64,000 bases of DNA from Flavisolibacter longurius (GTDB lineage Bacteria; Bacteroidota; Bacteroidia; Chitinophagales; Chitinophagaceae): contig JABUMY010000002.1 of assembly GCA_013327885.1 (NCBI GenBank), positions 310,001 to 374,000 on the forward strand, given 5' to 3'. A program made the translations under genes and the position numbers. Each line of letters begins with the position of its first letter. Positions within the stretch are counted from its first letter, which is position 1. Shown one piece after another: positions 1-64,000 of this stretch. The notes beneath the pieces are model-generated. The model did no database searches. It had not been told where the DNA came from and saw only the letters and a program-made list of their open reading frames with translations.

Positions 1-1
1 C

Positions 2-1648
2 CCATTCTTCTTTGACGCCAAAGTGGTTCAGGAAATGCCGCCGCTTTATATTGAGCTGAAGAAGATCTACCGGCAGAATGAGCAGCATTTTATCGACATC
101 CTGAACCGCATCCGCGACAATGCGCCCCAACGCGATGACCTGCAGGAACTGAACAACCGCTACAACCCGGCCTTTAGCGCACCGGAAGGAAAAAAATTCA
201 TCACCCTGACCACGCACAACCGCAAGGCTGATGTGATCAATGAGGCGGAACTAAAAAAACTACCCGGTAAGCTACACACCTTCACAGCCGAGATCAAAGG
301 CGAATTTTCGGACAAGGCTCTGCCCACCGATTTTAACCTGCAACTGAAAGTAGGGGCACAGGTCATGTTCATTAAAAACGATTCGGGCACCGAAAGACGG
401 TATTACAACGGCAAGCTGGCCCTTGTAAAAAAAATCTCCGGTGAAGAGATCACTGTAGCCATGGACGGTGCCGATGACCTGGTGCTGGAAAAAGAAGAAT
501 GGAAAAACATTCGGTACAACTATAACAAAGAGAAGAACGATATCGAAGAAGAAGAGTTGGGAAGCTTTCAGCAGTTCCCGGTGCGGCTGGCTTGGGCCAT
601 TACCATTCATAAAAGCCAGGGCCTTACGTTTGAACGGGCCGTGATCGATGCCGGGGCTTCTTTTGCCGCTGGCCAGGTGTACGTGGCCCTCAGCCGCTGT
701 ACCTCGCTGGAAGGTCTGGTGCTTCATTCAAAAATTCATCCCTATGCCATTTCCACCGACCGTCGGGTGATTGAATTTGCCCAACGCGAAGAGGATGATG
801 AGCACCTGCAGCAATTGCTCCGGGAAGAAAAAGAAAAATTCCAGGCAGAAATGCTGGTGAAAACCTTCAACTGGAGCAAAGTGCTTTCGGCCCTGCACGA
901 CTGGAGAGAAAGCATTGCCGGTAAAAAACTGCCCGACCCGGATGGCACCCTTGCACTTTGTACCGAATTGATGACAAAAGCCGCAGCGCAGGCCACCGTA
1001 GCAGACAAGTTCCAGGCGCAGTTGCAGCAGATCATTGCCGGCGGCGACAAAGACCTTTTGCAGCAACGGGTAAACAAAGCCATTCTGTATTTCGCCAAAG
1101 CGCTGGCCGACGAAATCATCCTACCCCTGCAGCAACATCTCTCCTCGCTTCGCTTTGCCAGCAAGATCACGAAGTACGTAAAAGATTTACGTGTGACCGA
1201 AGCCGTTATATTGCAGCAATTGGAGAAACTCAACAAGATCGTTTTTGCCGACCTTTCCTTTGTGCAGTATGAAGCACCTGCGGTACAAGCGCAAACGCCT
1301 GTTACGGCTCCCGCCAAAAAAGAAAAAGCAGTGAAAGGAGCCAGCAAGGGCGACACGCTGGCTCTTTTCCGCGAAGGCAAATCAATGGAAGAAATTGCAA
1401 GCCTTCGCAACCTGGCCATCAGCACCATCGAAAGCCATCTTTCTTCTTTTGTTTATACGGGAGAACTGGAACTGGACGAATTGGTGTTGCCGGTCCGGAG
1501 TAAGGCTATTCTGAAAGTGATAGAAGACGTTGGCATGACAGCCACCACCATCAAGCAACAACTCCCGGAAGAATATTCATACGGCGAGATCAGGGCCGTG
1601 ATGAATTTTTACCGCCTGCAGCAGGAACGCAAAGGGCAAACGGCATAG
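2..1648 (+). CDS. PIF1/RecD-like helicase with C-terminal helix-turn-helix (5' partial)
   Basis: The reading frame is open from base 2, so the gene starts left of the window and only its last ~548 codons are seen. The visible part carries the C-terminal motifs of PIF1-like superfamily 1B helicases: a FFFDAKV region, [27 protein letters not shown] and [10 protein letters not shown], all within the first ~240 residues. The N-terminal Walker motifs must lie outside. After a long alpha-helical linker, a short helix-turn-helix segment appears ([15 protein letters not shown] then AISTIESHL), similar to the domain appended to RecQ and PIF1 proteins in this phylum. The likely role is ATP-driven 5'-3' DNA unwinding in replication or recombination, with the HTH assisting DNA binding. 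Family call is firm; the exact substrate is unknown. Confidence 0.9.
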
Positions 1649-1688
1649 CGGGTATGGCGTACCGTTTGTAATCATTGCTCCAATAAGC

Positions 1689-2966
1689 ATGGCTATGAAA
1701 CGAACGGTTTTTTTTCTCTTTCTCCTCTCCTTTTTTATTGGTTGCAAACCCGGTAAAGGTTTGTTTGGCACCAAGCGTCCACACGAAGAATATGCGCAAA
1801 AATTAAGAACCGCAGGCTTGGAACAAACAGCGTTAGGACGCCAGTGGTTTGCCGCGGCTGATAAGGCGCTTTCGTCGCCGCAAACGGTAATACTTCCCTA
1901 TAAAGAGATCGGTTATTTTGGGGCCGAAAAGCCAGGTGCCACTGGATTAAAGTTTACCGCAAAGCGGGGCGAAAAATTGCACTTCCTGGTACAGGCCAAT
2001 CCCGACACGGGCTTTGCCCTTTTCACCGAATTGTGGGAAGAAAGACAAAACGATGAACCCCGGTTTTTGCAGGCACCCGATTCTTCTAACCGGTTTACAC
2101 GGGAAGCCGAAAACGACGAAACCTATATTTTACGCTTGCAGCCCGAACTCCTGAAAAGCGGTGATTACACGGTTTCCATTTCGGTAGGACCATCCCTTGA
2201 TTTCCCGGTGCAGGGTGGCCGCGTTGGCAGTATTTGGGGTGATGACAGGGATGCCGGCACCAGGCGTCATGAAGGCATTGATATTTTTGCACCCAAACGA
2301 ACACCGGCGCTGGCCATTGCCGAAGGAACGGTAACATCGGTACGGGAAGGCGGCATTGGTGGCAAAGTAGTTTTTATGCGGCCGGAAGGAAAACCGTTCA
2401 CGCTTTATTATGCCCACCTTGACGAACAACTGGTGACCAATGGCCAACGGGTAAAATCCGGCGACACCGTTGGTTTGGTAGGAAATACCGGCAATGCCCG
2501 CACAACGCCACCCCATCTCCACTTTGGTATTTATGCCAGCGGCGGCGCCGTAAACCCGCTGCCCTTTGTCAATCCTACGGTAAGAAAGCCAACTGATTTT
2601 CGGTTAGATAAAAGCCTTCTTCTGGATACCCTTCGTACAACAGGCCAGCTACGAGTGGGAAATAGGAGTTACAGTGGCAATGCTGTTGTCTTTCCGCTGG
2701 CGGCATCTGCCCAAGGTTTACGGGTACAGTTGCCTGATGGGGAGGTTACCACGCTTCCGGCCACGGCGCTCCGCAATACATCCGCCACGCTTCGGCAGGC
2801 CAGCATAAAAAAAGATTCCTTTTTACAGGAATCTCCGCAAATCGGTTCGCCGCGAAAGTTGCTGGTGAAAACAAAAACGCCGGTAGCGGTTCTGGGCTAT
2901 TACCAGGAATATGCTTTTGTGGAAGTGCAGAACCAACGGGGCTGGATCCCTTCTTCCCTTCTTTAA
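1689..2966 (+). CDS. M23 family metallopeptidase lipoprotein with C-terminal SH3-like region
   Basis: A 425-residue envelope protein that probably hydrolyses peptidoglycan cross-links. A lipoprotein signal ends in FIGC (Cys19), so it should be anchored in a membrane facing the periplasm. The M23 (LytM) fold spans about residues 170-295. The zinc ligands are visible: His194 and Asp198 in HEGID, and His278 in the HLHFG motif with His276; His243 in YYAHLD is the other active-site histidine. The last ~100 residues look like an SH3-type cell-wall-binding region. The ATG at 1695 (third residue) is an equally good start. It converges with mnmG, and the two stop codons overlap within a TTAA. Confidence 0.88.
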   Translation: MAMKRTVFFLFLLSFFIGCKPGKGLFGTKRPHEEYAQKLRTAGLEQTALGRQWFAAADKALSSPQTVILPYKEIGYFGAEKPGATGLKFTAKRGEKLHFLVQANPDTGFALFTELWEERQNDEPRFLQAPDSSNRFTREAENDETYILRLQPELLKSGDYTVSISVGPSLDFPVQGGRVGSIWGDDRDAGTRRHEGIDIFAPKRTPALAIAEGTVTSVREGGIGGKVVFMRPEGKPFTLYYAHLDEQLVTNGQRVKSGDTVGLVGNTGNARTTPPHLHFGIYASGGAVNPLPFVNPTVRKPTDFRLDKSLLLDTLRTTGQLRVGNRSYSGNAVVFPLAASAQGLRVQLPDGEVTTLPATALRNTSATLRQASIKKDSFLQESPQIGSPRKLLVKTKTPVAVLGYYQEYAFVEVQNQRGWIPSSLL

Positions 2967-4825
2967 CGCCCCATGTACACCATCAGTATCTGCACATCGG
3001 CCGGATTGATACCGGAGATACGGCTGGCTTGCCCCAGGGTTTTAGGACGTACGCGGTTGAGCTTTTCCCTTGCTTCCGCTCCCAGGGCAATGATCCGCTG
3101 GTAGTCGAATTTTTCGGGTATTTCAAGGTCTTCCAGTTGGCGCATCCTGTCCACCAGTTCTTTTTCCTTATTGATGTAAACCTGGTACTTGGTCTGGATC
3201 TCAGCCTGCTCAATGGCGTCAGGAATAAAAGACGCCAAGGCCTCGTTTACTTTCGGTAAATGATGCATCAGATCATTCAATCCTAAGTTGGGCCGCAACA
3301 CAATCTTTTCCAAGCGTTGTTTTTCCGATATAGGCGCACTGCTGATGGTTTCAAAATAAGGATTAACCTCCGCAGGTTCCAGTGCCGTGGTTTTCAAAAC
3401 AGTTTTGATCTCCTCTACTTCTTTGCGCTTTTGCAGCACCCTGTCCATCCGCTCCTGCGAGGCAAGCCCCATTCGGTAGCTCATTTCGGTCAGGCGCAGG
3501 TCGGCATTGTCCTGGCGTAGCAGGGTGCGAAACTCAGCCCGGGAAGTAAACATCCGGTAGGGTTCCTGGGTTCCTTTGCTGATGAGGTCATCGACCAACA
3601 CACCTATATAAGCGTCGCTTCTTTTGAGAATGAACGGCTTTTCGCCCCTGCTTTTCAGGTGCGCATTAATCCCGGCCATCAAACCCTGGCAGGCAGCTTC
3701 CTCGTAACCAGTGGTGCCGTTGATCTGTCCGGCGAAAAACAGGTTCTCCACCACTTTTGTTTCGAGATTATAAGCCAGTTGGGTTGGTGGGAAATAGTCG
3801 TATTCGATGGCATATCCCGGACGAAAAAACTTGACACCCTCGAAACCAGGCACTTTGCGCAAGGCTTCATACTGTACATCTTCCGGGAGGGAGGTAGAAA
3901 ACCCGTTTACATAGACTTCTACCGTATTCCATCCTTCGGGTTCGACAAACAACTGGTGGCGTTCCCGCTCGGCAAAACGGTTGATCTTGTCTTCAATGCT
4001 GGGACAATACCGCGGCCCAACGCCTTCTATTCTGCCGGTGTACATCGGGCTTCGGTCAAATCCCGTCTTTAGAATATCGTGTACTTCAGAAGAGGTATAC
4101 GTGATCCAGCAACTACGCTGGGTTTTAGGTTTTTCGGTATCGAGGTAAGAAAAGCCCGAGATCTCCTCATCCCCTTTTTGCTCTTCCATCTTGCTATAAT
4201 CCAGTGAGCGGCCATCTACCCGTGGCGGTGTACCTGTTTTCAGGCGATCGCTTTCCAAACCCCGGCTAACCAGTTGTTCGGTAAGACCTTCCGCCGCCCT
4301 TTCGGCCACACGGCCACCGCCCAATCGTTTCTCCCCAATGTGAATCACGCCGTTGAGAAAGGTTCCATTGGTCAGCACAACGGCCTTCGCCCTGATCTCG
4401 TGTCCCAAGCCTGTAATCACGCCTACCGCTTTGCCATTTTCTACCATCAACCCTTTTACCATGTCCTGGTAAAACGACACGTTAGGGGTTGCCTCCAGCA
4501 TTTCACGCCACTTAAGTGCGAAAAGCATACGGTCGTTTTGCGTACGTGGACTCCACATGGCCGGGCCTTTCGACCGGTTGAGCATCCGGAATTGGATCAT
4601 GGACGCATCCGAAACAATGCCTGAATACCCTCCCAACGCATCCACTTCCCGCACAATCTGGCCTTTGGCTATACCGCCCATGGCCGGGTTGCAGCTCATT
4701 TGGGCAATGGTCTGCATGTTCATGGTGATCAGCAAAACCGAAGAGCCCATATTGGCCGCTGCTGCCGCCGCTTCGCAACCAGCATGCCCCGCCCCTACCA
4801 CAATAACATCATAATCCTGAAACAT
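2963..4825 (-). CDS. mnmG: tRNA uridine-5-carboxymethylaminomethyl(34) synthesis enzyme MnmG
   Basis: MnmG (GidA) works with MnmE to install cmnm5 or nm5 groups on wobble U34 of several tRNAs, using FAD and a folate one-carbon unit. The N-terminus shows the FAD-binding GAGHAGCEAA motif, followed by the family motifs MSCNPAMGGIAKG and GTFLNGVIHIG, and length is normal (620 residues from this start). I chose the ATG at 4825 because an upstream in-frame ATG at 4834 lies inside a TAnnTTTG promoter element. The transcript would then be nearly leaderless. In many bacteria this gene lies near the origin, which fits the candidate origin about 12 kb away. Confidence 0.97.
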   Translation of the reverse strand: MFQDYDVIVVGAGHAGCEAAAAAANMGSSVLLITMNMQTIAQMSCNPAMGGIAKGQIVREVDALGGYSGIVSDASMIQFRMLNRSKGPAMWSPRTQNDRMLFALKWREMLEATPNVSFYQDMVKGLMVENGKAVGVITGLGHEIRAKAVVLTNGTFLNGVIHIGEKRLGGGRVAERAAEGLTEQLVSRGLESDRLKTGTPPRVDGRSLDYSKMEEQKGDEEISGFSYLDTEKPKTQRSCWITYTSSEVHDILKTGFDRSPMYTGRIEGVGPRYCPSIEDKINRFAERERHQLFVEPEGWNTVEVYVNGFSTSLPEDVQYEALRKVPGFEGVKFFRPGYAIEYDYFPPTQLAYNLETKVVENLFFAGQINGTTGYEEAACQGLMAGINAHLKSRGEKPFILKRSDAYIGVLVDDLISKGTQEPYRMFTSRAEFRTLLRQDNADLRLTEMSYRMGLASQERMDRVLQKRKEVEEIKTVLKTTALEPAEVNPYFETISSAPISEKQRLEKIVLRPNLGLNDLMHHLPKVNEALASFIPDAIEQAEIQTKYQVYINKEKELVDRMRQLEDLEIPEKFDYQRIIALGAEAREKLNRVRPKTLGQASRISGINPADVQILMVYMGR

Positions 4826-4831
4826 AGCCTG

Positions 4832-4839
4832 CAAAATTA
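4832..4839 (-). promoter_or_regulatory. -7 element TAATTTTG of mnmG
   Basis: Matches the Bacteroidota TAnnTTTG element on the minus strand. The preferred ATG at 4825 begins only 6 nt downstream, implying a leaderless or very short-leader mRNA. No clear -33 TTG was checked off. Confidence 0.5.
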
Positions 4840-4873
4840 GATTGTAAGAACCGTGTTAAGTTGAGAAAGCCCG

Positions 4874-5488
4874 CTAACTCATACGTTTTATGAAATCTTT
4901 CTCGTACAGAAGGGATTTTAAAGAGGTGCCCGTATTCAAGCGATCGAAGTCATCGGAAGAAAAATCTTTAACGGCGTCTAGGTAATCTTTATTTGAGATA
5001 ATAAAATCCTGAAGAACCATATTACTAGCAATTTCGCTCACTTCGATTCTGGTGATTTTGTCAAGCATTGCTTTACATACCTCATAGTTAGTGTTTTCGA
5101 AAAGCACTTCAAAGTATTTTTTGGCTGCTAAAACATCAATGCGATTGCCTCTATTCTTATTAAGCTGGTTTTTTTCAACTCTTATATTGATGAAATTCCA
5201 GCATAAACGAAGATCCTCTTCATCTGAAAAGTCAAAGTAGGCTACAGGAACAATATGGTCAAACTGCCAGTGGGAAGAAAAATTCTCCCATGACAGTTCA
5301 TTATCAAACTGAATTTCTATCCATTCACGAAATTTCGAATTATCCAAGCCGAAATAAGGAGCATAAAAGGTAGATCTATTCTTCTCTAGTACATATCTGC
5401 GAAGTGCGATCTGCCACTTTCTTTTTTCTCTGAATTGTATCAGTGAGTCATTCACGTCTGTCTGTGGTGTCCATCTTTTTCGAGCCAT
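4874..5488 (-). CDS. HNH-like endonuclease domain protein
   Basis: A 204-residue protein with an HNH-like core: WQFDHIVPVAYFD, then LCWNFINIRVEKNQLNKN, resembling the His-Asp-His plus Asn/Lys layout of phage-type HNH nucleases. The remaining sequence is not recognised. The frame is open upstream to 5581, but the ATG at 5488 (MARKRW) is preferred because the upstream segment is a copy of a repeat found at the end of ybeY. The gene is AT-richer than most neighbours and sits between mnmG and ybeY. This suggests acquisition, or a solitary restriction-type or homing-type nuclease. No methyltransferase partner is nearby. Function beyond probable nucleic-acid cleavage is unknown. Confidence 0.6.
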   Translation of the reverse strand: MARKRWTPQTDVNDSLIQFREKRKWQIALRRYVLEKNRSTFYAPYFGLDNSKFREWIEIQFDNELSWENFSSHWQFDHIVPVAYFDFSDEEDLRLCWNFINIRVEKNQLNKNRGNRIDVLAAKKYFEVLFENTNYEVCKAMLDKITRIEVSEIASNMVLQDFIISNKDYLDAVKDFSSDDFDRLNTGTSLKSLLYEKDFIKRMS

Positions 5489-5506
5489 GATGCTAAAATA
5501 AAACAA

Positions 5507-5537
5507 TGTTTCAGTCCGAAACCGTGCTCCGTGGAAC
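5507..5537. repeat. Copy 1 of a 31-bp direct repeat (parS-like half-sites)
   Basis: Differs from the copy at 5581-5611 at 3 of 31 positions. It contains GTTTC(5 nt)GAAAC and the segment GTGCTCCGTGGAAC, which resembles a decayed half of the parS consensus TGTTCCACGTGGAACA. It lies 19 bp upstream of the HNH-like gene start. Confidence 0.75.
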
Positions 5538-5580
5538 CTTGAGGTGACAATTAAATGAAGAATGCGAAAGCTATTCGCCA

Positions 5581-5611
5581 TGTTTCACTACGAAACTGTG
5601 CTCCGTGGAAC
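5581..5611. repeat. Copy 2 of a 31-bp direct repeat, overlapping the ybeY 3' end
   Basis: Same repeat as 5507-5537, starts 74 bp apart. On the minus strand it encodes the last residues of YbeY (VPRSTVS) and its stop codon, so copy 1 may be a duplicate of the ybeY terminus. Confidence 0.75.
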
Positions 5612-6043
5612 GAAATACAGCTCTAACCACTCATTTTCCTTACGCCGCATAATTTTTTGATCGTTCTTTTTTTTGTCTTTATAGCCTGCTAAATGCAACG
5701 CACCATGGAAAACAACTCTATGAAGTTCTTTACTGAAGCTGACGTTGAAAATGGAAGCGTTCTCTTTTATCCTTTCCACGCTTATGTAGATATCAGAAAG
5801 CAACGGCTGATCTTTAACCGAAAGTTCGAATGTGACAATATCTGTCAATGTATCATGCCGGAGGTATTGCTGGTTTATGCTAAGAAGATAGTCATCATCA
5901 CAGAAAATATAGTTAATTGCCTCAATCTCTTTGTCTTCTTTCAATAACTGACTAAAAAGAAACGTCTTTAGATAGTTGCGATTCGGAAAATGAAAAGAAG
6001 GAACGAGATAATGAAAATGGATGGCTTCCAAAGCTTGTTTCAT
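5588..6043 (-). CDS. ybeY: rRNA maturation RNase YbeY
   Basis: YbeY is a zinc-dependent endoribonuclease used in 16S rRNA 3' end maturation and ribosome quality control. The C-terminal motif reads HGALHLAGYKDKK: the first two zinc-ligand histidines of the HGxLHLxGYDH motif are present, but the third position is Asp rather than His. Length (151 residues from the ATG at 6043) fits the family. A TTG at 6070 gives a 9-residue extension but is less likely. The start codon lies inside a perfect 16-bp palindrome (6035-6050). Neighbours are the HNH-like gene downstream and the divergent feoA upstream. Confidence 0.9.
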   Translation of the reverse strand: MKQALEAIHFHYLVPSFHFPNRNYLKTFLFSQLLKEDKEIEAINYIFCDDDYLLSINQQYLRHDTLTDIVTFELSVKDQPLLSDIYISVERIKENASIFNVSFSKELHRVVFHGALHLAGYKDKKKNDQKIMRRKENEWLELYFVPRSTVS

Positions 6044-6050
6044 GAAACAA
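6035..6050. repeat. Perfect 16-bp palindrome over the ybeY start codon
   Basis: The sequence is TTGTTTCATGAAACAA, its own reverse complement. It shares TGTTTCA/TGAAACA arms with the parS consensus TGTTTCACGTGAAACA but lacks the central CG. It could be an operator, a degenerate parS, or a coincidence created around the ATG. Confidence 0.6.
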
Positions 6051-6079
6051 AATTCGCGAACCCTTCGCAATGATTGAAT

Positions 6080-6087
6080 TAGCTTTG
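6080..6087 (+). promoter_or_regulatory. -7 element TAGCTTTG of feoA-nadD
   Basis: Exact TAnnTTTG match 7 nt before the feoA ATG at 6095. No TTG was found at the usual -33 distance. Confidence 0.45.
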
Positions 6088-6094
6088 AAACATT

Positions 6095-6325
6095 ATGAAG
6101 CTATCGGAACTAAAAGCAGGCGAAAGTGGACGAATTAAGGGCTTTCAAACTTCAGAACTCGAACTAAAGCTGATGGAGATGGGTTGCATTCCCGGCGAAG
6201 TCGTTATTGTTGAAAAGATTGCACCCCTCGGAGATCCTATTTCAATCCGTGTATCCGGCTATTCGCTGAGCTTGCGTATGAATGAAGCCAACCAGATTTT
6301 ATTAGAAGACGAGGCGTCACTATGA
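6095..6325 (+). CDS. feoA: FeoA family ferrous iron transport accessory protein
   Basis: A 76-residue SH3-like FeoA protein. The family pattern is clear: MKLSELKAGESGRIKGF, then LELKLMEMGCIPGE and the hydrophobic PISIRVSGYSLSLR strand pair. FeoA is a small cytosolic partner thought to assist the FeoB ferrous iron permease. It overlaps nadD by 4 bp (ATGA), so the two are cotranscribed and probably translationally coupled. The only feoB in the window lies 42 kb to the right, so this pair is split. Confidence 0.9.
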   Translation: MKLSELKAGESGRIKGFQTSELELKLMEMGCIPGEVVIVEKIAPLGDPISIRVSGYSLSLRMNEANQILLEDEASL

Positions 6326-6906
6326 AGATTGGTTTGTTTTTCGGCTCGTTTAATCCCATCCATATTGGCCACCTCATCATTGCCAATCACATCCTGAATG
6401 AAACCGACCTACAGAAAGTGTGGTTTGTCGTTTCCCCACAAAACCCATTTAAGCCTTCTTCTACCCTTCTCAATGAATATGACCGTTTGCACCTGGTGCA
6501 AAAGGCCATTGAAGACAACGACGGGATGAAAGCAAGTGACATTGAGTTCTCCCTGCCAAAACCATCCTACACAGCCCATACACTTGCCTACCTGACGGAT
6601 AAATATCCTGCTCACCAGTTTACCATTATTATGGGAAGCGACAGCTTTCAGAATTTACCCAAATGGAAAAACGCAGAGGTTATCATCGCTAACTACTCGC
6701 TACTTGTGTATAGTCGTCCTTCCTTCCCGGTTGATAATTCAATTGGGCCATCCGTAACCGTGCTGGATGCTCCCCTACTCGAAATTTCAGCTACTTATAT
6801 CCGCACCTGTATTCAGAACGGGAAATCGATCCGGTACTTAGTGCCGTCCTCGGTGGAAGATGAAATAGAAAAGTCGGGTTTTTATAAACGCGGCTATAAA
6901 AAATAA
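6322..6906 (+). CDS. nadD: Nicotinate-nucleotide adenylyltransferase
   Basis: NadD transfers AMP from ATP to nicotinate mononucleotide, giving deamido-NAD in the NAD pathway. The 194-residue protein opens with the nucleotidyltransferase signature GSFNPIHIGH (HxGH at residues 14-17). It ends with the second signature region, ISATYIRT. Size and motifs are standard. It overlaps feoA at its start and converges with the chromate transporter gene, with 13 bp of overlap at the 3' ends. nadA, an earlier step of the same pathway, lies 9 kb to the right but is not in the same operon. Confidence 0.95.
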   Translation: MKIGLFFGSFNPIHIGHLIIANHILNETDLQKVWFVVSPQNPFKPSSTLLNEYDRLHLVQKAIEDNDGMKASDIEFSLPKPSYTAHTLAYLTDKYPAHQFTIIMGSDSFQNLPKWKNAEVIIANYSLLVYSRPSFPVDNSIGPSVTVLDAPLLEISATYIRTCIQNGKSIRYLVPSSVEDEIEKSGFYKRGYKK

Positions 6907-8144
6907 CCCAACAAAATACAGGCGATAACAATAAACGGGGAGTGAATGCGGGTGAACTGCAGGAGTAAGAACGTAGCCACAATAATAATGACATTGACAA
7001 AACTGGTTACGTTGGCGTGCATCAGCGAAATGTCCTTCATGATATAAAGCGTGGAAGCGATCATGATTCCCACTACCGCTGCATTAATTCCTTCCAGGGA
7101 ACGGTAAACAACCGCATACTTTTTTAAGTAATTCCACACCGGAAAAAAGAATAGCACCAGCAGGGCACTGGGCAGGAAAATGCCGATGGTTCCAATGGCG
7201 CAACCCAATACTTGCATCCAGGCTCCCATGTCACGCAATGCCATCCCACCGGCAAAAGAAGCAATGGAAAAAACAGGCCCCGGCATGGCCCGCACAATCC
7301 CCATTCCGGTTACCATATTTTCCTTTTCGATGTAGATCTGGTTGCGTGAGATAGAGGACTCTTTCTGCAACTGTACTTCCGGCCGTACAGAATACTGCTC
7401 ATACATCATCGGCATCAGCACATGTCCACCCCCAAATACCAGGCTTCCCATGCGGTAGGTGTTTTCAAAAAGATTGAGCGGTTTTCTTGTCTGCCAATCT
7501 TCCTTCCGTGCTGTTTCGCTTAAGGTACCGGCGATCAGGAAGATGAGTGCAAACAACCAGATGTTCCCCCACTTTACCTTTTTCTTCGTCACCTCAATCT
7601 CCGGTATCCTTGTTTTGCTAACATTGGTGGCCGCTCCACCGAGAAGGATCAGCGCCGGAAATACCCAAGGCGAATGAAAGAACACATACGTGATACCGAC
7701 ACAGGCCAGCATGATGATCCATGTGATCAGGTTGCGTACCGAAACCCCAAAGGCCATGACCGACGCATAAACCAAAAACCCCACCGCCATAGGGGGTACA
7801 TATTTAAAAATATCTTTATGTAAACTGTTTTGGTCAAAACTGTGCAGCAAAAAAGAAAATGCTCCCATCAGCACACAGGCTGGCGCAATCCAGATCAATA
7901 GGGTCAAAATAGCCAATGGCAATCCGCCACGTTTATAGCCAATCAGGGTTACCGTTTGGGTGGACGAGGCACCGGGCAGCAAATTGCAGAATGCATTGTA
8001 TTCAAGCAGTTCTTCTTTGGTGATGTAGGGCGTCTTGTGGACAAAAAGCTTCATCATCATGGCAATGTGTGCCTGCGGACCGCCCACCGCTGTAATGCTG
8101 AACAGGAAAACATTTTTAAGGAAAGGAATGTGACGCAGCATCAT
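6894..8144 (-). CDS. chrA: Chromate transporter (CHR family, two-domain)
   Basis: A 416-residue inner-membrane protein with two CHR domains. Domain 1 (about residues 8-170) shows FSITAVGGPQAHIAMM and NLLPGASSTQTVTLIGYKRG; domain 2 (about 225-405) shows GSLVFGGGHVLMPMM and GIVRAMPGPVFSIASFAGG. These match the ChrA family of chromate/sulfate-like anion exporters. Long-chain members usually export chromate, but many copies have no proven substrate. Multiple hydrophobic helices are evident. The adjacent ABC-F gene upstream has its own terminator, so this gene probably has its own promoter (TAAATTTA near 8160 is a 7/8 match to the -7 element). Confidence 0.88.
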   Translation of the reverse strand: MMLRHIPFLKNVFLFSITAVGGPQAHIAMMMKLFVHKTPYITKEELLEYNAFCNLLPGASSTQTVTLIGYKRGGLPLAILTLLIWIAPACVLMGAFSFLLHSFDQNSLHKDIFKYVPPMAVGFLVYASVMAFGVSVRNLITWIIMLACVGITYVFFHSPWVFPALILLGGAATNVSKTRIPEIEVTKKKVKWGNIWLFALIFLIAGTLSETARKEDWQTRKPLNLFENTYRMGSLVFGGGHVLMPMMYEQYSVRPEVQLQKESSISRNQIYIEKENMVTGMGIVRAMPGPVFSIASFAGGMALRDMGAWMQVLGCAIGTIGIFLPSALLVLFFFPVWNYLKKYAVVYRSLEGINAAVVGIMIASTLYIMKDISLMHANVTSFVNVIIIVATFLLLQFTRIHSPFIVIACILLGYFL

Positions 8145-8208
8145 AGCGGGCTAAATTTAGAAAAGATTTTTTGTCGCCTTGCTGATTTCTTTCCGAAGCC
8201 TGCACACA

Positions 8209-8238
8209 AAAAAGCCGCCCTTTAAAAAAGGCGGCTTC
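8209..8238 (-). terminator. Intrinsic terminator of the ABC-F gene
   Basis: Arms aagccgcc (8212-8219) and ggcggctt (8230-8237). Read on the minus strand, the hairpin is followed by a run of T. It lies 17 bp past the ABC-F stop codon. Confidence 0.85.
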
Positions 8239-8254
8239 TATAAAACGGTTATGC

Positions 8255-9919
<1,665 letters not shown>

Positions 9920-9989
9920 CTACTAGCGCTTAGCCCGGCAAAATTGCGACGGCGAAAGACTAATAACTTATCGCTATTTTTTTGAGTGG

Positions 9990-9997
9990 CAAAGGTA
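9990..9997 (-). promoter_or_regulatory. -7 element TACCTTTG upstream of the ABC-F gene
   Basis: Exact TAnnTTTG match on the minus strand, 94 bp before the start codon. No TTG at the standard -33 distance was found. Confidence 0.4.
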
Positions 9998-10044
9998 GGT
10001 TTTTCAACAGGGATGCAGAAGGACAATTGGTTAAGAAATCCTCA

Positions 10045-10488
10045 TTATTCACCCTTTAACGGCGGCAGATGTGCGATTATCTCCACTTCTACCAGGGCTT
10101 CCTGCATATAAAGCCGGCTGATCTGCACCCAAGTAGCTGCGGGGTAATCGCCTTTGTAAAAAAGCTTGCGAACGCTATTGGCGTTCTTGGCTGCTTCAAT
10201 GTCTGTTGTGTAAAGATTTTCCTTTACAATGTTGGCCACCGTCAAACCAAAATGCTTTAGCGTACGATCAATTCCCCCGTAAACAGATCTAAACTGCTCC
10301 TCCATCGTTTTACCCATACCAACCGTTCCCGAAATATAAAGGACACTACCCGAAAGCACTGCCTGTGTATACCCAGCAGTGGTATCACTTTCAGTACCCC
10401 AGTGAAACTTCTTTTTGGTTATTGTATTGTTTTGCGCAGAAACGCTAAAAGAGAAAAGCAAGGCAAAAACAAAAAGAACTGGTTTCAT
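10045..10488 (-). CDS. Secreted RidA (YjgF/UK114) family protein
   Basis: A 147-residue protein with an N-terminal signal peptide (MKPVLFVFALLFSFSVSAQ), so it is exported, unlike cytosolic RidA. The Rid fold is recognisable from SGSVLYISGTVG and the C-terminal LVEVEIIAHL strand. Classical RidA enzymes hydrolyse reactive enamine/imine intermediates using an Arg in the motif PARSCVEV; here the equivalent segment reads PAATWVQI, so that Arg is absent. It therefore may not be a 2-iminopropanoate deaminase. I chose the ATG at 10488, since it directly begins the signal peptide. Function is inferred from the fold only. Confidence 0.8.
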   Translation of the reverse strand: MKPVLFVFALLFSFSVSAQNNTITKKKFHWGTESDTTAGYTQAVLSGSVLYISGTVGMGKTMEEQFRSVYGGIDRTLKHFGLTVANIVKENLYTTDIEAAKNANSVRKLFYKGDYPAATWVQISRLYMQEALVEVEIIAHLPPLKGE

Positions 10489-10629
10489 GGTAAAATATTT
10501 TGGCAAAGGAAAAGTCTTCAGCAGTTAATCACTTGCCGCTCATCAATAGGAAAGACATCTTAACATTTTGCCGTGATTTCGTTTCCTGACAATCATGGCA
10601 GGCATCTTGTGTTTGTGAAAAGAAAAAAT

Positions 10630-10851
10630 ATGCGAAAGGTTTTTTTACTGTTAGGAGGTTTTGTTTTCTTAACAGCATGCAGCAACAACGGCGGAGAGTC
10701 TGGTGTTGTGAATGATGGAATGAAAATGGGCGACACCAACGGCGGCCTGGCAGATACCCCTTACACCAACCAGGGCGCAACTGACACTTCCCAACTCGAA
10801 AACCGTGTGGATATCTCTACCCGTGATACCGCCAACAAACCAACGCCTTAG
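10630..10851 (+). CDS. Small putative lipoprotein
   Basis: A 73-residue protein starting MRKVFLLLGGFVFLTACSNN. The LTAC lipobox predicts lipidation at the Cys, after a short hydrophobic signal. The mature part is short, polar, rich in Asp, Thr, Asn and Gly, and has no recognised domain; it is probably disordered. The ATG at 10630 is preferred to an in-frame ATG at 10573 because it places the signal peptide at the N-terminus. It converges with the PAP2 gene with a 4-bp overlap. Function unknown. Confidence 0.65.
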   Translation: MRKVFLLLGGFVFLTACSNNGGESGVVNDGMKMGDTNGGLADTPYTNQGATDTSQLENRVDISTRDTANKPTP

Positions 10852-11573
10852 GCAGCAGCATCTGTTTTTACCACCGGGTCTATTTCGCGGCGGCTGTAGC
10901 GTTCCATGCGGTTGAGCAGCCAAATGGCAAAGGCCAGCCACATAAAGCCAACGCAAAAGCCGGCAATCACATCGGTAGCGTAGTGCACCCGGAGGTAAAC
11001 CCGGCTAAAGCCAATCAGGATCATCAGCACGACAAGGAAAATAATGAGTGCCCAACGAAGAGACCTGTTTTCAATTCCTTTGTAAACTAGGTAAACAAGC
11101 AGGCCGTAAAACGTTACGCTAAACAAGGCGTGACCGCTGGGAAAACTCAACCCTTCTGCTTCAAAGAGAAGCGGAACATCAGGCCGCGGACGGCCAAACA
11201 AATACTTCAGTCCAAACATCAGTCCCAGGCTGGTAAGGGCAATAGCCGGTACTTTGATCGAATACCATCTGTGCTTTCGTATAAACAGAAAATAGGCGAT
11301 CAGGAGCAGGTTGGCGGGAATCAAAAAATTATGGGTGCCCATAAACGTCAGGGCCAGCATGATCTTGTTGTTGGTTTCGGTTACATATGACCGTAAAAAG
11401 CGAAAAACGCTTTCGTCAAACCCTGTGTTTTGCAGCACAATCACCCGGCGAATAAGGAAAGCAAAAGAGAGCAGGGATACCAGGAACAGCACAATAATCA
11501 GCAACATTTCCACCGACAACAGCGCAACGGCCGCCCAGGCAGACCTGACTTTTTTGAAGAATCGTTTCACCAT
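10848..11573 (-). CDS. PAP2 family phosphatase
   Basis: A 241-residue integral membrane protein with the three-part PAP2 active site: KYLFGRPRP, then SFPSGH, then SRVYLRVHYATD. The conserved Lys, Arg, Ser-Gly-His and Arg/His residues are all present. About six hydrophobic segments are visible. Such enzymes dephosphorylate lipid phosphates such as undecaprenyl pyrophosphate, phosphatidate or phosphatidylglycerol phosphate, with the active site facing the periplasm. The substrate cannot be chosen from sequence alone. It stands alone, convergent with the small lipoprotein gene. Confidence 0.9.
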   Translation of the reverse strand: MVKRFFKKVRSAWAAVALLSVEMLLIIVLFLVSLLSFAFLIRRVIVLQNTGFDESVFRFLRSYVTETNNKIMLALTFMGTHNFLIPANLLLIAYFLFIRKHRWYSIKVPAIALTSLGLMFGLKYLFGRPRPDVPLLFEAEGLSFPSGHALFSVTFYGLLVYLVYKGIENRSLRWALIIFLVVLMILIGFSRVYLRVHYATDVIAGFCVGFMWLAFAIWLLNRMERYSRREIDPVVKTDAAA

Positions 11574-11650
11574 AAATTACCCTATGCAAAAGCCCTGCTA
11601 ATTAACGGTACCCTAAAGGTAAATGGTATATTTTTTTTGGGTTATATGAC

Positions 11651-11914
11651 ATGTCAAAACCTGTTTTTACAACCAAGTCTTCTACCATTCACAAGGTGGA
11701 TTATAACGACGCCGAAAAATCGCTGGATATCGAATTCCGCAGCGGTAATGTGTATCGTTATTATGATGTGCCGCAGCGGCTGTGGAAGGTGTTTCAGCTT
11801 TATATCGAATGCGAGGGATCACCGGGATCTTTTTTCAACGAATACATCAAAAGCCAGTATACCAGCGAAAAGATCAAGGACGTTTCTGCAGAAGAAGATC
11901 ACGGCCGCGACTAA
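11651..11914 (+). CDS. KTSC domain-containing protein
   Basis: An 87-residue protein matching the KTSC domain: KSSTIHKVDYND, then LDIEFRSGNVYRYYDVP, and a C-terminal FFNEYIKSQY. The domain is found alone or at the ends of RNA-related proteins, and its function is not established. There is no signal peptide, so it is probably cytosolic. The gene stands alone between PAP2 and the MgtC-like gene. The following ~190 bp (11915-12104) hold no gene or clear signal that I can see. Confidence 0.85.
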   Translation: MSKPVFTTKSSTIHKVDYNDAEKSLDIEFRSGNVYRYYDVPQRLWKVFQLYIECEGSPGSFFNEYIKSQYTSEKIKDVSAEEDHGRD

Positions 11915-12104
11915 GCTTTTGTTTCCACAACAAATACGTCACAGCATCCAGAAGAACCCGACCGGTTCTTTTTTTTATTTCCTACCTACCCAGCCACAAG
12001 CTTTTCATTTGCTATTTTTAAGGAGAGAAAAAATGCCGTTTGTGCATAACCTTCTGCACAGCTTGTACTCAGCTGCGCAGAGAATCTAAAGCCCTTTTGT
12101 TTGC

Positions 12105-13403
12105 ATGGATGAACAACTCTCGGAACTCTCCGGTGAAACCGCAACCTACCTGGCCCGGCTGGCCATCAGCATCGGCATTGGTTTTCTTATCGGGATGGAA
12201 CGAACATTTTCCAAGAAACAAAAAGCGGAAGAAGAAGAGTTTGCCGGGCTGCGCACCCATACCCTTATTGCCATGTTTGGCTTTTTGGCAGCGCTGGTAG
12301 CGCAGCTTACCGGGCTTTGGTTTTTGGGAATTGCCTTTGCCGGTATGATGGCCTTTGTCATCATTTCCTACATGCGACTTTCGGTTCGCACCGGCAATGC
12401 CGGCGGCACATCCGAAGTCGCCACCATCCTTACCTTTTTACTGGGCGCCATGGTTTTTTACGGGCAGATACTTTTAGCCCTTGTAGTGGTTGTGGTAGTG
12501 CTCCTGTTGCTTACTTACAAACCATCGCTGCACCTCTTTGTGCAAAAGCTTTCGCAGGAAGAATTGCGGGCCATCATTCAATTTGTGATCATCTCTGCAC
12601 TGGTCATCCCCTTTCTGCCCAACAGCAATTTTGGTCCTTACGGTCTCTGGAACCTAAAGGATATCTGGAAGATGGTGATCCTTGTTTCGGGCACCAGCCT
12701 TATAGGTTACCTGGTGGCCAAACTGGTTGGCAACAAAGGAACCATGCTGGCCGGTATGGTAGGTGGATTAGTATCCAGCACAGCCGTCACGCTTACCTTT
12801 TCCCGACGGAGTAAACTAGGGAGCGGCGGCGCCGAAACGGGCTCGTTCTATTATGCCATGGCCATCATCAGTGCCTGCACCATCATGTTCCCCCGCATTT
12901 TATTTGAAGTGCTGGTGGTTAACCGGAACCTGGCGCAGCAACTCTGGATACCGATCGCTGCCATTACTCTGGCTGGCTTTGGCGCCGCTTTCTACATCTA
13001 CAAAAAAAGAAAGGGCAAAAAAGAAGAAACATCGCTCCCCCTTAAAAATCCCCTGAACTTTGGTACGGCCATCAAGTTTGCCCTGTTTTTTGCCGGGGTG
13101 ATGTTGCTGGTAAAATACAGCAGCGAAAATTTTGGGGATGAGGGAACCTATATTGCCGGTGCCATTTCGGGCATTACCGATGTGGATGCCATCACCCTTT
13201 CGATGGCAAAAACAGCCACAGCACCGGAGACCTATCCGCTTGCCATCAACACTATCCTCTTAGCCGCACTTTCCAACACGCTTGTGAAATTTTGCCTTGT
13301 GATGGCGTTAGGGAGTAAGTCCCTGTTGAAAACGGCAGCCATTGGTTTTGCTGCTGTGTTTCTTACCGGGTTGGGGTTTTTCCTGTTTTACCTTTTGCGC
13401 TGA
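12105..13403 (+). CDS. MgtC/SapB family membrane protein with DUF4010 domain
   Basis: A 432-residue polytopic membrane protein. The N-terminal ~140 residues match the MgtC/SapB domain (IGIGFLIGMERTF, FAGLRTHTLIAMFGFLAA). The rest is a DUF4010 domain with a conserved GTSLIGYLVAKLVGNKGTML...GGLVSSTAVT stretch and GAISGITDVDAITLSMA. MgtC proteins are linked to magnesium limitation and F1Fo modulation in pathogens, but the fused DUF4010 form has no proven role. About twelve hydrophobic segments are visible. The gene appears monocistronic. Confidence 0.87.
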   Translation: MDEQLSELSGETATYLARLAISIGIGFLIGMERTFSKKQKAEEEEFAGLRTHTLIAMFGFLAALVAQLTGLWFLGIAFAGMMAFVIISYMRLSVRTGNAGGTSEVATILTFLLGAMVFYGQILLALVVVVVVLLLLTYKPSLHLFVQKLSQEELRAIIQFVIISALVIPFLPNSNFGPYGLWNLKDIWKMVILVSGTSLIGYLVAKLVGNKGTMLAGMVGGLVSSTAVTLTFSRRSKLGSGGAETGSFYYAMAIISACTIMFPRILFEVLVVNRNLAQQLWIPIAAITLAGFGAAFYIYKKRKGKKEETSLPLKNPLNFGTAIKFALFFAGVMLLVKYSSENFGDEGTYIAGAISGITDVDAITLSMAKTATAPETYPLAINTILLAALSNTLVKFCLVMALGSKSLLKTAAIGFAAVFLTGLGFFLFYLLR

Positions 13404-13550
13404 GGTTTCATTCAGCTGCAGTATTGCATTTTAGCTAGGACGCTTTTCAAACAATTTCTTCTGGCATGGAAATTTAATGCCCGTTCTCACCTGCCAACAG
13501 GGACAAAAACAAGTTCCCCTTTCTGCAGGGCAAAACAAAAAACGTATAAT

Positions 13551-14015
13551 ATGAAAAAGTTAGTAACAATCGCCTTGGCGGCCTTTTCCCTGGCGGCCTG
13601 CGAAAATGCCACAAACACAACAACTAGTGACGACACCATTACAACCACCACTACGGCAACCGACGATAATGCCGCCTATGCACCGGTGGAAGGCGATGTA
13701 ACCCGCCGTGATGGCAAAGTAATGGTGCGGCGCAATGGCGAATGGGTAGATACCGACCGCGATGTGGAACTGGACAACGGGGTTATTGTGTACAAGGACG
13801 GACGGGTTGTACGCGATGGCAACGAAGTAGAACTGAAAGACGGTGAAGTGGTAAACAAGACCGGTGACTTTTTTGACCGCTCGGGACGTGCCATTGAAAA
13901 TGCCTGGAAAGACACCAAAGAAGGCGTGAAAGAAGCAGGCCGTGATGTAAAAGATGCGGTAAAGGATGCCGGCCGGAAACTTGACAACGCTGTGGATAAC
14001 GACAACAAGCAGTAA
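13551..14015 (+). CDS. DUF6799-like lipoprotein with amphipathic C-terminal repeats
   Basis: A 154-residue lipoprotein (LAAC lipobox near residue 17) with a Thr-rich, probably disordered linker. Then comes a segment of alternating hydrophobic strands and DG turns (DGKVMVRRNGEWVD, DNGVIVYKDGRVV, LKDGEVVNKTG) resembling DUF6799. The C-terminus (about 115-150) is a run of KEGVKEAGRDVKDAVKDAG-type 11-mers, which would form an amphipathic helix as in LEA-like or apolipoprotein-like stress proteins. The product should sit at the outer face of a membrane. A terminator follows directly. The role is unknown, perhaps envelope stress. Confidence 0.75.
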   Translation: MKKLVTIALAAFSLAACENATNTTTSDDTITTTTTATDDNAAYAPVEGDVTRRDGKVMVRRNGEWVDTDRDVELDNGVIVYKDGRVVRDGNEVELKDGEVVNKTGDFFDRSGRAIENAWKDTKEGVKEAGRDVKDAVKDAGRKLDNAVDNDNKQ

Positions 14016-14038
14016 AAACCTGCCCTGCAAAATTGCAT

Positions 14039-14077
14039 TCCCTGTCCACCCCTAAAAAGGCTGGCAGGGATTTTTTG
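14039..14077 (+). terminator. Intrinsic terminator after the DUF6799-like gene
   Basis: Arms tccctgtcca and tggcaggga (one unpaired base), followed by TTTTTTGTTTTT. Confidence 0.75.
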
Positions 14078-14110
14078 TTTTTATCAACTGGTTAAACTAA
14101 ATCAAAGGCT

Positions 14111-14401
14111 ATGTCATTATTAGGATTGTTACTGCTGCTGTTGATAGCAGCCATTTGCGGATCGGTTGGTCAGTCGCTGGCGGGTTATAACCTGGGCGGA
14201 TGTCTTGTTTCGATTGTTGTGGGCTTTATTGGTGCCTACCTCGGCATGTGGCTGGCAGATAAATTCGGCCTGCCGGAGATCTTCCAGATCTCGATTGAAG
14301 GAAAACCCTTTCCCATCATTTGGGCGGTGATCGGCTCTGCGGTTTTCACCCTTGTGGTGGCCCTGATACGAAGGGCAGCCGGTGGTGGAAGGCGGTATTA
14401 G
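14111..14401 (+). CDS. GlsB/YeaQ/YmgE family stress-response membrane protein
   Basis: A 96-residue protein with three hydrophobic helices. Its family pattern, CGSVGQSLAGYNLGGCLVSIVVGFIGAYLGMWLA, is that of transglycosylase-associated proteins (GlsB/YeaQ). These small inner-membrane proteins are often induced by general stress; their molecular role is not known. A short C-terminal tail is basic and Gly-rich (RRAAGGGRRY). It lies just after the DUF6799-like lipoprotein gene, but a terminator separates the two. Confidence 0.85.
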   Translation: MSLLGLLLLLLIAAICGSVGQSLAGYNLGGCLVSIVVGFIGAYLGMWLADKFGLPEIFQISIEGKPFPIIWAVIGSAVFTLVVALIRRAAGGGRRY

Positions 14402-14452
14402 AACTATTTTCTCTTTTTTGGATAACCCTTGCGCAGCGTCCCTGCACAGAGG

Positions 14453-14908
14453 TTATTCGCCATAGTGCATGGTCAGCAAAGGATAGGGTTTGCCCAGGCT
14501 GTCGGTTTCGGACCGGCCGGTAACCCTGAATCCAAAATTGCGGTAAAACCCTACCGCCTTTTCATTTTGTTCGTTTACATCCACCCATTTTTTATTCAGA
14601 TCAAAAACAGCATATCGCAGCAGCGCCTTTCCAAGACCTCTTCCCTGCCCTCCCGGATGAATGAACAACATCTCAATCTTTTCTTCCGATATGCCCAAAA
14701 AACCAAGTATACGGCCCTCCTCGTTACGCAGGCAGTATAACTCCACTGCAAAAAGGTATTGCTCACGAATTAACGGCTTAAAGTAGCAAATGTCTTCTTC
14801 GGTAAGAAAATGATGGGTAGCCCGTACAGACGCTTCCCAAACTTCGGTGATTTCGGCAAAGTCGGAAACAGTGGCTTTTTCAACCAGAAAGTCTTTTGCA
14901 ATGGACAT
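14453..14908 (-). CDS. GNAT family N-acetyltransferase
   Basis: A 151-residue single-domain GNAT acetyltransferase. The acetyl-CoA binding motif A is plain: MLFIHPGGQGRGLGKALL (QxxGxG/A type). It is followed by the motif B region NEKAVGFYRNFGFRVTGR. The acceptor substrate cannot be told from sequence; it may be a small amine, an antibiotic-like compound or a protein N-terminus. No partner gene is evident. nadA upstream ends in its own terminator, so the two genes are probably independent. Confidence 0.88.
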   Translation of the reverse strand: MSIAKDFLVEKATVSDFAEITEVWEASVRATHHFLTEEDICYFKPLIREQYLFAVELYCLRNEEGRILGFLGISEEKIEMLFIHPGGQGRGLGKALLRYAVFDLNKKWVDVNEQNEKAVGFYRNFGFRVTGRSETDSLGKPYPLLTMHYGE

Positions 14909-14996
14909 GCGGGAAATTTCTACAGGGCGAATGTATTCTTTTGAGGCAATTCATTCCATTCTTTCCCCGGAATAAATTCCAAGCCGTAAGTAAAAC

Positions 14997-15024
14997 AAAA
15001 AGGGTTCTTGCGAACCCTTTTTCT
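14997..15024 (-). terminator. Bidirectional-looking terminator at the nadA 3' end
   Basis: Perfect stem aaagggttc / gaacccttt with a TTGC loop, A-rich on the left and T-rich on the right. It lies 16 bp past the nadA stop codon. Confidence 0.85.
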
Positions 15025-15039
15025 ATCGTGATAAGTTGC

Positions 15040-16047
15040 TTACAATCCCAGTTGTGCACTGATCTCCAGCATTCGGTCAAGAGACTTTTTCGCCTGTACC
15101 CGCAGTTCTTCGTCCATGATTACTTCGGGTTGCTCGTACTCCATGCAGAGGTAAACCTTTTCCAGCGTGTTGCGCTTCATGTGCGGACAATCGTTACAGG
15201 CGCAACTATTGTCCGGCGGTGCCGGGATAAAGGTTTTGTGTGGTGAGGTTTTCACCATCTGGTGCAAAATGCCGGCTTCTGTGGCCACAATGAATTCTGT
15301 TGCCGGGTTGTTCTTGGTATAGTTGAGCAACTGCGTGGTAGAACCGATAAAGTCGGCTTCCCGCAGCAGGGGTTCTTCACATTCGGGGTGGGCAATCACT
15401 TTCGCATTCGGATGCCGCACCTTCAGCTTTGTCAGTTTCTCCAGGCTGAAGATCTCGTGTACCATGCAGGCGCCGTTCCAAAGAAGCATGTTTCGTCCCG
15501 TGGTGCGATTGATCCACCCGCCCAGGTTTTTATCCGGCGCAAAGATGATGGGCTGCTCCGGCGGGAAACTTTCCACAATGGCTTTCGCATTGGAGGACGT
15601 GCAGATCACATCCGTTAACGCCTTGATGCCGGCGCTGCAGTTGATGTAGGAGATCACCACATGATCGGGGTGCTGCTCTTTAAACTTTTTGAACAAGGGT
15701 GGCGGACAGCTTTCGCTCAATGAACAACCGGCCTTCAGATCGGGTATCACTACCTTTTTGGTGGGATTGAGAATCTTGGCTGTTTCGGCCATAAAGTGCA
15801 CACCGGCAAACACGATCATGTCGGCGTCGGTCTTGGCGGCCTGCTGGGCCAGCCCCAGGCTATCGCCAATATAATCGGCAATGTCCTGGATATCGGGTTC
15901 CTGGTAGAGGTGCGCCAGGATGATGGCATTCTTTTCTTTCTTCAGCCTTTCGATCTCGGCAAACAGGTCCAGGGTAGGGTCGATGTCCACGTCCAGGAAT
16001 CCTTTTTCCTGCACGTCGTTCTTCGCTATCAACAATTCTTCGCTCAT
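15040..16047 (-). CDS. nadA: Quinolinate synthase
   Basis: NadA condenses iminoaspartate with dihydroxyacetone phosphate to quinolinate, the first committed precursor of NAD, using an oxygen-sensitive [4Fe-4S] cluster. The 335-residue sequence shows [33 protein letters not shown], and cysteine-containing motifs [14 protein letters not shown] and [10 protein letters not shown] that include the cluster ligands. Neither nadB nor nadC is next to it. Its start faces the candidate origin region, and the upstream bases (16048-16080) are extremely AT-rich. Confidence 0.96.
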
Positions 16048-16438
16048 GTAATAATTAATAAACTATTATTTATTTATAAAAAGAACCTATTACTATTATA
16101 GGTGTGAATATGGGGATAAGCCCATACCGGAAAATTGATTGTACAAATAACATGCAGTTATCCCCAAAACTTTTGGCGTAATGCACAGCAAAGGTAGGTT
16201 GGATAGTGCATTTCAGGGGATATGCACAGAAATGTGGATTACGCCTCTTTCCGGAATCAACCTTTGATCCCTTTTTTCTGCTATGTGAATAGGCGTGGGA
16301 TAAACTGCGGATAATGAACATCGATCCGGTGGCCAGAGCCGTCCGAAAAACTTCTTGCCCAAGCGTCCACCATCTCTCCCACAACTAATTCACAGTTATA
16401 CACCGGTAATGTGGGTTATCCACAGGGAAAATGGAGGT

Positions 16439-16476
16439 GCGGATGGGCGGATAGGTGTATAGGTAGATATGCGGAT
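16439..16476 (+). repeat. Left arm of an octamer-built inverted repeat inside the candidate origin
   Basis: The segment from 16439 reads as imperfect 8-bp units such as GCGGATGG, GCGGATAG, GTGTATAG, GTAGATAT and GCGGATGT. It pairs with 16633-16670 at 31 of 38 positions. Confidence 0.75.
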
Positions 16477-16632
16477 GTGCGGATATGCGAATTTGTAGAT
16501 GAAGCGAAGTTTCCGGGGCAAAGGGTAACTGAATGCCATACATTCCTCTTCACTACATATATATAGTATCGCTTGACACATTTCTTATGTATGCCAATCC
16601 ATGTATTCAACCCGGCAACCCAACATTCGCCT

Positions 16633-16670
16633 ATCCACTTATCTGCTTATCCACCTATTCTCCCATCCGC
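16633..16670 (-). repeat. Right arm of the octamer-built inverted repeat
   Basis: Reverse complement reads GCGGATGG, GAGAATAG, GTGGATAA, GCAGATAA, GTGGATAG, again period 8. It also contains the near-match DnaA box at 16647. Confidence 0.75.
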
Positions 16671-16835
16671 CTGTCCACCGATCTTCCGCTCCACTCACCA
16701 TCCGCATTGGCTTATATTATCGTTTTCTTCACCAAATCCGCCGAAAACAGCGCCGGAGAGCGGTTTTCCACATTTTGTGTATAATTCCTTTTGCCCTATT
16801 TTCGCCATCCTTTAAATAATAGAACACCACCATTT

Positions 16836-18971
16836 ATGTCACTTATTCAGAACATCAGAGACAAGTATGCCCGTGTAGCGGTTGTTGCCATTGGTTTGGC
16901 GCTGTTGGGCTTTATCTTAATGGACGCCTTTGCCGGTGGCGGCGGCGGCCTGTTTGGCGGTCCCGATACCACCATTGGTAAGATCAACGGCGACAAGATA
17001 GAAGCCGATGCCTTTATGCGCCGCGTTTCCGAGATCACGAAGCGTCCCGGTTTTGAAGGCGAGAACGGAACGGCACAGGCAGTGAACGGCTTGTGGCAGC
17101 AGGAAGTGACCAACCGTATCATGGGTGAGCAGTACGAAGAACTGGGCATCTCTGTTAGCGACCGGGAACTGGACCAACTGTTGTTTGGCCCCAATCCTCC
17201 GCAGGAGTTTCGCCAGGCGTTTGGCAATCCCAACGATCCGCAAAGCTGGGATCCCGGCCAGGTGCGCCAGCAATACAACCAGATCAAAAAAAGCGGTACG
17301 CCTGATCAAAAAGCACAACTGGCAGAACTGATCGACTACATCGAGCAGCAGCAACTGATGAACAAATACAATGCGCTTTTGGCCAGCTCTGTTTATATCC
17401 CCAAATGGTTCCTGGAAAAACGCAATGTGGATAACAGCCAGATGGTTAACGGTGCTTTTGTTTCGGTACCGTATACCAGCATTGCCGACAGCGCCGTAAA
17501 AGTGACCGACGCTGACATCAATGCCTATGTAAAAGCACACCAGAAAGAATTTGAGCAGGACGAAGAAAACCGCTCTGTTAGTTATGTACAATTCAGCGCA
17601 GCGCCTTCTTCTGCCGACAGCGCCGAAGTACGCAACCAGATGCTGCAACTGAAAGACTCCTTCCAGCGCAGCACCAACGCAAGAGAGTTTTTGATTGCCA
17701 ACCGCAGCCTGGCGCAATTCAATGAAACCTATATCAGCAAAGAAGATCTGAACCTGCAGAACAAAGACTCTATTTTCAGTGCACCGGTGGGAACCGTTAG
17801 CGGACCGTTTGCCGAGCAGGAAAGCTATGTAATGGCCAAATTGCTGAATGCAAAAAATCAACCCGATACGGTGAAGGTGCGTCACATCCTGATTGCCCTG
17901 CAACCACAGGATGCTGCCGGCCAGCCCCTGCCCGCCCGTGACTCGGTTACGGCAAAACGCCTTGCCGACAGCGTACAGCAAGCGATTGCCACCGGCGCCA
18001 ATTTCGACAGTGTTGCCGTTCGTCTTTCCGATGACCTGGGCAGCAAGTTCCGCGGTGGTGTTTACGACAGCATTACCCGCCAAACGAATTTTGTTCCCGA
18101 ATTCAAAGAGTTTGCTTTCAACAATGCTACCGGCAGCAAAGGCGTGGTAAAAACACAGTTTGGTTACCACTATATAGAGGTGATGTCGCAAAGAGGTAAC
18201 TCGCCGGTTTACCAGGTAGCGTTTTTTGTACTGCCTGTAGAAGCCAGCCCTGAAACCGTGAGTGAGGCCAGCAACGCCGCCAACATGTTTGCCGGTAATA
18301 CCAAGGACGAAAAAAGCTTCAACGATTATTTTGAAAAGAACCTGCGGGCAAAAGGCTATACCAAAATGGTAGCGGCCAACCTGAAGCCTATGGATTTTTT
18401 TGTAACCGGTCTGCAAGGTTCGGCCCGCGAACTGGTGAAAGCCGTGTTTGAAGCCGACAAAGGTGATGTGATCAGCCCCAGCCAAACCATCAACAACAGC
18501 TACATTGTAGCCGTGGTAACCGGTGTGGATAAAGCGGGTCTTCCTTCGGCTGCTTCGGTGCGTTCGATGATCGAACCGATCCTGATCAACCGTAAAAAAG
18601 CCGACGTGATCAAAGGCCAGATGGGCAAGGTTACGGACCTGAATGCAGTTGCCGCAAAATTCAACCAGACGGTACAGCCTGTGGATAGCCTGCGATTTAG
18701 CGGTGGCGGTCCCTTGGGTTACGAAGTAAGCGTGATTGGTGCGCTGTTCAATCCTGCCAACAAGGGCAAGGTGTCGGCTGACCCCATCCCTGGCCAGGCC
18801 GGTGTGTATGCCATTCGTACAGACGCTGTGTTTACCGGTGCGGTAGAAAATGCCAGCATTGAAGACCAGCGCCGCATGATGGAAATGCAGGCCCGCCAGA
18901 TGTTCCGCTCTCCTGTAGAAGCCCTGCAGAAAAGAGCCGACATCAAAGACTACCGCAGCAAGTTTTATTAA
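16836..18971 (+). CDS. Membrane-anchored peptidylprolyl isomerase (PpiD/SurA-like)
   Basis: A 711-residue periplasmic foldase tethered by one N-terminal transmembrane helix (VAVVAIGLALLGFILMDAF), in the PpiD layout. An N-terminal SurA-like chaperone region follows (INGDKIEADAFMRRV through the helical segments). The parvulin PPIase domain lies near residues 350-450 (VKVRHILIAL, GGVYDSITRQTNFVPEFKEFAF, TQFGYHYIEV). A further C-terminal helical region ends at QMFRSPVEALQKRADIKDYR. It should help fold exported and outer-membrane proteins, fitting a genome rich in TonB-dependent receptors. The ATG at 16836 (MSLIQNIRDKYAR) is preferred to an upstream frame extension. A terminator follows. Confidence 0.92.
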   Translation: MSLIQNIRDKYARVAVVAIGLALLGFILMDAFAGGGGGLFGGPDTTIGKINGDKIEADAFMRRVSEITKRPGFEGENGTAQAVNGLWQQEVTNRIMGEQYEELGISVSDRELDQLLFGPNPPQEFRQAFGNPNDPQSWDPGQVRQQYNQIKKSGTPDQKAQLAELIDYIEQQQLMNKYNALLASSVYIPKWFLEKRNVDNSQMVNGAFVSVPYTSIADSAVKVTDADINAYVKAHQKEFEQDEENRSVSYVQFSAAPSSADSAEVRNQMLQLKDSFQRSTNAREFLIANRSLAQFNETYISKEDLNLQNKDSIFSAPVGTVSGPFAEQESYVMAKLLNAKNQPDTVKVRHILIALQPQDAAGQPLPARDSVTAKRLADSVQQAIATGANFDSVAVRLSDDLGSKFRGGVYDSITRQTNFVPEFKEFAFNNATGSKGVVKTQFGYHYIEVMSQRGNSPVYQVAFFVLPVEASPETVSEASNAANMFAGNTKDEKSFNDYFEKNLRAKGYTKMVAANLKPMDFFVTGLQGSARELVKAVFEADKGDVISPSQTINNSYIVAVVTGVDKAGLPSAASVRSMIEPILINRKKADVIKGQMGKVTDLNAVAAKFNQTVQPVDSLRFSGGGPLGYEVSVIGALFNPANKGKVSADPIPGQAGVYAIRTDAVFTGAVENASIEDQRRMMEMQARQMFRSPVEALQKRADIKDYRSKFY

Positions 18972-19004
18972 GAGTGAGTGGTGAATGGTCAGTGGTGAAA
19001 TCTA
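18972..19004. repeat. Single arm of a period-7 intergenic repeat
   Basis: Contains AGTGGTG AATGGTC AGTGGTG, imperfect 7-bp units directly after the PpiD-like gene. No opposite arm was seen. Confidence 0.4.
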
Positions 19005-19029
19005 ACCTCAGACCTACCAATAAATGAAA

Positions 19030-19067
19030 AGCGAGACCGTTTCGAAAGAAACGGTCTCGCTTTTTTT
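19030..19067 (+). terminator. Strong intrinsic terminator after the PpiD-like gene
   Basis: Perfect 14-bp stem agcgagaccgtttc / gaaacggtctcgct with a GAAA loop, followed by seven T. Confidence 0.93.
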
Positions 19068-19114
19068 ATCATTCTCCTATCAATCCCATACATCGTAGAC
19101 ATCCCGGTTCGGAC

Positions 19115-19122
19115 TACCTTTG
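19115..19122 (+). promoter_or_regulatory. -7 element TACCTTTG of the DUF2480 gene
   Basis: Exact TAnnTTTG match ending 4 nt before the ATG at 19127. The mRNA would be leaderless. Confidence 0.5.
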
Positions 19123-19126
19123 CACC

Positions 19127-19660
19127 ATGAGCGAAGCCATTGTGAACAAGGTAGCCCAAAGTGGGCTGATCACCCTGAACCTGGAAGACCATTTGCCCAA
19201 GGGCGAAACAGCCACCTTTGACCTGAAGGAGCATCTTTTTATGGGACTGATCCTGAAAGAAAAAGATTTTCGCGAAGCGTTGAAAAATATCGATTGGACC
19301 ATCTACAGCGGTAAGAACGTGGCCATTACCTGTACGGCCGATGCGATTATTCCGTTGTGGGCCTATATGCTGGTGACAACTTACCTGCAGCCTGTGGCGA
19401 AAGAAGTGTATGTGGGTACAGCCGAAGAAATGCACAAACATCTTTTCCTCCAAAACATTGCGGCCATTGATGCAACCACATTTGCGGACAAACGAATTGT
19501 CGTAAAAGGTTGCGGTGATGTTCCCGTGGGTGCATTTGCCTACGCCGAACTGACAAAGCACCTTCTGCCCCACGTAAAAAGCATTATGTACGGTGAGCCG
19601 TGCAGCACGGTGCCGGTGTATAAGAAGAGCGGCCCCCTGTCCCCCGGTGGGGGAACTTAG
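19127..19660 (+). CDS. DUF2480 family protein
   Basis: A 177-residue cytosolic protein of the Bacteroidota-restricted DUF2480 family. Recognisable segments are ITLNLEDHLP, FDLKEHLFMGLILKEKDFREAL, VAITCTADAIIPLWAYMLV and VVKGCGDVPVGAFAYAELT. Function is unknown. The last ~10 residues (SGPLSPGGGT) are encoded by a GC-rich repeat that recurs elsewhere at gene ends. The ancestral C-terminus was therefore probably near VPVYKK, and the repeat has extended or replaced it. Confidence 0.88.
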   Translation: MSEAIVNKVAQSGLITLNLEDHLPKGETATFDLKEHLFMGLILKEKDFREALKNIDWTIYSGKNVAITCTADAIIPLWAYMLVTTYLQPVAKEVYVGTAEEMHKHLFLQNIAAIDATTFADKRIVVKGCGDVPVGAFAYAELTKHLLPHVKSIMYGEPCSTVPVYKKSGPLSPGGGT

Positions 19661-19661
19661 G
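19631..19661. repeat. GC-rich hairpin repeat, copy A
   Basis: One of five copies sharing a CCCCCACCGGGGG-type core and a GGGGGCC end. It is inverted relative to copy B at 19879-19908 with one indel and one mismatch. It overlaps the DUF2480 3' end. Confidence 0.75.
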
Positions 19662-19718
19662 TTCATGGTTTCTTTTCTTTTTCAGTCTTTCCTTTAGCAA
19701 TACCTATCCTACAATAAA

Positions 19719-19748
19719 AAAAGCCTGTTGTACAACAGGCTTTTTTTA
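19719..19748. terminator. Bidirectional terminator between convergent genes
   Basis: Palindrome aagcctgttgtacaacaggctt flanked by A-run and T-run. It serves DUF2480 rightward and possibly the leftward gene too. Confidence 0.85.
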
Positions 19749-19878
19749 TTTATGTATTGAGATGCTGTGATACTGTTGATTGTTTATTATGTTGTAAAAG
19801 TGGACACCTTTTAACCAGTCCAGCAATTGAAAAAACATTTTGCTGTAAGAAAAGATGCAAATAGGAATGTATCATAGA

Positions 19879-19908
19879 CCTAAGTTACCCCACCGGGGGA
19901 CAGGGGCC
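19879..19908. repeat. GC-rich hairpin repeat, copy B
   Basis: Inverted partner of copy A, abutting the 3' end of the leftward hypothetical gene that ends at 19910. Confidence 0.75.
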
Positions 19909-19909
19909 G

Positions 19910-20494
19910 TTACTCCTTCACCTTTCCCCTTTCGTTGTCCTCTCTTTCTTTTTGATAAACCGAAAGAAAGATCTTCCATTCCATCAGTTCATACTGCAGC
20001 GATAGCTCCACTTTTACTTTGGGCAGGTTGGTGGCGGCAGGCACCAGGCGAAAAACACTGCTGGCAAACTTGCGGCTTTCGGAGGGAGCATCATAGTCGC
20101 CTTCCAGGCGGTAAGCATAATCGCGGTTAAGCGTCAGCGTTATCCCCTTCAGGTCTTTGTAAAGGCTTTTGTATTTTTTCTCCACCTCGCTGAATTCTTC
20201 GGTGGTGAACATCTGGGCTTCCCAACTATACACCGGCTCCGATCCGGAATACTGCGTGATGGTATTTTTTTCGGCCGATTTAAACTGCAGCAGCGAGACG
20301 TATTCCACGGTCTGTGGATTGTTGTTGAGCACTTCGCCCCGGATGTTCACAAAATCAACCGGGTAGTCGGAGATCACTTTTTCCAGTGCCTGCCGCATGT
20401 CGCTATTGGAAAGACCCGGCAACCGAAACTGTGCGTGGCCGGAAAGGGAAATAAACAAAAACGAAAAAAGGAAGAACGCAGTCAATTTTTTCAT
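19910..20494 (-). CDS. Hypothetical secreted protein
   Basis: A 194-residue protein with a signal peptide (MKKLTAFFLFSFLFISLSGHAQ) and no domain that I recognise. The mature part is mixed alpha/beta, with recurring aromatic and charged residues (LNRDYAYRLEGDYD, LSLQYELMEWKIFLSVYQK). The last residues are hydrophilic and Lys/Glu-rich. It should be periplasmic or outer-membrane associated. It is divergent from a 54-residue gene, and two DnaA-box-like 9-mers lie in the shared upstream region. No function is proposed. Confidence 0.75.
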   Translation of the reverse strand: MKKLTAFFLFSFLFISLSGHAQFRLPGLSNSDMRQALEKVISDYPVDFVNIRGEVLNNNPQTVEYVSLLQFKSAEKNTITQYSGSEPVYSWEAQMFTTEEFSEVEKKYKSLYKDLKGITLTLNRDYAYRLEGDYDAPSESRKFASSVFRLVPAATNLPKVKVELSLQYELMEWKIFLSVYQKEREDNERGKVKE

Positions 20495-20566
20495 GGTATA
20501 GGATTACAAAATTAAATCGGAGCCAAAATAGGGAAAAGCTTTCTTTCTCGCCAATTTTCGTTAAGT

Positions 20567-20586
20567 TTATCCACCCATTATCCACA
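20567..20586 (+). promoter_or_regulatory. Pair of DnaA-box-like 9-mers in a divergent promoter region
   Basis: TTATCCACC at 20567-20575 (one mismatch) and exact TTATCCACA at 20578-20586, same strand, two bases apart, between divergent genes about 3.8 kb from the candidate origin. Confidence 0.45.
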
Positions 20587-20607
20587 AAACCCGTAAAAAC
20601 ACGCAAC

Positions 20608-20772
20608 ATGAAAAACAAAGACATTATTTATGCAAAACAGTCGGCTAAGATCTATAGCCGCGATTACAAACCTTCCACCAATGTGTGGCGATTCATGCGT
20701 TCCATTATCGGAGCCTGGCTGTATGGTTCTTCCACACCAACAGACTATTCGCCTCACAAACGGTTCAAATAA
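20608..20772 (+). CDS. Small basic hypothetical protein (54 aa)
   Basis: A short frame starting MKNKDIIYAKQSAKIYSRDY and ending SPHKRFK. It is supported by an ATG shortly after the paired DnaA-box-like sites and by a perfect intrinsic terminator right after the stop codon. The product is basic, with one hydrophobic stretch (FMRSIIGAWLYG) and no recognised domain. The tight promoter-frame-terminator arrangement makes a real gene likely. Function unknown. Confidence 0.55.
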   Translation: MKNKDIIYAKQSAKIYSRDYKPSTNVWRFMRSIIGAWLYGSSTPTDYSPHKRFK

Positions 20773-20800
20773 AAAAACCTCCCGTCAGGGAGGTTTTTTT
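20771..20800. terminator. Bidirectional terminator after the 54-aa gene
   Basis: Stem aaacctccc / gggaggttt with a GTCA loop, A-run on the left and T-run on the right. It overlaps the stop codon and also faces the TonB-type gene. Confidence 0.9.
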
Positions 20801-20854
20801 ATGCTTCGTCAGCAAAAGACATTCGGTATTACACAATACTTTGCCAACATACTT

Positions 20855-23710
20855 TTAAAAACGGGCGCCACCAACGCCTATCATTGCCGGCATGCTTCGG
20901 CCACCCATACGGTTGATCTTATAGCTGAAGGATAGCATGGCGTAACGTTTCAGCGTCATGTTCTGTACGTCTTCAATGTAGTTATCGTTTACCGTACGAT
21001 ACACACTTGTGTTTTGGTTCAGAAGGTCAAACACATAAACCTTGATTTCTCCCCGCCTGCTTTTAAAAACCTCTTTGGCAATGCTGGCATTCCAGATGGC
21101 GTAGTTCTGGTTGTAACCACTGGCTAGGCCTGTATTAAACGTATAGTCTACATCGGTAGCAATGATAAAATTCTTTGGCAGTATGTAAGAAATATCTGCA
21201 GAATACACATGGGTGAAATAGTTGCTGTTGTTGGCTTTTTGCACCGTGTTGCGTACCTGGTTGTACGTAACAGTGGCAGAAACACCGACATCCAGTTTTT
21301 CCTTGAAGTTGTAATTCAGTCGCAGGTTTTCGGTGACGGAAAGATTGCGGTTGTAATTCTTGACGTTGTTGATAAGAGTAACATCCTGGTTATAGCCAAT
21401 GCGGGTATTGAAGTTAACATTACCACCCTGCAGGTTACGAATGGGAAAACCCATGTTGAAATTACCGCTGATGTTATACACACCTGAAACGTTTTGCGGC
21501 TTGCTAACCTGTACGCCGCCGGGCAGATATTCAATGGCGTTGGCGATCCTGTTTTGCGTGGTGCTGTACGTAAGAAACGCAAAAAAGTTGCGGAATTTCA
21601 TCACATCGAAAAAGTTATAGCTTAACATCAGGTTGTGCGAAAACTCCTGCTTCAGGAAAGGGTTTCCCCGGGTGATGTAAGGAAAGTTGTCGCGGTTTTC
21701 CACATCCTGCAACTGGCTGGCAGTGGGCTGATTAGTGCGGCCGCGGTAATTGAACCGCAGGCTTCGACTCCGCTGGAACTGGTAGTTGAACGAGGCCGTT
21801 GGAAAAAAGTTGGTTGCTCTTTGCACAACACTGTTCTTTGTTGTCAGGTTATTGCTTTCCAAACTTGTTTGCTGTACGGCAAAGCCCAACTGGTAATTGT
21901 ATTTCTTTTTAACAATGCGCAGGTTGGTGCCATAACGGTCATACACATTCGAATTATCAAAAAAGTTGGTTTGCTCGTCATCCGGAATTTCGTACCGGCC
22001 GGTGACCAGGTTTTTTACAAACGTGCGACGGTCGTTGCGGTTGCGGTTATCGGTATGGTTGTAATTCAGCTCAAGAATTTTATCCCGCGCAAGTGCTTCG
22101 GTAAACGATGCATTGATGCTGTAATTATTGGTTTTGCTTTCAATGGCGTTCATCTGGTCTTGCTGGCGAACCGTGAGGTTGTTGATGGTATAGCCTTCGC
22201 GGTCGTTGTTAGCAAGTGTGTTAGAAAGGTTCACCGAAAGTGTTCGTCCCGGCTTGCGGAATTTACGTCGCCATAATAGGTTATTGCTCCAATTATAGCC
22301 TTCGCCCTGGTTGGTATTGAAGTTACTTCCCTGGTTCAGTAATTTGTTGTTGGATGAATTGCTCGAAAGCGTTCCCTCACTTCTGGTTTCAGTTTTTTGG
22401 AAGCTAAGATTGGGCTGAAAGATCACCGAGTTAAACGAATCAATGGTAATGGTCATGTTCAGGTTTGTCCTGTTGTTGTAATTCCTGCTTCGCGATGCAG
22501 CGTTCTCCGCTGTAAAAATGGAAGAATCGGTAAGAAAGTTCTGGCGCAAGGTTTTGTTTTGGTTTTCGCGGCCCGAATAATTAAAGAAATAACTGCCGTT
22601 CACATCAAAGGTTTTGCTCCAGGTATCGCGGTAGTTAAGCCCTGCCTGTGATGATGTAGCAATACCGCCTGTACTGCTGCCGCCTCCATTCATGCTACCA
22701 AACCCACTTCCCATGTTCATGCCGCCAACCTGGATGCCACCGCCGCCGCCACCGCTTCTGCCGCCACTGCCTCCCCCCATTACCATCATACCGCCCCCGC
22801 CGCCAAGGCCTCCGCTCATCATACCACCGCCCGAACCCAGCATCCCCATCATGTCCGATGTGGTAAAGCTCTGGTTATTGGTGTTGTTGCTTTTAGCAAT
22901 AATGTTGGCCTGCGTAGCGCCTTTGAAATAATTAGCGGTAAGGCCGGCATCGTACCGCTGGTCGGAACCGTAACCTGCTGTTGCTCTCCCGAAGATGCCT
23001 TTCTTTTTGTCTTTTTTCAGTTTGAGGTTAATGGCTTTGCTGCGACTACCGTCATCAATGCCGTTGAACTTTGCCTGCTCGCTCATGTCATCAAATACAT
23101 CGACCCTGTCTACCATATCGGCCGTGAGGTTTTTGGTGGCCAGCTTTGGATCGTTGTTGAAAAACTCTTTTCCATCCACATACACCTTTTGCACGTTTTC
23201 GCCCTGGGCCCGAACGGTTCCGTCTCTTTCTACCTGCAAGCCGGGCAGTTTTTTAAGCAGGTCTTCCACCGTAGCATTGGGTTTTGTTTTAAACGCATCG
23301 GCCTTATACGAGATAGTATCGCCGTTTATTTTCACCGGTGCTTCCACAATTACAATTTCATCCAGCGCCTTGTCGGCCCGCTGCATTTGAACAAGACCGT
23401 AATCCACTTCGGTATGGCCGGCACTGATGGCAAAGCTTCGCTTAAACGTTCGCAAGCCGGTAAACGAAACCACCACCTGGTAATCGCCTGCATCAAGGTT
23501 TTTGATCTCGAAAGCACCGTTGCTGCGGGTAAGGGTAAACGATATGAGGGTTGAATCAGGCAAACGCATCACGGAGACTGTGGCATCTTCGAGCGGTGAT
23601 GCGGAAACAGAGTCCTGCAGGATGCCTTTGACGGTGCCGCTGACTTTTTGTGCGGACGCTGAAAGACAGAAGCCGAGAAAGACCAATAGGAAAAGGTAAC
23701 CATTCTTCAT
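20855..23710 (-). CDS. TonB-dependent receptor-like outer-membrane barrel protein with Gly/Met-rich insert
   Basis: A 951-residue outer-membrane protein with signal peptide (to about SASAQ, residue 21). A carboxypeptidase-regulatory-like beta sandwich follows (about 25-110), then a plug-like domain (about 115-235: SYKADAFKTKPNATVEDLLKKLPG, VYVDGKEFFNNDPKLATKNL) and an OMP_b-brl_3 type barrel. Residues ~286-349 are an unusual low-complexity Gly/Met/Ser stretch (GGGGGMMVMGGGSGG and similar). The ligand is unknown; such barrels in this phylum often act in uptake or export of peptides or siderophores. No partner SusD is adjacent, so it is not a classic SusC. Confidence 0.88.
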   Translation of the reverse strand: MKNGYLFLLVFLGFCLSASAQKVSGTVKGILQDSVSASPLEDATVSVMRLPDSTLISFTLTRSNGAFEIKNLDAGDYQVVVSFTGLRTFKRSFAISAGHTEVDYGLVQMQRADKALDEIVIVEAPVKINGDTISYKADAFKTKPNATVEDLLKKLPGLQVERDGTVRAQGENVQKVYVDGKEFFNNDPKLATKNLTADMVDRVDVFDDMSEQAKFNGIDDGSRSKAINLKLKKDKKKGIFGRATAGYGSDQRYDAGLTANYFKGATQANIIAKSNNTNNQSFTTSDMMGMLGSGGGMMSGGLGGGGGMMVMGGGSGGRSGGGGGGIQVGGMNMGSGFGSMNGGGSSTGGIATSSQAGLNYRDTWSKTFDVNGSYFFNYSGRENQNKTLRQNFLTDSSIFTAENAASRSRNYNNRTNLNMTITIDSFNSVIFQPNLSFQKTETRSEGTLSSNSSNNKLLNQGSNFNTNQGEGYNWSNNLLWRRKFRKPGRTLSVNLSNTLANNDREGYTINNLTVRQQDQMNAIESKTNNYSINASFTEALARDKILELNYNHTDNRNRNDRRTFVKNLVTGRYEIPDDEQTNFFDNSNVYDRYGTNLRIVKKKYNYQLGFAVQQTSLESNNLTTKNSVVQRATNFFPTASFNYQFQRSRSLRFNYRGRTNQPTASQLQDVENRDNFPYITRGNPFLKQEFSHNLMLSYNFFDVMKFRNFFAFLTYSTTQNRIANAIEYLPGGVQVSKPQNVSGVYNISGNFNMGFPIRNLQGGNVNFNTRIGYNQDVTLINNVKNYNRNLSVTENLRLNYNFKEKLDVGVSATVTYNQVRNTVQKANNSNYFTHVYSADISYILPKNFIIATDVDYTFNTGLASGYNQNYAIWNASIAKEVFKSRRGEIKVYVFDLLNQNTSVYRTVNDNYIEDVQNMTLKRYAMLSFSYKINRMGGRSMPAMIGVGGARF

Positions 23711-23816
23711 AAGCGGTAATTGACAGGTACGAAGATATTCGGATATTTCCGCGATGCAGGTTAAATTAGGTTAAGCGGGTGATAAACGGACTTCAACGTA
23801 TATAAATGGCAGAAGA

Positions 23817-23824
23817 TATATTTG
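23817..23824 (+). promoter_or_regulatory. -7 element TATATTTG upstream of the methyltransferase
   Basis: Exact TAnnTTTG match. It lies downstream of an in-frame ATG at 23806, which supports the later ATG at 23845 as the real start. Confidence 0.5.
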
Positions 23825-23844
23825 TGCTGCAAAAAAATAGCACA

Positions 23845-24471
23845 ATGTCGGTACAGCAACACTACAACCAATGGTCGGATACGTATGATGAAGTGGAAAA
23901 CAAAACACGGGACCTGGAGAAAAAGGCCGGGCAAGCGGTGCTCTCCGGTCGCTCCTTTGCCAACGTTTTGGAATTGGGTTGCGGTACGGGTAAGAACACA
24001 GGTTGGTTAAGTGAAATTGCAAAGCAACAAATTGCCGTTGACCTTTCGGAAGGCATGCTGGAAAAAGCAAGGCAAAAGGTTAGCAGCGAGAGGGTGCGTT
24101 TTCAACAGGCAGATATTACAAAACCCTGGAATTTTGTTTCGACAGGCATTGACCTGGTTACCTGCAGTCTTATTTTGGAACACATCCAGGACCTGTCTTT
24201 TATTTTCAGCGAAGCGGGTAAAGTGCTAAATGCCGATGGCCTGTTTTATAGCGGTGAACTGCATCCTTACAAGCAATACAGCGGCAGCAAAGCACGGTTT
24301 GAAACTGCAGAAGGAACGCAGGTGCTGCAGTGTTTTGTGCATCACCTTTCGGACTATACAGGCGCCGCTCTTGCTAACGGTTTTATTGTTGAAAGTATAG
24401 AAGAATGGTTTGACGAAAACAACCGGGGTGGTACACCGCGGCTGGTTTCTTTCCTGTTTCGAAAAACTTAA
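23845..24471 (+). CDS. Class I SAM-dependent methyltransferase
   Basis: A 208-residue Rossmann-fold methyltransferase. Motif I is VLELGCGTGKNTGWL, followed by the acidic motif II position (QIAVDLSEGML) and the motif IV region (GIDLVTCSLILEHIQDL). The protein resembles BioC/UbiE-like small-molecule methyltransferases, but the substrate cannot be assigned. The ATG at 23845 is preferred because the upstream ATG (23806) precedes the probable transcription start. The 3' end overlaps the convergent 2H phosphoesterase gene by 4 bp. Confidence 0.87.
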   Translation: MSVQQHYNQWSDTYDEVENKTRDLEKKAGQAVLSGRSFANVLELGCGTGKNTGWLSEIAKQQIAVDLSEGMLEKARQKVSSERVRFQQADITKPWNFVSTGIDLVTCSLILEHIQDLSFIFSEAGKVLNADGLFYSGELHPYKQYSGSKARFETAEGTQVLQCFVHHLSDYTGAALANGFIVESIEEWFDENNRGGTPRLVSFLFRKT

Positions 24472-24983
24472 GCCGGCTGAAAAAGATAGTCTTCCAGGTG
24501 CTTCCAGGGCCCGCTTTCATAAGACCATAAGCTAAAGCCAATCCCTGTCATCGTAAAGGGTTGAAACGAAGCCTGCAACGTTTGCAGCGTTTGTCTCGCT
24601 ACTTCCGGTGAAACCTTGTTTTGCACGGTGATATGCGGCCACCGTTTTTGGCTATCCTGCGGCGTTAGCCACTGTTTCCATTTGGCTTGCATCGCCTTGT
24701 GCAACTGCAGCAGTTCCGGCGCTTCAACTTTATAGGCCACGCCTTTCCCGATACTTTTTACTTCGGTTACTTGCAGGTCGATTGGTATGCACATTTTGCT
24801 CCACGCTTGCAAGTCATCCCTAATTGTGGTTTCATTTGGCGGCAGGTGATGAAACAATGTGAGGTGGGCATCGATGTAGTTGATAGATGGAGGAAAGTAC
24901 TGTTTACGCAATGTGTTGAAAAAGGCGGCAGCATCTGCCTCCAGCGTCAATGTAAGAATAAGGGGATTGGTGCTATTCATCAT
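24468..24983 (-). CDS. 2'-5' RNA ligase family (2H phosphoesterase) protein
   Basis: A 171-residue 2H-superfamily protein with two HxT motifs: DAHLTLFHHLP near residue 40 and WPHITVQNKV near residue 116. These histidines form the catalytic pair in enzymes that hydrolyse or form 2'-5' or cyclic phosphodiester bonds in RNA or nucleotides. Its physiological substrate is unknown. There is no signal peptide. It stands alone and converges with the methyltransferase gene. Confidence 0.85.
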   Translation of the reverse strand: MMNSTNPLILTLTLEADAAAFFNTLRKQYFPPSINYIDAHLTLFHHLPPNETTIRDDLQAWSKMCIPIDLQVTEVKSIGKGVAYKVEAPELLQLHKAMQAKWKQWLTPQDSQKRWPHITVQNKVSPEVARQTLQTLQASFQPFTMTGIGFSLWSYESGPWKHLEDYLFQPA

Positions 24984-25077
24984 ATTGCATTAAACTGAAT
25001 GGCCTTGGGCATTTTAAAACCACCGGCTTTGTTGTAAATTACTTCAACAAAGACGCTCTCACCAAAACAAAGCTGCC

Positions 25078-25521
25078 ATGTCGTTTTTTAAAATTTGGAT
25101 CCATGCTGTATGGGGTACAAAAGCCCGTGTACCTATTCTGGAAAAAGAAAAAAGGGTATTGCTGTTTCGGCATATCAAAACCTACGCTTTGCAGAAAGAG
25201 GTTTATGTGGATTGTATCGGAGGTTTTGACGATCATGTGCATTGCCTTTTTGAACTGCATGCAGAAATTTCGTTGGCAAAAACAATGCAGTTGTTGAAAG
25301 GTGAATCTTCGCACTGGGCGAATCAACAGCGAATGTTTTCAGTGAACCTGAAGTGGGCAAACGAATACTTTGCCTGTTCGGTAAGCGAATCGGTAGTGGA
25401 GAAAGTAAGGGCCTATATTAGAAATCAGGAAGAGCACCACAGGAAAATAACCTTCGCAGATGAATATGAACTGTTCCTGAAGAAGTACGGCCTGCGAAGA
25501 GACAAACAGCGGCATCCCTGA
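25078..25521 (+). mobile_element. tnpA: IS200/IS605-type Y1 transposase (REP-associated type)
   Basis: A 147-residue HUH (Y1) transposase. The HUH motif is DDHVHCLFEL, and the catalytic Tyr lies in VRAYIRNQEEHHRK. The N-terminus MSFFKIWIHAVWGTKAR is typical of the family in this phylum. Such enzymes act on single-stranded DNA hairpins. No accessory tnpB is present. The ~200 bp downstream hold nested palindromes (25579-25725) that could be its substrate, making this a possible REP-associated transposase. The frame is intact. Confidence 0.88.
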
Positions 25522-25578
25522 CAAAGGCACCATCCTATCGAGCCCATTGGCAAACTAACGTTAGCCTTCTCTCTTTGC

Positions 25579-25725
25579 TAACCCCAGCATTTATGCTGGG
25601 GAACGAGTCTAGCACTAGAAAATGTAAACAGGCTTCAGCCTATCTGCTTGCAAAAGAGATAGGCTGAAGCCTATAAGCCATACAAGCCAATTAGCCATTA
25701 GTCCCCAGCATAAATGCTGGGGTTA
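25579..25725. repeat. Nested REP/BIME-like palindromes downstream of the transposase
   Basis: Outer arms: 23-nt perfect inverted repeat (25579-25601 and 25703-25725), each itself a hairpin of the form ccccagcat-tt-atgctgggg. Inner stem: 15-bp perfect arms ggcttcagcctatct (25631-25645) and agataggctgaagcc (25657-25671). The geometry suggests a folded single-strand substrate for the adjacent Y1 transposase. Confidence 0.85.
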
Positions 25726-25770
25726 ACGGGAGAAGCATCACTGAAAAGCAGGGCCTTTTGCCTTGGCTGT

Positions 25771-25801
25771 CCGTCCCCCACCGGGGAGGTTAAGTGGGGC
25801 C
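25771..25801. repeat. GC-rich hairpin repeat, copy C
   Basis: Core tcccccaccggggaggttaa followed by gtggggcc. It lies 10 bp beyond the stop of the leftward SNF2 helicase gene. Confidence 0.75.
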
Positions 25802-25810
25802 GTAGAGTCC

Positions 25811-28800
25811 TTAACTAAACAAGTACTCCACATCCTCCTTCGACAGCGCTTTCACAAACGATGTATCATCGGCAATAAGGTCTTTGGCCAGTGCCCGTTT
25901 CTTTTCCTGCAGTTGCATGATCTTGTCTTCGATGGTGTCTTTACAGATCATACGGTAAGCAAAGATGTTCTTTGTTTGCCCGATGCGGTGCGTACGGTCA
26001 ATGGCCTGTTGCTCCACCGCCGGGTTCCACCAGGGATCAACGATGTACACATAGTCAGCAGCGGTCAGGTTCAAGCCCACACCACCCGCCTTCAGCGAGA
26101 TAAGAAACACCCTTGTTTCTTCATCGTTCTGGAAACTTTGAATGGCTTTTTCACGATCAGGAGCCGATGTGCTGCCGTCAAAATATTCGTACTTGATGCC
26201 CAGCTCTTCCAGCTTGGCCCTTATCAGCGCCAGCATGCCCAGGAACTGCGAAAACACCAGGGCTTTGTGGTCACCGATGTTCTCGGTGATCTCTCTTGCG
26301 AGTTCATCGAGTTTGATGGAATGGTTCGGGAATTTTTCTTCTTCGTTCAGGATGGCCGGTGAATCGCAGATCTGGCGGAGCTTCATCAGGCCTTGCAAGA
26401 TGGTGAGCTGCGAACGCTGAATGCCCTGCTCTTCGATGGTGCCCATAATCTTTGCGCGGAAATCGTTGCGATAAGCATCGTAGATCCGCCGTTGCTCGTC
26501 TTCCATTTCGCAAAAGAGCACCATCTCGGTTTTATCCGGAAGGTCTTTGGCCACCTGCTCTTTGGTGCGACGAAGAATAAAGGGATACAGGATTTTTTTG
26601 AGATGATCTTTCTGTTCCCGCTCGCCAAACTTGTCAATGGGAATGGCAAACTCCTGCCGGAAGAATTCCACAGAGCCCAGCATGCCGGGATTAAGAAAAT
26701 TCATCTGCGCATAAATATCAAAGGTGTTGTTCTGGAGCGGGGTACCGCTCATGCACAACCGGTTTTTTGCCCGGAGCAGCGAGGCTGCTTTTGTTACCTT
26801 GCTCGTTGGGTTTTTGATCGCCTGCGATTCATCCAGGATCACATTGTCAAACATCATTTGCGTGAACAGCTTGATATCGCTGCGCAAAGTGCCGTAGGTG
26901 GTGATGATCACATGGTGTTTCAGCAGGTCGTCCAACTGGCGACTGCGGAGCGGCCCGTGGTGAATATAATACTCGAGTGACGGCGTGAACTTTTTGATCT
27001 CATTCTCCCAGTTGTAGATCAGCGTGGTAGGACAAACCACCAGCGCCTTCATTTCGCCATCGTTGTTTTCATAATAATGCTGCAGGTACGAAAGGGCTTG
27101 CACGGTTTTACCCAAACCCATGTCGTCGGCCAGGATGCCGCCCCACGAAACATCTTTCAAGTAATTGAGCCATTGAAAACCCGCTACCTGGTAAGGACGC
27201 AGGATAGGCGCCAGGTTCTCCGGCGGCGGCACTTCTTTGATGGTATCAAACTCCTTGATGCGTTCGTACTTTTCTTCCAGCTGAATGGTGAGTTCTTCTG
27301 CATTGCGGTTTTCGTACAATTCATCGATAACACTAAGGTGATAACGCGACAGTTTCAGCTTATCGGTCTTGCCTTCTCCCACACGGAAAAGCAAGGAATA
27401 TTTTTTCAGCCATTCTTCCGGCAAAATACCCAGCGTACCGTCGTTCAGTTGTACAAACTGTTGCTTGTTGGCCAGCGCTTTTTTTACTTCCGCCACGCTT
27501 ACTTTCTGGTCACCAAACAAGATGTCCACCTTGGCATCAAACCAATCGGTGTGCGAGGAAATGTAAATATGCGTTTGCGGCTTGGCCGTATTGAAGCGAA
27601 AGTTCTTCAACGATTCAAAACCAAATACCGGCACCTTGGCTTCATTCATCGCATCCACAAACAGGAAGAACCAGTTGTTCTTTAACACCTCGGCTCCTTT
27701 CAAGGCCAGCGAAGCACCATCGTCAAACGGAACAAAGTTGGAGTGCAGCATGGAAAGCTTGTGCAGAAACGCTTTTTCCGCTTCTTTGGCCCGGTGTACC
27801 ACCACTACTTTTCCGCCATGCGGAATGATCAATTCACCTTTGTCAACGCCTTTTGTATCGTAGCCTTTGTAGGTGTAAATGGGCTGAAACACCAGGTACT
27901 CGCCTTTTTCGATCAGCGTTAGTTTTGTTTCCGGCTCGCCTTCTTTTACTTCTTCCACCAAGCTGCGGTCAAAGTCAACTTTGTAATCTTTTGTCAGCGG
28001 CATGATCTTGCGCAGCAGCGTTTGCGGCCACGCTTCTGCCTCTACGGTTTCCGTGCCTTTTTCGCCAAAGCTTTCTGCTGTTTCCACCGCCTCTTTGTTC
28101 TCCCAGGTAAACAGCTGGTGATTGTATAAATAAACAAGCGAGGAACGCTCTTCGTTTTCATCCAGCGAATGCGCCACGCCATCCGGCTTTACATAACATT
28201 CTATCTCGAAGCTGTCACCATTGTTGCTCACGCTGAAATGTGGCGCCAGGTAACCTGTGCTCAACTCCACCTTTTGCAGCGAAGCCGTTTTAAATGTTTT
28301 GCCTTTTGGCAATACAAACACCGGTGCGCCTTCAAAATCAACAAACAGTTTTTTCAGCTTGGGCAAAAGGTATTCGGCAATCAGGTTTTTGGTTTCTGCC
28401 GGCAGATCATCGTCTTCGTGGTGCACAATGTTCTCCCAAAAACCGGCAAACGGCGAGTTGCGGCTGACGTATTTATCAATCTCGCCTACCTGCAGTTTGC
28501 GCACCAGCTGCAGCAAGGCTTTGTCTTCTTCGCTGTAGGTTTCCGTTTCAATATAGCGGCTTAGCTCCAGCTTTTGCACCGTGCTGGCAAAAACACCTTC
28601 TTCATCCATTTCGCCTTCAATCAGGTCAATGGTAAAAAAAGGGTAACTGTCTTTGTTGAAATTAAAAACAACACCCAGCTTGTTGGTGATAACGTGTTGG
28701 TCTTTGGGTTTGATTTCTTCCTCTTCTACATCGTTTACTTTTTCATAGCGTGGCATCGCCAGTGGTGCCGGTGTAACAATGCGCTTGATGTTGCGGTCCA

Positions 28801-29566
28801 GCACACGCAGAAAGGGTTTGCCGTCTTTGTAGGTGAACTCAAACTTTCCCTTGAGGTCATCGTTGAGCGAATACCCGTAAGCTTCCAGCAGCTTGTTTTT
28901 TTCCTTATCCCAGTTGCGGATGGTTTCAAAATAATGCTGGCCTTTGGTGCGCAGCAGGTGCAGAAAAACGATCACTTTCGGCAGGGCCAGCAGGTGATCG
29001 GGATCGTCGTAATCCGAAGAGGTATCAAAGTTCCGCTCTTCGTTGCGGCGGATAATCACATCGTATTCGGTACCGCTCAGGGTAACCTTGGCCCGCACCG
29101 TTTCTTCTTTTGCACTTTCCACCTTTGGCTTGGCCTTCTGCAGCCAGGCTTCGGCTTCGGCAATGATGGCATGGCTCGAAAGAAGCTGGATCGTTTTCAG
29201 GTCGATGGTCTTCATCTTGGCCACGGTGTGGCGCTGGTCGTAAGCCACATCGTCGGAAACCAGCTGGCCTTTGTCCATCATCTCCTGCAGGCGAAGAAGG
29301 GCTGCCGCTTCGTGGCGGCAGATATCGCCCAAATTGTACGGGCAGGCGCAACGCAGCGAAACTGATTTCGGGTCTTTGTAGTTCTGGATGTAAACCTTGT
29401 AAAAGGTCGAATAGTTATCATCCTTTACGCGGAACACAGCCGATCCAAAAAGGTCGTCGTTCTCCACCAGTTCCACAAAGCCGATCGCATGTATTTTTTT
29501 GCCCCGGCGAATGACTTCATCGGAGCCATGAGTGTAAACGTATTTGATTAAGTGTGGTAATGCCAT
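25811..29566 (-). CDS. SNF2-family DEAD/DEAH-box helicase with N-terminal SWIM zinc finger
   Basis: A 1251-residue Swi2/Snf2 ATPase. A SWIM zinc-binding motif lies near the N-terminus (Cys73, Cys75, Cys83, His85: CACPYNLGDICRH). A long middle region follows, and the helicase core occupies the last ~500 residues: Walker A in ADDMGLGKTVQ, motif II ILDESQAIKN, motif III CMSGTPLQNN, and C-terminal motifs LKAGGVGLNLTAADYV and QAIDRTHRIGQ. It probably remodels protein-DNA or protein-RNA complexes by translocating on duplex DNA. The ATG at 29566 is chosen over an open frame reaching 29638 because that extension is made of intergenic heptamer repeats. Its exact role is unknown. Confidence 0.92.
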   Translation of the reverse strand: MALPHLIKYVYTHGSDEVIRRGKKIHAIGFVELVENDDLFGSAVFRVKDDNYSTFYKVYIQNYKDPKSVSLRCACPYNLGDICRHEAAALLRLQEMMDKGQLVSDDVAYDQRHTVAKMKTIDLKTIQLLSSHAIIAEAEAWLQKAKPKVESAKEETVRAKVTLSGTEYDVIIRRNEERNFDTSSDYDDPDHLLALPKVIVFLHLLRTKGQHYFETIRNWDKEKNKLLEAYGYSLNDDLKGKFEFTYKDGKPFLRVLDRNIKRIVTPAPLAMPRYEKVNDVEEEEIKPKDQHVITNKLGVVFNFNKDSYPFFTIDLIEGEMDEEGVFASTVQKLELSRYIETETYSEEDKALLQLVRKLQVGEIDKYVSRNSPFAGFWENIVHHEDDDLPAETKNLIAEYLLPKLKKLFVDFEGAPVFVLPKGKTFKTASLQKVELSTGYLAPHFSVSNNGDSFEIECYVKPDGVAHSLDENEERSSLVYLYNHQLFTWENKEAVETAESFGEKGTETVEAEAWPQTLLRKIMPLTKDYKVDFDRSLVEEVKEGEPETKLTLIEKGEYLVFQPIYTYKGYDTKGVDKGELIIPHGGKVVVVHRAKEAEKAFLHKLSMLHSNFVPFDDGASLALKGAEVLKNNWFFLFVDAMNEAKVPVFGFESLKNFRFNTAKPQTHIYISSHTDWFDAKVDILFGDQKVSVAEVKKALANKQQFVQLNDGTLGILPEEWLKKYSLLFRVGEGKTDKLKLSRYHLSVIDELYENRNAEELTIQLEEKYERIKEFDTIKEVPPPENLAPILRPYQVAGFQWLNYLKDVSWGGILADDMGLGKTVQALSYLQHYYENNDGEMKALVVCPTTLIYNWENEIKKFTPSLEYYIHHGPLRSRQLDDLLKHHVIITTYGTLRSDIKLFTQMMFDNVILDESQAIKNPTSKVTKAASLLRAKNRLCMSGTPLQNNTFDIYAQMNFLNPGMLGSVEFFRQEFAIPIDKFGEREQKDHLKKILYPFILRRTKEQVAKDLPDKTEMVLFCEMEDEQRRIYDAYRNDFRAKIMGTIEEQGIQRSQLTILQGLMKLRQICDSPAILNEEEKFPNHSIKLDELAREITENIGDHKALVFSQFLGMLALIRAKLEELGIKYEYFDGSTSAPDREKAIQSFQNDEETRVFLISLKAGGVGLNLTAADYVYIVDPWWNPAVEQQAIDRTHRIGQTKNIFAYRMICKDTIEDKIMQLQEKKRALAKDLIADDTSFVKALSKEDVEYLFS

Positions 29567-29581
29567 AGAAGAAAGTTGGCA

Positions 29582-29651
29582 GTTCACCGTTTGCCGTTTA
29601 CCGTTGCTGAATTTTTTCAGCTGAAAACAGTAAACCAAAAACGGTAAACTT
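29582..29651. repeat. Period-7 inverted repeat upstream of the SNF2 helicase gene
   Basis: Left arm units GTTCACC, GTTTGCC, GTTTACC; right arm units on the other strand GTTTACC, GTTTTTG, GTTTACT. The best stem is gtttaccgt (29596-29604) with acggtaaac (29641-29649). The 29652-29799 stretch shows nothing else recognisable. Confidence 0.65.
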
Positions 29652-29799
29652 TAAAAAAAGGCCAATCGGCAAAAGTAAACGAATCTATTGCACATAACCA
29701 ACGCCAACAGCGCCTTTTCCGTTAAAAAAAACGTTAGAATTATTCCTAATAATGTTGGGGATTATTTTGGGTAGATGTTTTGCGCCGCAGCAAATAATA

Positions 29800-29866
29800 T
29801 AATGGGATAATGAGATGTTGATTTGCCTTATTCATAACAATAACCTACTATCTCAATATCCCACTA
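29800..29866. repeat. Period-8 inverted repeat at the comB 3' end
   Basis: Units AATGGGAT, AATGAGAT, GTTGATTT on the left; the reverse strand of the right arm reads GGATAGTG, GGATATTG, AGATAGTA. Stem gggataatgagat (29804-29816) pairs with 29850-29862 at 12 of 13 positions. Confidence 0.65.
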
Positions 29867-29880
29867 TCCTGTACTGAAGT

Positions 29881-30609
29881 TTACTTCTGAATTACTAGTT
29901 TTCCGTCCACGTATTCGGGCAGAACATTGGCCAGGTCCGGCGTGAGGCAATGGCGGATGTCGCGTTCCAGGCCAAAGTTGGTGAGGCGGTGGTAATGCGA
30001 AGCGTCGTTGGCCTTCATAAATTCGTACATGTCGCCTTTGGCCAGGTTGTACAGGTTTTCGGCCATGTGCGAAGCATCGCAGTTAATGCTGAAATGCTCT
30101 TTCACGCTTTTTACAACCGCACCGGCAAACATGGTGTCTTCAAAATTGGGTTTGTCCTTCCAGGCTGCGCATCCGAGGATCACATTCTTTTTCATCTTCA
30201 CCAGGTGATCGCAAACAGCGGAAAGGTTAAGGAAGGCACCCGTAACAATTTCGGTAGCGCCTTTGGCCAAGGCCATGTGCAGCAGCTTGGTACCGTTGGT
30301 GGTGGTCAGCACCAAAATTTTTCCCTTGATAAATTCTTCGGGGTATTCAAACGAAGAGTTACCGTATTGCAGTCCTGGTGCCACCTGGCCGTCACGTTCG
30401 CCAGCGGTAATGCATTCGATTTGTGTGCCGAGTTGAATGCAACGCTCCACACTGTCCACTGGAATAATTTCTTTGGCGCCATTGTACAGCGCCGTGGCAA
30501 TGGTGGAGGTAGCCCTCAGCACGTCAATCACCACAACAATGGTGTTTTTTACATCGTAAAGGTGAAGAAGCGCCGGTGAGAGACAGGTATATAATGTCGG
30601 TTTGTTCAT
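29881..30609 (-). CDS. comB: 2-phosphosulfolactate phosphatase (ComB family)
   Basis: A 242-residue ComB-family phosphatase. Family motifs include VVVIDVLRATSTIATAL, ECITAGERDGQ, TTTNGTKLL and the C-terminal DIRHCLTPDLANVLPEYV. In methanogens ComB removes phosphate from 2-phosphosulfolactate on the route to coenzyme M. Bacteria do not all make that cofactor. In Bacteroidota a plausible use is sulfonate metabolism feeding cysteate or sulfonolipids, but no comA or comC lies nearby, so the pathway is uncertain. The gene sits in a leftward run between gcvT and the SNF2 helicase gene, separated from both by periodic inverted repeats. Confidence 0.88.
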   Translation of the reverse strand: MNKPTLYTCLSPALLHLYDVKNTIVVVIDVLRATSTIATALYNGAKEIIPVDSVERCIQLGTQIECITAGERDGQVAPGLQYGNSSFEYPEEFIKGKILVLTTTNGTKLLHMALAKGATEIVTGAFLNLSAVCDHLVKMKKNVILGCAAWKDKPNFEDTMFAGAVVKSVKEHFSINCDASHMAENLYNLAKGDMYEFMKANDASHYHRLTNFGLERDIRHCLTPDLANVLPEYVDGKLVIQK

Positions 30610-30618
30610 GAAGTAAAT

Positions 30619-30700
30619 ATGCTAATGTGCTAATTTGATAAGGTGATAATGAGATCTTATCTGCATCAATTATCACCTTATCGAATTACCGAATTATCAA
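30619..30700. repeat. Period-8 inverted repeat between gcvT and comB
   Basis: Left units ATGCTAAT, GTGCTAAT, TTGATAAG, GTGATAAT; right strand-reversed units TTTGATAA, TTCGGTAA, TTCGATAA, GGTGATAA. The core stem gataaggtgataat (30637-30650) pairs perfectly with 30669-30682. It could act as a terminator or processing hairpin for gcvT. Confidence 0.75.
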
Positions 30701-30701
30701 A

Positions 30702-31793
30702 TTAAGCAAAGGGAAGTTTTACCACTTTCGCCTGTAGCAGTTTTTCCCGCACTTTAATGTAAATGGGACTGTCAAAAGATGAATGCTCCAGGGTTACATA
30801 ACCCAGGCCAATGGCTTTGCCCAGGCTGGGCGATTGCGTGCCGGAGGTAACATAGCCGATCGCGTTTCCGTCTTTGTCGCAGATCTCGTAATGATGACGC
30901 GGAATGCCTTTGTCCACCATTTCAAAACCAACCAGCTTGCGCTTGATGCCTTCTTCTTTTTGCTTTTGCAAAATTTCCTTAGCTACAAAATCATCTTTTG
31001 CAAACTTGGTGATCCAGCCCAGCCCTGCTTCTAGCGGCGAAGTGGTATCGTCAATATCATTGCCGTAAAGCGAAAAGCCCATCTCCAGGCGAAGCGTATC
31101 TCTTGCCGCCAGGCCAATCGGTTTGATGCCCTGCGCAGCACCGGCTTCAAAAATGGCCGTCCATATTTTTTCGGCGTTATCGTCTTTGTTCTCAAAATAA
31201 ATTTCCACACCCCCGGCACCGGTATAACCCGTTGCGCTGACAAGCACATTCTTTACGCCGGCAAACTCGCCTTTCACAAAGGTGTAATACTTCAGGTTCA
31301 GGATGTCCATTTCGGTAAGCGTTTGCACGATCCGGGTTGCCGCTGGGCCTTGCACAGCCAAAAGGCCGGTATCGTCCGAAATGTTGTGCATTTCAACACC
31401 CCCCCGCGTATTATACTTTTGAATCCATTCCCAATCCTTTTCAATATTGCTGGCATTTACCACCAGCATATAAACCTTTTTCTCTTCAATGCAATACACC
31501 AGCAGGTCATCCACAATACCACCCTGCTCGTTGGGCAGGCAACTGTATTGGGCTTTGCCGGTCACCAGTTTAGCGGCATCGTTGGTGGTCACCCGCTGAA
31601 TAAGGTCCAGCGCACCTTCTCCTTTCAAAATAAATTCGCCCATATGGCTCACATCAAACACGCCAACAGCCCGGCGCACCGTGTGATGCTCTTCGTTAAT
31701 GCTGCTGTAACTGATGGGCATATTGTAGCCGGCAAAAGGGGCCATCTTGGCGCCCAGGTCAATGTGCTTTTGGGTGAAAGGCGTATTCTTCAT
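30702..31793 (-). CDS. gcvT: Glycine cleavage system aminomethyltransferase (T protein)
   Basis: GcvT transfers the methylene unit from the aminomethyl-lipoyl H protein to tetrahydrofolate, releasing ammonia. The 363-residue sequence carries folate-binding and active-site motifs: [62 protein letters not shown] and [13 protein letters not shown]. Length is normal. gcvH and gcvP are not in the window, so the system is dispersed. A TATTTTTG promoter element lies 17 bp upstream of the ATG. No glycine riboswitch-like structure was recognised in the short leader. Confidence 0.96.
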
Positions 31794-31810
31794 GCAAGGA
31801 ATTTAGGCCG

Positions 31811-31818
31811 CAAAAATA
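31811..31818 (-). promoter_or_regulatory. -7 element TATTTTTG of gcvT
   Basis: Exact TAnnTTTG match on the minus strand with a 17-nt spacing to the start codon. Confidence 0.45.
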
Positions 31819-31963
31819 GCCGCTGATTGGCAGGATTTGGAAAGCAATCGTTTGTTTTATCCAAAGGGGAAACAAGTTGGCTAGGATTTGGTCTTCCTTC
31901 TCACTGAAAAGTTGCTCTTGAGGCGAAAGGTTTTTACAGGAAAATCCTGGCAATCGTTTAAAT

Positions 31964-31990
31964 AAAAAAAGGCCTCCGAAGAGGCCTTTC
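31964..31990 (-). terminator. Intrinsic terminator of the padR-PspC operon
   Basis: Perfect 9-bp stem aaaggcctc / gaggccttt with a CGAA loop. On the minus strand it is followed by a T-run. It lies about 43 bp past the PspC stop codon. Confidence 0.9.
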
Positions 31991-32032
31991 GCGTTTTGCC
32001 CCGACTGTAACAGAGCGCAACTTCAACCAAGC

Positions 32033-34240
32033 TTAAAATATGGTAGGAACAAAAGGCATGGGCATCGGCGTGGGAACATCGCCACCCATCTCTTTTTTCT
32101 TTACAATTTCTTCGGTGTATTCAATAGCGTGAATGCTTTGTTCTGGCTCTGCAGGCAATTCGAAGTAAAAAGTTTGCTGTGCCGGAACCGTATCGGTACT
32201 AATGGCCGGTTGTGCCGGAAGCGTTGGCTCTGCCGAACCCACTTCTTTTAAATTGCCATCGGCGGACATGTAATAATCGGTGTCGGGCCGCCAGTCGTAG
32301 TAGCGGTCATTATCCCAGTCAATATCCCAGTCGCGGCGGTTCCAGTTGCGGCGGCGGTTGCTGCGCTCGTTCTCGGTTACACGGATGTTGAACGGATTCA
32401 ATTTATCGCTTACCGACTGGTCAAAGCGGATCTGCTTGCCTACGGGAATGCTGATCTCCACCATTACTTTTTGTCCGCGAAACTTGTCATCGCGGCTCAG
32501 GCCAAAGCCACTGCCAAGGGCTAATACACTGTCCAGGCTTTGCACGCTGTACTGGATGGCTTCGGCCCGGTCGAGAGCCCGGTTGCGGTTGTTGCCGCGG
32601 CTGTAGCGGTGAAGCGTTACATGGTAAAAGCTGTCGGGGCTTTTTTGTACGCTAACGCGGATGTTAGAAAGCTGCAGGGAGTCGTCGGTTACATCCCAGC
32701 CTTCATCGGGGTCGATATCCATCCAGCCATAGGTGCCGCTGTAACGAACAGGGCTTCCCGGAACGGTAACCACCATTTTATTCATCGCAGGTCTTGCCAA
32801 GGGAACATCGGTTTCGGTTTGATCGGTATAGCGAAAATCTTTTACCATGCTGGAAACAAAAAGGGTCAGCGAAACCCAGCCCAGGGTCCAGAGACCACCG
32901 AAGATCCAGCCGAGGTAACGGTTCTGCGACCGCACGTTCATCACCCGGCGAATGATCCAGGTAATGATGCCGATCAGCGGAACGGCCAGGAAAAGAATGA
33001 TGGTGCTCCACATAAACACCCGTTGCCAGATGCCGTCGATAAGGAAAGCATTTACGGGCTGGGCTACGCCGCTAAAGGTGAACACCAGCACGGCTACGAA
33101 CAGTGAAAAGGCAATGACCCCGGCGATAAACAAAAAGAAGGCTTTGAAAATAACACCGATCGCGTGGCCCAAACCGGACGCCGCCGGACGCACCACCGTA
33201 TTGGCTTCCTGTGCAAAGGCACGGCCGTGGGTATTGGCAAATTCCGAAGCACGGGCGCCAAAGCTCTGGGCAGAAGCTTTCACCTCTTCGCCCCAGGCCT
33301 TTGCCCTGGTACTAAAATTTTCCATTCCCTCCTGCACATTCTGGCGAATGCGGTTTACGTCAACGGTTTCGCCGCGCATCTCCATTTTATCATAAGGCGT
33401 TTTGGCCTCCGGCATAACAACCCAAAGGATGATATAGGCCAGGATAAAGGTGCCGGTAAAGGACCCGAAAAAGAAGTTCGGGAAAAAGTCGTGGCCAAAC
33501 GGCGAGAAGATGCCGTTCAAAATCCCGAAAAGGATGTTCAGCGCCAGCGGAGCGGCAAAAATGGCCCGGATGGTCCAGGGATTGGCTTTGAAATAAGCGG
33601 CCAGGCCACCAGCCACGCCACCGATCACACGGTCATCCGGGTTGCGAAAAAACCGCTTGCCGATATAGGTGTTGAGGGTTTTAGCTGGCAAAACGATCCA
33701 CAATAAGATATAAAGAAGAAAGCCAAAACCAAAGCCGCCAAAGGTGATAATGGCAAACAGGAGGCGTACAATGGCCGGGTCGATGTTGACATAGTTGGCA
33801 ATACCGGCGCAAACGCCGCCGATGATCTTGTCATCGGCATCGCGGTGCAAACGGCCGGTAAAACGCTGGCGGCCTTGTTGCTGCTGCTGTTGCTGGTAGC
33901 CTCCATAGGCTCCACTGCCCGTACTGCTGCCGGAACTTGCACTGCTGGCGGCTGTTGCCGTTGCTGGTTCACCTTCCACGGCCTCAAAATCTTCAATGCG
34001 ACCCATCACGTTGATGATCTCGTTGATATCACCATCGGTTACTACGGGAGCACCTTTTTTGATCTTGTCGTTCATCAGCTCTGCAATGCGGCTTTCAATG
34101 TCGTTGATGATCTCATCCCTTCCTTCTTCGTTGGCAAAGTAGCGGCGCAGGCTTTCTATATACCGTTGTAAACTATCGTAGGCGGTATCCTCAATAGGAA
34201 TGACCCGTCCGGATAAGTTTATGTTGATGATCTTTTTCAT
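32033..34240 (-). CDS. PspC domain-containing membrane protein (two PspC domains)
   Basis: A 735-residue envelope protein. The N-terminal ~85 residues are cytosolic (MKKIININLSGRVIPIEDTAY onward), followed by a Ser/Gly/Gln-rich linker. Two PspC domains come next: RDADDKIIGGVCAGIANY with its transmembrane hairpin (about 130-195), and NPDDRVIGGVAGGLAAYF (about 198-290). Further membrane helices lie near 375-470, and a large C-terminal extracytoplasmic beta-rich part is predicted by composition. PspC senses or reports membrane stress in proteobacteria; here the domain is widespread but little studied. It follows padR by 24 bp in one operon, so PadR probably controls it. Confidence 0.9.
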   Translation of the reverse strand: MKKIININLSGRVIPIEDTAYDSLQRYIESLRRYFANEEGRDEIINDIESRIAELMNDKIKKGAPVVTDGDINEIINVMGRIEDFEAVEGEPATATAASSASSGSSTGSGAYGGYQQQQQQQGRQRFTGRLHRDADDKIIGGVCAGIANYVNIDPAIVRLLFAIITFGGFGFGFLLYILLWIVLPAKTLNTYIGKRFFRNPDDRVIGGVAGGLAAYFKANPWTIRAIFAAPLALNILFGILNGIFSPFGHDFFPNFFFGSFTGTFILAYIILWVVMPEAKTPYDKMEMRGETVDVNRIRQNVQEGMENFSTRAKAWGEEVKASAQSFGARASEFANTHGRAFAQEANTVVRPAASGLGHAIGVIFKAFFLFIAGVIAFSLFVAVLVFTFSGVAQPVNAFLIDGIWQRVFMWSTIILFLAVPLIGIITWIIRRVMNVRSQNRYLGWIFGGLWTLGWVSLTLFVSSMVKDFRYTDQTETDVPLARPAMNKMVVTVPGSPVRYSGTYGWMDIDPDEGWDVTDDSLQLSNIRVSVQKSPDSFYHVTLHRYSRGNNRNRALDRAEAIQYSVQSLDSVLALGSGFGLSRDDKFRGQKVMVEISIPVGKQIRFDQSVSDKLNPFNIRVTENERSNRRRNWNRRDWDIDWDNDRYYDWRPDTDYYMSADGNLKEVGSAEPTLPAQPAISTDTVPAQQTFYFELPAEPEQSIHAIEYTEEIVKKKEMGGDVPTPMPMPFVPTIF

Positions 34241-34264
34241 ATTCTACAGTTTGGTTGAAGTGTG

Positions 34265-34609
34265 TTAGAGGTTGGGTTGTTCTTCTTTCTTGGTGAGTGT
34301 GTTTACAGCGTTGGAAAGCTCTATCCAGGTTTGTTCTAATTCCTTGTAAAATAATTCGCCTTTTTCAGTCAGGGAGAAATATTTACGGGGCGGACCCGAG
34401 TTGCTTTCTTCCCAGCGATAGGTCAGCATTTCTGCGTTTTTCAGGCGGGTCAGAAGCGGGTAAAGCGTTCCTTCCAGGATCTGCATATTGGCAGCCCGCA
34501 TTTCCTCCACAATGTCACTGGGGTAAGCTTCTCCCCGGCGGATGATGGAAAGAATGCAAAACTCCAGGATCCCCTTCTTCATCTGGCTTTGCGTATTTTC
34601 AATGTTCAT
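34265..34609 (-). CDS. PadR family transcriptional regulator
   Basis: A 114-residue winged-helix regulator. The PadR signature is clear: KKGILEFCILSIIRRGEAYPSDIVEEM, then ILEGTLYPLLTRLKNAEML and the wing GPPRKYFSLTEKGELF. PadR proteins bind as dimers and are released by small hydrophobic ligands or other cues. It is first in an operon with the PspC gene. An inverted repeat overlapping the promoter (34714-34736) suggests autoregulation. Confidence 0.93.
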   Translation of the reverse strand: MNIENTQSQMKKGILEFCILSIIRRGEAYPSDIVEEMRAANMQILEGTLYPLLTRLKNAEMLTYRWEESNSGPPRKYFSLTEKGELFYKELEQTWIELSNAVNTLTKKEEQPNL

Positions 34610-34694
34610 GACGGTTGCTTTTTTCTTACCCGGTTCCTACTTTTCCAGGAGGTGTTCCAGGGCAAGGGGTATATGTTGTTGTCTGTTCACAGAA

Positions 34695-34702
34695 CAAAGA
34701 TA
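34695..34702 (-). promoter_or_regulatory. -7 element TATCTTTG of padR-PspC operon, with -33 TTG at 34723-34725
   Basis: TTG, a 20-bp spacer and TATCTTTG fit the Bacteroidota promoter consensus well on the minus strand. Confidence 0.7.
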
Positions 34703-34713
34703 TGGCGATAGAT

Positions 34714-34736
34714 GGTACTTTACAATACATAGTACC
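34714..34736. promoter_or_regulatory. Probable PadR operator (inverted repeat over the -33 element)
   Basis: Arms ggtact and agtacc separated by 11 bp, with an internal ACAATACAT, overlap the -33 TTG of the padR promoter. This position would block polymerase. The assignment to PadR is by proximity. Confidence 0.6.
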
Positions 34737-34923
34737 AAGTTTTTTTTAGAAGTTGGGGATGTTAGGAAGCTGTTTATGTATTAGTGGATTGAAAATGAAT
34801 CATTTATGTAAAATAAAAATTTTTGGATTTTGATGAATGGTTCATTTTCGTGATAAATGAGCCGAATGGTTTTGATTACAGGAAATGATAATAATGAAGT
34901 TCATCCACTCCAGATGAAAGTAA

Positions 34924-34950
34924 AAAAGCTGTCACCGTGGACAGCTTTCG
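34924..34950 (-). terminator. Intrinsic terminator of the Fe/2OG oxygenase gene
   Basis: Stem aaagctgtc / gacagcttt with a short loop; a T-run follows on the minus strand. Between here and padR (34740-34920) I see only AT-rich sequence with short ATGAATCATTTAT-like imperfect palindromes. Confidence 0.85.
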
Positions 34951-34970
34951 CAATACGTATCGCCAATCCT

Positions 34971-35915
34971 TTATTTTTTCAGGCCAATTTCCCGCAGGCG
35001 CTCGTCCAGGTACTCCCCGGCCGTGGCATCTTCGTACGCTTTGGGATGTGCTTCATCGATGGTGCTTTCCAGCGAGGCCAGGCTCATGCTGCCTTTGGGG
35101 TGCAGAAAGAACGGAATGGAAAACCGTGATGTACCCCACAGTTCCCGCGGCGGGTTTACCACGCGGTGGGTGGTGGATCGGAGCTTGTTGTTGGTCAGGC
35201 GCTGGAGCATGTCGCCAACGTTTACCACAATCTGTTCGGGCAGAGAAGTTACACCAACCCATTCGCCGCCTTTTGTCAGAATTTGCAAGCCATCGGCAGA
35301 AGCGCCTACCAGCAGCGTAATGAGGTTTATGTCCTCGTGCTGCTCGGCACGAATAGCCGATGCTGGTTCGCTTTTAATGGGAGGATAATGAATGGCCCGC
35401 AGGATAGAGTTGCCGTTGTGTACCCACTGGTCAAAATAATGTTCGTCCAAACCAAGATAGAGAGCAATGGCCTGCAGGAGTGCTTTGCCGCTGCGCTCAA
35501 AATTGCGGTAGGATTTATAAAGCGTGGGTGTGAACTGCGGCAGTTCTTCCACCGTAATATTGTCGGGGTAGTCGTCACCCACTTCTTCGCCATCTTCGAT
35601 GGTTTGGCCAAATTGGAAAAACTCTTTCAGGTCCGGCGCATCAAAGCCTTTTGCATGCTCGCGGCCAAAGGAAGTGTAACCACGCTGACCGGCCAGCTCG
35701 GGCTTTTCGTATTTTAATTTTGTTTCGGAAGGCAGTGCAAAGAATTGCTGCACGTATTGATAAAGATCGGCGATGAGGTCATCAGGAATGCCGTGGTTTT
35801 TTACCGCCACAAAGCCCACCTCTTCGTAGGCCTTGCCCAGTTCCTGCACAAAGTTGCGTTTCCGGCTTTCATCGCCACTTAAAAAATCAGAGAGATCAAC
35901 AACAGGGATGTTCAT
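34971..35915 (-). CDS. Isopenicillin N synthase-like Fe(II)/2-oxoglutarate oxygenase
   Basis: A 314-residue non-haem iron oxygenase. The N-terminal domain begins MNIPVVDLSDFLSG with GFVAVKNHGIPDDLIADLY. The jelly-roll core has the HxD pair in EQHEDINLITLL, the distal His in LRSTTHRVVNPP, and the RFSIPFFLHP motif with the Arg/Ser that binds 2-oxoglutarate. The family includes gibberellin-type oxidases, ethylene-forming enzymes and isopenicillin N synthase; the substrate here is unknown. The ATG at 35915 is preferred over 35948. A TATTTTTG element lies about 30 bp upstream and a terminator follows. Confidence 0.9.
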   Translation of the reverse strand: MNIPVVDLSDFLSGDESRKRNFVQELGKAYEEVGFVAVKNHGIPDDLIADLYQYVQQFFALPSETKLKYEKPELAGQRGYTSFGREHAKGFDAPDLKEFFQFGQTIEDGEEVGDDYPDNITVEELPQFTPTLYKSYRNFERSGKALLQAIALYLGLDEHYFDQWVHNGNSILRAIHYPPIKSEPASAIRAEQHEDINLITLLVGASADGLQILTKGGEWVGVTSLPEQIVVNVGDMLQRLTNNKLRSTTHRVVNPPRELWGTSRFSIPFFLHPKGSMSLASLESTIDEAHPKAYEDATAGEYLDERLREIGLKK

Positions 35916-35945
35916 ATGCATTGCTTCTTTTTTGCAGAAGAAGGG

Positions 35946-35953
35946 CAAAAATA
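35946..35953 (-). promoter_or_regulatory. -7 element TATTTTTG of the oxygenase gene
   Basis: Exact TAnnTTTG match on the minus strand, 30 bp before the chosen ATG; it overlaps the longer alternative start, arguing against it. Confidence 0.45.
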
Positions 35954-36160
35954 CAAAATTGAGTTTTACACATTGATCCGAAGGGAAAGATTGCGGCCGG
36001 TAGCGCTCTTCAAAGCAAACAGCTCTTTATGCGTTAAAAGCAATGTGAATAACCACATCGTTAAACCTGGTTTTACGCAGCATTTTTTACCCATCTCTCT
36101 TGCCATTGCACTATAAAAAATATGTATTTCATCAGGAAGCAATATCCCAATATCGTCTCT

Positions 36161-36658
36161 CTAGCGCATTTCCACCCACTGCCGTTCACCTGGGCTTGCC
36201 TCCACAATGGCGTATTTGTTTACCCCATTGATCTGCATTTCGTCCAGCGCGGCCAGTACATTTTGGTAAGAAGCGGTGTGGAGTGGTTTAATGAGAACAA
36301 CCAGGTCCTCACCAACCCCTTTTTGTTTTTGCCGGATGATGGCTCCCATTCCGGTTTGCAGGTGGTAAGTTGCCGGTGAAATGTTGTTGGCGGCAAGTGC
36401 GGTCTCCCACTTTCCTTCGTAGGCATAGATCTGTTTGCTGTCCAGCACCAGCGTGAGTGATTTGCTTTCTGCAACCGGGGTTTCCTCTCCTTCTTTTGGC
36501 ATGATCAGCCGGGTAACGGTGGGTTCGGAAAGGGCACTGGTAAAAATAAAAAAGGTAATGAGTAAAAAGCCAAGGTCCACCAGTGGGGTCATGTCAATTT
36601 TGGTAGAATACGTTTTACGGTTGTGGGTACCCGTTGGTTGTGGTTGTACGCTTGTCAT
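36161..36658 (-). CDS. exbD: ExbD/TolR family biopolymer transport protein
   Basis: A 165-residue ExbD-type protein. A short cytosolic N-terminus leads into the single transmembrane helix MTPLVDLGFLLITFFIFTSAL, which contains the essential proton-pathway Asp. A periplasmic domain follows (KSLTLVLDSKQIYAYEG, EDLVVLIKPLHTASYQNVLAALDEM). ExbD works with ExbB and TonB to energise outer-membrane receptors such as the SusC proteins in this window. No exbB or tonB lies next to it, so it is an orphan copy. It diverges from the universal stress gene with 76 bp between them. Confidence 0.9.
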   Translation of the reverse strand: MTSVQPQPTGTHNRKTYSTKIDMTPLVDLGFLLITFFIFTSALSEPTVTRLIMPKEGEETPVAESKSLTLVLDSKQIYAYEGKWETALAANNISPATYHLQTGMGAIIRQKQKGVGEDLVVLIKPLHTASYQNVLAALDEMQINGVNKYAIVEASPGERQWVEMR

Positions 36659-36734
36659 AAAAACAGTTTAGGGTATGATGAAAATCAGGGCCATTTCCAC
36701 AACAAGACTCAATCTTTCTTTGTAATCTTGATAC

Positions 36735-37538
36735 ATGAATACCATCATTGTTCCCACGGATTTTTCGCCGGCGGCCGATAACGCCGCGGAATACGCTGCA
36801 AAGCTGGCCCAGCGGTTGAACGCTTCTGTTCTCCTGTTGCATGTATACCAGTTGCCGGTTCCCATGACCGATTATCCCGTGCTTATGGTAACCGTAGAAG
36901 ACCTGAAAAAAGGTGCCGAGGAAGGCTTGAACAGAACGCTGGAAGCGGCGCAGCTAAAATATCCCGGTGTAACGTTTCAGGTGGAAAGCCGCCTGGGCGA
37001 TGTGGCCACCGAAATAGAAGACGCCAGCAAGGAGCGAGATGCGTTTGCCCTTGTGGTAGGCACCAAGGACCTCAATGGGTTTGAACGGTTTTTGTTTGGC
37101 GACACCACCATCTCTCTGATCAAAAATTCTACTTTCCCGGTGATTGCCGTTCCGGAAAGTTACAATGCCGGCGTGCCGCAGAACATGGTGCTGGCCACCG
37201 ATTTTACAAACGCAGCTGATATTCCCACCGGCACCATTGCGGGTATTGCCGGTGTACTGGAAGCCAACCTGCACGTGGTGCATGTAGAAGAAAAGGAGAG
37301 CAAGTATTATCCCGAAGAGCTGATGCAGGCTTTTGGGGGCATCAACGCATCGTACCATGCCATCAAGGACGATGATGTGGCCGAAGGACTAAAACATTAT
37401 GTGCAGCAAAACAACATCGACCTGGTGCTGGTGCTTCCGCACAAACACAATTTATACGAACGCCTGTTTTTTAAAGGACACACCAAAGGCATTTTGCATG
37501 CGATGCCCGTGCCGGTGATGAGCCTGAAATCTGAGTAG
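36735..37538 (+). CDS. Universal stress protein, tandem UspA domains
   Basis: A 267-residue protein with two UspA folds. Domain 1 (about 1-145) is well conserved: NTIIVPTDFSPAADNAAEYAAKLA, then FALVVGTKDLNGFERFLFGDTTISLIKNSTFPVIAVPE, with an ATP-binding-type GxxG-like loop that is not fully canonical. Domain 2 (about 148-267) is more divergent. Such proteins accumulate under starvation or stress; biochemical roles are unclear. The stop codon (TAG) is also the first triplet of a 30-nt repeat arm, so the following element begins exactly at the gene end. Confidence 0.9.
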   Translation: MNTIIVPTDFSPAADNAAEYAAKLAQRLNASVLLLHVYQLPVPMTDYPVLMVTVEDLKKGAEEGLNRTLEAAQLKYPGVTFQVESRLGDVATEIEDASKERDAFALVVGTKDLNGFERFLFGDTTISLIKNSTFPVIAVPESYNAGVPQNMVLATDFTNAADIPTGTIAGIAGVLEANLHVVHVEEKESKYYPEELMQAFGGINASYHAIKDDDVAEGLKHYVQQNNIDLVLVLPHKHNLYERLFFKGHTKGILHAMPVPVMSLKSE

Positions 37539-37565
37539 GCAGTAAGCAGTAAGCAATAGGCAGTA
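37533..37565 (+). repeat. Left arm of inverted repeat enclosing the S23 gene
   Basis: 33 nt made of 7-bp units (AGTAAGC, AGTAAGC, AATAGGC). It pairs with 37999-38031 at 32 of 33 positions. It overlaps the uspA-like stop codon. Confidence 0.9.
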
Positions 37566-37589
37566 TTTGTAACAGTCTTTTCGACACTT

Positions 37590-37982
37590 ATGAGTTATAA
37601 AACACTACTTGCGTATCAGAAAGCGTTTGCGCTTGCCATGAAAATTTTTAATGTCACAAAACGTTTTCCAAAAGAGGAATTGTTTGGTTTGACAGGACAG
37701 ATAAGACGGTCTTCCCCCTCTGTTTGTTCGAATATGGCTGAAGGTTATCGTAAAAGACGATATGAAGCGCATTTTGTGAGTAAACTCACCGACGCTGACA
37801 CAGAAAATTCGGAAACCGAAGTTTGGCTGGACTTTTCCTTAGCCTGCGAATACATTACGGAAGAGGAGTATAATGCACTTTATGCCGACGCCGAAGAAGT
37901 CGGACGCATGTTGGCATATATGATTGAGCACCCTTCTAAATTTCTTTCACAAGCAGATAAAAATCTAAAGACTAAGAAATAA
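37590..37982 (+). CDS. Four-helix-bundle protein (S23 / 23S rRNA intervening-sequence family)
   Basis: A 130-residue all-helical protein of the S23/IVP family: YKTLLAYQKAFALAMKIFNV, FPKEELFGLTGQIRRSSPSV, CSNMAEGYRKRR and the C-terminal ARRGEA-like region replaced by DADTENSETEVWLDFSLACEYI. In Leptospira and other bacteria the family is encoded within intervening sequences of 23S rRNA, and it is structurally related to the Avd protein of diversity-generating retroelements. Free-standing copies have no established role. This copy is AT-richer than its neighbours and is bracketed by 33-nt inverted repeats, which would fold the whole transcript into a stem with the gene in the loop. Confidence 0.85.
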   Translation: MSYKTLLAYQKAFALAMKIFNVTKRFPKEELFGLTGQIRRSSPSVCSNMAEGYRKRRYEAHFVSKLTDADTENSETEVWLDFSLACEYITEEEYNALYADAEEVGRMLAYMIEHPSKFLSQADKNLKTKK

Positions 37983-37984
37983 AA

Positions 37985-38009
37985 ATAGGCAGCTTTTGTA
38001 CTGCCTATT
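37985..38009. terminator. Hairpin just after the S23 gene
   Basis: Stem aataggcag (37985-37993) / ctgcctatt (38001-38009). It overlaps the start of the right repeat arm, so the arm can pair either locally or with the left arm 37533-37565. Confidence 0.55.
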
Positions 38010-38031
38010 GCCTACTGCTTACTGCCTACTC
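37999..38031 (-). repeat. Right arm of inverted repeat enclosing the S23 gene
   Basis: Reverse complement of 37533-37565 with a single mismatch. It ends one base before the asnS stop codon. Confidence 0.9.
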
Positions 38032-39480
38032 TTAAAACTCCGCACTCTTCGGCGTCCGGGGGAATGGGATCACATCGCGGATATTGCCCATGCCGGTTAC
38101 AAACTGCACCATGCGTTCGAAGCCCAGCCCAAAGCCGGCATGCGGTACGGTGCCAAAGCGGCGGGTATCGAGGTACCACCACAATTCATCGGTGGGAACA
38201 TGCATGGCTTTCATCCGTTCCACCAGCTTGTCGTACCGTTCTTCCCGTTGCGATCCGCCCACGATTTCGCCAATGCCCGGCGCTAAAATATCCATGGCGG
38301 CAACCGTTTCGCGGCCCGGTTCGCAACCCTCATCCTGCCGCATGTAAAACGCTTTGATAGCGGCGGGATAATTGGTAACGATCACCGGTTTTTTAAAATG
38401 CTTTTCTACCAGGTAGCGTTCGTGCTCGCTTTGCATGTCAATGCCCCACGAAACATCGTACTGGAACTTTTTCTTTTTGTAATGATTCGATTGCAGCAGG
38501 ATGTCGATCGCTTCGGTATACGTGATGCGTTCGAATTTATTGTCGGCAACAAACTGCAGTTTCTGTATCAGATCCAGCTCGCTGCGTTCGGTTTGGGGCT
38601 TGCTTTTTTCTTCTTCCAGCAAACGCTGGCGCAGAAACTCCAGGTCATCGGCGTTCTGTTCCATCACATACCTTATCAGGTATTGAATAAATTCTTCGGC
38701 AAGGTTGGCGTTGTCTTCCAGGTCATAAAACGCAGCTTCCGGCTCTATCATCCAGAACTCAGCCAGGTGTCTTGCGGTGTTAGAATTTTCGGCACGGAAC
38801 GTAGGGCCAAAGGTGTATATCTCACCCAGGCCGGTTGCACCCAGTTCGCCTTCCAGTTGTCCGCTTACCGTTAGGTTGGTGGCGCGGCCAAAAAAGTCTA
38901 CGGCAAAATCAATGCTGCCGTCTTCTTTACGGGGTGGGTTGTCGAAAGGCAGTGTGCTTACGCGAAACATCTCCCCGGCACCTTCGGCATCCGACGCTGT
39001 GATGATGGGTGTATGCAGGTAAAAGAATCCTTTCTCATTAAAAAATTTGTGCACGGCAAACGCCAGGGAGTGTCGAATGCGGAACACGGCAGCAAAGGTG
39101 TTGGTGCGAAAACGCAGGTGCGCTTTTTCACGCAAAAACTCCATGCTGTGTTTTTTGGGTTGCAGGGGGTAAGCTTCGGCATCGCTGTCGCCAAGGATCT
39201 CCAGGTCATCAGCTTTTACTTCCACTTTTTGTCCCTTGCCAAGCGACGCAATCAGTGTTCCTGTCACCTTCAGCGAAGCCGAAGTGGTAATGCGTTTCAG
39301 CAGTGCATCCTCAAACTTTCCCAGTTCGAGAACGATCTGCAGGTTATTGTTGGTAGAGCCATCGTTCAGGGCCACAAACTGGTTGTTACGAAAGGTGCGT
39401 ACCCAACCCATCACGGTTACTTTCTGATCCTGCGGCTCCGTTGCCAGCAGCTCTTTTATTTTAATGCGTTTGTTAAACAT
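38032..39480 (-). CDS. asnS: Asparaginyl-tRNA synthetase
   Basis: A 482-residue class IIb synthetase that charges tRNA-Asn. An N-terminal OB-fold anticodon-binding domain ([21 protein letters not shown]) is followed by the catalytic domain. Motif 2 is [21 protein letters not shown]-like, and motif 3 is [13 protein letters not shown] followed by [12 protein letters not shown], characteristic of AsnRS. Length is normal. A TATATTTG element ends 7 nt upstream of the ATG, implying a very short leader. The 3' end abuts the repeat arm of the S23 element. Confidence 0.97.
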
Positions 39481-39487
39481 ACGAGTG

Positions 39488-39495
39488 CAAATATA
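39488..39495 (-). promoter_or_regulatory. -7 element TATATTTG of asnS with TTG 16 bp upstream
   Basis: TTG (39512-39514), a 16-bp spacer and TATATTTG on the minus strand; the ATG follows after 7 nt. Confidence 0.55.
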
Positions 39496-39689
39496 AAGTG
39501 CCGCCTGTCAACAATTTTCCGATGTGCCCGTTTACCGCGGTGCCGTTTTGTTTGACGATGAAAAAAGAAAAAAACAAAGGTCTAAACAGGGCCGTTTTTT
39601 TGAAGAAAAGAGCAGGCAGTGTTCAACCTTTCCCTGTAAAAGCTTGTTGGGGTTATACTAAAAAATTAACCATGGTAACCAAGGGATTC

Positions 39690-40640
39690 ATGAAAACAAA
39701 AGGAGTGATCTTACTCGGCTTATTTGCATTAACGCTAACCAGTTGCGACAAGGATGATGACGATACAACCGGAAACACCATCACCGATGTTGTGGTACGA
39801 AGCGATGATTTCAGTACGCTGGAAAGTGCGGTGTTAAAGGCCAATGTACAAACAACTCTGAGCGGCGTAGGACCGTTTACTGTATTTGCTCCCAACAACG
39901 CCGCCTTCACGGCTTCGGGAGTGACCACTGCAGTGCTCAACAGCTTAACAGCCGACCAGGCCCGAACGATCTTACTTTACCATACGCTGGCTGCTTCCGT
40001 TCCCTCGGGTAGCGTGCCGGCTGGACCAAATGCAAAAGTGACAACTGCCAGTGGCGATTCGGTTTTTGTTACCCGCAATGCCAACGGAGTTTTTGTCAAC
40101 GGCGTTCGGGTGGAGCAGGCCGATATCAATGCCTCCAATGGTATTATTCACCGCATTGGCCGTGTGCTGATGCCACCGGTAGGCAACATTGTGCAAACCG
40201 CTTCGGCACCGGGCAGCGGGCTTGATTCGCTTGTAAAAGCCGTGACCCGTGCCACCACTGCAGGTGGCGGCGATCCTACCCTGGCCACGACGCTGAGCAC
40301 AGCCACACTTACCGTATTTGCGCCTACAAATGCAGCCTTTACACAATTGCTTGGTGCGTTAAGCCTGACAGACATTAACCAGATTCCTGTGAATACCTTG
40401 CTTGCGGTGCTGCGTTACCACGTCGTTGGCGGAAGAGCGTTTTCATCGGACCTTGCCAATGGCAACCTGGCCATGCTGGCTGGTGGTAATGCTACCATCA
40501 ACCTGACAAATGGTACCAATAATGGTCCTACCATCACTGGTACGGGCAATGGTGCCAACCGTTCCAACATTACCATGCCCAACATTGTTGCCCGCAACGG
40601 CGTGGTGCATGTGATCGACAGGGTATTGCTTCCCATGTAA
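39690..40640 (+). CDS. Fasciclin domain lipoprotein (two FAS1 domains)
   Basis: A 316-residue lipoprotein. The signal MKTKGVILLGLFALTLTSC gives a lipobox near residue 19, followed by an acidic DKDDDD spacer. Two FAS1 domains follow, each with the conserved H1 and H2 boxes: FTVFAPNNAAF and GIIHRIGRVLMPP in the first, LTVFAPTNAAF and GVVHVIDRVLLPM in the second. FAS1 domains mediate adhesion or surface binding. It is probably outer-membrane anchored. ATGs at 39672 and further upstream are possible, but 39690 best fits the signal peptide. A strong terminator follows. Confidence 0.9.
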   Translation: MKTKGVILLGLFALTLTSCDKDDDDTTGNTITDVVVRSDDFSTLESAVLKANVQTTLSGVGPFTVFAPNNAAFTASGVTTAVLNSLTADQARTILLYHTLAASVPSGSVPAGPNAKVTTASGDSVFVTRNANGVFVNGVRVEQADINASNGIIHRIGRVLMPPVGNIVQTASAPGSGLDSLVKAVTRATTAGGGDPTLATTLSTATLTVFAPTNAAFTQLLGALSLTDINQIPVNTLLAVLRYHVVGGRAFSSDLANGNLAMLAGGNATINLTNGTNNGPTITGTGNGANRSNITMPNIVARNGVVHVIDRVLLPM

Positions 40641-40661
40641 CAATTTCAGCGTAACAGGCAG

Positions 40662-40694
40662 AAGCCGGTTCGGAAACGAACCGGCTTTTGTTTT
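40662..40694 (+). terminator. Intrinsic terminator after the fasciclin gene
   Basis: Perfect 11-bp stem aagccggttcg / cgaaccggctt with a GAAA loop and a following TTGTTTTTTT. Confidence 0.92.
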
Positions 40695-41055
40695 TTTAGG
40701 CCACGCAGTGTTTACAGGTTGCGTTGTTTCCTAGGGGTAATCGCTGTTTCCATACACATGCTGTTTGTTAAAAATAAAACCGCATGCAGGTAAAAAAATC
40801 ATCATGCAAAGTGCGGTTTCAGAGGGAAAAATTGTGCATTTACCGTTGCGACAGCATTGAACACCAGTGGGGTTCGGGAGCAAAAAAATTTTTCCTTTTT
40901 GGCCATTTCTCACTAAACTTGCACCGGAAACCGTTGAGAGCTCATACCCTAATCACTCACAACAGCGGACGTTTCGCAACAAATCCCAGGCAAATAATCA
41001 TCAAACGACAACAGCTTACGGGCTATTGAACAGCAGATTAAACGAAAAAATTTCT
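40695..41055 (+). other. Leader region of rho without a recognised gene
   Basis: 361 bp between the fasciclin terminator and the rho start. It holds an 8-bp inverted pair (aaaccgca near 40778 and tgcggttt near 40813) and a weak -7-like TAAACTTG near 40914. The frame of rho stays open through it, but the sequence does not look coding. A long leader would suit autogenous control of rho; this is inference. Confidence 0.4.
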
Positions 41056-42735
41056 ATGTACGACATTTTGCAGCTGAACGACATGCTCCTGCCGGAACTT
41101 CAGGACATAGCTGAAAATTTACAAATCGACAATCCTAAAAAACTTACCAAGCAAGAGCTTGTATATAAAATACTGGATCAGCAGGCGGTTGTAGGCAGCC
41201 AAAAGAAAAGTGCAGCGCCGGCCGATGGGGATAAGCGCAAACGCAAGCGCATTGTAAAAGCGTCTACTTCCAACACTACCGAAGAAGCTGTGGTAGAAGA
41301 TACCTCCGATGCACCCGAAGTGGAAGTGGTGCCTGAGGAACCGAAAAAGATCGTGGCAACGAAAAAAGCACCGGTTAAAAAAGAAGAAAAACCCCAACCT
41401 AACAAACGCCCCAAGAAAAAAGGTGATGAGCAGCCAACGCTGCCGATGGATGTTGATGTAAAAGAAGAAGATTCGTTTACCGGTGAAGAGCAAGCACCCG
41501 AAACACCGGTTGCCGGCACCGGTAACCTGGACCCCGAAACAGGTGTTGAAATTCCGGAAAGAGGAAACCAGATCACCAAGTTTTTCCCGCAGCGCCGCGA
41601 GCAGGTTTTCAATATTGAATTCGACGGGATCATTCTTGCCGAAGGCGTACTGGAAATGATGCCGGATGGTTATGGCTTTTTGCGTTCATCCGACTACAAC
41701 TACCTTTCTTCTCCCGATGATGTTTATGTATCGCCTTCGCAGATCAAACTATTTGGTTTGAAAACTGGTGATACGGTTCTGGGTTCTGTGCGTCCGCCAA
41801 AAGAAGGCGAAAAATATTTTGCACTGTTGAAGGTTGACCAGATCAACGGTAAAAGTCCCGAAGAAGTTCGCGACCGTGTACCGTTCGATTACCTCACCCC
41901 ATTGTTTCCTTTCCAGAAGCTGAACCTGTTTGACGAGGCCTCTAACTTTCCTACCCGTATCATGGACCTGTTTACCCCTATTGGTAAAGGCCAGCGTGGG
42001 TTGATTGTTGCCCAGCCAAAAACCGGTAAAACCATGCTCCTGAAAGCAGTGGCTAATGCTATTGCCAAGAACCACCCCGAGTGTTACCTGATGGTAGTGT
42101 TGGTGGATGAGCGTCCGGAAGAAGTGACCGATATGGAACGTAGCATTAAAGGTGAAGTGATTGCTTCGACCTTTGATGAGCCGGCCGAAAAACACGTAAA
42201 GGTTTCTACCATGGCCCTGCAAAAAGCAAAGCGCCTGGTAGAGTGCGGCCACGATGTGATCATCCTGCTGGATTCGATCACCCGCCTGGCCCGTGCACAC
42301 AACACGGTAGCACCGGCATCCGGTAAAGTATTATCCGGTGGTGTGGAAGCAAATGCGATGCAAAAGCCAAAGCAGTTTTTTGGTGCGGCCCGTAAAATTG
42401 AGCACGGTGGTTCATTGACCATTATTGCCACCGCACTGGTAGACACCGGCTCCAAGATGGATGAAGTGATCTTTGAAGAATTCAAAGGTACCGGTAACAT
42501 GGAACTGCAGTTGGATCGCCGCCTGGCCAACAAGCGTGTATTCCCGGCCATTGATCTTGTGTCTTCCTCTACCCGTAGAGATGACCTGCTGCTGGAACGT
42601 GATGTGTTGCAACGCATGAACCTGTTGCGTGTTTACCTGAACGATATGAACACCGAAGAAGCCATGTCTGAACTGCTCCGCCGCATGCGTGGCACCAAGA
42701 GCAACGAAGAGTTTTTGGCATCGATGAACGGATAA
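41056..42735 (+). CDS. rho: Transcription termination factor Rho
   Basis: Rho is the hexameric RNA-dependent ATPase that ends transcription. The 559-residue protein has the N-terminal helical domain ([35 protein letters not shown]). A long charged Lys/Glu/Pro insert (about 50-170) follows, as in other Bacteroidota Rho proteins. Then come the RNA-binding fold ([36 protein letters not shown]) and the ATPase core (Walker A in [52 protein letters not shown]). The ATG at 41056 matches family starts; an upstream in-frame extension is not credible. A hairpin with periodic repeats follows the stop. Confidence 0.97.
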
Positions 42736-42740
42736 TTTCA

Positions 42741-42842
42741 ATAAGCAACGTACAATTTGCAATAGGCAAAGAAGAAACAGCCTCTTCTTTGCCTATTTTG
42801 TTTTTGCACCTTGCTTATTGTCTATTGCCAATTGCTGATTGT
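42741..42842. repeat. Period-7 inverted repeat with terminator hairpin after rho
   Basis: Left units AATAAGC, AACGTAC, AATTTGC, AATAGGC; right arm reversed reads AATCAGC, AATTGGC, AATAGAC, AATAAGC, AAGGTGC. A perfect 14-bp stem aataggcaaagaag (42761-42774) / cttctttgcctatt (42784-42797) could terminate rho transcription. Confidence 0.8.
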
Positions 42843-42894
42843 TCCAGTTGGTCTCATTTTTGTAATTCCACAGTGAAACAAAAAAGCGAACGTT

Positions 42895-43533
42895 ATGAAA
42901 AAACAGTTTTTGAGTGTGGCGATAGTTGCAGGATTGGGACTTGGGATTGTAGCCTGTAGCAACGACAGTGCAGATACGGCATCAAACGATACAACGTCCT
43001 CTGCAACAGCCAATGTGGAAACAACCACAACCAGTACGGGTGCTTATGCGGCCATGGCCGACAGTGTAGAAAGAAACAGCGGGCAAGGCTATTACCTGAA
43101 CCCAAAAACAGGACAGCCCTATGCTAATTTAAAAGTTGACCGTTCGAGCGGCCGTGTTTCTACCGAAGCCGGTGAGCCTGTATGGCGTTATGTTGATAAC
43201 CGTAACTGGTGGGTGTATAGCTGGGATCCTGCCACAAGCAACTGGAACCAAACCGGCGAGGCCCGCATGGAAAACAACAGCCTGCAGTACAAAGATGAAA
43301 GTGATAAGTGGGTAGATTATGACACCCGCTGGAAAAAAGACGATGGCCTTTTTGAAGATGAAATGAAAAAAGAAACCGAGGGCGCCAAAGTAAAAGTGGA
43401 AGAAGACGGTGATACAAAAGTGAAGTATGAAGATGGCACCAAAGTGAAAACAGATGAAGAAGGTACCAAGATCAAAACAAAAGACGGAAAGAAAATTAAG
43501 ACCGATAAAGACGGTGTAAAAGTGGACAATTAA
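42895..43533 (+). CDS. Putative lipoprotein with C-terminal charged repeats
   Basis: A 212-residue lipoprotein (IVAC lipobox near residue 21) with a Thr/Ser/Asp linker. A middle segment is rich in Tyr and Trp (GYYLNPKTGQPYANLKVDRSS, PVWRYVDNRNWWVYSWDPATSNW). The last ~60 residues are short repeats of the form TKVKTDEEGTKIKTKDGKK, which suggest a small beta-repeat or a charged linker. I recognise no named domain. It is monocistronic, ending in a terminator. Its location is probably the outer membrane; the role is unknown. Confidence 0.72.
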   Translation: MKKQFLSVAIVAGLGLGIVACSNDSADTASNDTTSSATANVETTTTSTGAYAAMADSVERNSGQGYYLNPKTGQPYANLKVDRSSGRVSTEAGEPVWRYVDNRNWWVYSWDPATSNWNQTGEARMENNSLQYKDESDKWVDYDTRWKKDDGLFEDEMKKETEGAKVKVEEDGDTKVKYEDGTKVKTDEEGTKIKTKDGKKIKTDKDGVKVDN

Positions 43534-43552
43534 GTGGATAGATAGCTTAGAC

Positions 43553-43581
43553 AAAGGCCCTGCTTCGGCGGGGCTTTTTAT
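43553..43581 (+). terminator. Intrinsic terminator after the charged-repeat lipoprotein gene
   Basis: Stem aaggccctgc / gcggggctt (one wobble) with a TTCG loop, followed by TTTTTA. Confidence 0.85.
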
Positions 43582-43587
43582 TTCCCC

Positions 43588-43595
43588 TACATTTG
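43588..43595 (+). promoter_or_regulatory. -7 element TACATTTG of mnmH-selD
   Basis: Exact TAnnTTTG match ending 5 nt before the ATG at 43601, implying a leaderless mRNA. Confidence 0.5.
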
Positions 43596-43600
43596 TTTGC

Positions 43601-44728
43601 ATGCGCAGAGTAGCGATAAATGAATTTTTAGCGGGATGTAAAAATGCCCTGGTGATCGATGTGCGGTCGCCGGCGGAATACAACCATGCGCATCTTCCCG
43701 GGGCCGTTAACCTGCCGCTTTTCAGTGATGAAGAACGGGCCGTGGTAGGCACCAAATACAAACAGGTCAGCCGGCAGGCCGCCATTAAGATCGGCCTCGA
43801 TTACTTCGGTCCCAAAATGCGGTTAATGGTAGAGGAGGTTGAAAAATCAGTAGGCAGTAGGCAGTCTGCAGTAAGCAGTGATAAAGCAGATACACCTACT
43901 GCTGATTGCCTACTGCCTACTGCCAACTCTGTTTATCTCTACTGCTGGCGCGGTGGCATGCGCAGCGGCGCCGTAGCCTGGTTGCTAAACTTGTATGGCT
44001 TTGAGGTAACAGTGCTGGCCGGTGGCTACAAAGCCTTTCGTCACTGGGTGCTGCAAACAAACGCGTATCCGTATCGGCTAAAGCTGGTAGGTGGTTATAC
44101 CGGCTCGGGCAAAACAGCCTTGCTGAAAGCGCTGGCACAAAAGGGTGAACTGATCGTAGACCTGGAGGCGCTGGCAAAGCACAAAGGTTCTGCCTTTGGC
44201 AACATTGGCATGCCGCCCCAACCTTCACAGGAAATGTTTGAGAACAACCTGGCGTGGACAATAGCCGAACGGCATCAGCAAGCAAACGCTTTTTTAGCAG
44301 AAGGTAGTGACGACAAAGCTATCTGGCTGGAGGACGAAAGCCAGCGCATTGGGCATGTAAACATTCCGCAACCATTTTGGAAAAACATGCGGCAGTCGCC
44401 GGTTTATTTCCTGGATATTCCGTTTGAAGAACGCCTGCAAAACATTGTAGCGGATTACGGAAATTTAGACAGGGAGCGGATGATAGCGGCCATTCAGCGG
44501 ATCGGCAAACGCTTGGGGCCCCTCGAAACAAAAACCGCTATCCAGTTTTTACAGGACGGCTCCATGGAAGAATGCTTTCGCATCTTACTGCATTATTACG
44601 ACAAACAATACCGGAAAGGCCTGCACAACCGCGAAGACCTTTCTTCTTTACTGACAAACATTACCTGCGAAAAAGTTTGTGTTAGCAATGCTGCCCTACT
44701 TTCGCAGGTTCAACCTCTTTCCAAATGA
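43601..44728 (+). CDS. mnmH: tRNA 2-selenouridine synthase (MnmH/SelU) with in-frame repeat insertion
   Basis: MnmH replaces sulfur by selenium at wobble 2-thiouridine, via a geranylated intermediate, using selenophosphate. The rhodanese domain (about 1-145) has the active Cys in YLYCWRGGMRSG (Cys115). The second domain carries a P-loop (GGYTGSGKTALLKAL) and WLEDESQRIGHVNIP. Residues ~83-108 (KSVGSRQSAVSSDKADTPT and on) are not family-like: they are encoded by a 75-nt palindromic heptamer repeat placed just before the catalytic strand, with the frame kept. The gene overlaps selD by 4 bp, forming a complete selenouridine operon. Confidence 0.94.
   Translation: MRRVAINEFLAGCKNALVIDVRSPAEYNHAHLPGAVNLPLFSDEERAVVGTKYKQVSRQAAIKIGLDYFGPKMRLMVEEVEKSVGSRQSAVSSDKADTPTADCLLPTANSVYLYCWRGGMRSGAVAWLLNLYGFEVTVLAGGYKAFRHWVLQTNAYPYRLKLVGGYTGSGKTALLKALAQKGELIVDLEALAKHKGSAFGNIGMPPQPSQEMFENNLAWTIAERHQQANAFLAEGSDDKAIWLEDESQRIGHVNIPQPFWKNMRQSPVYFLDIPFEERLQNIVADYGNLDRERMIAAIQRIGKRLGPLETKTAIQFLQDGSMEECFRILLHYYDKQYRKGLHNREDLSSLLTNITCEKVCVSNAALLSQVQPLSK
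43848..43922. repeat. 75-nt period-7 palindromic element inside mnmH
   Basis: Units AGTAGGC, AGTAGGC, AGTCTGC, AGTAAGC. The outer 16-bp stem (43848-43863 with 43907-43922) is perfect; an inner agcagt/actgct stem can also form. It is of the same family as the arms around the S23 gene. Confidence 0.88.
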
Positions 44729-45786
44729 CAACTGAAGAAATAAGGCTGACGCAATTCTCAAAAGGCGGCGGCTGTGGCTGTAAGATCGCTCCTGCTGTGT
44801 TGCAACAAATATTGGCTACCGGTGATAAAGCATCCTTTGCCAATTTACTGGTAGGCAATGAAAGCAGCGACGATGCGGCTGTTTATCTTCTCAATTCCGA
44901 AACCGCCGTTATTTCCACTACCGATTTTTTTGTTCCGATTGTGGATGATCCGTTTGACTTTGGCCGTATTGCGGCAGCAAATGCCATCAGTGATGTGTAT
45001 GCCATGGGCGGCAAGCCGCTGATGGCTGTTGCCATTTTGGGCTGGCCGGTTGACAAGCTGTCTACCGGTGCCGCACAAACGGTTTTGGAAGGTGGCCGTG
45101 CCATCTGCAGCGAGGCCGGTATTCCGCTTGCGGGTGGCCACACCATTGACACGGTCGAACCGATCTTTGGCCTGGCGGTTACGGGAACCGTTCATCCTTC
45201 ACACATAAAAAAGAACAGCGGTGCCAAAGAAGGTGACCTGCTTTTTCTTACCAAACCACTTGGCGTGGGTGTGCTGGCAACAGCGCTGAAAAGGGGCGTG
45301 TTGCAAGAAGAACATTACACGGTGCTGCTACAGCAAATGACAGCGCTGAATGCCATTGGCGAAGCCCTGGGAAGGCTGGAAGCCGTACATGCCGTGACCG
45401 ATGTAACCGGCTTTGGCTTGCTGGGACATTCGCTGGAAATGGCCACAGGCAGCGGCATCAGTATCGAATTGTATTATGCTACATTGAAAAAGATAGCAGG
45501 CCTGGATGGTTACCTGCAGCAGCGCACCATACCGGATGCGACCTTCCGCAACTGGAACAGCTACAGCAAGGAGGTGGATTTTGACAAAGGAGTAAACGTA
45601 ATGGAAGCGTTCAACCTTTTACCCGATCCGCAAACCAACGGTGGCTTGTTGGTTGCCGTCAGCGAAGAGGCCGTGGAAGAATTGAAAACTATTTTTACAA
45701 GCTACGGGTTGCAGGAACACTTGGCGCCTGTTGGCAGATGTGTGCGGAAGGGTGAAAAGGCAATCGTGGTGAAAGAATCTGCTTAA
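44725..45786 (+). CDS. selD: Selenide, water dikinase (selenophosphate synthase)
   Basis: SelD makes selenophosphate from selenide and ATP, the selenium donor for MnmH. The 353-residue protein has the N-terminal glycine-rich active site [10 protein letters not shown] with Cys at the Cys/Sec position and the essential Lys. Further motifs are [24 protein letters not shown] and [13 protein letters not shown]. There is no internal TGA, so selenocysteine is not used. Without selA or selB visible here, the module probably serves tRNA modification. Its 3' end overlaps the convergent pterin dehydratase gene by 4 bp. Confidence 0.97.
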
Positions 45787-46013
45787 AGCAAACTATCAAT
45801 TTTTTCTGCCAGCTTCCTGTCCTTTTCCGTTACCACGTTACCGGCATCATGTGTATTCAGCCAAACTTCTACCGTGTTCCAAACGTTTGTCCAACGGGGG
45901 TGGTGGTTCATCTTTTCGGCCACCATTGCCACACGGGTCATAAAAGCGAAGGCTTCGCTGAAATCACTAAACTCGAACTTTCGGTAAAGAGAATCATTAA
46001 CTTCTGTCCACAT
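45783..46013 (-). CDS. phhB: 4a-hydroxytetrahydrobiopterin dehydratase (PCD)
   Basis: A 76-residue pterin-4a-carbinolamine dehydratase, shorter than the usual ~95-110 but with the core motif intact: [44 protein letters not shown]. The HHP and the following His are the catalytic histidines. The enzyme recycles the pterin cofactor of aromatic amino acid hydroxylases or serves as a cofactor-binding factor. No hydroxylase gene is adjacent. A long perfect palindrome lies 46 bp upstream of its start. Confidence 0.9.
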
Positions 46014-46059
46014 ACCGTTTGTTTTATTGTTTTAAGATAAAGTGGTAGCCGCAGGCCTT

Positions 46060-46096
46060 GGAGATATTCCATATCTGCCAGATATGGAATATCTCC
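46060..46096. repeat. Perfect 18-bp inverted repeat with a one-base centre
   Basis: Arms ggagatattccatatctg and cagatatggaatatctcc around position 46078. It lies between two leftward genes, 8 bp from the stop codon of the IPExxxVDY gene. It lacks a T-run, so it may be an operator, a terminator of unusual form or a repeat end. Confidence 0.85.
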
Positions 46097-46103
46097 GCAA
46101 ACA

Positions 46104-46538
46104 TTAAAAAACCAGGTGCTCCTTGTTCCTTATTTTTTCATTGGTCAGTTCTACCACAAGTTGCACACCGTTGATGCATTTAAGCGAATAAATCAGGTTG
46201 TCAACAAATTCATCGGTCACATAATCATCTTTCAGCAGCCATAAAAAATCCAGGTGCTTGAATTCCGGCAGCAGGTATTCGCCATCGTGCTGGTTGTTAT
46301 AGAGGTAATGCATCAGGCAGGCGGAAGGTTGCGCATATTCGTACACCGAAAAAAAATACTTGCGGCCTTTTTTATTCAGCTGGATCTCTACGTCAGGATT
46401 CATCCGGAAATCGACACCCATCAACTGGTTTACCTGCCAGCAAAACATATAATCTTTTATGGGGGCCATAATGCCCAGGAGCCGGGTTTCTTCAAAGAAA
46501 CCGTCTGTCAGGTCTTTGTTGTCGAGTGTCAGCTTCAT
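46104..46538 (-). CDS. IPExxxVDY family protein
   Basis: A 144-residue protein of the Bacteroidota IPExxxVDY family; the name motif appears as LPEFKHLDFLWLL near residue 90. The rest has mixed alpha/beta character (GRKYFFSVYEYAQPSACLMHYLY). Members have no known function and are predicted to be cytosolic. The start lies 15 bp past the stop of the M28 peptidase gene, so the two are probably cotranscribed. Confidence 0.85.
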   Translation of the reverse strand: MKLTLDNKDLTDGFFEETRLLGIMAPIKDYMFCWQVNQLMGVDFRMNPDVEIQLNKKGRKYFFSVYEYAQPSACLMHYLYNNQHDGEYLLPEFKHLDFLWLLKDDYVTDEFVDNLIYSLKCINGVQLVVELTNEKIRNKEHLVF

Positions 46539-46553
46539 TTTGGTAGGGTTAAG

Positions 46554-48212
46554 TTACTGAAACGCTGCCGTTGTCTCGAAACTCTTTCCGTCGCGGGTGT
46601 AACGTACTGTTGTGGTATCGCCTTTCTTAAACCGGGCCAAGGCCTGCATGTAACTTTCCACCGAGCTAACCGGGAACTCGCCTAAAGCGGTGATCACATC
46701 GCCTTCTTTCAACCCGGCCTTTTGTGCCGCCCGGCCCTCGCTTACACCATCTACCCTTACACCGGCGCCGCCGTACGTATAATCGGGCATAATGCCCAGC
46801 GAAACGCTGAAACGTGCCGAGGTTCCCATCTGCACTTCTCGTGTTTTGGTAAAAGGTACTTTTCCCTGCAAGCCGTTGGCCGCCTGCAGCAGGCTGTAAA
46901 TATGCTGCACAATGGCCGCCTGCCCGGTGTAATTGATCCGGTCGGCATCATCGGACGGCCTGTGGTAATCGGTGTGAAGACCGGTAAAATAAAACAGGAC
47001 GGGAATGTTTTTTTGATAGAACGAAGTATGATCGCTGGGACCTGTGCCGCTGGAATCAAAGCGATAGGTGCCGGCTGCGTAAAGCGCTTCCTGGCCCTGC
47101 CGGTTGTACAATTGTCCCCACACAGGCGATGTGCCGTAACCGCCAACAGTAAGGGCACGGGTAGAATCATTTAGCCGTCCTACCATGTCCATGTTGATCA
47201 TAAAGTTGATGCTGGCCAGATCTACCGTTGGATGTTGGGTAAAATATTTCGAGCCAAACAAGCCCAGTTCTTCTCCCGAAAAAGCAATGAACAGGTAGTT
47301 GTTGGCTTTCAGGCGGGAGCTTTTCAGCAGGCGGGCCAGTTCAATCAATGCAGCGGTTCCGCTGGCATTGTCGTCGGCACCGTTGTGGATCTGCGCATCG
47401 CTGCCGGTATGCCGCGAGTTTTGGTCTTCGCCAAAACCCAGGTGATCGTAATGGGCGCCAATAACGATGGTAGTGGGTGCACCGTTATCAAGATAGCCAA
47501 CCACATTTTTTCCGCTGCGACTGGACGTTTGCAACGCTGCTGTTCCCTGGATCTTCAGGAGCGCTGACGGGTCTTTTAAGTAGGTTGCTGTTGCTTTTTT
47601 GGTAAGAAAAAAAACAGGAATGGAAAGCGCCTCGCTTCCTTTGCCGTCGAAGCGCAGCCCATCTTCCGCTGTTGAACTGTTGTACAGGAAAAGCGCTGTG
47701 GCACCTTTGGTCACGGCTTCTTTGGCTTCTTTTAAAATGGCGCCGGGTACATCCATGTGCGGATTTGTTTTTTGCTGCCGCAGGATATCGGCAATGTCAA
47801 CAAACCAGGGTTCGCCTTTTTCCAGCAACGAAACAGAAGCCGTGGCATCAATGCTGCCGTTGCCGCTGTACACCATCGGAAAAAAATCGGTGTGGAGTGT
47901 TAACGGGGCGTCGTTGATTCGTAAGGCCGTATTGCCTGCCACTTCCCTTCCTTCCGAAACCGGGAACGCCTGGAAGTAACCGGCCGTTCCCTTTGGTTGC
48001 AGTCCCGCCTTTTCAAAAGCGGTTGCAATATAATCAGCCGCCAGGGCCTCGCCCTGCGTACCGGTGCGCCGGCCCTGCAGGTTATCGCTGGCCAGGTACT
48101 GCACATGGCTTTGCAGGTTGGCAACCGACGGTGCCGCATCGGTGGCGGCTTTTTGCTGCGAGGCGCAACCGCCCAGGAAGAGAAAAAGGAGGTAATACGA
48201 TCTTTTCATCAC
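46554..48212 (-). CDS. M28 family metallopeptidase lipoprotein with PDZ domain
   Basis: A 552-residue lipoprotein (FLGGC lipobox near residue 15). A PA-type inserted domain (about 120-240) precedes the M28 catalytic domain. The zinc-site signatures are visible: VIGAHYDHLGFG, HNGADDNASGTAALIELA, FIAFSGEELGLFGSKYF, and SDHTSFYQKNIPVLFY. The last ~80 residues form a PDZ domain (GVSEGRAAQKAGLKEGDVITAL). It is probably an aminopeptidase or carboxypeptidase acting in the periplasm or at the cell surface on peptides. It leads a two-gene unit with the IPExxxVDY gene. Confidence 0.93.
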   Translation of the reverse strand: MMKRSYYLLFLFLGGCASQQKAATDAAPSVANLQSHVQYLASDNLQGRRTGTQGEALAADYIATAFEKAGLQPKGTAGYFQAFPVSEGREVAGNTALRINDAPLTLHTDFFPMVYSGNGSIDATASVSLLEKGEPWFVDIADILRQQKTNPHMDVPGAILKEAKEAVTKGATALFLYNSSTAEDGLRFDGKGSEALSIPVFFLTKKATATYLKDPSALLKIQGTAALQTSSRSGKNVVGYLDNGAPTTIVIGAHYDHLGFGEDQNSRHTGSDAQIHNGADDNASGTAALIELARLLKSSRLKANNYLFIAFSGEELGLFGSKYFTQHPTVDLASINFMINMDMVGRLNDSTRALTVGGYGTSPVWGQLYNRQGQEALYAAGTYRFDSSGTGPSDHTSFYQKNIPVLFYFTGLHTDYHRPSDDADRINYTGQAAIVQHIYSLLQAANGLQGKVPFTKTREVQMGTSARFSVSLGIMPDYTYGGAGVRVDGVSEGRAAQKAGLKEGDVITALGEFPVSSVESYMQALARFKKGDTTTVRYTRDGKSFETTAAFQ

Positions 48213-48354
48213 ACAATCTTTTTAGAGGGGAAAGCAAAAATACCGTGCTGCATCTGATACACTACGGAAAACATGTATTTTTTTAGCTGTCGTATTTTCC
48301 TTAACCTTAACAGAAAACTCCCAAACTCGTAAACGTTGGCAGTGACGTGCCAAC

Positions 48355-48362
48355 TACCTTTG
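48355..48362 (+). promoter_or_regulatory. -7 element TACCTTTG of feoB with TTG at 48336-48338
   Basis: TTG, a 16-bp spacer and TACCTTTG; the GTG start codon follows 10 nt after the element. Confidence 0.55.
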
Positions 48363-48372
48363 CAACTTTATC

Positions 48373-50490
48373 GTGGCGAAACAGACTGTACATATTGCTC
48401 TTGTCGGGAACCCGAACAGCGGAAAAACATCGTTATTCAACGTACTGACAGGACTGAACCAGCGCACCGGCAATTTCCCGGGTGTTACGGTGGATAAAAA
48501 AACCGGTCATACCTCTATTGCAGCAGGCCTTTCTGGCAACGTGATTGACCTGCCGGGAACCTACAGCCTTTACCCAAAACGCTTAGATGAGTGGGTAAGC
48601 TACCGGGTGCTGCTTAACCAGGACAAGGACATCCGCGCCGACATTTTTGTGGTGGTGGTAGATGCCAGTAACCTTAAGCGCAACCTGCTTTTCTGTTCGC
48701 AGATCATGGACCTCAAAAAGCCCGTGGTGGTGGCGCTCACCATGGCCGATATTGCCAAACGCAAAGGCATTGTTATCGACATTCCGCAGTTGGAAATCGA
48801 ACTGGGCGTACCGGTTATTTCCGTGAATCCACGGAAAGGCAAGGGCATCTCCCAACTGAAAAAAGCCATCGAACTTACCGCTTCCAATCAATACAAAATT
48901 CCGGTTCGTGATTTTATCGAGAACCGTGAGCTGGCCTCGGCCTCTATCGAAGACCTGCAGGCGGTAATGCCCGGCACGTCGGATTATTCAGCCATTCACT
49001 ACCTCATCAACCACGAAGAGTTTGAATTGGATAGCCGGTTGCAAACGACCATTGAAAGCATTGAGGAAAAGCACCAGTTCAATCATACCAAAACACAGGC
49101 AACGGAAATTTTGCAGCGTTACCAGCGCATCAAGCAGATCATGCAACTGGCGGTAACCGAACCTGATCCGAAAGAGCAAAAGCTGATGACCGACCGGTTG
49201 GATTCGGTTTTCTTACATAGGGTCTGGGGTTATTTTGCCTTGCTGGGTGTTTTGTTCCTGCTTTTCCAAAGCGTGTTTTACCTGGCGCAGTATCCTATGA
49301 CCTGGATCGAGGAAGGTTTTTCCTACGCCAGCTCCTGGATGGCGCATGTGCTGCCGGCCGGCTGGTTCTCCGACCTGATGGTAAACGGTATCCTGGCAGG
49401 CCTGAGTGGCATTATCATATTTGTGCCGCAAATCATGATCCTGTTCGGGCTAATCACCATCCTGGAAGATACCGGCTACATGGCCCGCATTTCCTTCCTA
49501 ACGGACAGGCTTATGCGCAGTGTGGGGCTTAACGGCAAAAGCGTAATGCCGCTGATCAGCGGCTTTGCCTGTGCGGTACCGGCTATCATGAGTGCCCGCA
49601 GCATCGAGAACCGTAAAGAGCGGCTGCTGACGATACTCATTACACCGCTCATGAGCTGTTCGGCAAGGCTGCCGGTGTATACCATCCTGATCGCACTGGT
49701 CATTCCCAATACCTACTACTGGGGTATCTTTAGTTTACAGGCGCTGGTGATGATGGGTCTTTATGTACTGGGCTTTGCCATGGCCATGTTGGTTTCTTAC
49801 ATTGCCAAGTGGTTTATCAATATCAAAGAGCGCAGCTTTTTTATTCTGGAACTGCCTACCTATCGTCCGCCGCGGGCCAAAACCATTTTGCAAACCATGT
49901 GGACCAAGGCCCGCATTTTTGTGACCGATGCGGGTAAAATTATCATGGTCATTTCGCTGGGACTTTGGGCCCTGAGCTCTTTTGGTCCGCCCTCACGGAT
50001 GGAAAAAGTAGAGGCGACCTACCAACAGCAGCTGGCGCAGAACCCGGGTAATTCAGATGCCATTGAGTCGGCTTACAACCTGGCAAAGATCGAAAACTCC
50101 TATGCCGGCATTGTTGGCAAAAGCCTGGAACCGGCCATTGCGCCGCTGGGTTACGACTGGCGCATCGGCATTGCCCTGGTCACCTCGTTTGCAGCAAGGG
50201 AAGTGTTTGTGGGCACCATGGCCACTCTTTTTAGTGTCGCCGATGACGACGAAGGTCTGCTGCTCCGCGAAAAAATGTACGAAGCCAAAAAGCCCAACGG
50301 CGAACCGTTGTTTACGCTTGCCACTGGTGTTTCGCTGATGATCTTCTACCTGTTTGCCATGCAGTGTATGAGCACACTGGCCATTGTAAAGCGGGAAACC
50401 CGTACCTGGAAATGGCCGGCCATTCAACTGGTTTACATGACCGCCATTGCCTACCTCATGAGCTTACTTGCCTACCAGTTGCTGGCGTAA
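48373..50490 (+). CDS. feoB: Ferrous iron transport protein B
   Basis: FeoB is the inner-membrane ferrous iron permease with a fused G-protein. The 705-residue sequence starts with GTG. G1 is GNPNSGKTSLFNVLTG, G2/G3 appear in NFPGVTVDKKTG and DLPGTYSLYP, and G4 is replaced by LTMADIA where NxxD is usual. Gate motifs follow (VPQIMILFGLITILEDTGYMAR, GFACAVPAIMSARSI, SCSARLPVYTILI), then a second core set. Total length is standard. feoA is not adjacent but lies at 6.1 kb. The 16-bp spaced promoter and lack of a visible Fur-like box leave iron control unproven. Confidence 0.95.
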   Translation: MAKQTVHIALVGNPNSGKTSLFNVLTGLNQRTGNFPGVTVDKKTGHTSIAAGLSGNVIDLPGTYSLYPKRLDEWVSYRVLLNQDKDIRADIFVVVVDASNLKRNLLFCSQIMDLKKPVVVALTMADIAKRKGIVIDIPQLEIELGVPVISVNPRKGKGISQLKKAIELTASNQYKIPVRDFIENRELASASIEDLQAVMPGTSDYSAIHYLINHEEFELDSRLQTTIESIEEKHQFNHTKTQATEILQRYQRIKQIMQLAVTEPDPKEQKLMTDRLDSVFLHRVWGYFALLGVLFLLFQSVFYLAQYPMTWIEEGFSYASSWMAHVLPAGWFSDLMVNGILAGLSGIIIFVPQIMILFGLITILEDTGYMARISFLTDRLMRSVGLNGKSVMPLISGFACAVPAIMSARSIENRKERLLTILITPLMSCSARLPVYTILIALVIPNTYYWGIFSLQALVMMGLYVLGFAMAMLVSYIAKWFINIKERSFFILELPTYRPPRAKTILQTMWTKARIFVTDAGKIIMVISLGLWALSSFGPPSRMEKVEATYQQQLAQNPGNSDAIESAYNLAKIENSYAGIVGKSLEPAIAPLGYDWRIGIALVTSFAAREVFVGTMATLFSVADDDEGLLLREKMYEAKKPNGEPLFTLATGVSLMIFYLFAMQCMSTLAIVKRETRTWKWPAIQLVYMTAIAYLMSLLAYQLLA

Positions 50491-50652
50491 GCGGCAAATG
50501 AATACAATTGGAAAAGTTGAAATTTTCATTACGCAATTTTCAATGTTCAAATCTCAACTGAGAAAACCTCCCTCACAAATATTTCCCGTTGCCCGCTGGT
50601 TCAGCGCCTTATTGCGCTTGAAATTATCCGGTCATTCCATTCGGAGCGATTC

Positions 50653-50685
50653 TCCTCCCCCACCGGGGGAGGCCGGGAGGGGGCC
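50653..50685. repeat. GC-rich hairpin repeat, copy D
   Basis: Core tcccccaccgggggaggcc then gggagggggcc. It lies in the 348-bp gap between feoB and the radical SAM gene, in which I see no gene. Confidence 0.75.
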
Positions 50686-50826
50686 TCAGCGGAGCATTTG
50701 CTTTTTCCTTGAACTTTTGGCTCCACCTTTTCGGGAGAGAAGAGGTGGAAAACAAACTAAAGAGATGAATGCCTGCAACCAAAGGCCGACGATGACATAA
50801 TCGCAACGCCAAACACCCCAAGCCAC

Positions 50827-50834
50827 TATCTTTG
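50827..50834 (+). promoter_or_regulatory. -7 element TATCTTTG of the radical SAM gene
   Basis: Exact TAnnTTTG match ending 4 nt before the ATG at 50839. Confidence 0.5.
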
Positions 50835-50838
50835 CCCC

Positions 50839-51864
50839 ATGCCATGGAACTGGAGCGACAGCCTGAACCTGATGCGAAAACTCACCCCCAAGCGGGCCTT
50901 CAACGCCGCCAAAGTGCTGGCCTCCTACCAGGTAAGCAAGTGGACCAAAACCCCCGTGCAATGGGGCTACCCGGTTTCCATTTCGTTTGAGCCCACCACT
51001 TCCTGCAACCTGCGCTGCCCCGAATGCCCCAGTGGGCTGCGGGCCTTTACCCGGCCCACCGGCATGCTGCAAAAAGACTTTTTCCGGGAAACCATCGACC
51101 AGTTACACAAAGAGCTTCTTTACCTTGTTTTTTATTTCCAGGGAGAGCCTTACCTCAACCCGGCATTCCTGGACATGGTGCAATACGCTTCTTCCAAAAA
51201 GATCTACACCGCTACCTCCACCAATGCACATTACCTTACGGATGCGGCGGCCAAAAAAACCGTGGAAAGCGGGCTCGATCGCCTGATCATTTCCATTGAT
51301 GGCACCACGCAGGAAACCTACAAGCAATACCGTGTGGGCGGCAATTTGGAAAAGGTGTTGGCTGGCGCTGCCAATATTGTCAAATGGAAAAAAGAACTGA
51401 AGAGCAAAACGCCGTTTGTGGTTTTCCAGTTCCTGGTGGTGCGGCACAACGAGCACCAGATCGAAGACGTAAAACGCCTGGCCAAAGAGATCGGCGTGGA
51501 TGATGTGTGGCTAAAAACAGCGCAGGTGTACGACTACGAGAATGATCCCAATAACCTTATTCCTGCCAACAACAAATACAGCCGCTACAAAAAGAACAAG
51601 GAAGGGAAATACGCTTTCAAAGGCAACAATGCCAACCATTGCTGGCGTCTCTGGCACGATCCCGTGATTACCTGGGACGGTACCGTGGTGCCTTGCTGTT
51701 TCGACAAGGATGCACAGCACAAGCTTGGTTCCCTGCGCCAGCAGCCGTTTAAAGAGCTTTGGAAAAACGGGGACTATAAAAACTTCCGCAGCCAGGTGCT
51801 GCAAAGCCGTCAAAACATCGATATCTGCGCCAACTGCTCCGAAGGGGTGAAGGTTTGGGGGTAA
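50839..51864 (+). CDS. Radical SAM protein with SPASM-like C-terminus
   Basis: A 341-residue radical SAM enzyme. The [4Fe-4S]/SAM motif is CNLRCPECPSG (Cys-x3-Cys-x2-Cys) near residues 54-61, followed by family strands FYFQGEPYLNP and LIISIDGTTQETYKQYRVGG. The C-terminal part has a SPASM-like Cys set (CCFDKDAQHKLG and ICANCSEG) for extra clusters. The substrate is unknown; related proteins modify peptides or act in cofactor maturation. It is followed by marR with a period-7 repeat between them, and no precursor peptide gene was recognised nearby. Confidence 0.88.
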   Translation: MPWNWSDSLNLMRKLTPKRAFNAAKVLASYQVSKWTKTPVQWGYPVSISFEPTTSCNLRCPECPSGLRAFTRPTGMLQKDFFRETIDQLHKELLYLVFYFQGEPYLNPAFLDMVQYASSKKIYTATSTNAHYLTDAAAKKTVESGLDRLIISIDGTTQETYKQYRVGGNLEKVLAGAANIVKWKKELKSKTPFVVFQFLVVRHNEHQIEDVKRLAKEIGVDDVWLKTAQVYDYENDPNNLIPANNKYSRYKKNKEGKYAFKGNNANHCWRLWHDPVITWDGTVVPCCFDKDAQHKLGSLRQQPFKELWKNGDYKNFRSQVLQSRQNIDICANCSEGVKVWG

Positions 51865-51868
51865 TCCA

Positions 51869-51958
51869 AAAGGCAAGGGGCAATTGGCAATAAGCAAAAG
51901 AAAGACGTTTCAAAATTTTTTACCCTCCTTGTCCATTGCCCATTGCATATTGCTAATT
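51869..51958. repeat. Period-7 inverted repeat between the radical SAM and marR genes
   Basis: Left units AAGGGGC, AATTGGC, AATAAGC; the right arm read in reverse gives AATTAGC, AATATGC, AATGGGC, AATGGAC. It overlaps the marR promoter element. Confidence 0.65.
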
Positions 51959-51961
51959 TTG
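51954..51961 (+). promoter_or_regulatory. -7 element TAATTTTG of marR with TTG at 51929-51931
   Basis: TTG, a 22-bp spacer and TAATTTTG; the ATG at 51967 follows after 5 nt. It overlaps a period-7 repeat arm. Confidence 0.55.
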
Positions 51962-51966
51962 AAAGA

Positions 51967-52431
51967 ATGGGTATTGAAAAAGAGATCCACCAGCAAACCT
52001 TTCGCAACAGCCGGCAAAAAGCCCTGATCAACCTGCTTTATACCTACGGCTGGGCCATCGAAAAGATCAAGGGTTTTGTAGCGAAAGAAGACATTACCCA
52101 CCAGCAATACAACATCCTGCGCATTTTGCGGGGTGCCCATCCGCAGCCGCTTTCCACCCTGCAGATCCGCGAACGCATGCTGGACAAAATGAGCGATACC
52201 AGCCGCATTGTGGACCGCCTTGTGCTGAAAGGCCTCGTGCAAAAATCCACCTGCTCCAAAGACAAGCGCCTGGTGGATGTGGTGATCTCCGAAAGCGGGC
52301 AGGCGCTTTTAAAAAGGCTGGACGAAAAGGCAGAGGAAATGGACAAGCAAATCATAGGCGGTCTCTCCGAAGAGGAAGCAGAGCACATGAACGGTTTGCT
52401 TGACAAACTGCGTGGCAACGGCGCTGTGTAA
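51967..52431 (+). CDS. MarR family transcriptional regulator
   Basis: A 154-residue winged-helix MarR protein. Recognition features: EDITHQQYNILRILRGAHPQPLSTLQIRERMLDKMSDTSRIVDRL, followed by the wing STCSKDKRLVDVVISESGQALL. MarR proteins act as dimers, usually repressing nearby genes and released by small aromatic ligands. The target here may be the adjacent radical SAM gene or distant genes. I chose the ATG at 51967 because the -7 element lies just upstream; an in-frame ATG at 51943 falls within the repeat arm. A shared 18-bp motif with the rho repeat follows the stop codon. Confidence 0.92.
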   Translation: MGIEKEIHQQTFRNSRQKALINLLYTYGWAIEKIKGFVAKEDITHQQYNILRILRGAHPQPLSTLQIRERMLDKMSDTSRIVDRLVLKGLVQKSTCSKDKRLVDVVISESGQALLKRLDEKAEEMDKQIIGGLSEEEAEHMNGLLDKLRGNGAV

Positions 52432-52435
52432 AAAC

Positions 52436-52470
52436 AATTTGCAATAGGCAACCTGCAAAAGGCAAGGGGG
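52436..52470. repeat. Single period-7 arm after marR
   Basis: Begins acaatttgcaataggcaa, an 18-bp sequence identical to one after rho (42753-42770), and continues as 7-bp units. No opposite arm is evident. Confidence 0.6.
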
Positions 52471-52690
52471 AAAAGCAGGCCTAGCCATCCTTTCAACAGA
52501 CGTCACCACAATCAAATTAAAAAGTGTATGTTTTTTCCGAATCAAAAGGAAAAAGAAAGTTTCCATCAAGAGGCCCAGCTCTTTACACCGGTTGCTTTTT
52601 TCCCCTGGGAGAAGGAATTAACGTTTTTACAGTTCACCCAATTCCTTCGCCCCCACCAGTTTCCCTATCTTCACTTTTTGAGAAGTGACT

Positions 52691-53920
52691 ATGAAGAATC
52701 TATCCCTCCTAGTTTGTTTTTTGTCCGCAATCCTTTTCTCCGCCGCGCAGCCAGCGGCCGAATTCCGCGGTGTTTGGATCGCCTCCGTTGATAACATTGA
52801 CTGGCCCCGTCGCGGGCAGTACGACGTGGAAGCCCAGAAGGCCGAGTTTATCCGCCAGATGGACATGCACCAGCGCAATGGCATGAACGCCGCCATTGTG
52901 CAGGTAAGGCCTGCGGCAGATGCCTTATACCCCTCGCCCTACGAGCCCTGGAGCCAGTGGCTGACCGGCGTGCAGGGAAAAGCGCCGGCGCCCTACTACG
53001 ATCCCATGAAGTTTACCATTGAAGAAACGCACAAGCGGGGCTTTGAGTACCACGCCTGGGTGAATCCCTACCGGGCTACCTTGTCGGTGGGCAAATCATC
53101 GGTGGCGCCCAACCACATCAGCCGCCTGCACCCCGAATGGTTTCTACAATACGGCAACACGCTTTATTTTGACCCGGGCAACAAAGAAGCCCAGCACTGG
53201 GTAGTGGATGTGATTACCGACATGGTGAGCCGCTACGACATTGATGCCATTCACATGGATGATTATTTCTATCCCTACCGCATTGCCGGCAAGGAGTTTC
53301 CCGATACGGCCACGTACCGTAAATACGGCGCAGGCATGCGCAAGGACGAATGGCGCCGCAGCAACACCGATTCGATCGTTGCCAAGCTGTCAAGGGCCAT
53401 CAAGGAAACAAAGCCTTGGGTGAAGTTTGGTATTTCGCCGTTTGGCGTTTGGCGCAACCAGGACAAAGACCCGATGGGCAGTCCGACCCGCGCCGGTGTT
53501 ACCAACTACGACGACCTCTATGCCGACGTGCTCCTTTGGCTGCGCAGCGGCTGGATCGATTATGTATCGCCGCAGATCTACTGGGAATTTTCGCACAAGG
53601 CCGCGCCGTTTCAGCCTATCCTGGAGTGGTGGAACAACAACTCTTATGGACGTCATTGTTATATCGGTATGGGTATTTACCGGGCCGGCAGCAACGCCGC
53701 CTGGAAAAACCCGAACGAGTTGCCGCGGCAGATCGATTCTACCCGTGCCATGCCCAATGTGCAGGGACAGATCTATTTCAGCAGCACCACGTTTGATAAA
53801 AACCCCAATGGCTGGAACGATGTGCTGCGCAACAAATATTACAAGGAGCAGGTTTCTGTACCCGACATGCCCTGGCTGCCCAAACGGCCGGCATCGGTTT
53901 CGGCATCTGCGGGAAATTAA
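52691..53920 (+). CDS. Family 10-like glycosylhydrolase (DUF187/GHL10)
   Basis: A 409-residue secreted protein with a signal peptide to about SAAQ. It matches the GHL10 (DUF187) family: AEFRGVWIASVDNIDWP, AAIVQVRPAADALYPSPYEPWSQWLTG, FEYHAWVNPYRA, DIDAIHMDDYFYP and DYVSPQIYWEF, all conserved barrel strands. Related proteins act on peptidoglycan-like or other glycans. It stops soon after PWLPKRP, where longer relatives continue with a fibronectin-like domain, so the C-terminus looks shortened. ATG 52691 is preferred over the GTG at 52685. A terminator follows. Confidence 0.88.
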   Translation: MKNLSLLVCFLSAILFSAAQPAAEFRGVWIASVDNIDWPRRGQYDVEAQKAEFIRQMDMHQRNGMNAAIVQVRPAADALYPSPYEPWSQWLTGVQGKAPAPYYDPMKFTIEETHKRGFEYHAWVNPYRATLSVGKSSVAPNHISRLHPEWFLQYGNTLYFDPGNKEAQHWVVDVITDMVSRYDIDAIHMDDYFYPYRIAGKEFPDTATYRKYGAGMRKDEWRRSNTDSIVAKLSRAIKETKPWVKFGISPFGVWRNQDKDPMGSPTRAGVTNYDDLYADVLLWLRSGWIDYVSPQIYWEFSHKAAPFQPILEWWNNNSYGRHCYIGMGIYRAGSNAAWKNPNELPRQIDSTRAMPNVQGQIYFSSTTFDKNPNGWNDVLRNKYYKEQVSVPDMPWLPKRPASVSASAGN

Positions 53921-53947
53921 GCTTGTTGCAAAAGATTCTATTGGTAA

Positions 53948-53980
53948 CAAAGCCTCCTGTTGATGCAGGAGGCTTTGTCA
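53948..53980 (+). terminator. Intrinsic terminator after the glycosylhydrolase gene
   Basis: Stem aaagcctcctg / caggaggcttt with a TTGATG loop. Confidence 0.85.
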
Positions 53981-54133
53981 TTTTTGAGTGATTTAAACCC
54001 ACCCCTTACCAGGAATTATTTACTCGAAATTGTTTGTGACACACTCTTTCTGTCAATCAACTTTTCTTGCACAGGGTGGGATGTATTATAAGTTCTCGCT
54101 GCGACGTTACTTGAAATAGCCACTCGCCAGTTG

Positions 54134-54275
54134 CCCGGCCATTTATGGCGGGGGTGATAAGTCATGCTTGTCTATTCATGGACTTTAGTCCCATAAAAAC
54201 AGATTCATTCGGCTAAAGCCATCGTGTGAAAGAAGGTTGATGCTATTCCTTCAACCCCGCGCTAAAGCAGCGGGG
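54134..54275. repeat. Cluster of REP-like palindromes
   Basis: Four short palindromes in the 592-bp gap between the glycosylhydrolase and sod: ccggccatttatggcgggg near 54134, ggactttagtcc near 54180, ggctaaagcc at 54211-54220, and ccccgc-gctaaagca-gcgggg at 54255-54275. The first resembles the hairpins next to the Y1 transposase at 25.6 kb. No gene is seen in this gap. Confidence 0.7.
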
Positions 54276-54395
54276 CAATGGGAGAAAAGTTTTGCAGTGA
54301 TTCTTTTACTGTGGGTTTTCATTACGAGATAACCAAACTTCAGAACTGAAAAATCAAATGCGGGACTTTTCATTTAACCGGCATATTAAAACAAA

Positions 54396-54427
54396 AAGCC
54401 TCTGCCAGTAAAACTGACAGAGGCTAA
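54396..54427 (-). terminator. Intrinsic terminator of sod
   Basis: Stem gcctctgccagt / actgacagaggc (one mismatch); on the minus strand it is followed by a TTTTTGTTTT stretch. It lies 85 bp past the stop codon of sod. Confidence 0.75.
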
Positions 54428-54467
54428 AAATGTATCATGCGAAAGCGAGGCTTTGTGCGTTGGCTGT

Positions 54468-54501
54468 TCCTCCCCCTGTTGGGGGAGGTTAGGTGGGGGC
54501 C
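54468..54501. repeat. GC-rich hairpin repeat, copy E
   Basis: Core tccccctgttgggggaggtt then aggtgggggcc, lying 11 bp from the sod stop codon. Shares the preceding TTGGCTGT with copy C. Confidence 0.75.
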
Positions 54502-54511
54502 GGAGGCTGCC

Positions 54512-55120
54512 TTACTTCGATGCTCTTTCAAAGTGTTCACTCACCTTGTCCCAGTTGATCACGTTCCAAACGGCGACCAGGTAATCCGGACGCTTATTCT
54601 GGTACTTCAGGTAATAAGCGTGTTCCCATACGTCAATGCCCAGGATTGGCGTGCCTTTTACCTCGGCTACATCCATCAGTGGGTTGTCCTGGTTGGGGGT
54701 GGAGGTTACTTCCAGTTTGCCATCTTTTACAATGAGCCATGCCCAGCCGCTGCCAAAGCGGGTAGCGCCGGCGGCGTTCACTTTTTCTTTCAGGCTATCC
54801 AGCGAGCCGAAGGTGCTGTTGATAGCATCGGCCAAAGCGCCACCCGGTTGTCCGCCGGCGTTAGGGCCTAAAATCTCCCAGAAAAAGGAGTGGTTCCAGT
54901 GGCCGCCACCGTTGTTGCGAACAGCAGGTGAAATAGAGCCTGCACTGGCTACCAGTTCTTCCAGGCTTTTGTTCTCGTGTTCGGTGCCGGCAATCGCTTT
55001 ATTGAGGTTGTCCACGTAGGCCTGGTGGTGTTTGCCATGGTGGATCTGCATGGTCTGAGCATCAATATGAGGTTCCAGTGCTTCGGGTGCATACGGTAGA
55101 GCGGGGAGTGTAAATGCCAT
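54512..55120 (-). CDS. sodA: Superoxide dismutase, Fe/Mn family (Mn-type features)
   Basis: A 202-residue Fe/Mn superoxide dismutase that converts superoxide to peroxide and oxygen. Metal ligands are visible in [13 protein letters not shown] (His), [13 protein letters not shown] (His), and [16 protein letters not shown] (Asp and His). The outer-sphere Gln typical of Mn enzymes is supplied by [11 protein letters not shown], so Mn or cambialistic activity is likely. No signal peptide is present. A TAACTTTG promoter element lies about 46 bp upstream. It has its own terminator. Confidence 0.96.
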
Positions 55121-55166
55121 AACGTTCAGATTTTAAGTTAATGGTTAAAGATTGTTCGAAGAGCAG

Positions 55167-55174
55167 CAAAGTTA
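55167..55174 (-). promoter_or_regulatory. -7 element TAACTTTG of sod
   Basis: Exact TAnnTTTG match on the minus strand, 46 bp before the ATG. The nearest candidate TTG is 24 bp away, slightly long. Confidence 0.45.
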
Positions 55175-55390
55175 CAAGCGGGCAGCCGAAACTTATCGCA
55201 AGAGCGCAAATTCCTGTTTTCTTGCCGCTGCATGCAGCATTTAGAAGCCTTTTCCTGTTTACTAAAGAATAGCGCAGCGATCAAAATTGCCGTTTCGCAG
55301 CAATCAGTAAATTCTTATTTTAGGCTATCCACCATCCTTTGCAGAACCAGCTTTCATTGTCACCGCTTAAACTAAAATAAACCAAGCATC

Positions 55391-58300
55391 ATGAAGAAAT
55401 CACTGCTCCTCGCATGGATCATTCTTTCCATTCCTATTCTCGTATTCAGTCAAAGGCGTTCCATTACCGGTATGGTTACAGATGAAAACAGCAGACCGCT
55501 ACCCGGCGTTTCTGTCATTGAAAAAGGTACCAGTAACGGCACCGTTACCACGGAAAGCGGCGCCTTTACCATCACGGTCAGCCAGGTTTCTCCCGTGCTT
55601 GTTTTTTCCTATGCAGGCCGTGCAACCCAGGAGTTGGTCGTCCGCAACAGCAATACCTACAACGTCACCCTTAGCGCTGCCGGCGGGCCCATGTCGGAAG
55701 TCGTGGTTACGGCACTTGGCATCCGGCGGGAGAAAAAGTCGCTCGGCTACAGTGTACAAAGTGTGAATGCAGAAGACCTGAATGTAAACCGCCAGTCAAA
55801 TGTGATCAATGCACTGCAGGGGAAAGTCTCCGGCGTACAGGTGACAAGCGGGGGCGGCGCTCCGGGACAAGGCGCTCGTATCCTTATCAGGGGCATTAAT
55901 TCCCTGGATATTGGAAGAAATAACCAGCCGCTGTTTATTGTTGATGGTGTGGAAGTAGATAACAGCACCTATGTAACCGGCGGCGGCGATACAAGGGGAA
56001 TGACCAACCGGGCGGCTGACATCAACCCAGATGATATTGAAAGCATCTCAGTTTTAAAAGGAGGAGCTGCCACGGCTGTTTACGGCATCAGGGCCGCCAA
56101 CGGCGCCATTATTATCACCACAAAATCCGCAAGGGCAGGCAAAGTTCAGGTGAATTATACCGGAACCTACGGCTTTGAAAATGTAAACAAAACACCGGAT
56201 GTACAAACCAAATTCACCCAAGGATATGTAGGAACCACATCCCGTAAGCCCGACTATGATCCAACGAGTTTCTGGCCCTCCTGGGGTCCTACCATTGTAG
56301 AAGCAAGAGCCATCGATCCTTCCCATCCTGCCGAGATTTTCAACAACTTCAAAAGAGCCTACCGAACAGGCAACCAAACCCGCCATACGATCAATCTTGG
56401 CGGCGGTTCTGAGCTCATGCAGTTTGGAAGTTCCCTCTCCTATTTTAACCAGGAAGGGGTGATACCGTTCTCGGATTACAAAAGTTACAACGCCAAGGTA
56501 AATGGTAACCTCAATGTGAGCAGCAAGCTAAAAGTGGGCGGTAGTATCAACTTTATCAATTCGGGAGGCTCCCGGGTGAATGCCGACCGTTACGGCGAAC
56601 AGCTCATCTACTGGTCTCCGCGGTGGGATGTAATGGATTATATCAAACCAGACGGAACCCAGAAAAACTATGGACGGGAGAACGACAACCCGGTTTACAC
56701 CCTGGCCACCAACCGTTTTTTCGACAACGTAAACCGCATCATTGCCAGCACCAATATTCAATATGCGCCGACAAGTTGGTTAAGCTTCAACTACCGGTTT
56801 GGAAATGACTTTTATACAGATGCCCGCACCCGCTATGCACCAGGTCCCAAAGGTGTGGTGGGTGAACTGGTAAATTCCGACAACGGGTTTGGTTTTTACC
56901 AGGAGCACAATATCAAGAACCGCATCATTACATCAACTTTTATCACCACCCTGAAAAAAGACTTCGGGGAAAGTTTTTCGGTGAACCTGAACCTGGGCCA
57001 TGACCTGCGTGATGCCAAGTTGCGGCGGGTAAGCACAACCGGCGATACCCTGGTGGTTCCCGACCTGTTCCTGCTGCAAAACACAAAGCGCATTTTGGCT
57101 TCCAACCTGATTGAGGATGCAAGAATCTATGGCCTTTTTGCCGACCTGACCCTCGGTTTTAAGAACTATGTTTTCCTGAACGTAACCGGTCGCCAGGATT
57201 ACACCTCTACGCTGGCCAAGGAAAACAGGAGTTATTTCTATCCTTCAGCAAGCCTTAGTTCAGTGATCAGTGATTTTGTGACTATGCCTGGCTGGTGGAA
57301 TTATGCAAAAGCCCGTTTTTCGTATGCAAAGATTGGCAAGGATGCACCGCCGTATTCTACGTCGACAGGCTTTATCTCGGGAACGCCCATCGGTAACGTT
57401 CTGCCATGGACAAATGTGGACCGGCTTGGCAACCCGCTGCTGCGTCCCGAATTTACCAACACCCTTGAAGCAGGCCTGGAATTACGGTTTTTACAAAGCC
57501 GTTTGGGACTGGATATCACAGGGTATAAATCAAACAGTAAAGACCTGATCGTACCGGTCAAGATCTCCAATACTACCGGTTACGATGAAGCGCTGATCAA
57601 CGCCGGTGAGATCTCCAACAAAGGCATCGAGGTTACGCTAACCGCTATCCCGGTTCGCACCAAAGACTTCTCTTGGGACTTCAATATCAATTTCACCTCC
57701 AACAAAAACGAAGTGGTTCGATTGAACGAAGGTCTGAATGAGATACTCTTGTCTACCCAGTTTGGTTACCTTTCTTCGGGTGCCAACATGAAACTGATCC
57801 CTGGGTTTGAGTACGGCGCTTTGTTTGGCAGAACCTACAGGAGATATTACGGCAGCAAACCAGAAGACCTGTTGCATATCGACTATGACCAGCCTTTGCA
57901 GATTGGGGCAGATGGTTTCCCCATCATTGACACAAGGCAAAAATACCTGGGCAGCACGCAGCCTGACTACATTGCCAGTACATTGCAGACCTTCCGGTAC
58001 AAGAACTTTTCGCTCAATTTCCTGATCGACACCCGCCAGGGACAAATGAAGTACAACCAGTTTGCCAACTTCATGGCTGCTTTTGGTACGTCAAAACTGA
58101 CGGAGAACCGTACGGAAACCACCGTATTTGAAGGCGTTCTAGCCAACGGTAATCCCAATACAAAACCGGTGTACCTGGGACAAGGCCTCGGCCCTGATGG
58201 TGTTGATTATGGCAATGGCTTTTACCGGAACGTTTACCGCGGCGTTACTGAAAACTTTATAGAAGATGCTTCCTGGGTAAGGCTTCGGTCGCTTTCATTA

Positions 58301-58519
58301 AGTTATTCACTGCCGGGTTCCTGGCTGAACCGTACCCGTGTATTGAAGGGAGCCACAATCTCAATTACCGGGAATAACCTGTGGCTTTCCACCGATTACA
58401 CGGGTTTCGACCCCGAATCCAGTTCGTTCAATGCGGCCAACAATGCTTCGGAAGGCTTTTCCGGGTTTACCTATCCAAGTGTAAGAAGCTTCCTGGCTAC
58501 TGTTAATCTTCAATTCTAA
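55391..58519 (+). CDS. SusC/RagA family TonB-linked outer-membrane protein (first copy)
   Basis: A 1042-residue outer-membrane transporter. A signal peptide (to about VFSQ) is followed by a carboxypeptidase-regulatory-like domain (RSITGMVTDENSRPLPGVSV), a linker with VVVTALGIRREKKSLGYSV, and the plug domain (RILIRGINSLD, IESISVLKGGAATAVYGIRAANGAIIITTK). The barrel ends in a terminal Phe (ATVNLQF). SusC partners with a SusD lipoprotein to import nutrients such as oligosaccharides or peptides, powered by TonB-ExbBD. The cognate SusD starts 11 bp downstream. The 271-bp upstream gap holds no further gene or clear promoter. Confidence 0.95.
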   Translation: MKKSLLLAWIILSIPILVFSQRRSITGMVTDENSRPLPGVSVIEKGTSNGTVTTESGAFTITVSQVSPVLVFSYAGRATQELVVRNSNTYNVTLSAAGGPMSEVVVTALGIRREKKSLGYSVQSVNAEDLNVNRQSNVINALQGKVSGVQVTSGGGAPGQGARILIRGINSLDIGRNNQPLFIVDGVEVDNSTYVTGGGDTRGMTNRAADINPDDIESISVLKGGAATAVYGIRAANGAIIITTKSARAGKVQVNYTGTYGFENVNKTPDVQTKFTQGYVGTTSRKPDYDPTSFWPSWGPTIVEARAIDPSHPAEIFNNFKRAYRTGNQTRHTINLGGGSELMQFGSSLSYFNQEGVIPFSDYKSYNAKVNGNLNVSSKLKVGGSINFINSGGSRVNADRYGEQLIYWSPRWDVMDYIKPDGTQKNYGRENDNPVYTLATNRFFDNVNRIIASTNIQYAPTSWLSFNYRFGNDFYTDARTRYAPGPKGVVGELVNSDNGFGFYQEHNIKNRIITSTFITTLKKDFGESFSVNLNLGHDLRDAKLRRVSTTGDTLVVPDLFLLQNTKRILASNLIEDARIYGLFADLTLGFKNYVFLNVTGRQDYTSTLAKENRSYFYPSASLSSVISDFVTMPGWWNYAKARFSYAKIGKDAPPYSTSTGFISGTPIGNVLPWTNVDRLGNPLLRPEFTNTLEAGLELRFLQSRLGLDITGYKSNSKDLIVPVKISNTTGYDEALINAGEISNKGIEVTLTAIPVRTKDFSWDFNINFTSNKNEVVRLNEGLNEILLSTQFGYLSSGANMKLIPGFEYGALFGRTYRRYYGSKPEDLLHIDYDQPLQIGADGFPIIDTRQKYLGSTQPDYIASTLQTFRYKNFSLNFLIDTRQGQMKYNQFANFMAAFGTSKLTENRTETTVFEGVLANGNPNTKPVYLGQGLGPDGVDYGNGFYRNVYRGVTENFIEDASWVRLRSLSLSYSLPGSWLNRTRVLKGATISITGNNLWLSTDYTGFDPESSSFNAANNASEGFSGFTYPSVRSFLATVNLQF

Positions 58520-58529
58520 ACAAAACAAA

Positions 58530-59933
58530 ATGACGATACGATTTTCCGCAATACTCCTGGTTGGCGCACTGCTGTTAGGTGGCTGTACCAAAGACTATCT
58601 GGATTTAAATGACAATCCGAATCAAACCACCAATCCGCCGCTGAATGGGTTGCTGGCAAGGGTGACCTCAGAAACAGGATTAAACGTGTACCGGGCCGGC
58701 TCCGTCAGTGCGTATTATGTTCAGCAGCTGTCTTCACCTAATGCCTCCAGTGGTTCCGATACCTACGACAATGTTGATCGCAGCACGTTGTGGTACAACA
58801 TTTACAACACCATGCAGGACGGTCGCGTCATGCTGGAAAAAGCAAATGCCGTCAATGCCTACCAGCACATTGGTGTATCGAAAGTGATGGAAGCTATGAA
58901 CCTGGATATGCTGGTGGATTTCTGGGGCGATGCGCCGTACAGCGGGGCGTTTGACCTTACAAACTTTAAACCCGCATACGACAATGGGCAGGAATTGTAC
59001 AACGCGGCGCTCCGTTTGCTGGATGAAGGCCTGGCAGAATTTGGCAAAGCAAATCCGGCCGTGCAACTTGATGCCGCCAGCGACGTGATTCACAATGGAA
59101 GCATACCCAATTGGATAAAAACCGCCAATGCTCTGAAAGCACGGATGCTGAACAAGGTAAGCAAAACAGCATCGTACAACCCAACGGCAATTCTGGATGC
59201 TTTAAGCAAGGCTTACACTGCAAATGCCGACGATGCACAGATTAATACGTTTGTGGGGCGAAGCCCCTGGAATCAGGTGGCTTTCAACAATACACAGTTG
59301 TTGCTGGATGGCTGGCTGAGCGAACAGTTTGTTGACCATCTTGATGGCACTACTTATGGTGTGTTTGACCCGCGGATAAAATACATTACGGATACTACCC
59401 GCTTTGGTGATTACAGGGGCACCCCCAACGGCCGCGGACGCACAGGTACCGGTACCAACCGTGATGAAAGCTATTTATCGCTCAATGGATTTTACTCGAA
59501 GAACGGGGCGCCCCTCCTTTTGGTTACTTATGCGGAAATGAAATTTATTGAAGCGGAAGTAACCTTTGCTACAGACAAAGCACGTTCTTACCAGGCTTAC
59601 CTTGATGGCATTGCGGCAAACATGACCAAGCTTGGCGTACCGGCAAATGAGCGGAACGATTATTTGGCAAACCCTGCCGTGGCTGTTGGGCCGGCTAATC
59701 TTACCAAGGGTCACATCTTTAAAGAAAAGTATACAGCCCTGTTCCTGCATCCTGAAGCCTGGGTAGATGCCCGTAGGTTCGATTATATGTATAAGGACTT
59801 TTCACTGCCGCAAAATGCACTTCTTCCCAGCTATATCCGAAGGGTTGGTTATCCTTCCACCGAAACAGACCGCAACGGCGAAAATGTTCCCGCCATCGGA
59901 ACGTTTGCCGATAAGCTCTGGTGGGACCAATAG
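58530..59933 (+). CDS. SusD/RagB family nutrient-binding lipoprotein (first copy)
   Basis: A 467-residue SusD-like lipoprotein (LLGGC lipobox near residue 19). Family traits are the N-terminal DYLDLNDNPNQTTNPPLNG, the helical TPR-like core (LVDFWGDAPYSGAFDL), and the C-terminal WVDARRFDY. SusD caps the SusC barrel and binds the ligand at the cell surface. Ligand identity is unknown; no glycoside hydrolase or sulfatase lies adjacent. It follows its SusC by 11 bp in one operon and ends at a perfect terminator. Confidence 0.93.
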   Translation: MTIRFSAILLVGALLLGGCTKDYLDLNDNPNQTTNPPLNGLLARVTSETGLNVYRAGSVSAYYVQQLSSPNASSGSDTYDNVDRSTLWYNIYNTMQDGRVMLEKANAVNAYQHIGVSKVMEAMNLDMLVDFWGDAPYSGAFDLTNFKPAYDNGQELYNAALRLLDEGLAEFGKANPAVQLDAASDVIHNGSIPNWIKTANALKARMLNKVSKTASYNPTAILDALSKAYTANADDAQINTFVGRSPWNQVAFNNTQLLLDGWLSEQFVDHLDGTTYGVFDPRIKYITDTTRFGDYRGTPNGRGRTGTGTNRDESYLSLNGFYSKNGAPLLLVTYAEMKFIEAEVTFATDKARSYQAYLDGIAANMTKLGVPANERNDYLANPAVAVGPANLTKGHIFKEKYTALFLHPEAWVDARRFDYMYKDFSLPQNALLPSYIRRVGYPSTETDRNGENVPAIGTFADKLWWDQ

Positions 59934-59953
59934 ACTTTCCAAACCTTTTTTAC

Positions 59954-59990
59954 AATTCCCATACAGCTCCTGTATGGGAATTTTTTTGGC
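59954..59990 (+). terminator. Intrinsic terminator after the first SusCD pair
   Basis: Perfect 13-bp stem aattcccatacag / ctgtatgggaatt with a 3-base loop and T-run. Confidence 0.93.
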
Positions 59991-60131
59991 GATAGGAAAT
60001 AAGTGGAGCCTGTTTCCGCCATTCATCCTGCTATTAAGCACAATGCCCGCTGTTTAACCGCCGTAAATAAAAATTTAACTTTCTTTAACAAATGTTGTTT
60101 GATTACATATATTTATCGCACCATAAAACGT

Positions 60132-63100
60132 ATGCACATGAGACAACTTGTACTGCTGGTACTGTTTTCCCTAAGTACCATTCTTTCACTTGCCCAACAA
60201 CGAACGGTTTCGGGTAAGGTTACCGACGCCAATGGAGAGCCTGTTCCCGGGGCTTCCATCAAAGTAAAAGGAACGCAAAAAGGGGCCATGGCCGATGCCA
60301 CCGGTGCCTTTAGCCTCAGCGCACAGCCCGGTGATGTGCTGGTGATCTCTGCCGTAGGCATAACCACAAGAGAGATTCCGGTGACCGCAAACACCAACAC
60401 TTACAATGTAGCACTGACCCGGCAAAACCAGGAAATGTCGGAAGTGGTGGTAACAGCCCTCGGCGTACGCCGTGAGAAAAAGGCCCTGGGATTTGCTGTT
60501 CAGGAAGTAAAAAGCGAAAACCTTACTATCGCCAAATCTACGGATGTCAGCTCAGCGTTGGCCGGTAAAATAGCGGGGGTTCAGTTAGTGGGTTCACCCA
60601 GCTCAACGTTTGACAATGCATCCATACAAATCAGGGGCGTTCGCAGCCTTGGAACATCTGAGCCCCTTTTTGTTGTGGATGGAACGCCAACTAACCAATC
60701 AGCCGTCATCATGGACAATGTTGAGTCAGTGTCAGTATTGAAAGGACCTGCCGCTGCCGCTTTGTATGGCGAAAGAGCAAGGGCTGGTATTGTAATGATC
60801 ACAACAAAAAAAGGATCCCGCAGAAAATCAACCAGCGTAGAAGTAAACCTGGGTGCCACCATAGAAAATATATCCTTGCTTCCTCCTTACCAGAATCAAT
60901 ACGCTGGTGGTTATGCTTCATCTGTCAACACAAAAGGCACAACACTTGATGACGAAGGCTTCTATATTTTTAAGTACCGTCCTGCTGTTCACCCTGCCGC
61001 CTGGGCTGCCTTTGACGGACAGCGCATGCTGGAATACGGAGCCGATGAAAGCTGGGGACCCAAAATGGAAGGCCAGCAGTATCGTGCCTACTGGAGCTGG
61101 TATCCCGGTGCTGAGTTTGGCCAATTAACGCCATTAACCGCACAGCCCAACAATGTGCGGAACTTTTTCCAGACAGGCCGCAACCTGAACAACAGCATCT
61201 CCCTGACAAGTGGTGGCGAAAGCCATAACTTCCGTTTTACATACGGAAACCAAAACAGAACCCTGGTTGTACCCGATGCCAGGCGGGATCAGCATCAACT
61301 TGCCATGAATGGCTCTTTTGACCTGAGCAAAGCCATTGTAATATCTACAGATTTAACCTATACAAACGCTTATACCCATGGTCAGCCTGCGGAAGGCTAC
61401 CGTCTCGACGGTTTGAACGTAACGCAAAACTTTAACCAGTGGTTCCAGCGGCAGCTGGACATTGAAAAAATGAAAACCTATCGGCAACCCGATGGAAGCC
61501 TGAACTCCTGGAACATTGGTGATCCTAACAGCACAGGTGACCTGGCTGTTTATGGAAGGCCCCAATACTGGGATAATCCCTATTACGTGATCAAGGAAAA
61601 TTATGGTACAAGACGCCACAACCGTCTCGCCGGTAACGTAGGCTTGAACATAAAGTTCAATAATCACCTGAACCTGCAATCCTTTGTCAGGACAAATACC
61701 TATGGCAACGAAAACGATTCCCGTATCGCTTCCGGAGGCCTGAACCAGGATTTTTATGATATTCTGCAAAACAGCTATCGTGAAATGAACTATGAGTCGA
61801 ACCTGATGTATAAAAACAGGTTTGGTGATTTTTCGGTGGATGCGATGCTCGGTGGTAATATCCGGACAAACTATTTTAGTGAGCTATACGAGAACACTAC
61901 CGGCGGACTTAGCTCACCAAATTATTTTGATATCAGGGCTTCTGTTGGCCGCCCTGGAATTTCCCGAAGCTATACAAAGAGCCGTACAAACAGCCAGTAT
62001 GCAAGGGCAACATTTGGTTACCGGGATCTGATCTTCATTGATGCCACGGTTCGTCGGGATGCCTCTTCTGCCCTGCCGGCTGCAAACAATACCTATATCT
62101 ATCCTTCTATCAACGGCAGCTTTATCTTTTCTGAGCTGACAAAAATGGCCTTGCCCTGGCTGAGCTATGGCAAGCTTCGTGGAAACTTTGCACAGGTTGG
62201 CTCTGACCTGACACCCCATTCACTTGACCTGGCTATCAACAACGGTTCTTTTTACGGCAGCAACCCTTCGGTAACCATTGGCAACCAGTTCCGGGGTGGC
62301 GGTATTGAACCGGCGCTGACAAGAGGTTACGAGGTTGGCATTGAATTAAAGTTCTTTAACCGCATCGGGCTGGAAGTATCGTATTACAAAAACAACAACA
62401 TCAAGCAGATCCTGGCGGTGGATGTTTCACCAGCCAGTGGCTATACTACAGCCCAAATCAATGCCGGCAACATCGTGAATGAAGGAATGGAGGTTTCTCT
62501 GAGCGGAACGCCGGTGCAGAGCCGTGATTTCTCCTGGGACGTAACGCTTAACTGGGCAAAGAACAGCAACATGGTGAAAGAGCTCTACCCGGGCCTTGAA
62601 AGCTACCTTTATGCCACCAACCGTTATGATACCCGCCTTGAGCACCGTGTTGGCGGCGAGTGGGGTATGTATTATGGCCGCAAATGGAGAGTGGATGACA
62701 AAACAGGTAAGACCGTAATCAATGCGTCCGGCCAGCCTGAATACGACATCAACCAGCCGATCGGCCAGGTGTTGCCGCGTTGGACAGGTGGTACGTATCA
62801 AACTATCCGTTACAAGAACATTGACCTGAGCTTTAACCTCGACTTCCAGAGCGGTGGCCTGTTTTATTCAGAGACCCGCAACTTCAGCACCGGTTCAGGC
62901 CTGACCGAAGAAACCGTAGGTGTGAATGACAAAGGACATGACTGGAGAGACTACCCTGGAACGTATACACTAGCCGGCGGTAACACCGGTAATGGCGGTA
63001 TCCGTGTTCCGGGTGTGTTTGCCAATGGCCAGGAAAACAACCGTTACATTTCTGCAAGGGCTTATTGGTACACAGCCCGCCAGCGTGATGCCCGCAACGT

Positions 63101-63350
63101 ATTGCTCGACGCTTCGTATGTAAAGCTGCGTGAAGTACGCCTCGGATACAGCTTCCCGCAAAGCGTATTGCGTGCCGTGAAATACGCCAAATCGGCTAAC
63201 CTTGGCTTTATCGTATCCAACGCATGGCTGATCTGGGCCAACACCAAAAAATACGGTGTTGATCCTTCAGAGCTGGAAGTGTTCTACCGCGAAGGTGGCC
63301 AGTTATCCTCCACCCGCCAGATCGGTGTAAACCTGCGTGTGATCTTTTAA
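60132..63350 (+). CDS. SusC/RagA family TonB-linked outer-membrane protein (second copy)
   Basis: A 1072-residue SusC homologue. Its signal peptide is MHMRQLVLLVLFSLSTILSLAQ, then a regulatory-like domain (RTVSGKVTDANGEPVPGASI), linker VVVTALGVRREKKALGFAV, and plug (SIQIRGVRSLGTSEPLFVVDG, VSVLKGPAAAALYGERARAGIVMITTK). The barrel ends TRQIGVNLRVIF. It is clearly related to the first copy but diverged, so the two are not a recent duplication. The frame is open upstream to 60003, but the ATG at 60132 (or 60138) begins the signal peptide. A partner SusD follows 81 bp downstream. Confidence 0.95.
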   Translation: MHMRQLVLLVLFSLSTILSLAQQRTVSGKVTDANGEPVPGASIKVKGTQKGAMADATGAFSLSAQPGDVLVISAVGITTREIPVTANTNTYNVALTRQNQEMSEVVVTALGVRREKKALGFAVQEVKSENLTIAKSTDVSSALAGKIAGVQLVGSPSSTFDNASIQIRGVRSLGTSEPLFVVDGTPTNQSAVIMDNVESVSVLKGPAAAALYGERARAGIVMITTKKGSRRKSTSVEVNLGATIENISLLPPYQNQYAGGYASSVNTKGTTLDDEGFYIFKYRPAVHPAAWAAFDGQRMLEYGADESWGPKMEGQQYRAYWSWYPGAEFGQLTPLTAQPNNVRNFFQTGRNLNNSISLTSGGESHNFRFTYGNQNRTLVVPDARRDQHQLAMNGSFDLSKAIVISTDLTYTNAYTHGQPAEGYRLDGLNVTQNFNQWFQRQLDIEKMKTYRQPDGSLNSWNIGDPNSTGDLAVYGRPQYWDNPYYVIKENYGTRRHNRLAGNVGLNIKFNNHLNLQSFVRTNTYGNENDSRIASGGLNQDFYDILQNSYREMNYESNLMYKNRFGDFSVDAMLGGNIRTNYFSELYENTTGGLSSPNYFDIRASVGRPGISRSYTKSRTNSQYARATFGYRDLIFIDATVRRDASSALPAANNTYIYPSINGSFIFSELTKMALPWLSYGKLRGNFAQVGSDLTPHSLDLAINNGSFYGSNPSVTIGNQFRGGGIEPALTRGYEVGIELKFFNRIGLEVSYYKNNNIKQILAVDVSPASGYTTAQINAGNIVNEGMEVSLSGTPVQSRDFSWDVTLNWAKNSNMVKELYPGLESYLYATNRYDTRLEHRVGGEWGMYYGRKWRVDDKTGKTVINASGQPEYDINQPIGQVLPRWTGGTYQTIRYKNIDLSFNLDFQSGGLFYSETRNFSTGSGLTEETVGVNDKGHDWRDYPGTYTLAGGNTGNGGIRVPGVFANGQENNRYISARAYWYTARQRDARNVLLDASYVKLREVRLGYSFPQSVLRAVKYAKSANLGFIVSNAWLIWANTKKYGVDPSELEVFYREGGQLSSTRQIGVNLRVIF

Positions 63351-63431
63351 GTAAAAACCCAACATTGAACAGGAAACACAGCGGCCCGTTTAGGTTCCGT
63401 TGGCTCTTCCAAAACGAAAATTATCAGAGGT

Positions 63432-64000
63432 ATGAAAAAATTAGTCATCATAGCAGCAGCCGGTTTAATAATGGCAAGCTGCAATAAGTTCAAGGATATA
63501 AATGTGAGTCCAACCCAGCTCACTTCTGCTTCTACCAAAGGGCTTCTAACCAATTCGCAGCAAGCCCTGTCCGACCTGATCCTGGGCAATACGGCGGCCA
63601 GCCGCCTGCCAGCCCTCTACATCCAGCACCTGGCCGAAGGACCCTACCCGGCTTCTTCACTCTACAGCGACCGTAACCTGTCCTTCAGTGGCTGGTACAC
63701 CGGTCCGCTGAATGACCTGCAAACCATCATTCGGTATAACCAGGAAGGTAACCCGGCGGCCATCGGCAACGGGTCAAAAGATAACCAGATCGCTGTAGCC
63801 AGGATCATGAAGGCTTATTACTTTCTGAACCTGACCGACCGGTATGGTGACATCCCCTACTCACAGGCCTTAAAAGGAAATGAAGCTTATTCGCCGGCGT
63901 ACGACAAGCAACAGGACATTTACACAGACCTTTTCAAGGAGCTGACTGAAGCTCAGGCACAGATCAATGCTGCTGATAACAAAGTGGTGGGTGATGTATT
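63432..64000 (+). CDS. SusD/RagB family lipoprotein (second copy, 3' partial)
   Basis: The frame starts MKKLVIIAAAGLIMASCNKF, with an MASC lipobox near residue 17, and runs open to the window edge (189 codons seen). The visible part has SusD-like features: INVSPTQLTSASTKGLL, MKAYYFLNLTDRYGDIPYSQAL and YSPAYDKQQDIYTDLFKEL. It is the partner of the preceding SusC. The C-terminal half lies outside the window. The lipoprotein signal and context make the call firm despite truncation. Confidence 0.9.
   Translation, partial: MKKLVIIAAAGLIMASCNKFKDINVSPTQLTSASTKGLLTNSQQALSDLILGNTAASRLPALYIQHLAEGPYPASSLYSDRNLSFSGWYTGPLNDLQTIIRYNQEGNPAAIGNGSKDNQIAVARIMKAYYFLNLTDRYGDIPYSQALKGNEAYSPAYDKQQDIYTDLFKELTEAQAQINAADNKVVGDV

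Follow-up and report, generated by a model that had tools for sequence, protein, structure and literature searches.

In the REPIN/RAYT system, as passages of PMC3116915 describe it, short inverted doublets that form hairpins are dispersed over the genome together with a repeat-associated gene for a cognate protein, and copies lacking the gene look as if they had been mobilized in trans. A second comparable arrangement is seen in the intervening sequences (IVS) of 23S rRNA, where an S23 open reading frame (ORF) lies between pairing ends. According to passages of PMC4990558, the Coxiella IVS carries tandem GACAGAT heptamers just upstream of its S23 ORF, its stem is excised by RNase III, and the origin of rRNA intervening sequences is called unclear. 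The same passages describe the S23 protein of Xanthomonas campestris as a toroidal homopentamer of four-helix bundles. This protein (XCC0516) has been solved as 2gsc, and the entries of both solved S23 relatives, 2rld and 2gsc, contain five chains each. We know of no function for S23 proteins.

Tandem heptamers have also been described without reference to this family. Passages of PMC4679880 report TAACTGA heptamers from Beggiatoaceae, Cyanobacteria and Bacteroidetes, in intergenic tandem arrays that in some cases follow stop codons and are lacking at related sites; these passages propose them as translational control sites, and say of their horizontal transmission that "no mechanism is evident", and the paper contains no mention of S23 or of four helix proteins. 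In two genomes of Xanthomonas, the genus that includes the 2gsc-bearing X. campestris, 186 and 183 dispersed GGGAATC arrays were counted, often as inverted pairs (70 and 75), and passages of PMC4692102, where S23 is not mentioned, read these arrays and GGGGA(T/C)T of Nostoc as G-quadruplex repeats. The relevant part of PMC5524665 has four helix bundle genes in a list, with no repeats. Among the open-access matches listed (titles, starts of abstracts and passages), none links S23 to dispersed heptamers. The STRR heptamers of cyanobacteria may be repeats of the same sort. In the palindromic elements of Rickettsia, a palindromic insertion is kept in frame inside a conserved gene; to our knowledge these elements have neither a cognate protein family nor heptamer arrays.

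The S23 element between usp and asnS

All coordinates without a contig refer to the window, the whole 64,000-nt stretch of DNA that was analyzed. G000 is the genome of the window, C22 the contig that holds it, and L-numbers designate S23 loci. The features of the locus are as follows:

36735..37538, + strand: usp, the upstream neighbor, universal stress protein (PF00582)
37533..37565, + strand: left arm, an inverted heptamer array of unit GGCAGTA/AGCAGTA, overlapping the usp stop codon
37590..37982, + strand: S23 / four helix bundle protein gene, 130 aa (PF05635 / TIGR02436)
37984..38009, + strand: small local hairpin AATAGGCAG-CTTTTGTA-CTGCCTATT, read by eye; a direct repeat shows the extra heptamer too
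37999..38031, - strand: right arm, repeating the left arm in inverted orientation up to the stop codon of asnS
38032..39480, - strand: asnS, the convergent downstream neighbor (PF00152)
43845..43928, no strand assigned: solo hairpin of GGCAGTA heptamers without S23, in frame within a rhodanese-domain gene (43601-44728)

The arms are 33 nt each, stand 433 nt apart and are 97% complementary (32/33); recomputation reproduced the pairing from which the initial annotation had started. They consist of tandem 7-nt units (TAGGCAG, TAAGCAG, TAAGCAA and TAGGCAG), and the hairpin directly 3' of the S23 stop is an extra heptamer unit in the opposite orientation. Their placement at two stop codons was likewise borne out, with the left arm overlapping the stop of usp, which ends at 37538, and the right arm extending to 38031, where it abuts the asnS stop (38032). 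The enclosed ORF, which had been described as a complete and AT-richer S23 gene, matches PF05635 with 115 bits and TIGR02436 with 107 bits, and its GC content is 0.40 vs 0.52 in usp and 0.51 in asnS. No transposase family is found among the Pfam and NCBIfam matches of this protein at E <= 0.001, and no catalytic domain is recognized in S23 among such matches. The RNA fold of the whole element has a z-score of -7.5 against 100 dinucleotide shuffles. Since the element is positioned between usp and asnS, it is no insertion in a 23S rRNA gene, and the description of it as a free-standing S23 element with pairing ends holds.

Paired arms and heptamer words at S23 loci

S23 is a widespread family. 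In G000 there are 10 matches to PF05635, nine of them above the cut-off; matches occur in 17 of the 18 genomes of the genus (G002 has none), in 235 of the 296 genomes of the phylum that were searched (221 above the family cut-off), and in many other phyla. The dN/dS ratio is 0.03-0.22 in 16 of 24 pairs, which indicates that the S23 genes are under purifying selection; in the other 8 pairs dS was saturated, and two of the 16 have a dS greater than 2. Phage carriage was considered and dropped, a relative's protein being without a match in 50,697 phage records. On cyanobacterial plasmids S23 was seen among CRISPR-Cas genes (L191, L192, L195), twice in the gap between cas6 and cas4 and once in that between cas10 and a Cmr3-family gene, and next to genes annotated as phage integrase, tyrosine recombinase or integrase (L189, L411, L412, L413).

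Whether other S23 genes have heptamer arms, a question raised by the initial annotation, can be answered affirmatively for most of those examined. Of the 195 S23 loci that we gathered, the genus contributed 78 and the phylum 30; a further 80 were named loci of many phyla (by record title Clostridia, Planctomycetes, Acidobacteria, Proteobacteria, Spirochaetes, Atribacterota, candidate phyla and others), and 7 came from cyanobacterial plasmids. L009, which is missed by the S23 profile built for this analysis, was left out beforehand, and 185 of the other 194 were kept after removal of one locus with fewer than 70 profile positions and 8 with flanks shorter than 120 nt. Inverted flanks with a pairing score of at least 15 are present at 151 of these 185 loci, which are not independent because most were picked by best HMM score and orthologous insertions are among them, vs 70 among 2220 pairs that combine the flanks of two loci. 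By set, the counts are 65/75 in the genus, 20/30 in the phylum, 59/73 in the named genomes and 7/7 on cyanobacterial plasmids. The element of the window scores 31, and in G000 as a whole 8 of 10 S23 loci reach at least 18, the exceptions being L009 (13) and L010 (9). The possibility that such arms stand beside unrelated genes at an equal rate was upheld in one part only: about 100 arrays do lie elsewhere in the genome, but in 1.25 Mb of G000 just 11 of 351 other ORFs of 300-700 nt have flanks pairing at 15 or more (7 at 20 or more).

The period of the arms is general as well. Same-base autocorrelation in the upstream flank is 0.371, 0.352 and 0.339 at lags 7, 14 and 21, with 0.26-0.30 at other lags, and the period-7 peak is absent from the S23 gene and from the distant flank. 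The words at the S23 loci of G000, read by eye, are GGCAGTA, AGTTCAA, AGTTGAT, GGCTGCT, GGGGTTT, GGTGAGT and GTTCGAT. At L007 in the same genome the arms have a 6-nt unit, GGTTTA, and no heptamer. L018 (G007, end of contig C36) has near-perfect inverted flanks of 130 nt at a contig end, probably an assembly artefact; together with L112, L125 and L153, which also have very long or contig-end palindromic flanks, it was kept out of the G:U, concerted-evolution and unit-order tests below. Arms match each other unit by unit beyond a unit shuffle with full re-search of the arms (mean 22.0 vs 15.7), and since the cross-locus control is in excess too (18.0 vs 13.9, that is 4.1 vs 6.3), only the difference between the two counts.

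Within the genus, the heptamer word goes with the S23 subfamily, also at unrelated sites. For this test the upstream arm of one locus was compared with the downstream arm of another, and pairs with homologous surroundings were left out. Motif similarity correlates with protein identity (rho 0.301 over 2058 pairs, the maximum of 1000 permutations being 0.128), and does so among pairs below 60% identity (0.259 vs 0.137). Upstream-arm similarity rises from 0.08 at less than 25% identity to 0.63 above 70%, vs 0.19-0.24 up to 70% and 0.34 above it in the spacer between arm and gene, which served as a linked control. Among loci of many phyla with less than 60% identity, no correlation was detected by 4-mers (rho 0.018, p 0.35); the loss of the link at this distance implies that the word drifts faster than the protein. 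In the 8 plasmid records compared, of 37 with a match to the subfamily of the window's S23, the cyanobacterial relatives have 45-50% identity, and 6 of 8 show GCAG-containing upstream units by eye, often 8 nt long and weak in L414; 6 of 8 have flanks pairing at 15 or more.

The GGCAGTA word illustrates this relationship at the level of genomes. Matches to its triplet with at most 1 mismatch number 78 in G000, 10 in G015, 4 in G006, 3 in G010 and 0 in the 14 others; the reversed control gives 8 in G005 and a single match in each of G002, G006 and G013. Among the S23 genes compared, the closest to that of the window is found in G015 (83% over 87 aa, truncated by a contig end); it has GGCAGTA on its upstream side and occupies a site other than that in G000. 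Long perfect GGCAGTA arrays lie at G000:C4:191561-191692 and G000:C12:6-123, one of them at a contig end, which suggests recent expansion and assembly breaks at repeats. Matches to GGTGARt are numerous in G000, G014, G017 and G010 (77 in the last); the reversed control of this pattern scores too (64 in G000), since reversal leaves a word that spells part of the array itself. S23 genes with GGTGAGT-type arms were found in G000 and G017. In three array-rich genomes the other listed S23 loci were then read for such an arm: G014 has one, G016 has a similar GGTGATT arm, and G010 has none at the 10 S23 loci read. G001, G009 and G011 have an S23 with a GGTGAGT-type arm, yet only 1, 5 and 6 GGTGARt matches. 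As G002 has 22 such matches without any S23 match, arrays can outlive or lack the gene.

Gene-less arrays and the histories of sites

In 1.254 Mb of G000 there are 107 arrays of period 7, vs 0-7 for periods 4, 5, 6, 9, 10, 11 and 13 and 27 for period 8, which is the next commonest after 7 and its multiple 14. In the window, period-8 arrays are seen at 16466-16495 (GATATGCG-like) and 30620-30649 (TGCTAATG/GATAAGGT-like). All but seven of the period-7 arrays (100/107) lie away from any S23 recognized by profile, a count that includes the array C11:536603-536632 beside L009 because the profile misses that gene, and only part of these roughly 100 arrays are inverted pairs. Gene ends and the intergenic class were taken from a simple ORF caller (>= 100 aa). 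Of the 72 arrays so classed as intergenic, 36 are no more than 10 nt from a gene 3' end, vs 10.5% of random intergenic positions; the excess near gene 5' ends is smaller (12/72 vs 8.5% random).

The 28-nt arm of the S23 locus L006 has 4 exact copies in 1.25 Mb, itself included, and 10 occurrences within 1 mismatch, in unrelated places, vs 0-2 exact and 0-5 within 1 mismatch for 11 other orders of the same units. To judge from this unit order, at least one kind of arm has been copied. The suggestion that the element is linked to the heptamers dispersed in this genome is upheld by these arrays, some of which keep the unit order of an S23 arm; when solo arrays were matched to the arm library of the genus, only 48 of 100 exceeded the 95% null. 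In S23-rich genomes outside the genus, array density is near background, with 0, 1, 3 and 1 arrays per 80 kb in G119, G207, G310 and G222. Four S23-null genomes gave 2 arrays in 320 kb, after removal of an N-run, and five S23-rich genomes gave 11 in 400 kb, of which 6 came from a single genome; the contrast weakly favors a link with S23.

Sites differ across the genus both by presence of an array and by its word, the words and site classes having been read by eye. The site downstream of asnS was compared in 16 genomes, with no usp detected at that place in G001 and G012. It holds the S23 element in G000, a broken S23 of another subfamily in G016, inverted arms of another word around a terminator in G006 and G010, and other arrays in G001, G008, G013 and G017; the empty sites that the initial annotation had thought to seek between the stress gene and asnS appear as an absence of arrays in eight genomes. 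At the parA site, compared in 18 genomes (parB went undetected in G006 and G011), the same TAGGAGAAG is followed by an S23 gene in G000 and in G010, whose ParA proteins are 99% identical; the two genes belong to different subfamilies, and that of G000 is broken by a stop. Between parA and parB, a similar terminator is retained in G001, G003 and G008, with differing words to either side of it, and the site is apparently empty in G007, G009, G013 and G014. At the L006 site in G010 one array is nested inside another. At L005/L058 and at L010/L049, homologous flanks enclose different S23 genes in each genome, the S23 genes not being aligned at the DNA level.

The solo hairpin of the window (C22:353845-353928) falls in a rhodanese-domain gene that reads as mnmH/selU-like and is followed by a selD-like ORF; the gene tolerates an in-frame hairpin whose word differs by species, a likeness to the Rickettsia palindromic elements. 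In 13 of 16 orthologues that were readable (L381, L384 and L390 gave no pattern match), the hairpin is present in 5, possibly as a remnant in G005, and absent from seven. Its point of insertion is between the MVEEVEK and YCWRGG stretches, and its words are GGCAGTA in G000, GGCAAT-like in G010, G015 and G011, and GATTGCA in G017.

Many S23 loci are kept at one site across species, so that movement must be slow. At the sites compared, neither a target-site duplication nor an event of insertion or excision was demonstrated; array-free sites exist, but the relatives are too diverged (G010 has about 80% DNA identity) to define junctions. The mobility that had been thought possible is supported, indirectly, by occupied, empty and swapped sites and by dispersed copies of the same unit order. 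Across orthologous loci there is no overall signal of concerted evolution (own-arm similarity 0.615 vs 0.598 for the same side of the ortholog, 54 pairs, p 0.25), so that the argument for concerted switches of word rests on single sites.

Known systems, competing explanations and wider meaning

The described systems each fail on a defining feature that was tested. As in REPIN/RAYT, there are dispersed inverted doublets with a short spacer, such as the solo hairpin of the window, and a cognate gene flanked by the same repeat; S23 is no REP-associated tyrosine (Y1 HUH) transposase and, in contrast to that system, the arrays are of tandem 7-nt units, the word changes by subfamily and the protein has no recognized catalytic domain. 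Compared with the 23S rRNA IVS, the elements here are free-standing between protein genes, have many copies per genome and are accompanied by dispersed gene-less copies. Insertion sequences and MITEs share the terminal inverted repeats and the dispersed gene-less relatives, and the transposase is lacking. A link to the Avd and reverse-transcriptase machinery of diversity-generating retroelements (DGRs), toward which the initial annotation pointed, is not supported: the S23 of the window is related to Avd by profile, yet falls below both cut-offs (35.9 bits vs 80 for the NCBIfam model NF033474, and 39.4 vs 40 for PF22296, bAvd), and reverse transcriptase (RVT_1) matches occur in just 6 of the 18 genomes of the genus, those of G000 lying on contig C51 and not on C22. 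G001, G006, G008, G015 and G016 have S23 genes and no RVT_1. Telomerase- or retron-like writing by a reverse transcriptase was discarded as well, 12 of the 18 genomes being without RVT_1.

What the data display is an S23 gene in the loop of a hairpin with inverted tandem 7-nt arms, a unit that within the genus goes with the S23 subfamily, and S23-less copies dispersed over the genome, often right after stop codons. We think it probable, with moderate confidence, that the locus belongs, as an autonomous copy, to a selfish repeat system similar to REPIN/RAYT, in which the partner protein is S23 and not a transposase. The S23 protein would recognize its own heptamer as a hairpin of single-stranded DNA or RNA, a binding suggested by the link between motif and subfamily and by the solved relatives 2rld and 2gsc. 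It would act on its own arms in cis and on solo copies in trans, and would drive or license copying to new places, often into or beside older heptamer hairpins. The cutting and copying may be done by host enzymes, which we propose because S23 has no recognized catalytic domain and reverse transcriptases do not regularly accompany it. Successive rounds, each with a shifted heptamer, could then produce the layered, motif-switching occupancy that differs between species. Several results weigh against this reading: the lack of G:U bias in the arms, the missing link of motif and protein below 60% identity across phyla, the mere 48 of 100 solo arrays above the null, the GGTGARt counts of G002, G010, G001, G009 and G011, the near-background array density outside the genus, the many S23 loci that stay in place, and the want of a demonstrated target-site duplication, insertion or excision. 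Because each known class fails on a tested defining feature, this would be a new kind of system, one that appears to work most like REPIN/RAYT, with a putative biochemical step.

Alternatively, S23 might bind arrays in its own transcript and at other mRNA 3' ends as a post-transcriptional regulator or RNA chaperone, with the arms forming an RNA stem cut by RNase III as in the 23S IVS and their spread being incidental. The strong RNA fold of the element and the arrays at gene 3' ends agree with this, as do the excised stem of the Coxiella IVS (in passages of PMC4990558) and the proposal of translational control for TAACTGA arrays (in passages of PMC4679880). Yet the mismatches in the arms have no G:U bias (184 G:U-compatible vs 206 incompatible transitions, p 0.29). 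Such a bias is expected of a maintained RNA stem; we accordingly rejected selection on an RNA stem, since the sequences do not indicate it over the long term, and lean weakly toward single-stranded DNA hairpins as the putative active form. Moreover, a spreading process is needed to account for copies that share one unit order at unrelated places and for a hairpin inserted in frame within a gene, and we regard the RNA explanation as unlikely.

The hairpins might also be made and homogenized by slippage and hairpin-templated repair, S23 merely persisting where it had landed. This would account for the unit-by-unit match of the arms beyond shuffle, to the extent that it exceeds the cross-locus control, and for words that differ by species on both arms in conserved surroundings, as in the rhodanese gene and at parA/parB of G001, G003 and G008. 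It leaves unexplained the arms at 151 of 185 S23 loci, the link between motif and subfamily and the peak of GGCAGTA in the two genomes with that S23, and the array counts of S23-null and S23-rich genomes (the latter drawn by 6 of 11 from one genome) also speak against it; we hold it distinctly unlikely. That the locus is a degenerate 23S rRNA IVS outside rRNA, now inert, we consider very improbable. The protein family and the layout with pairing ends are the same, and the Coxiella IVS has its tandem GACAGAT before the S23 ORF (again in passages of PMC4990558), but free-standing copies are numerous (10 in G000, with matches in 235/296 genomes of the phylum), S23 genes are under purifying selection, and GGCAGTA arrays go with their cognate S23. 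The rRNA-borne forms are more likely a special case of the free-standing ones.

Returning to the selfish repeat system, a broader version of it can be put forward tentatively, with a likelihood somewhat short of even. In it, S23 proteins would be the missing partners of bacterial heptamer repeats, each subfamily recognizing, spreading and rewriting its own 7-nt word without a dedicated transposase or reverse transcriptase. The heptamers of cyanobacteria, those with the word TAACTGA and perhaps GGGAATC of Xanthomonas would be arms or solo copies of S23 elements, and the S23-bearing IVS of 23S rRNA would be S23 elements that had landed in rRNA. In the phylum, 18 of 395 genomes contain TAACTGA triplets, and at 2 of 20 distinct loci examined (L277 and L287) the array is the arm of an S23 gene, which makes S23 a plausible vehicle for these repeats. 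The STRR heptamers would belong with S23 elements as part of this tentative reading, in line with the cyanobacterial plasmid loci, most of which have arms.

Several descriptions of heptamer repeats exist that offer no cause for them, and S23 is widespread without a function known to us. If each subfamily has its own heptamer, the family would gain a testable function and a readable code from protein to word. If true, the broader reading would also offer an origin for the intervening sequences of rRNA, and would point to a system that spreads repeats without a recognized transposase.
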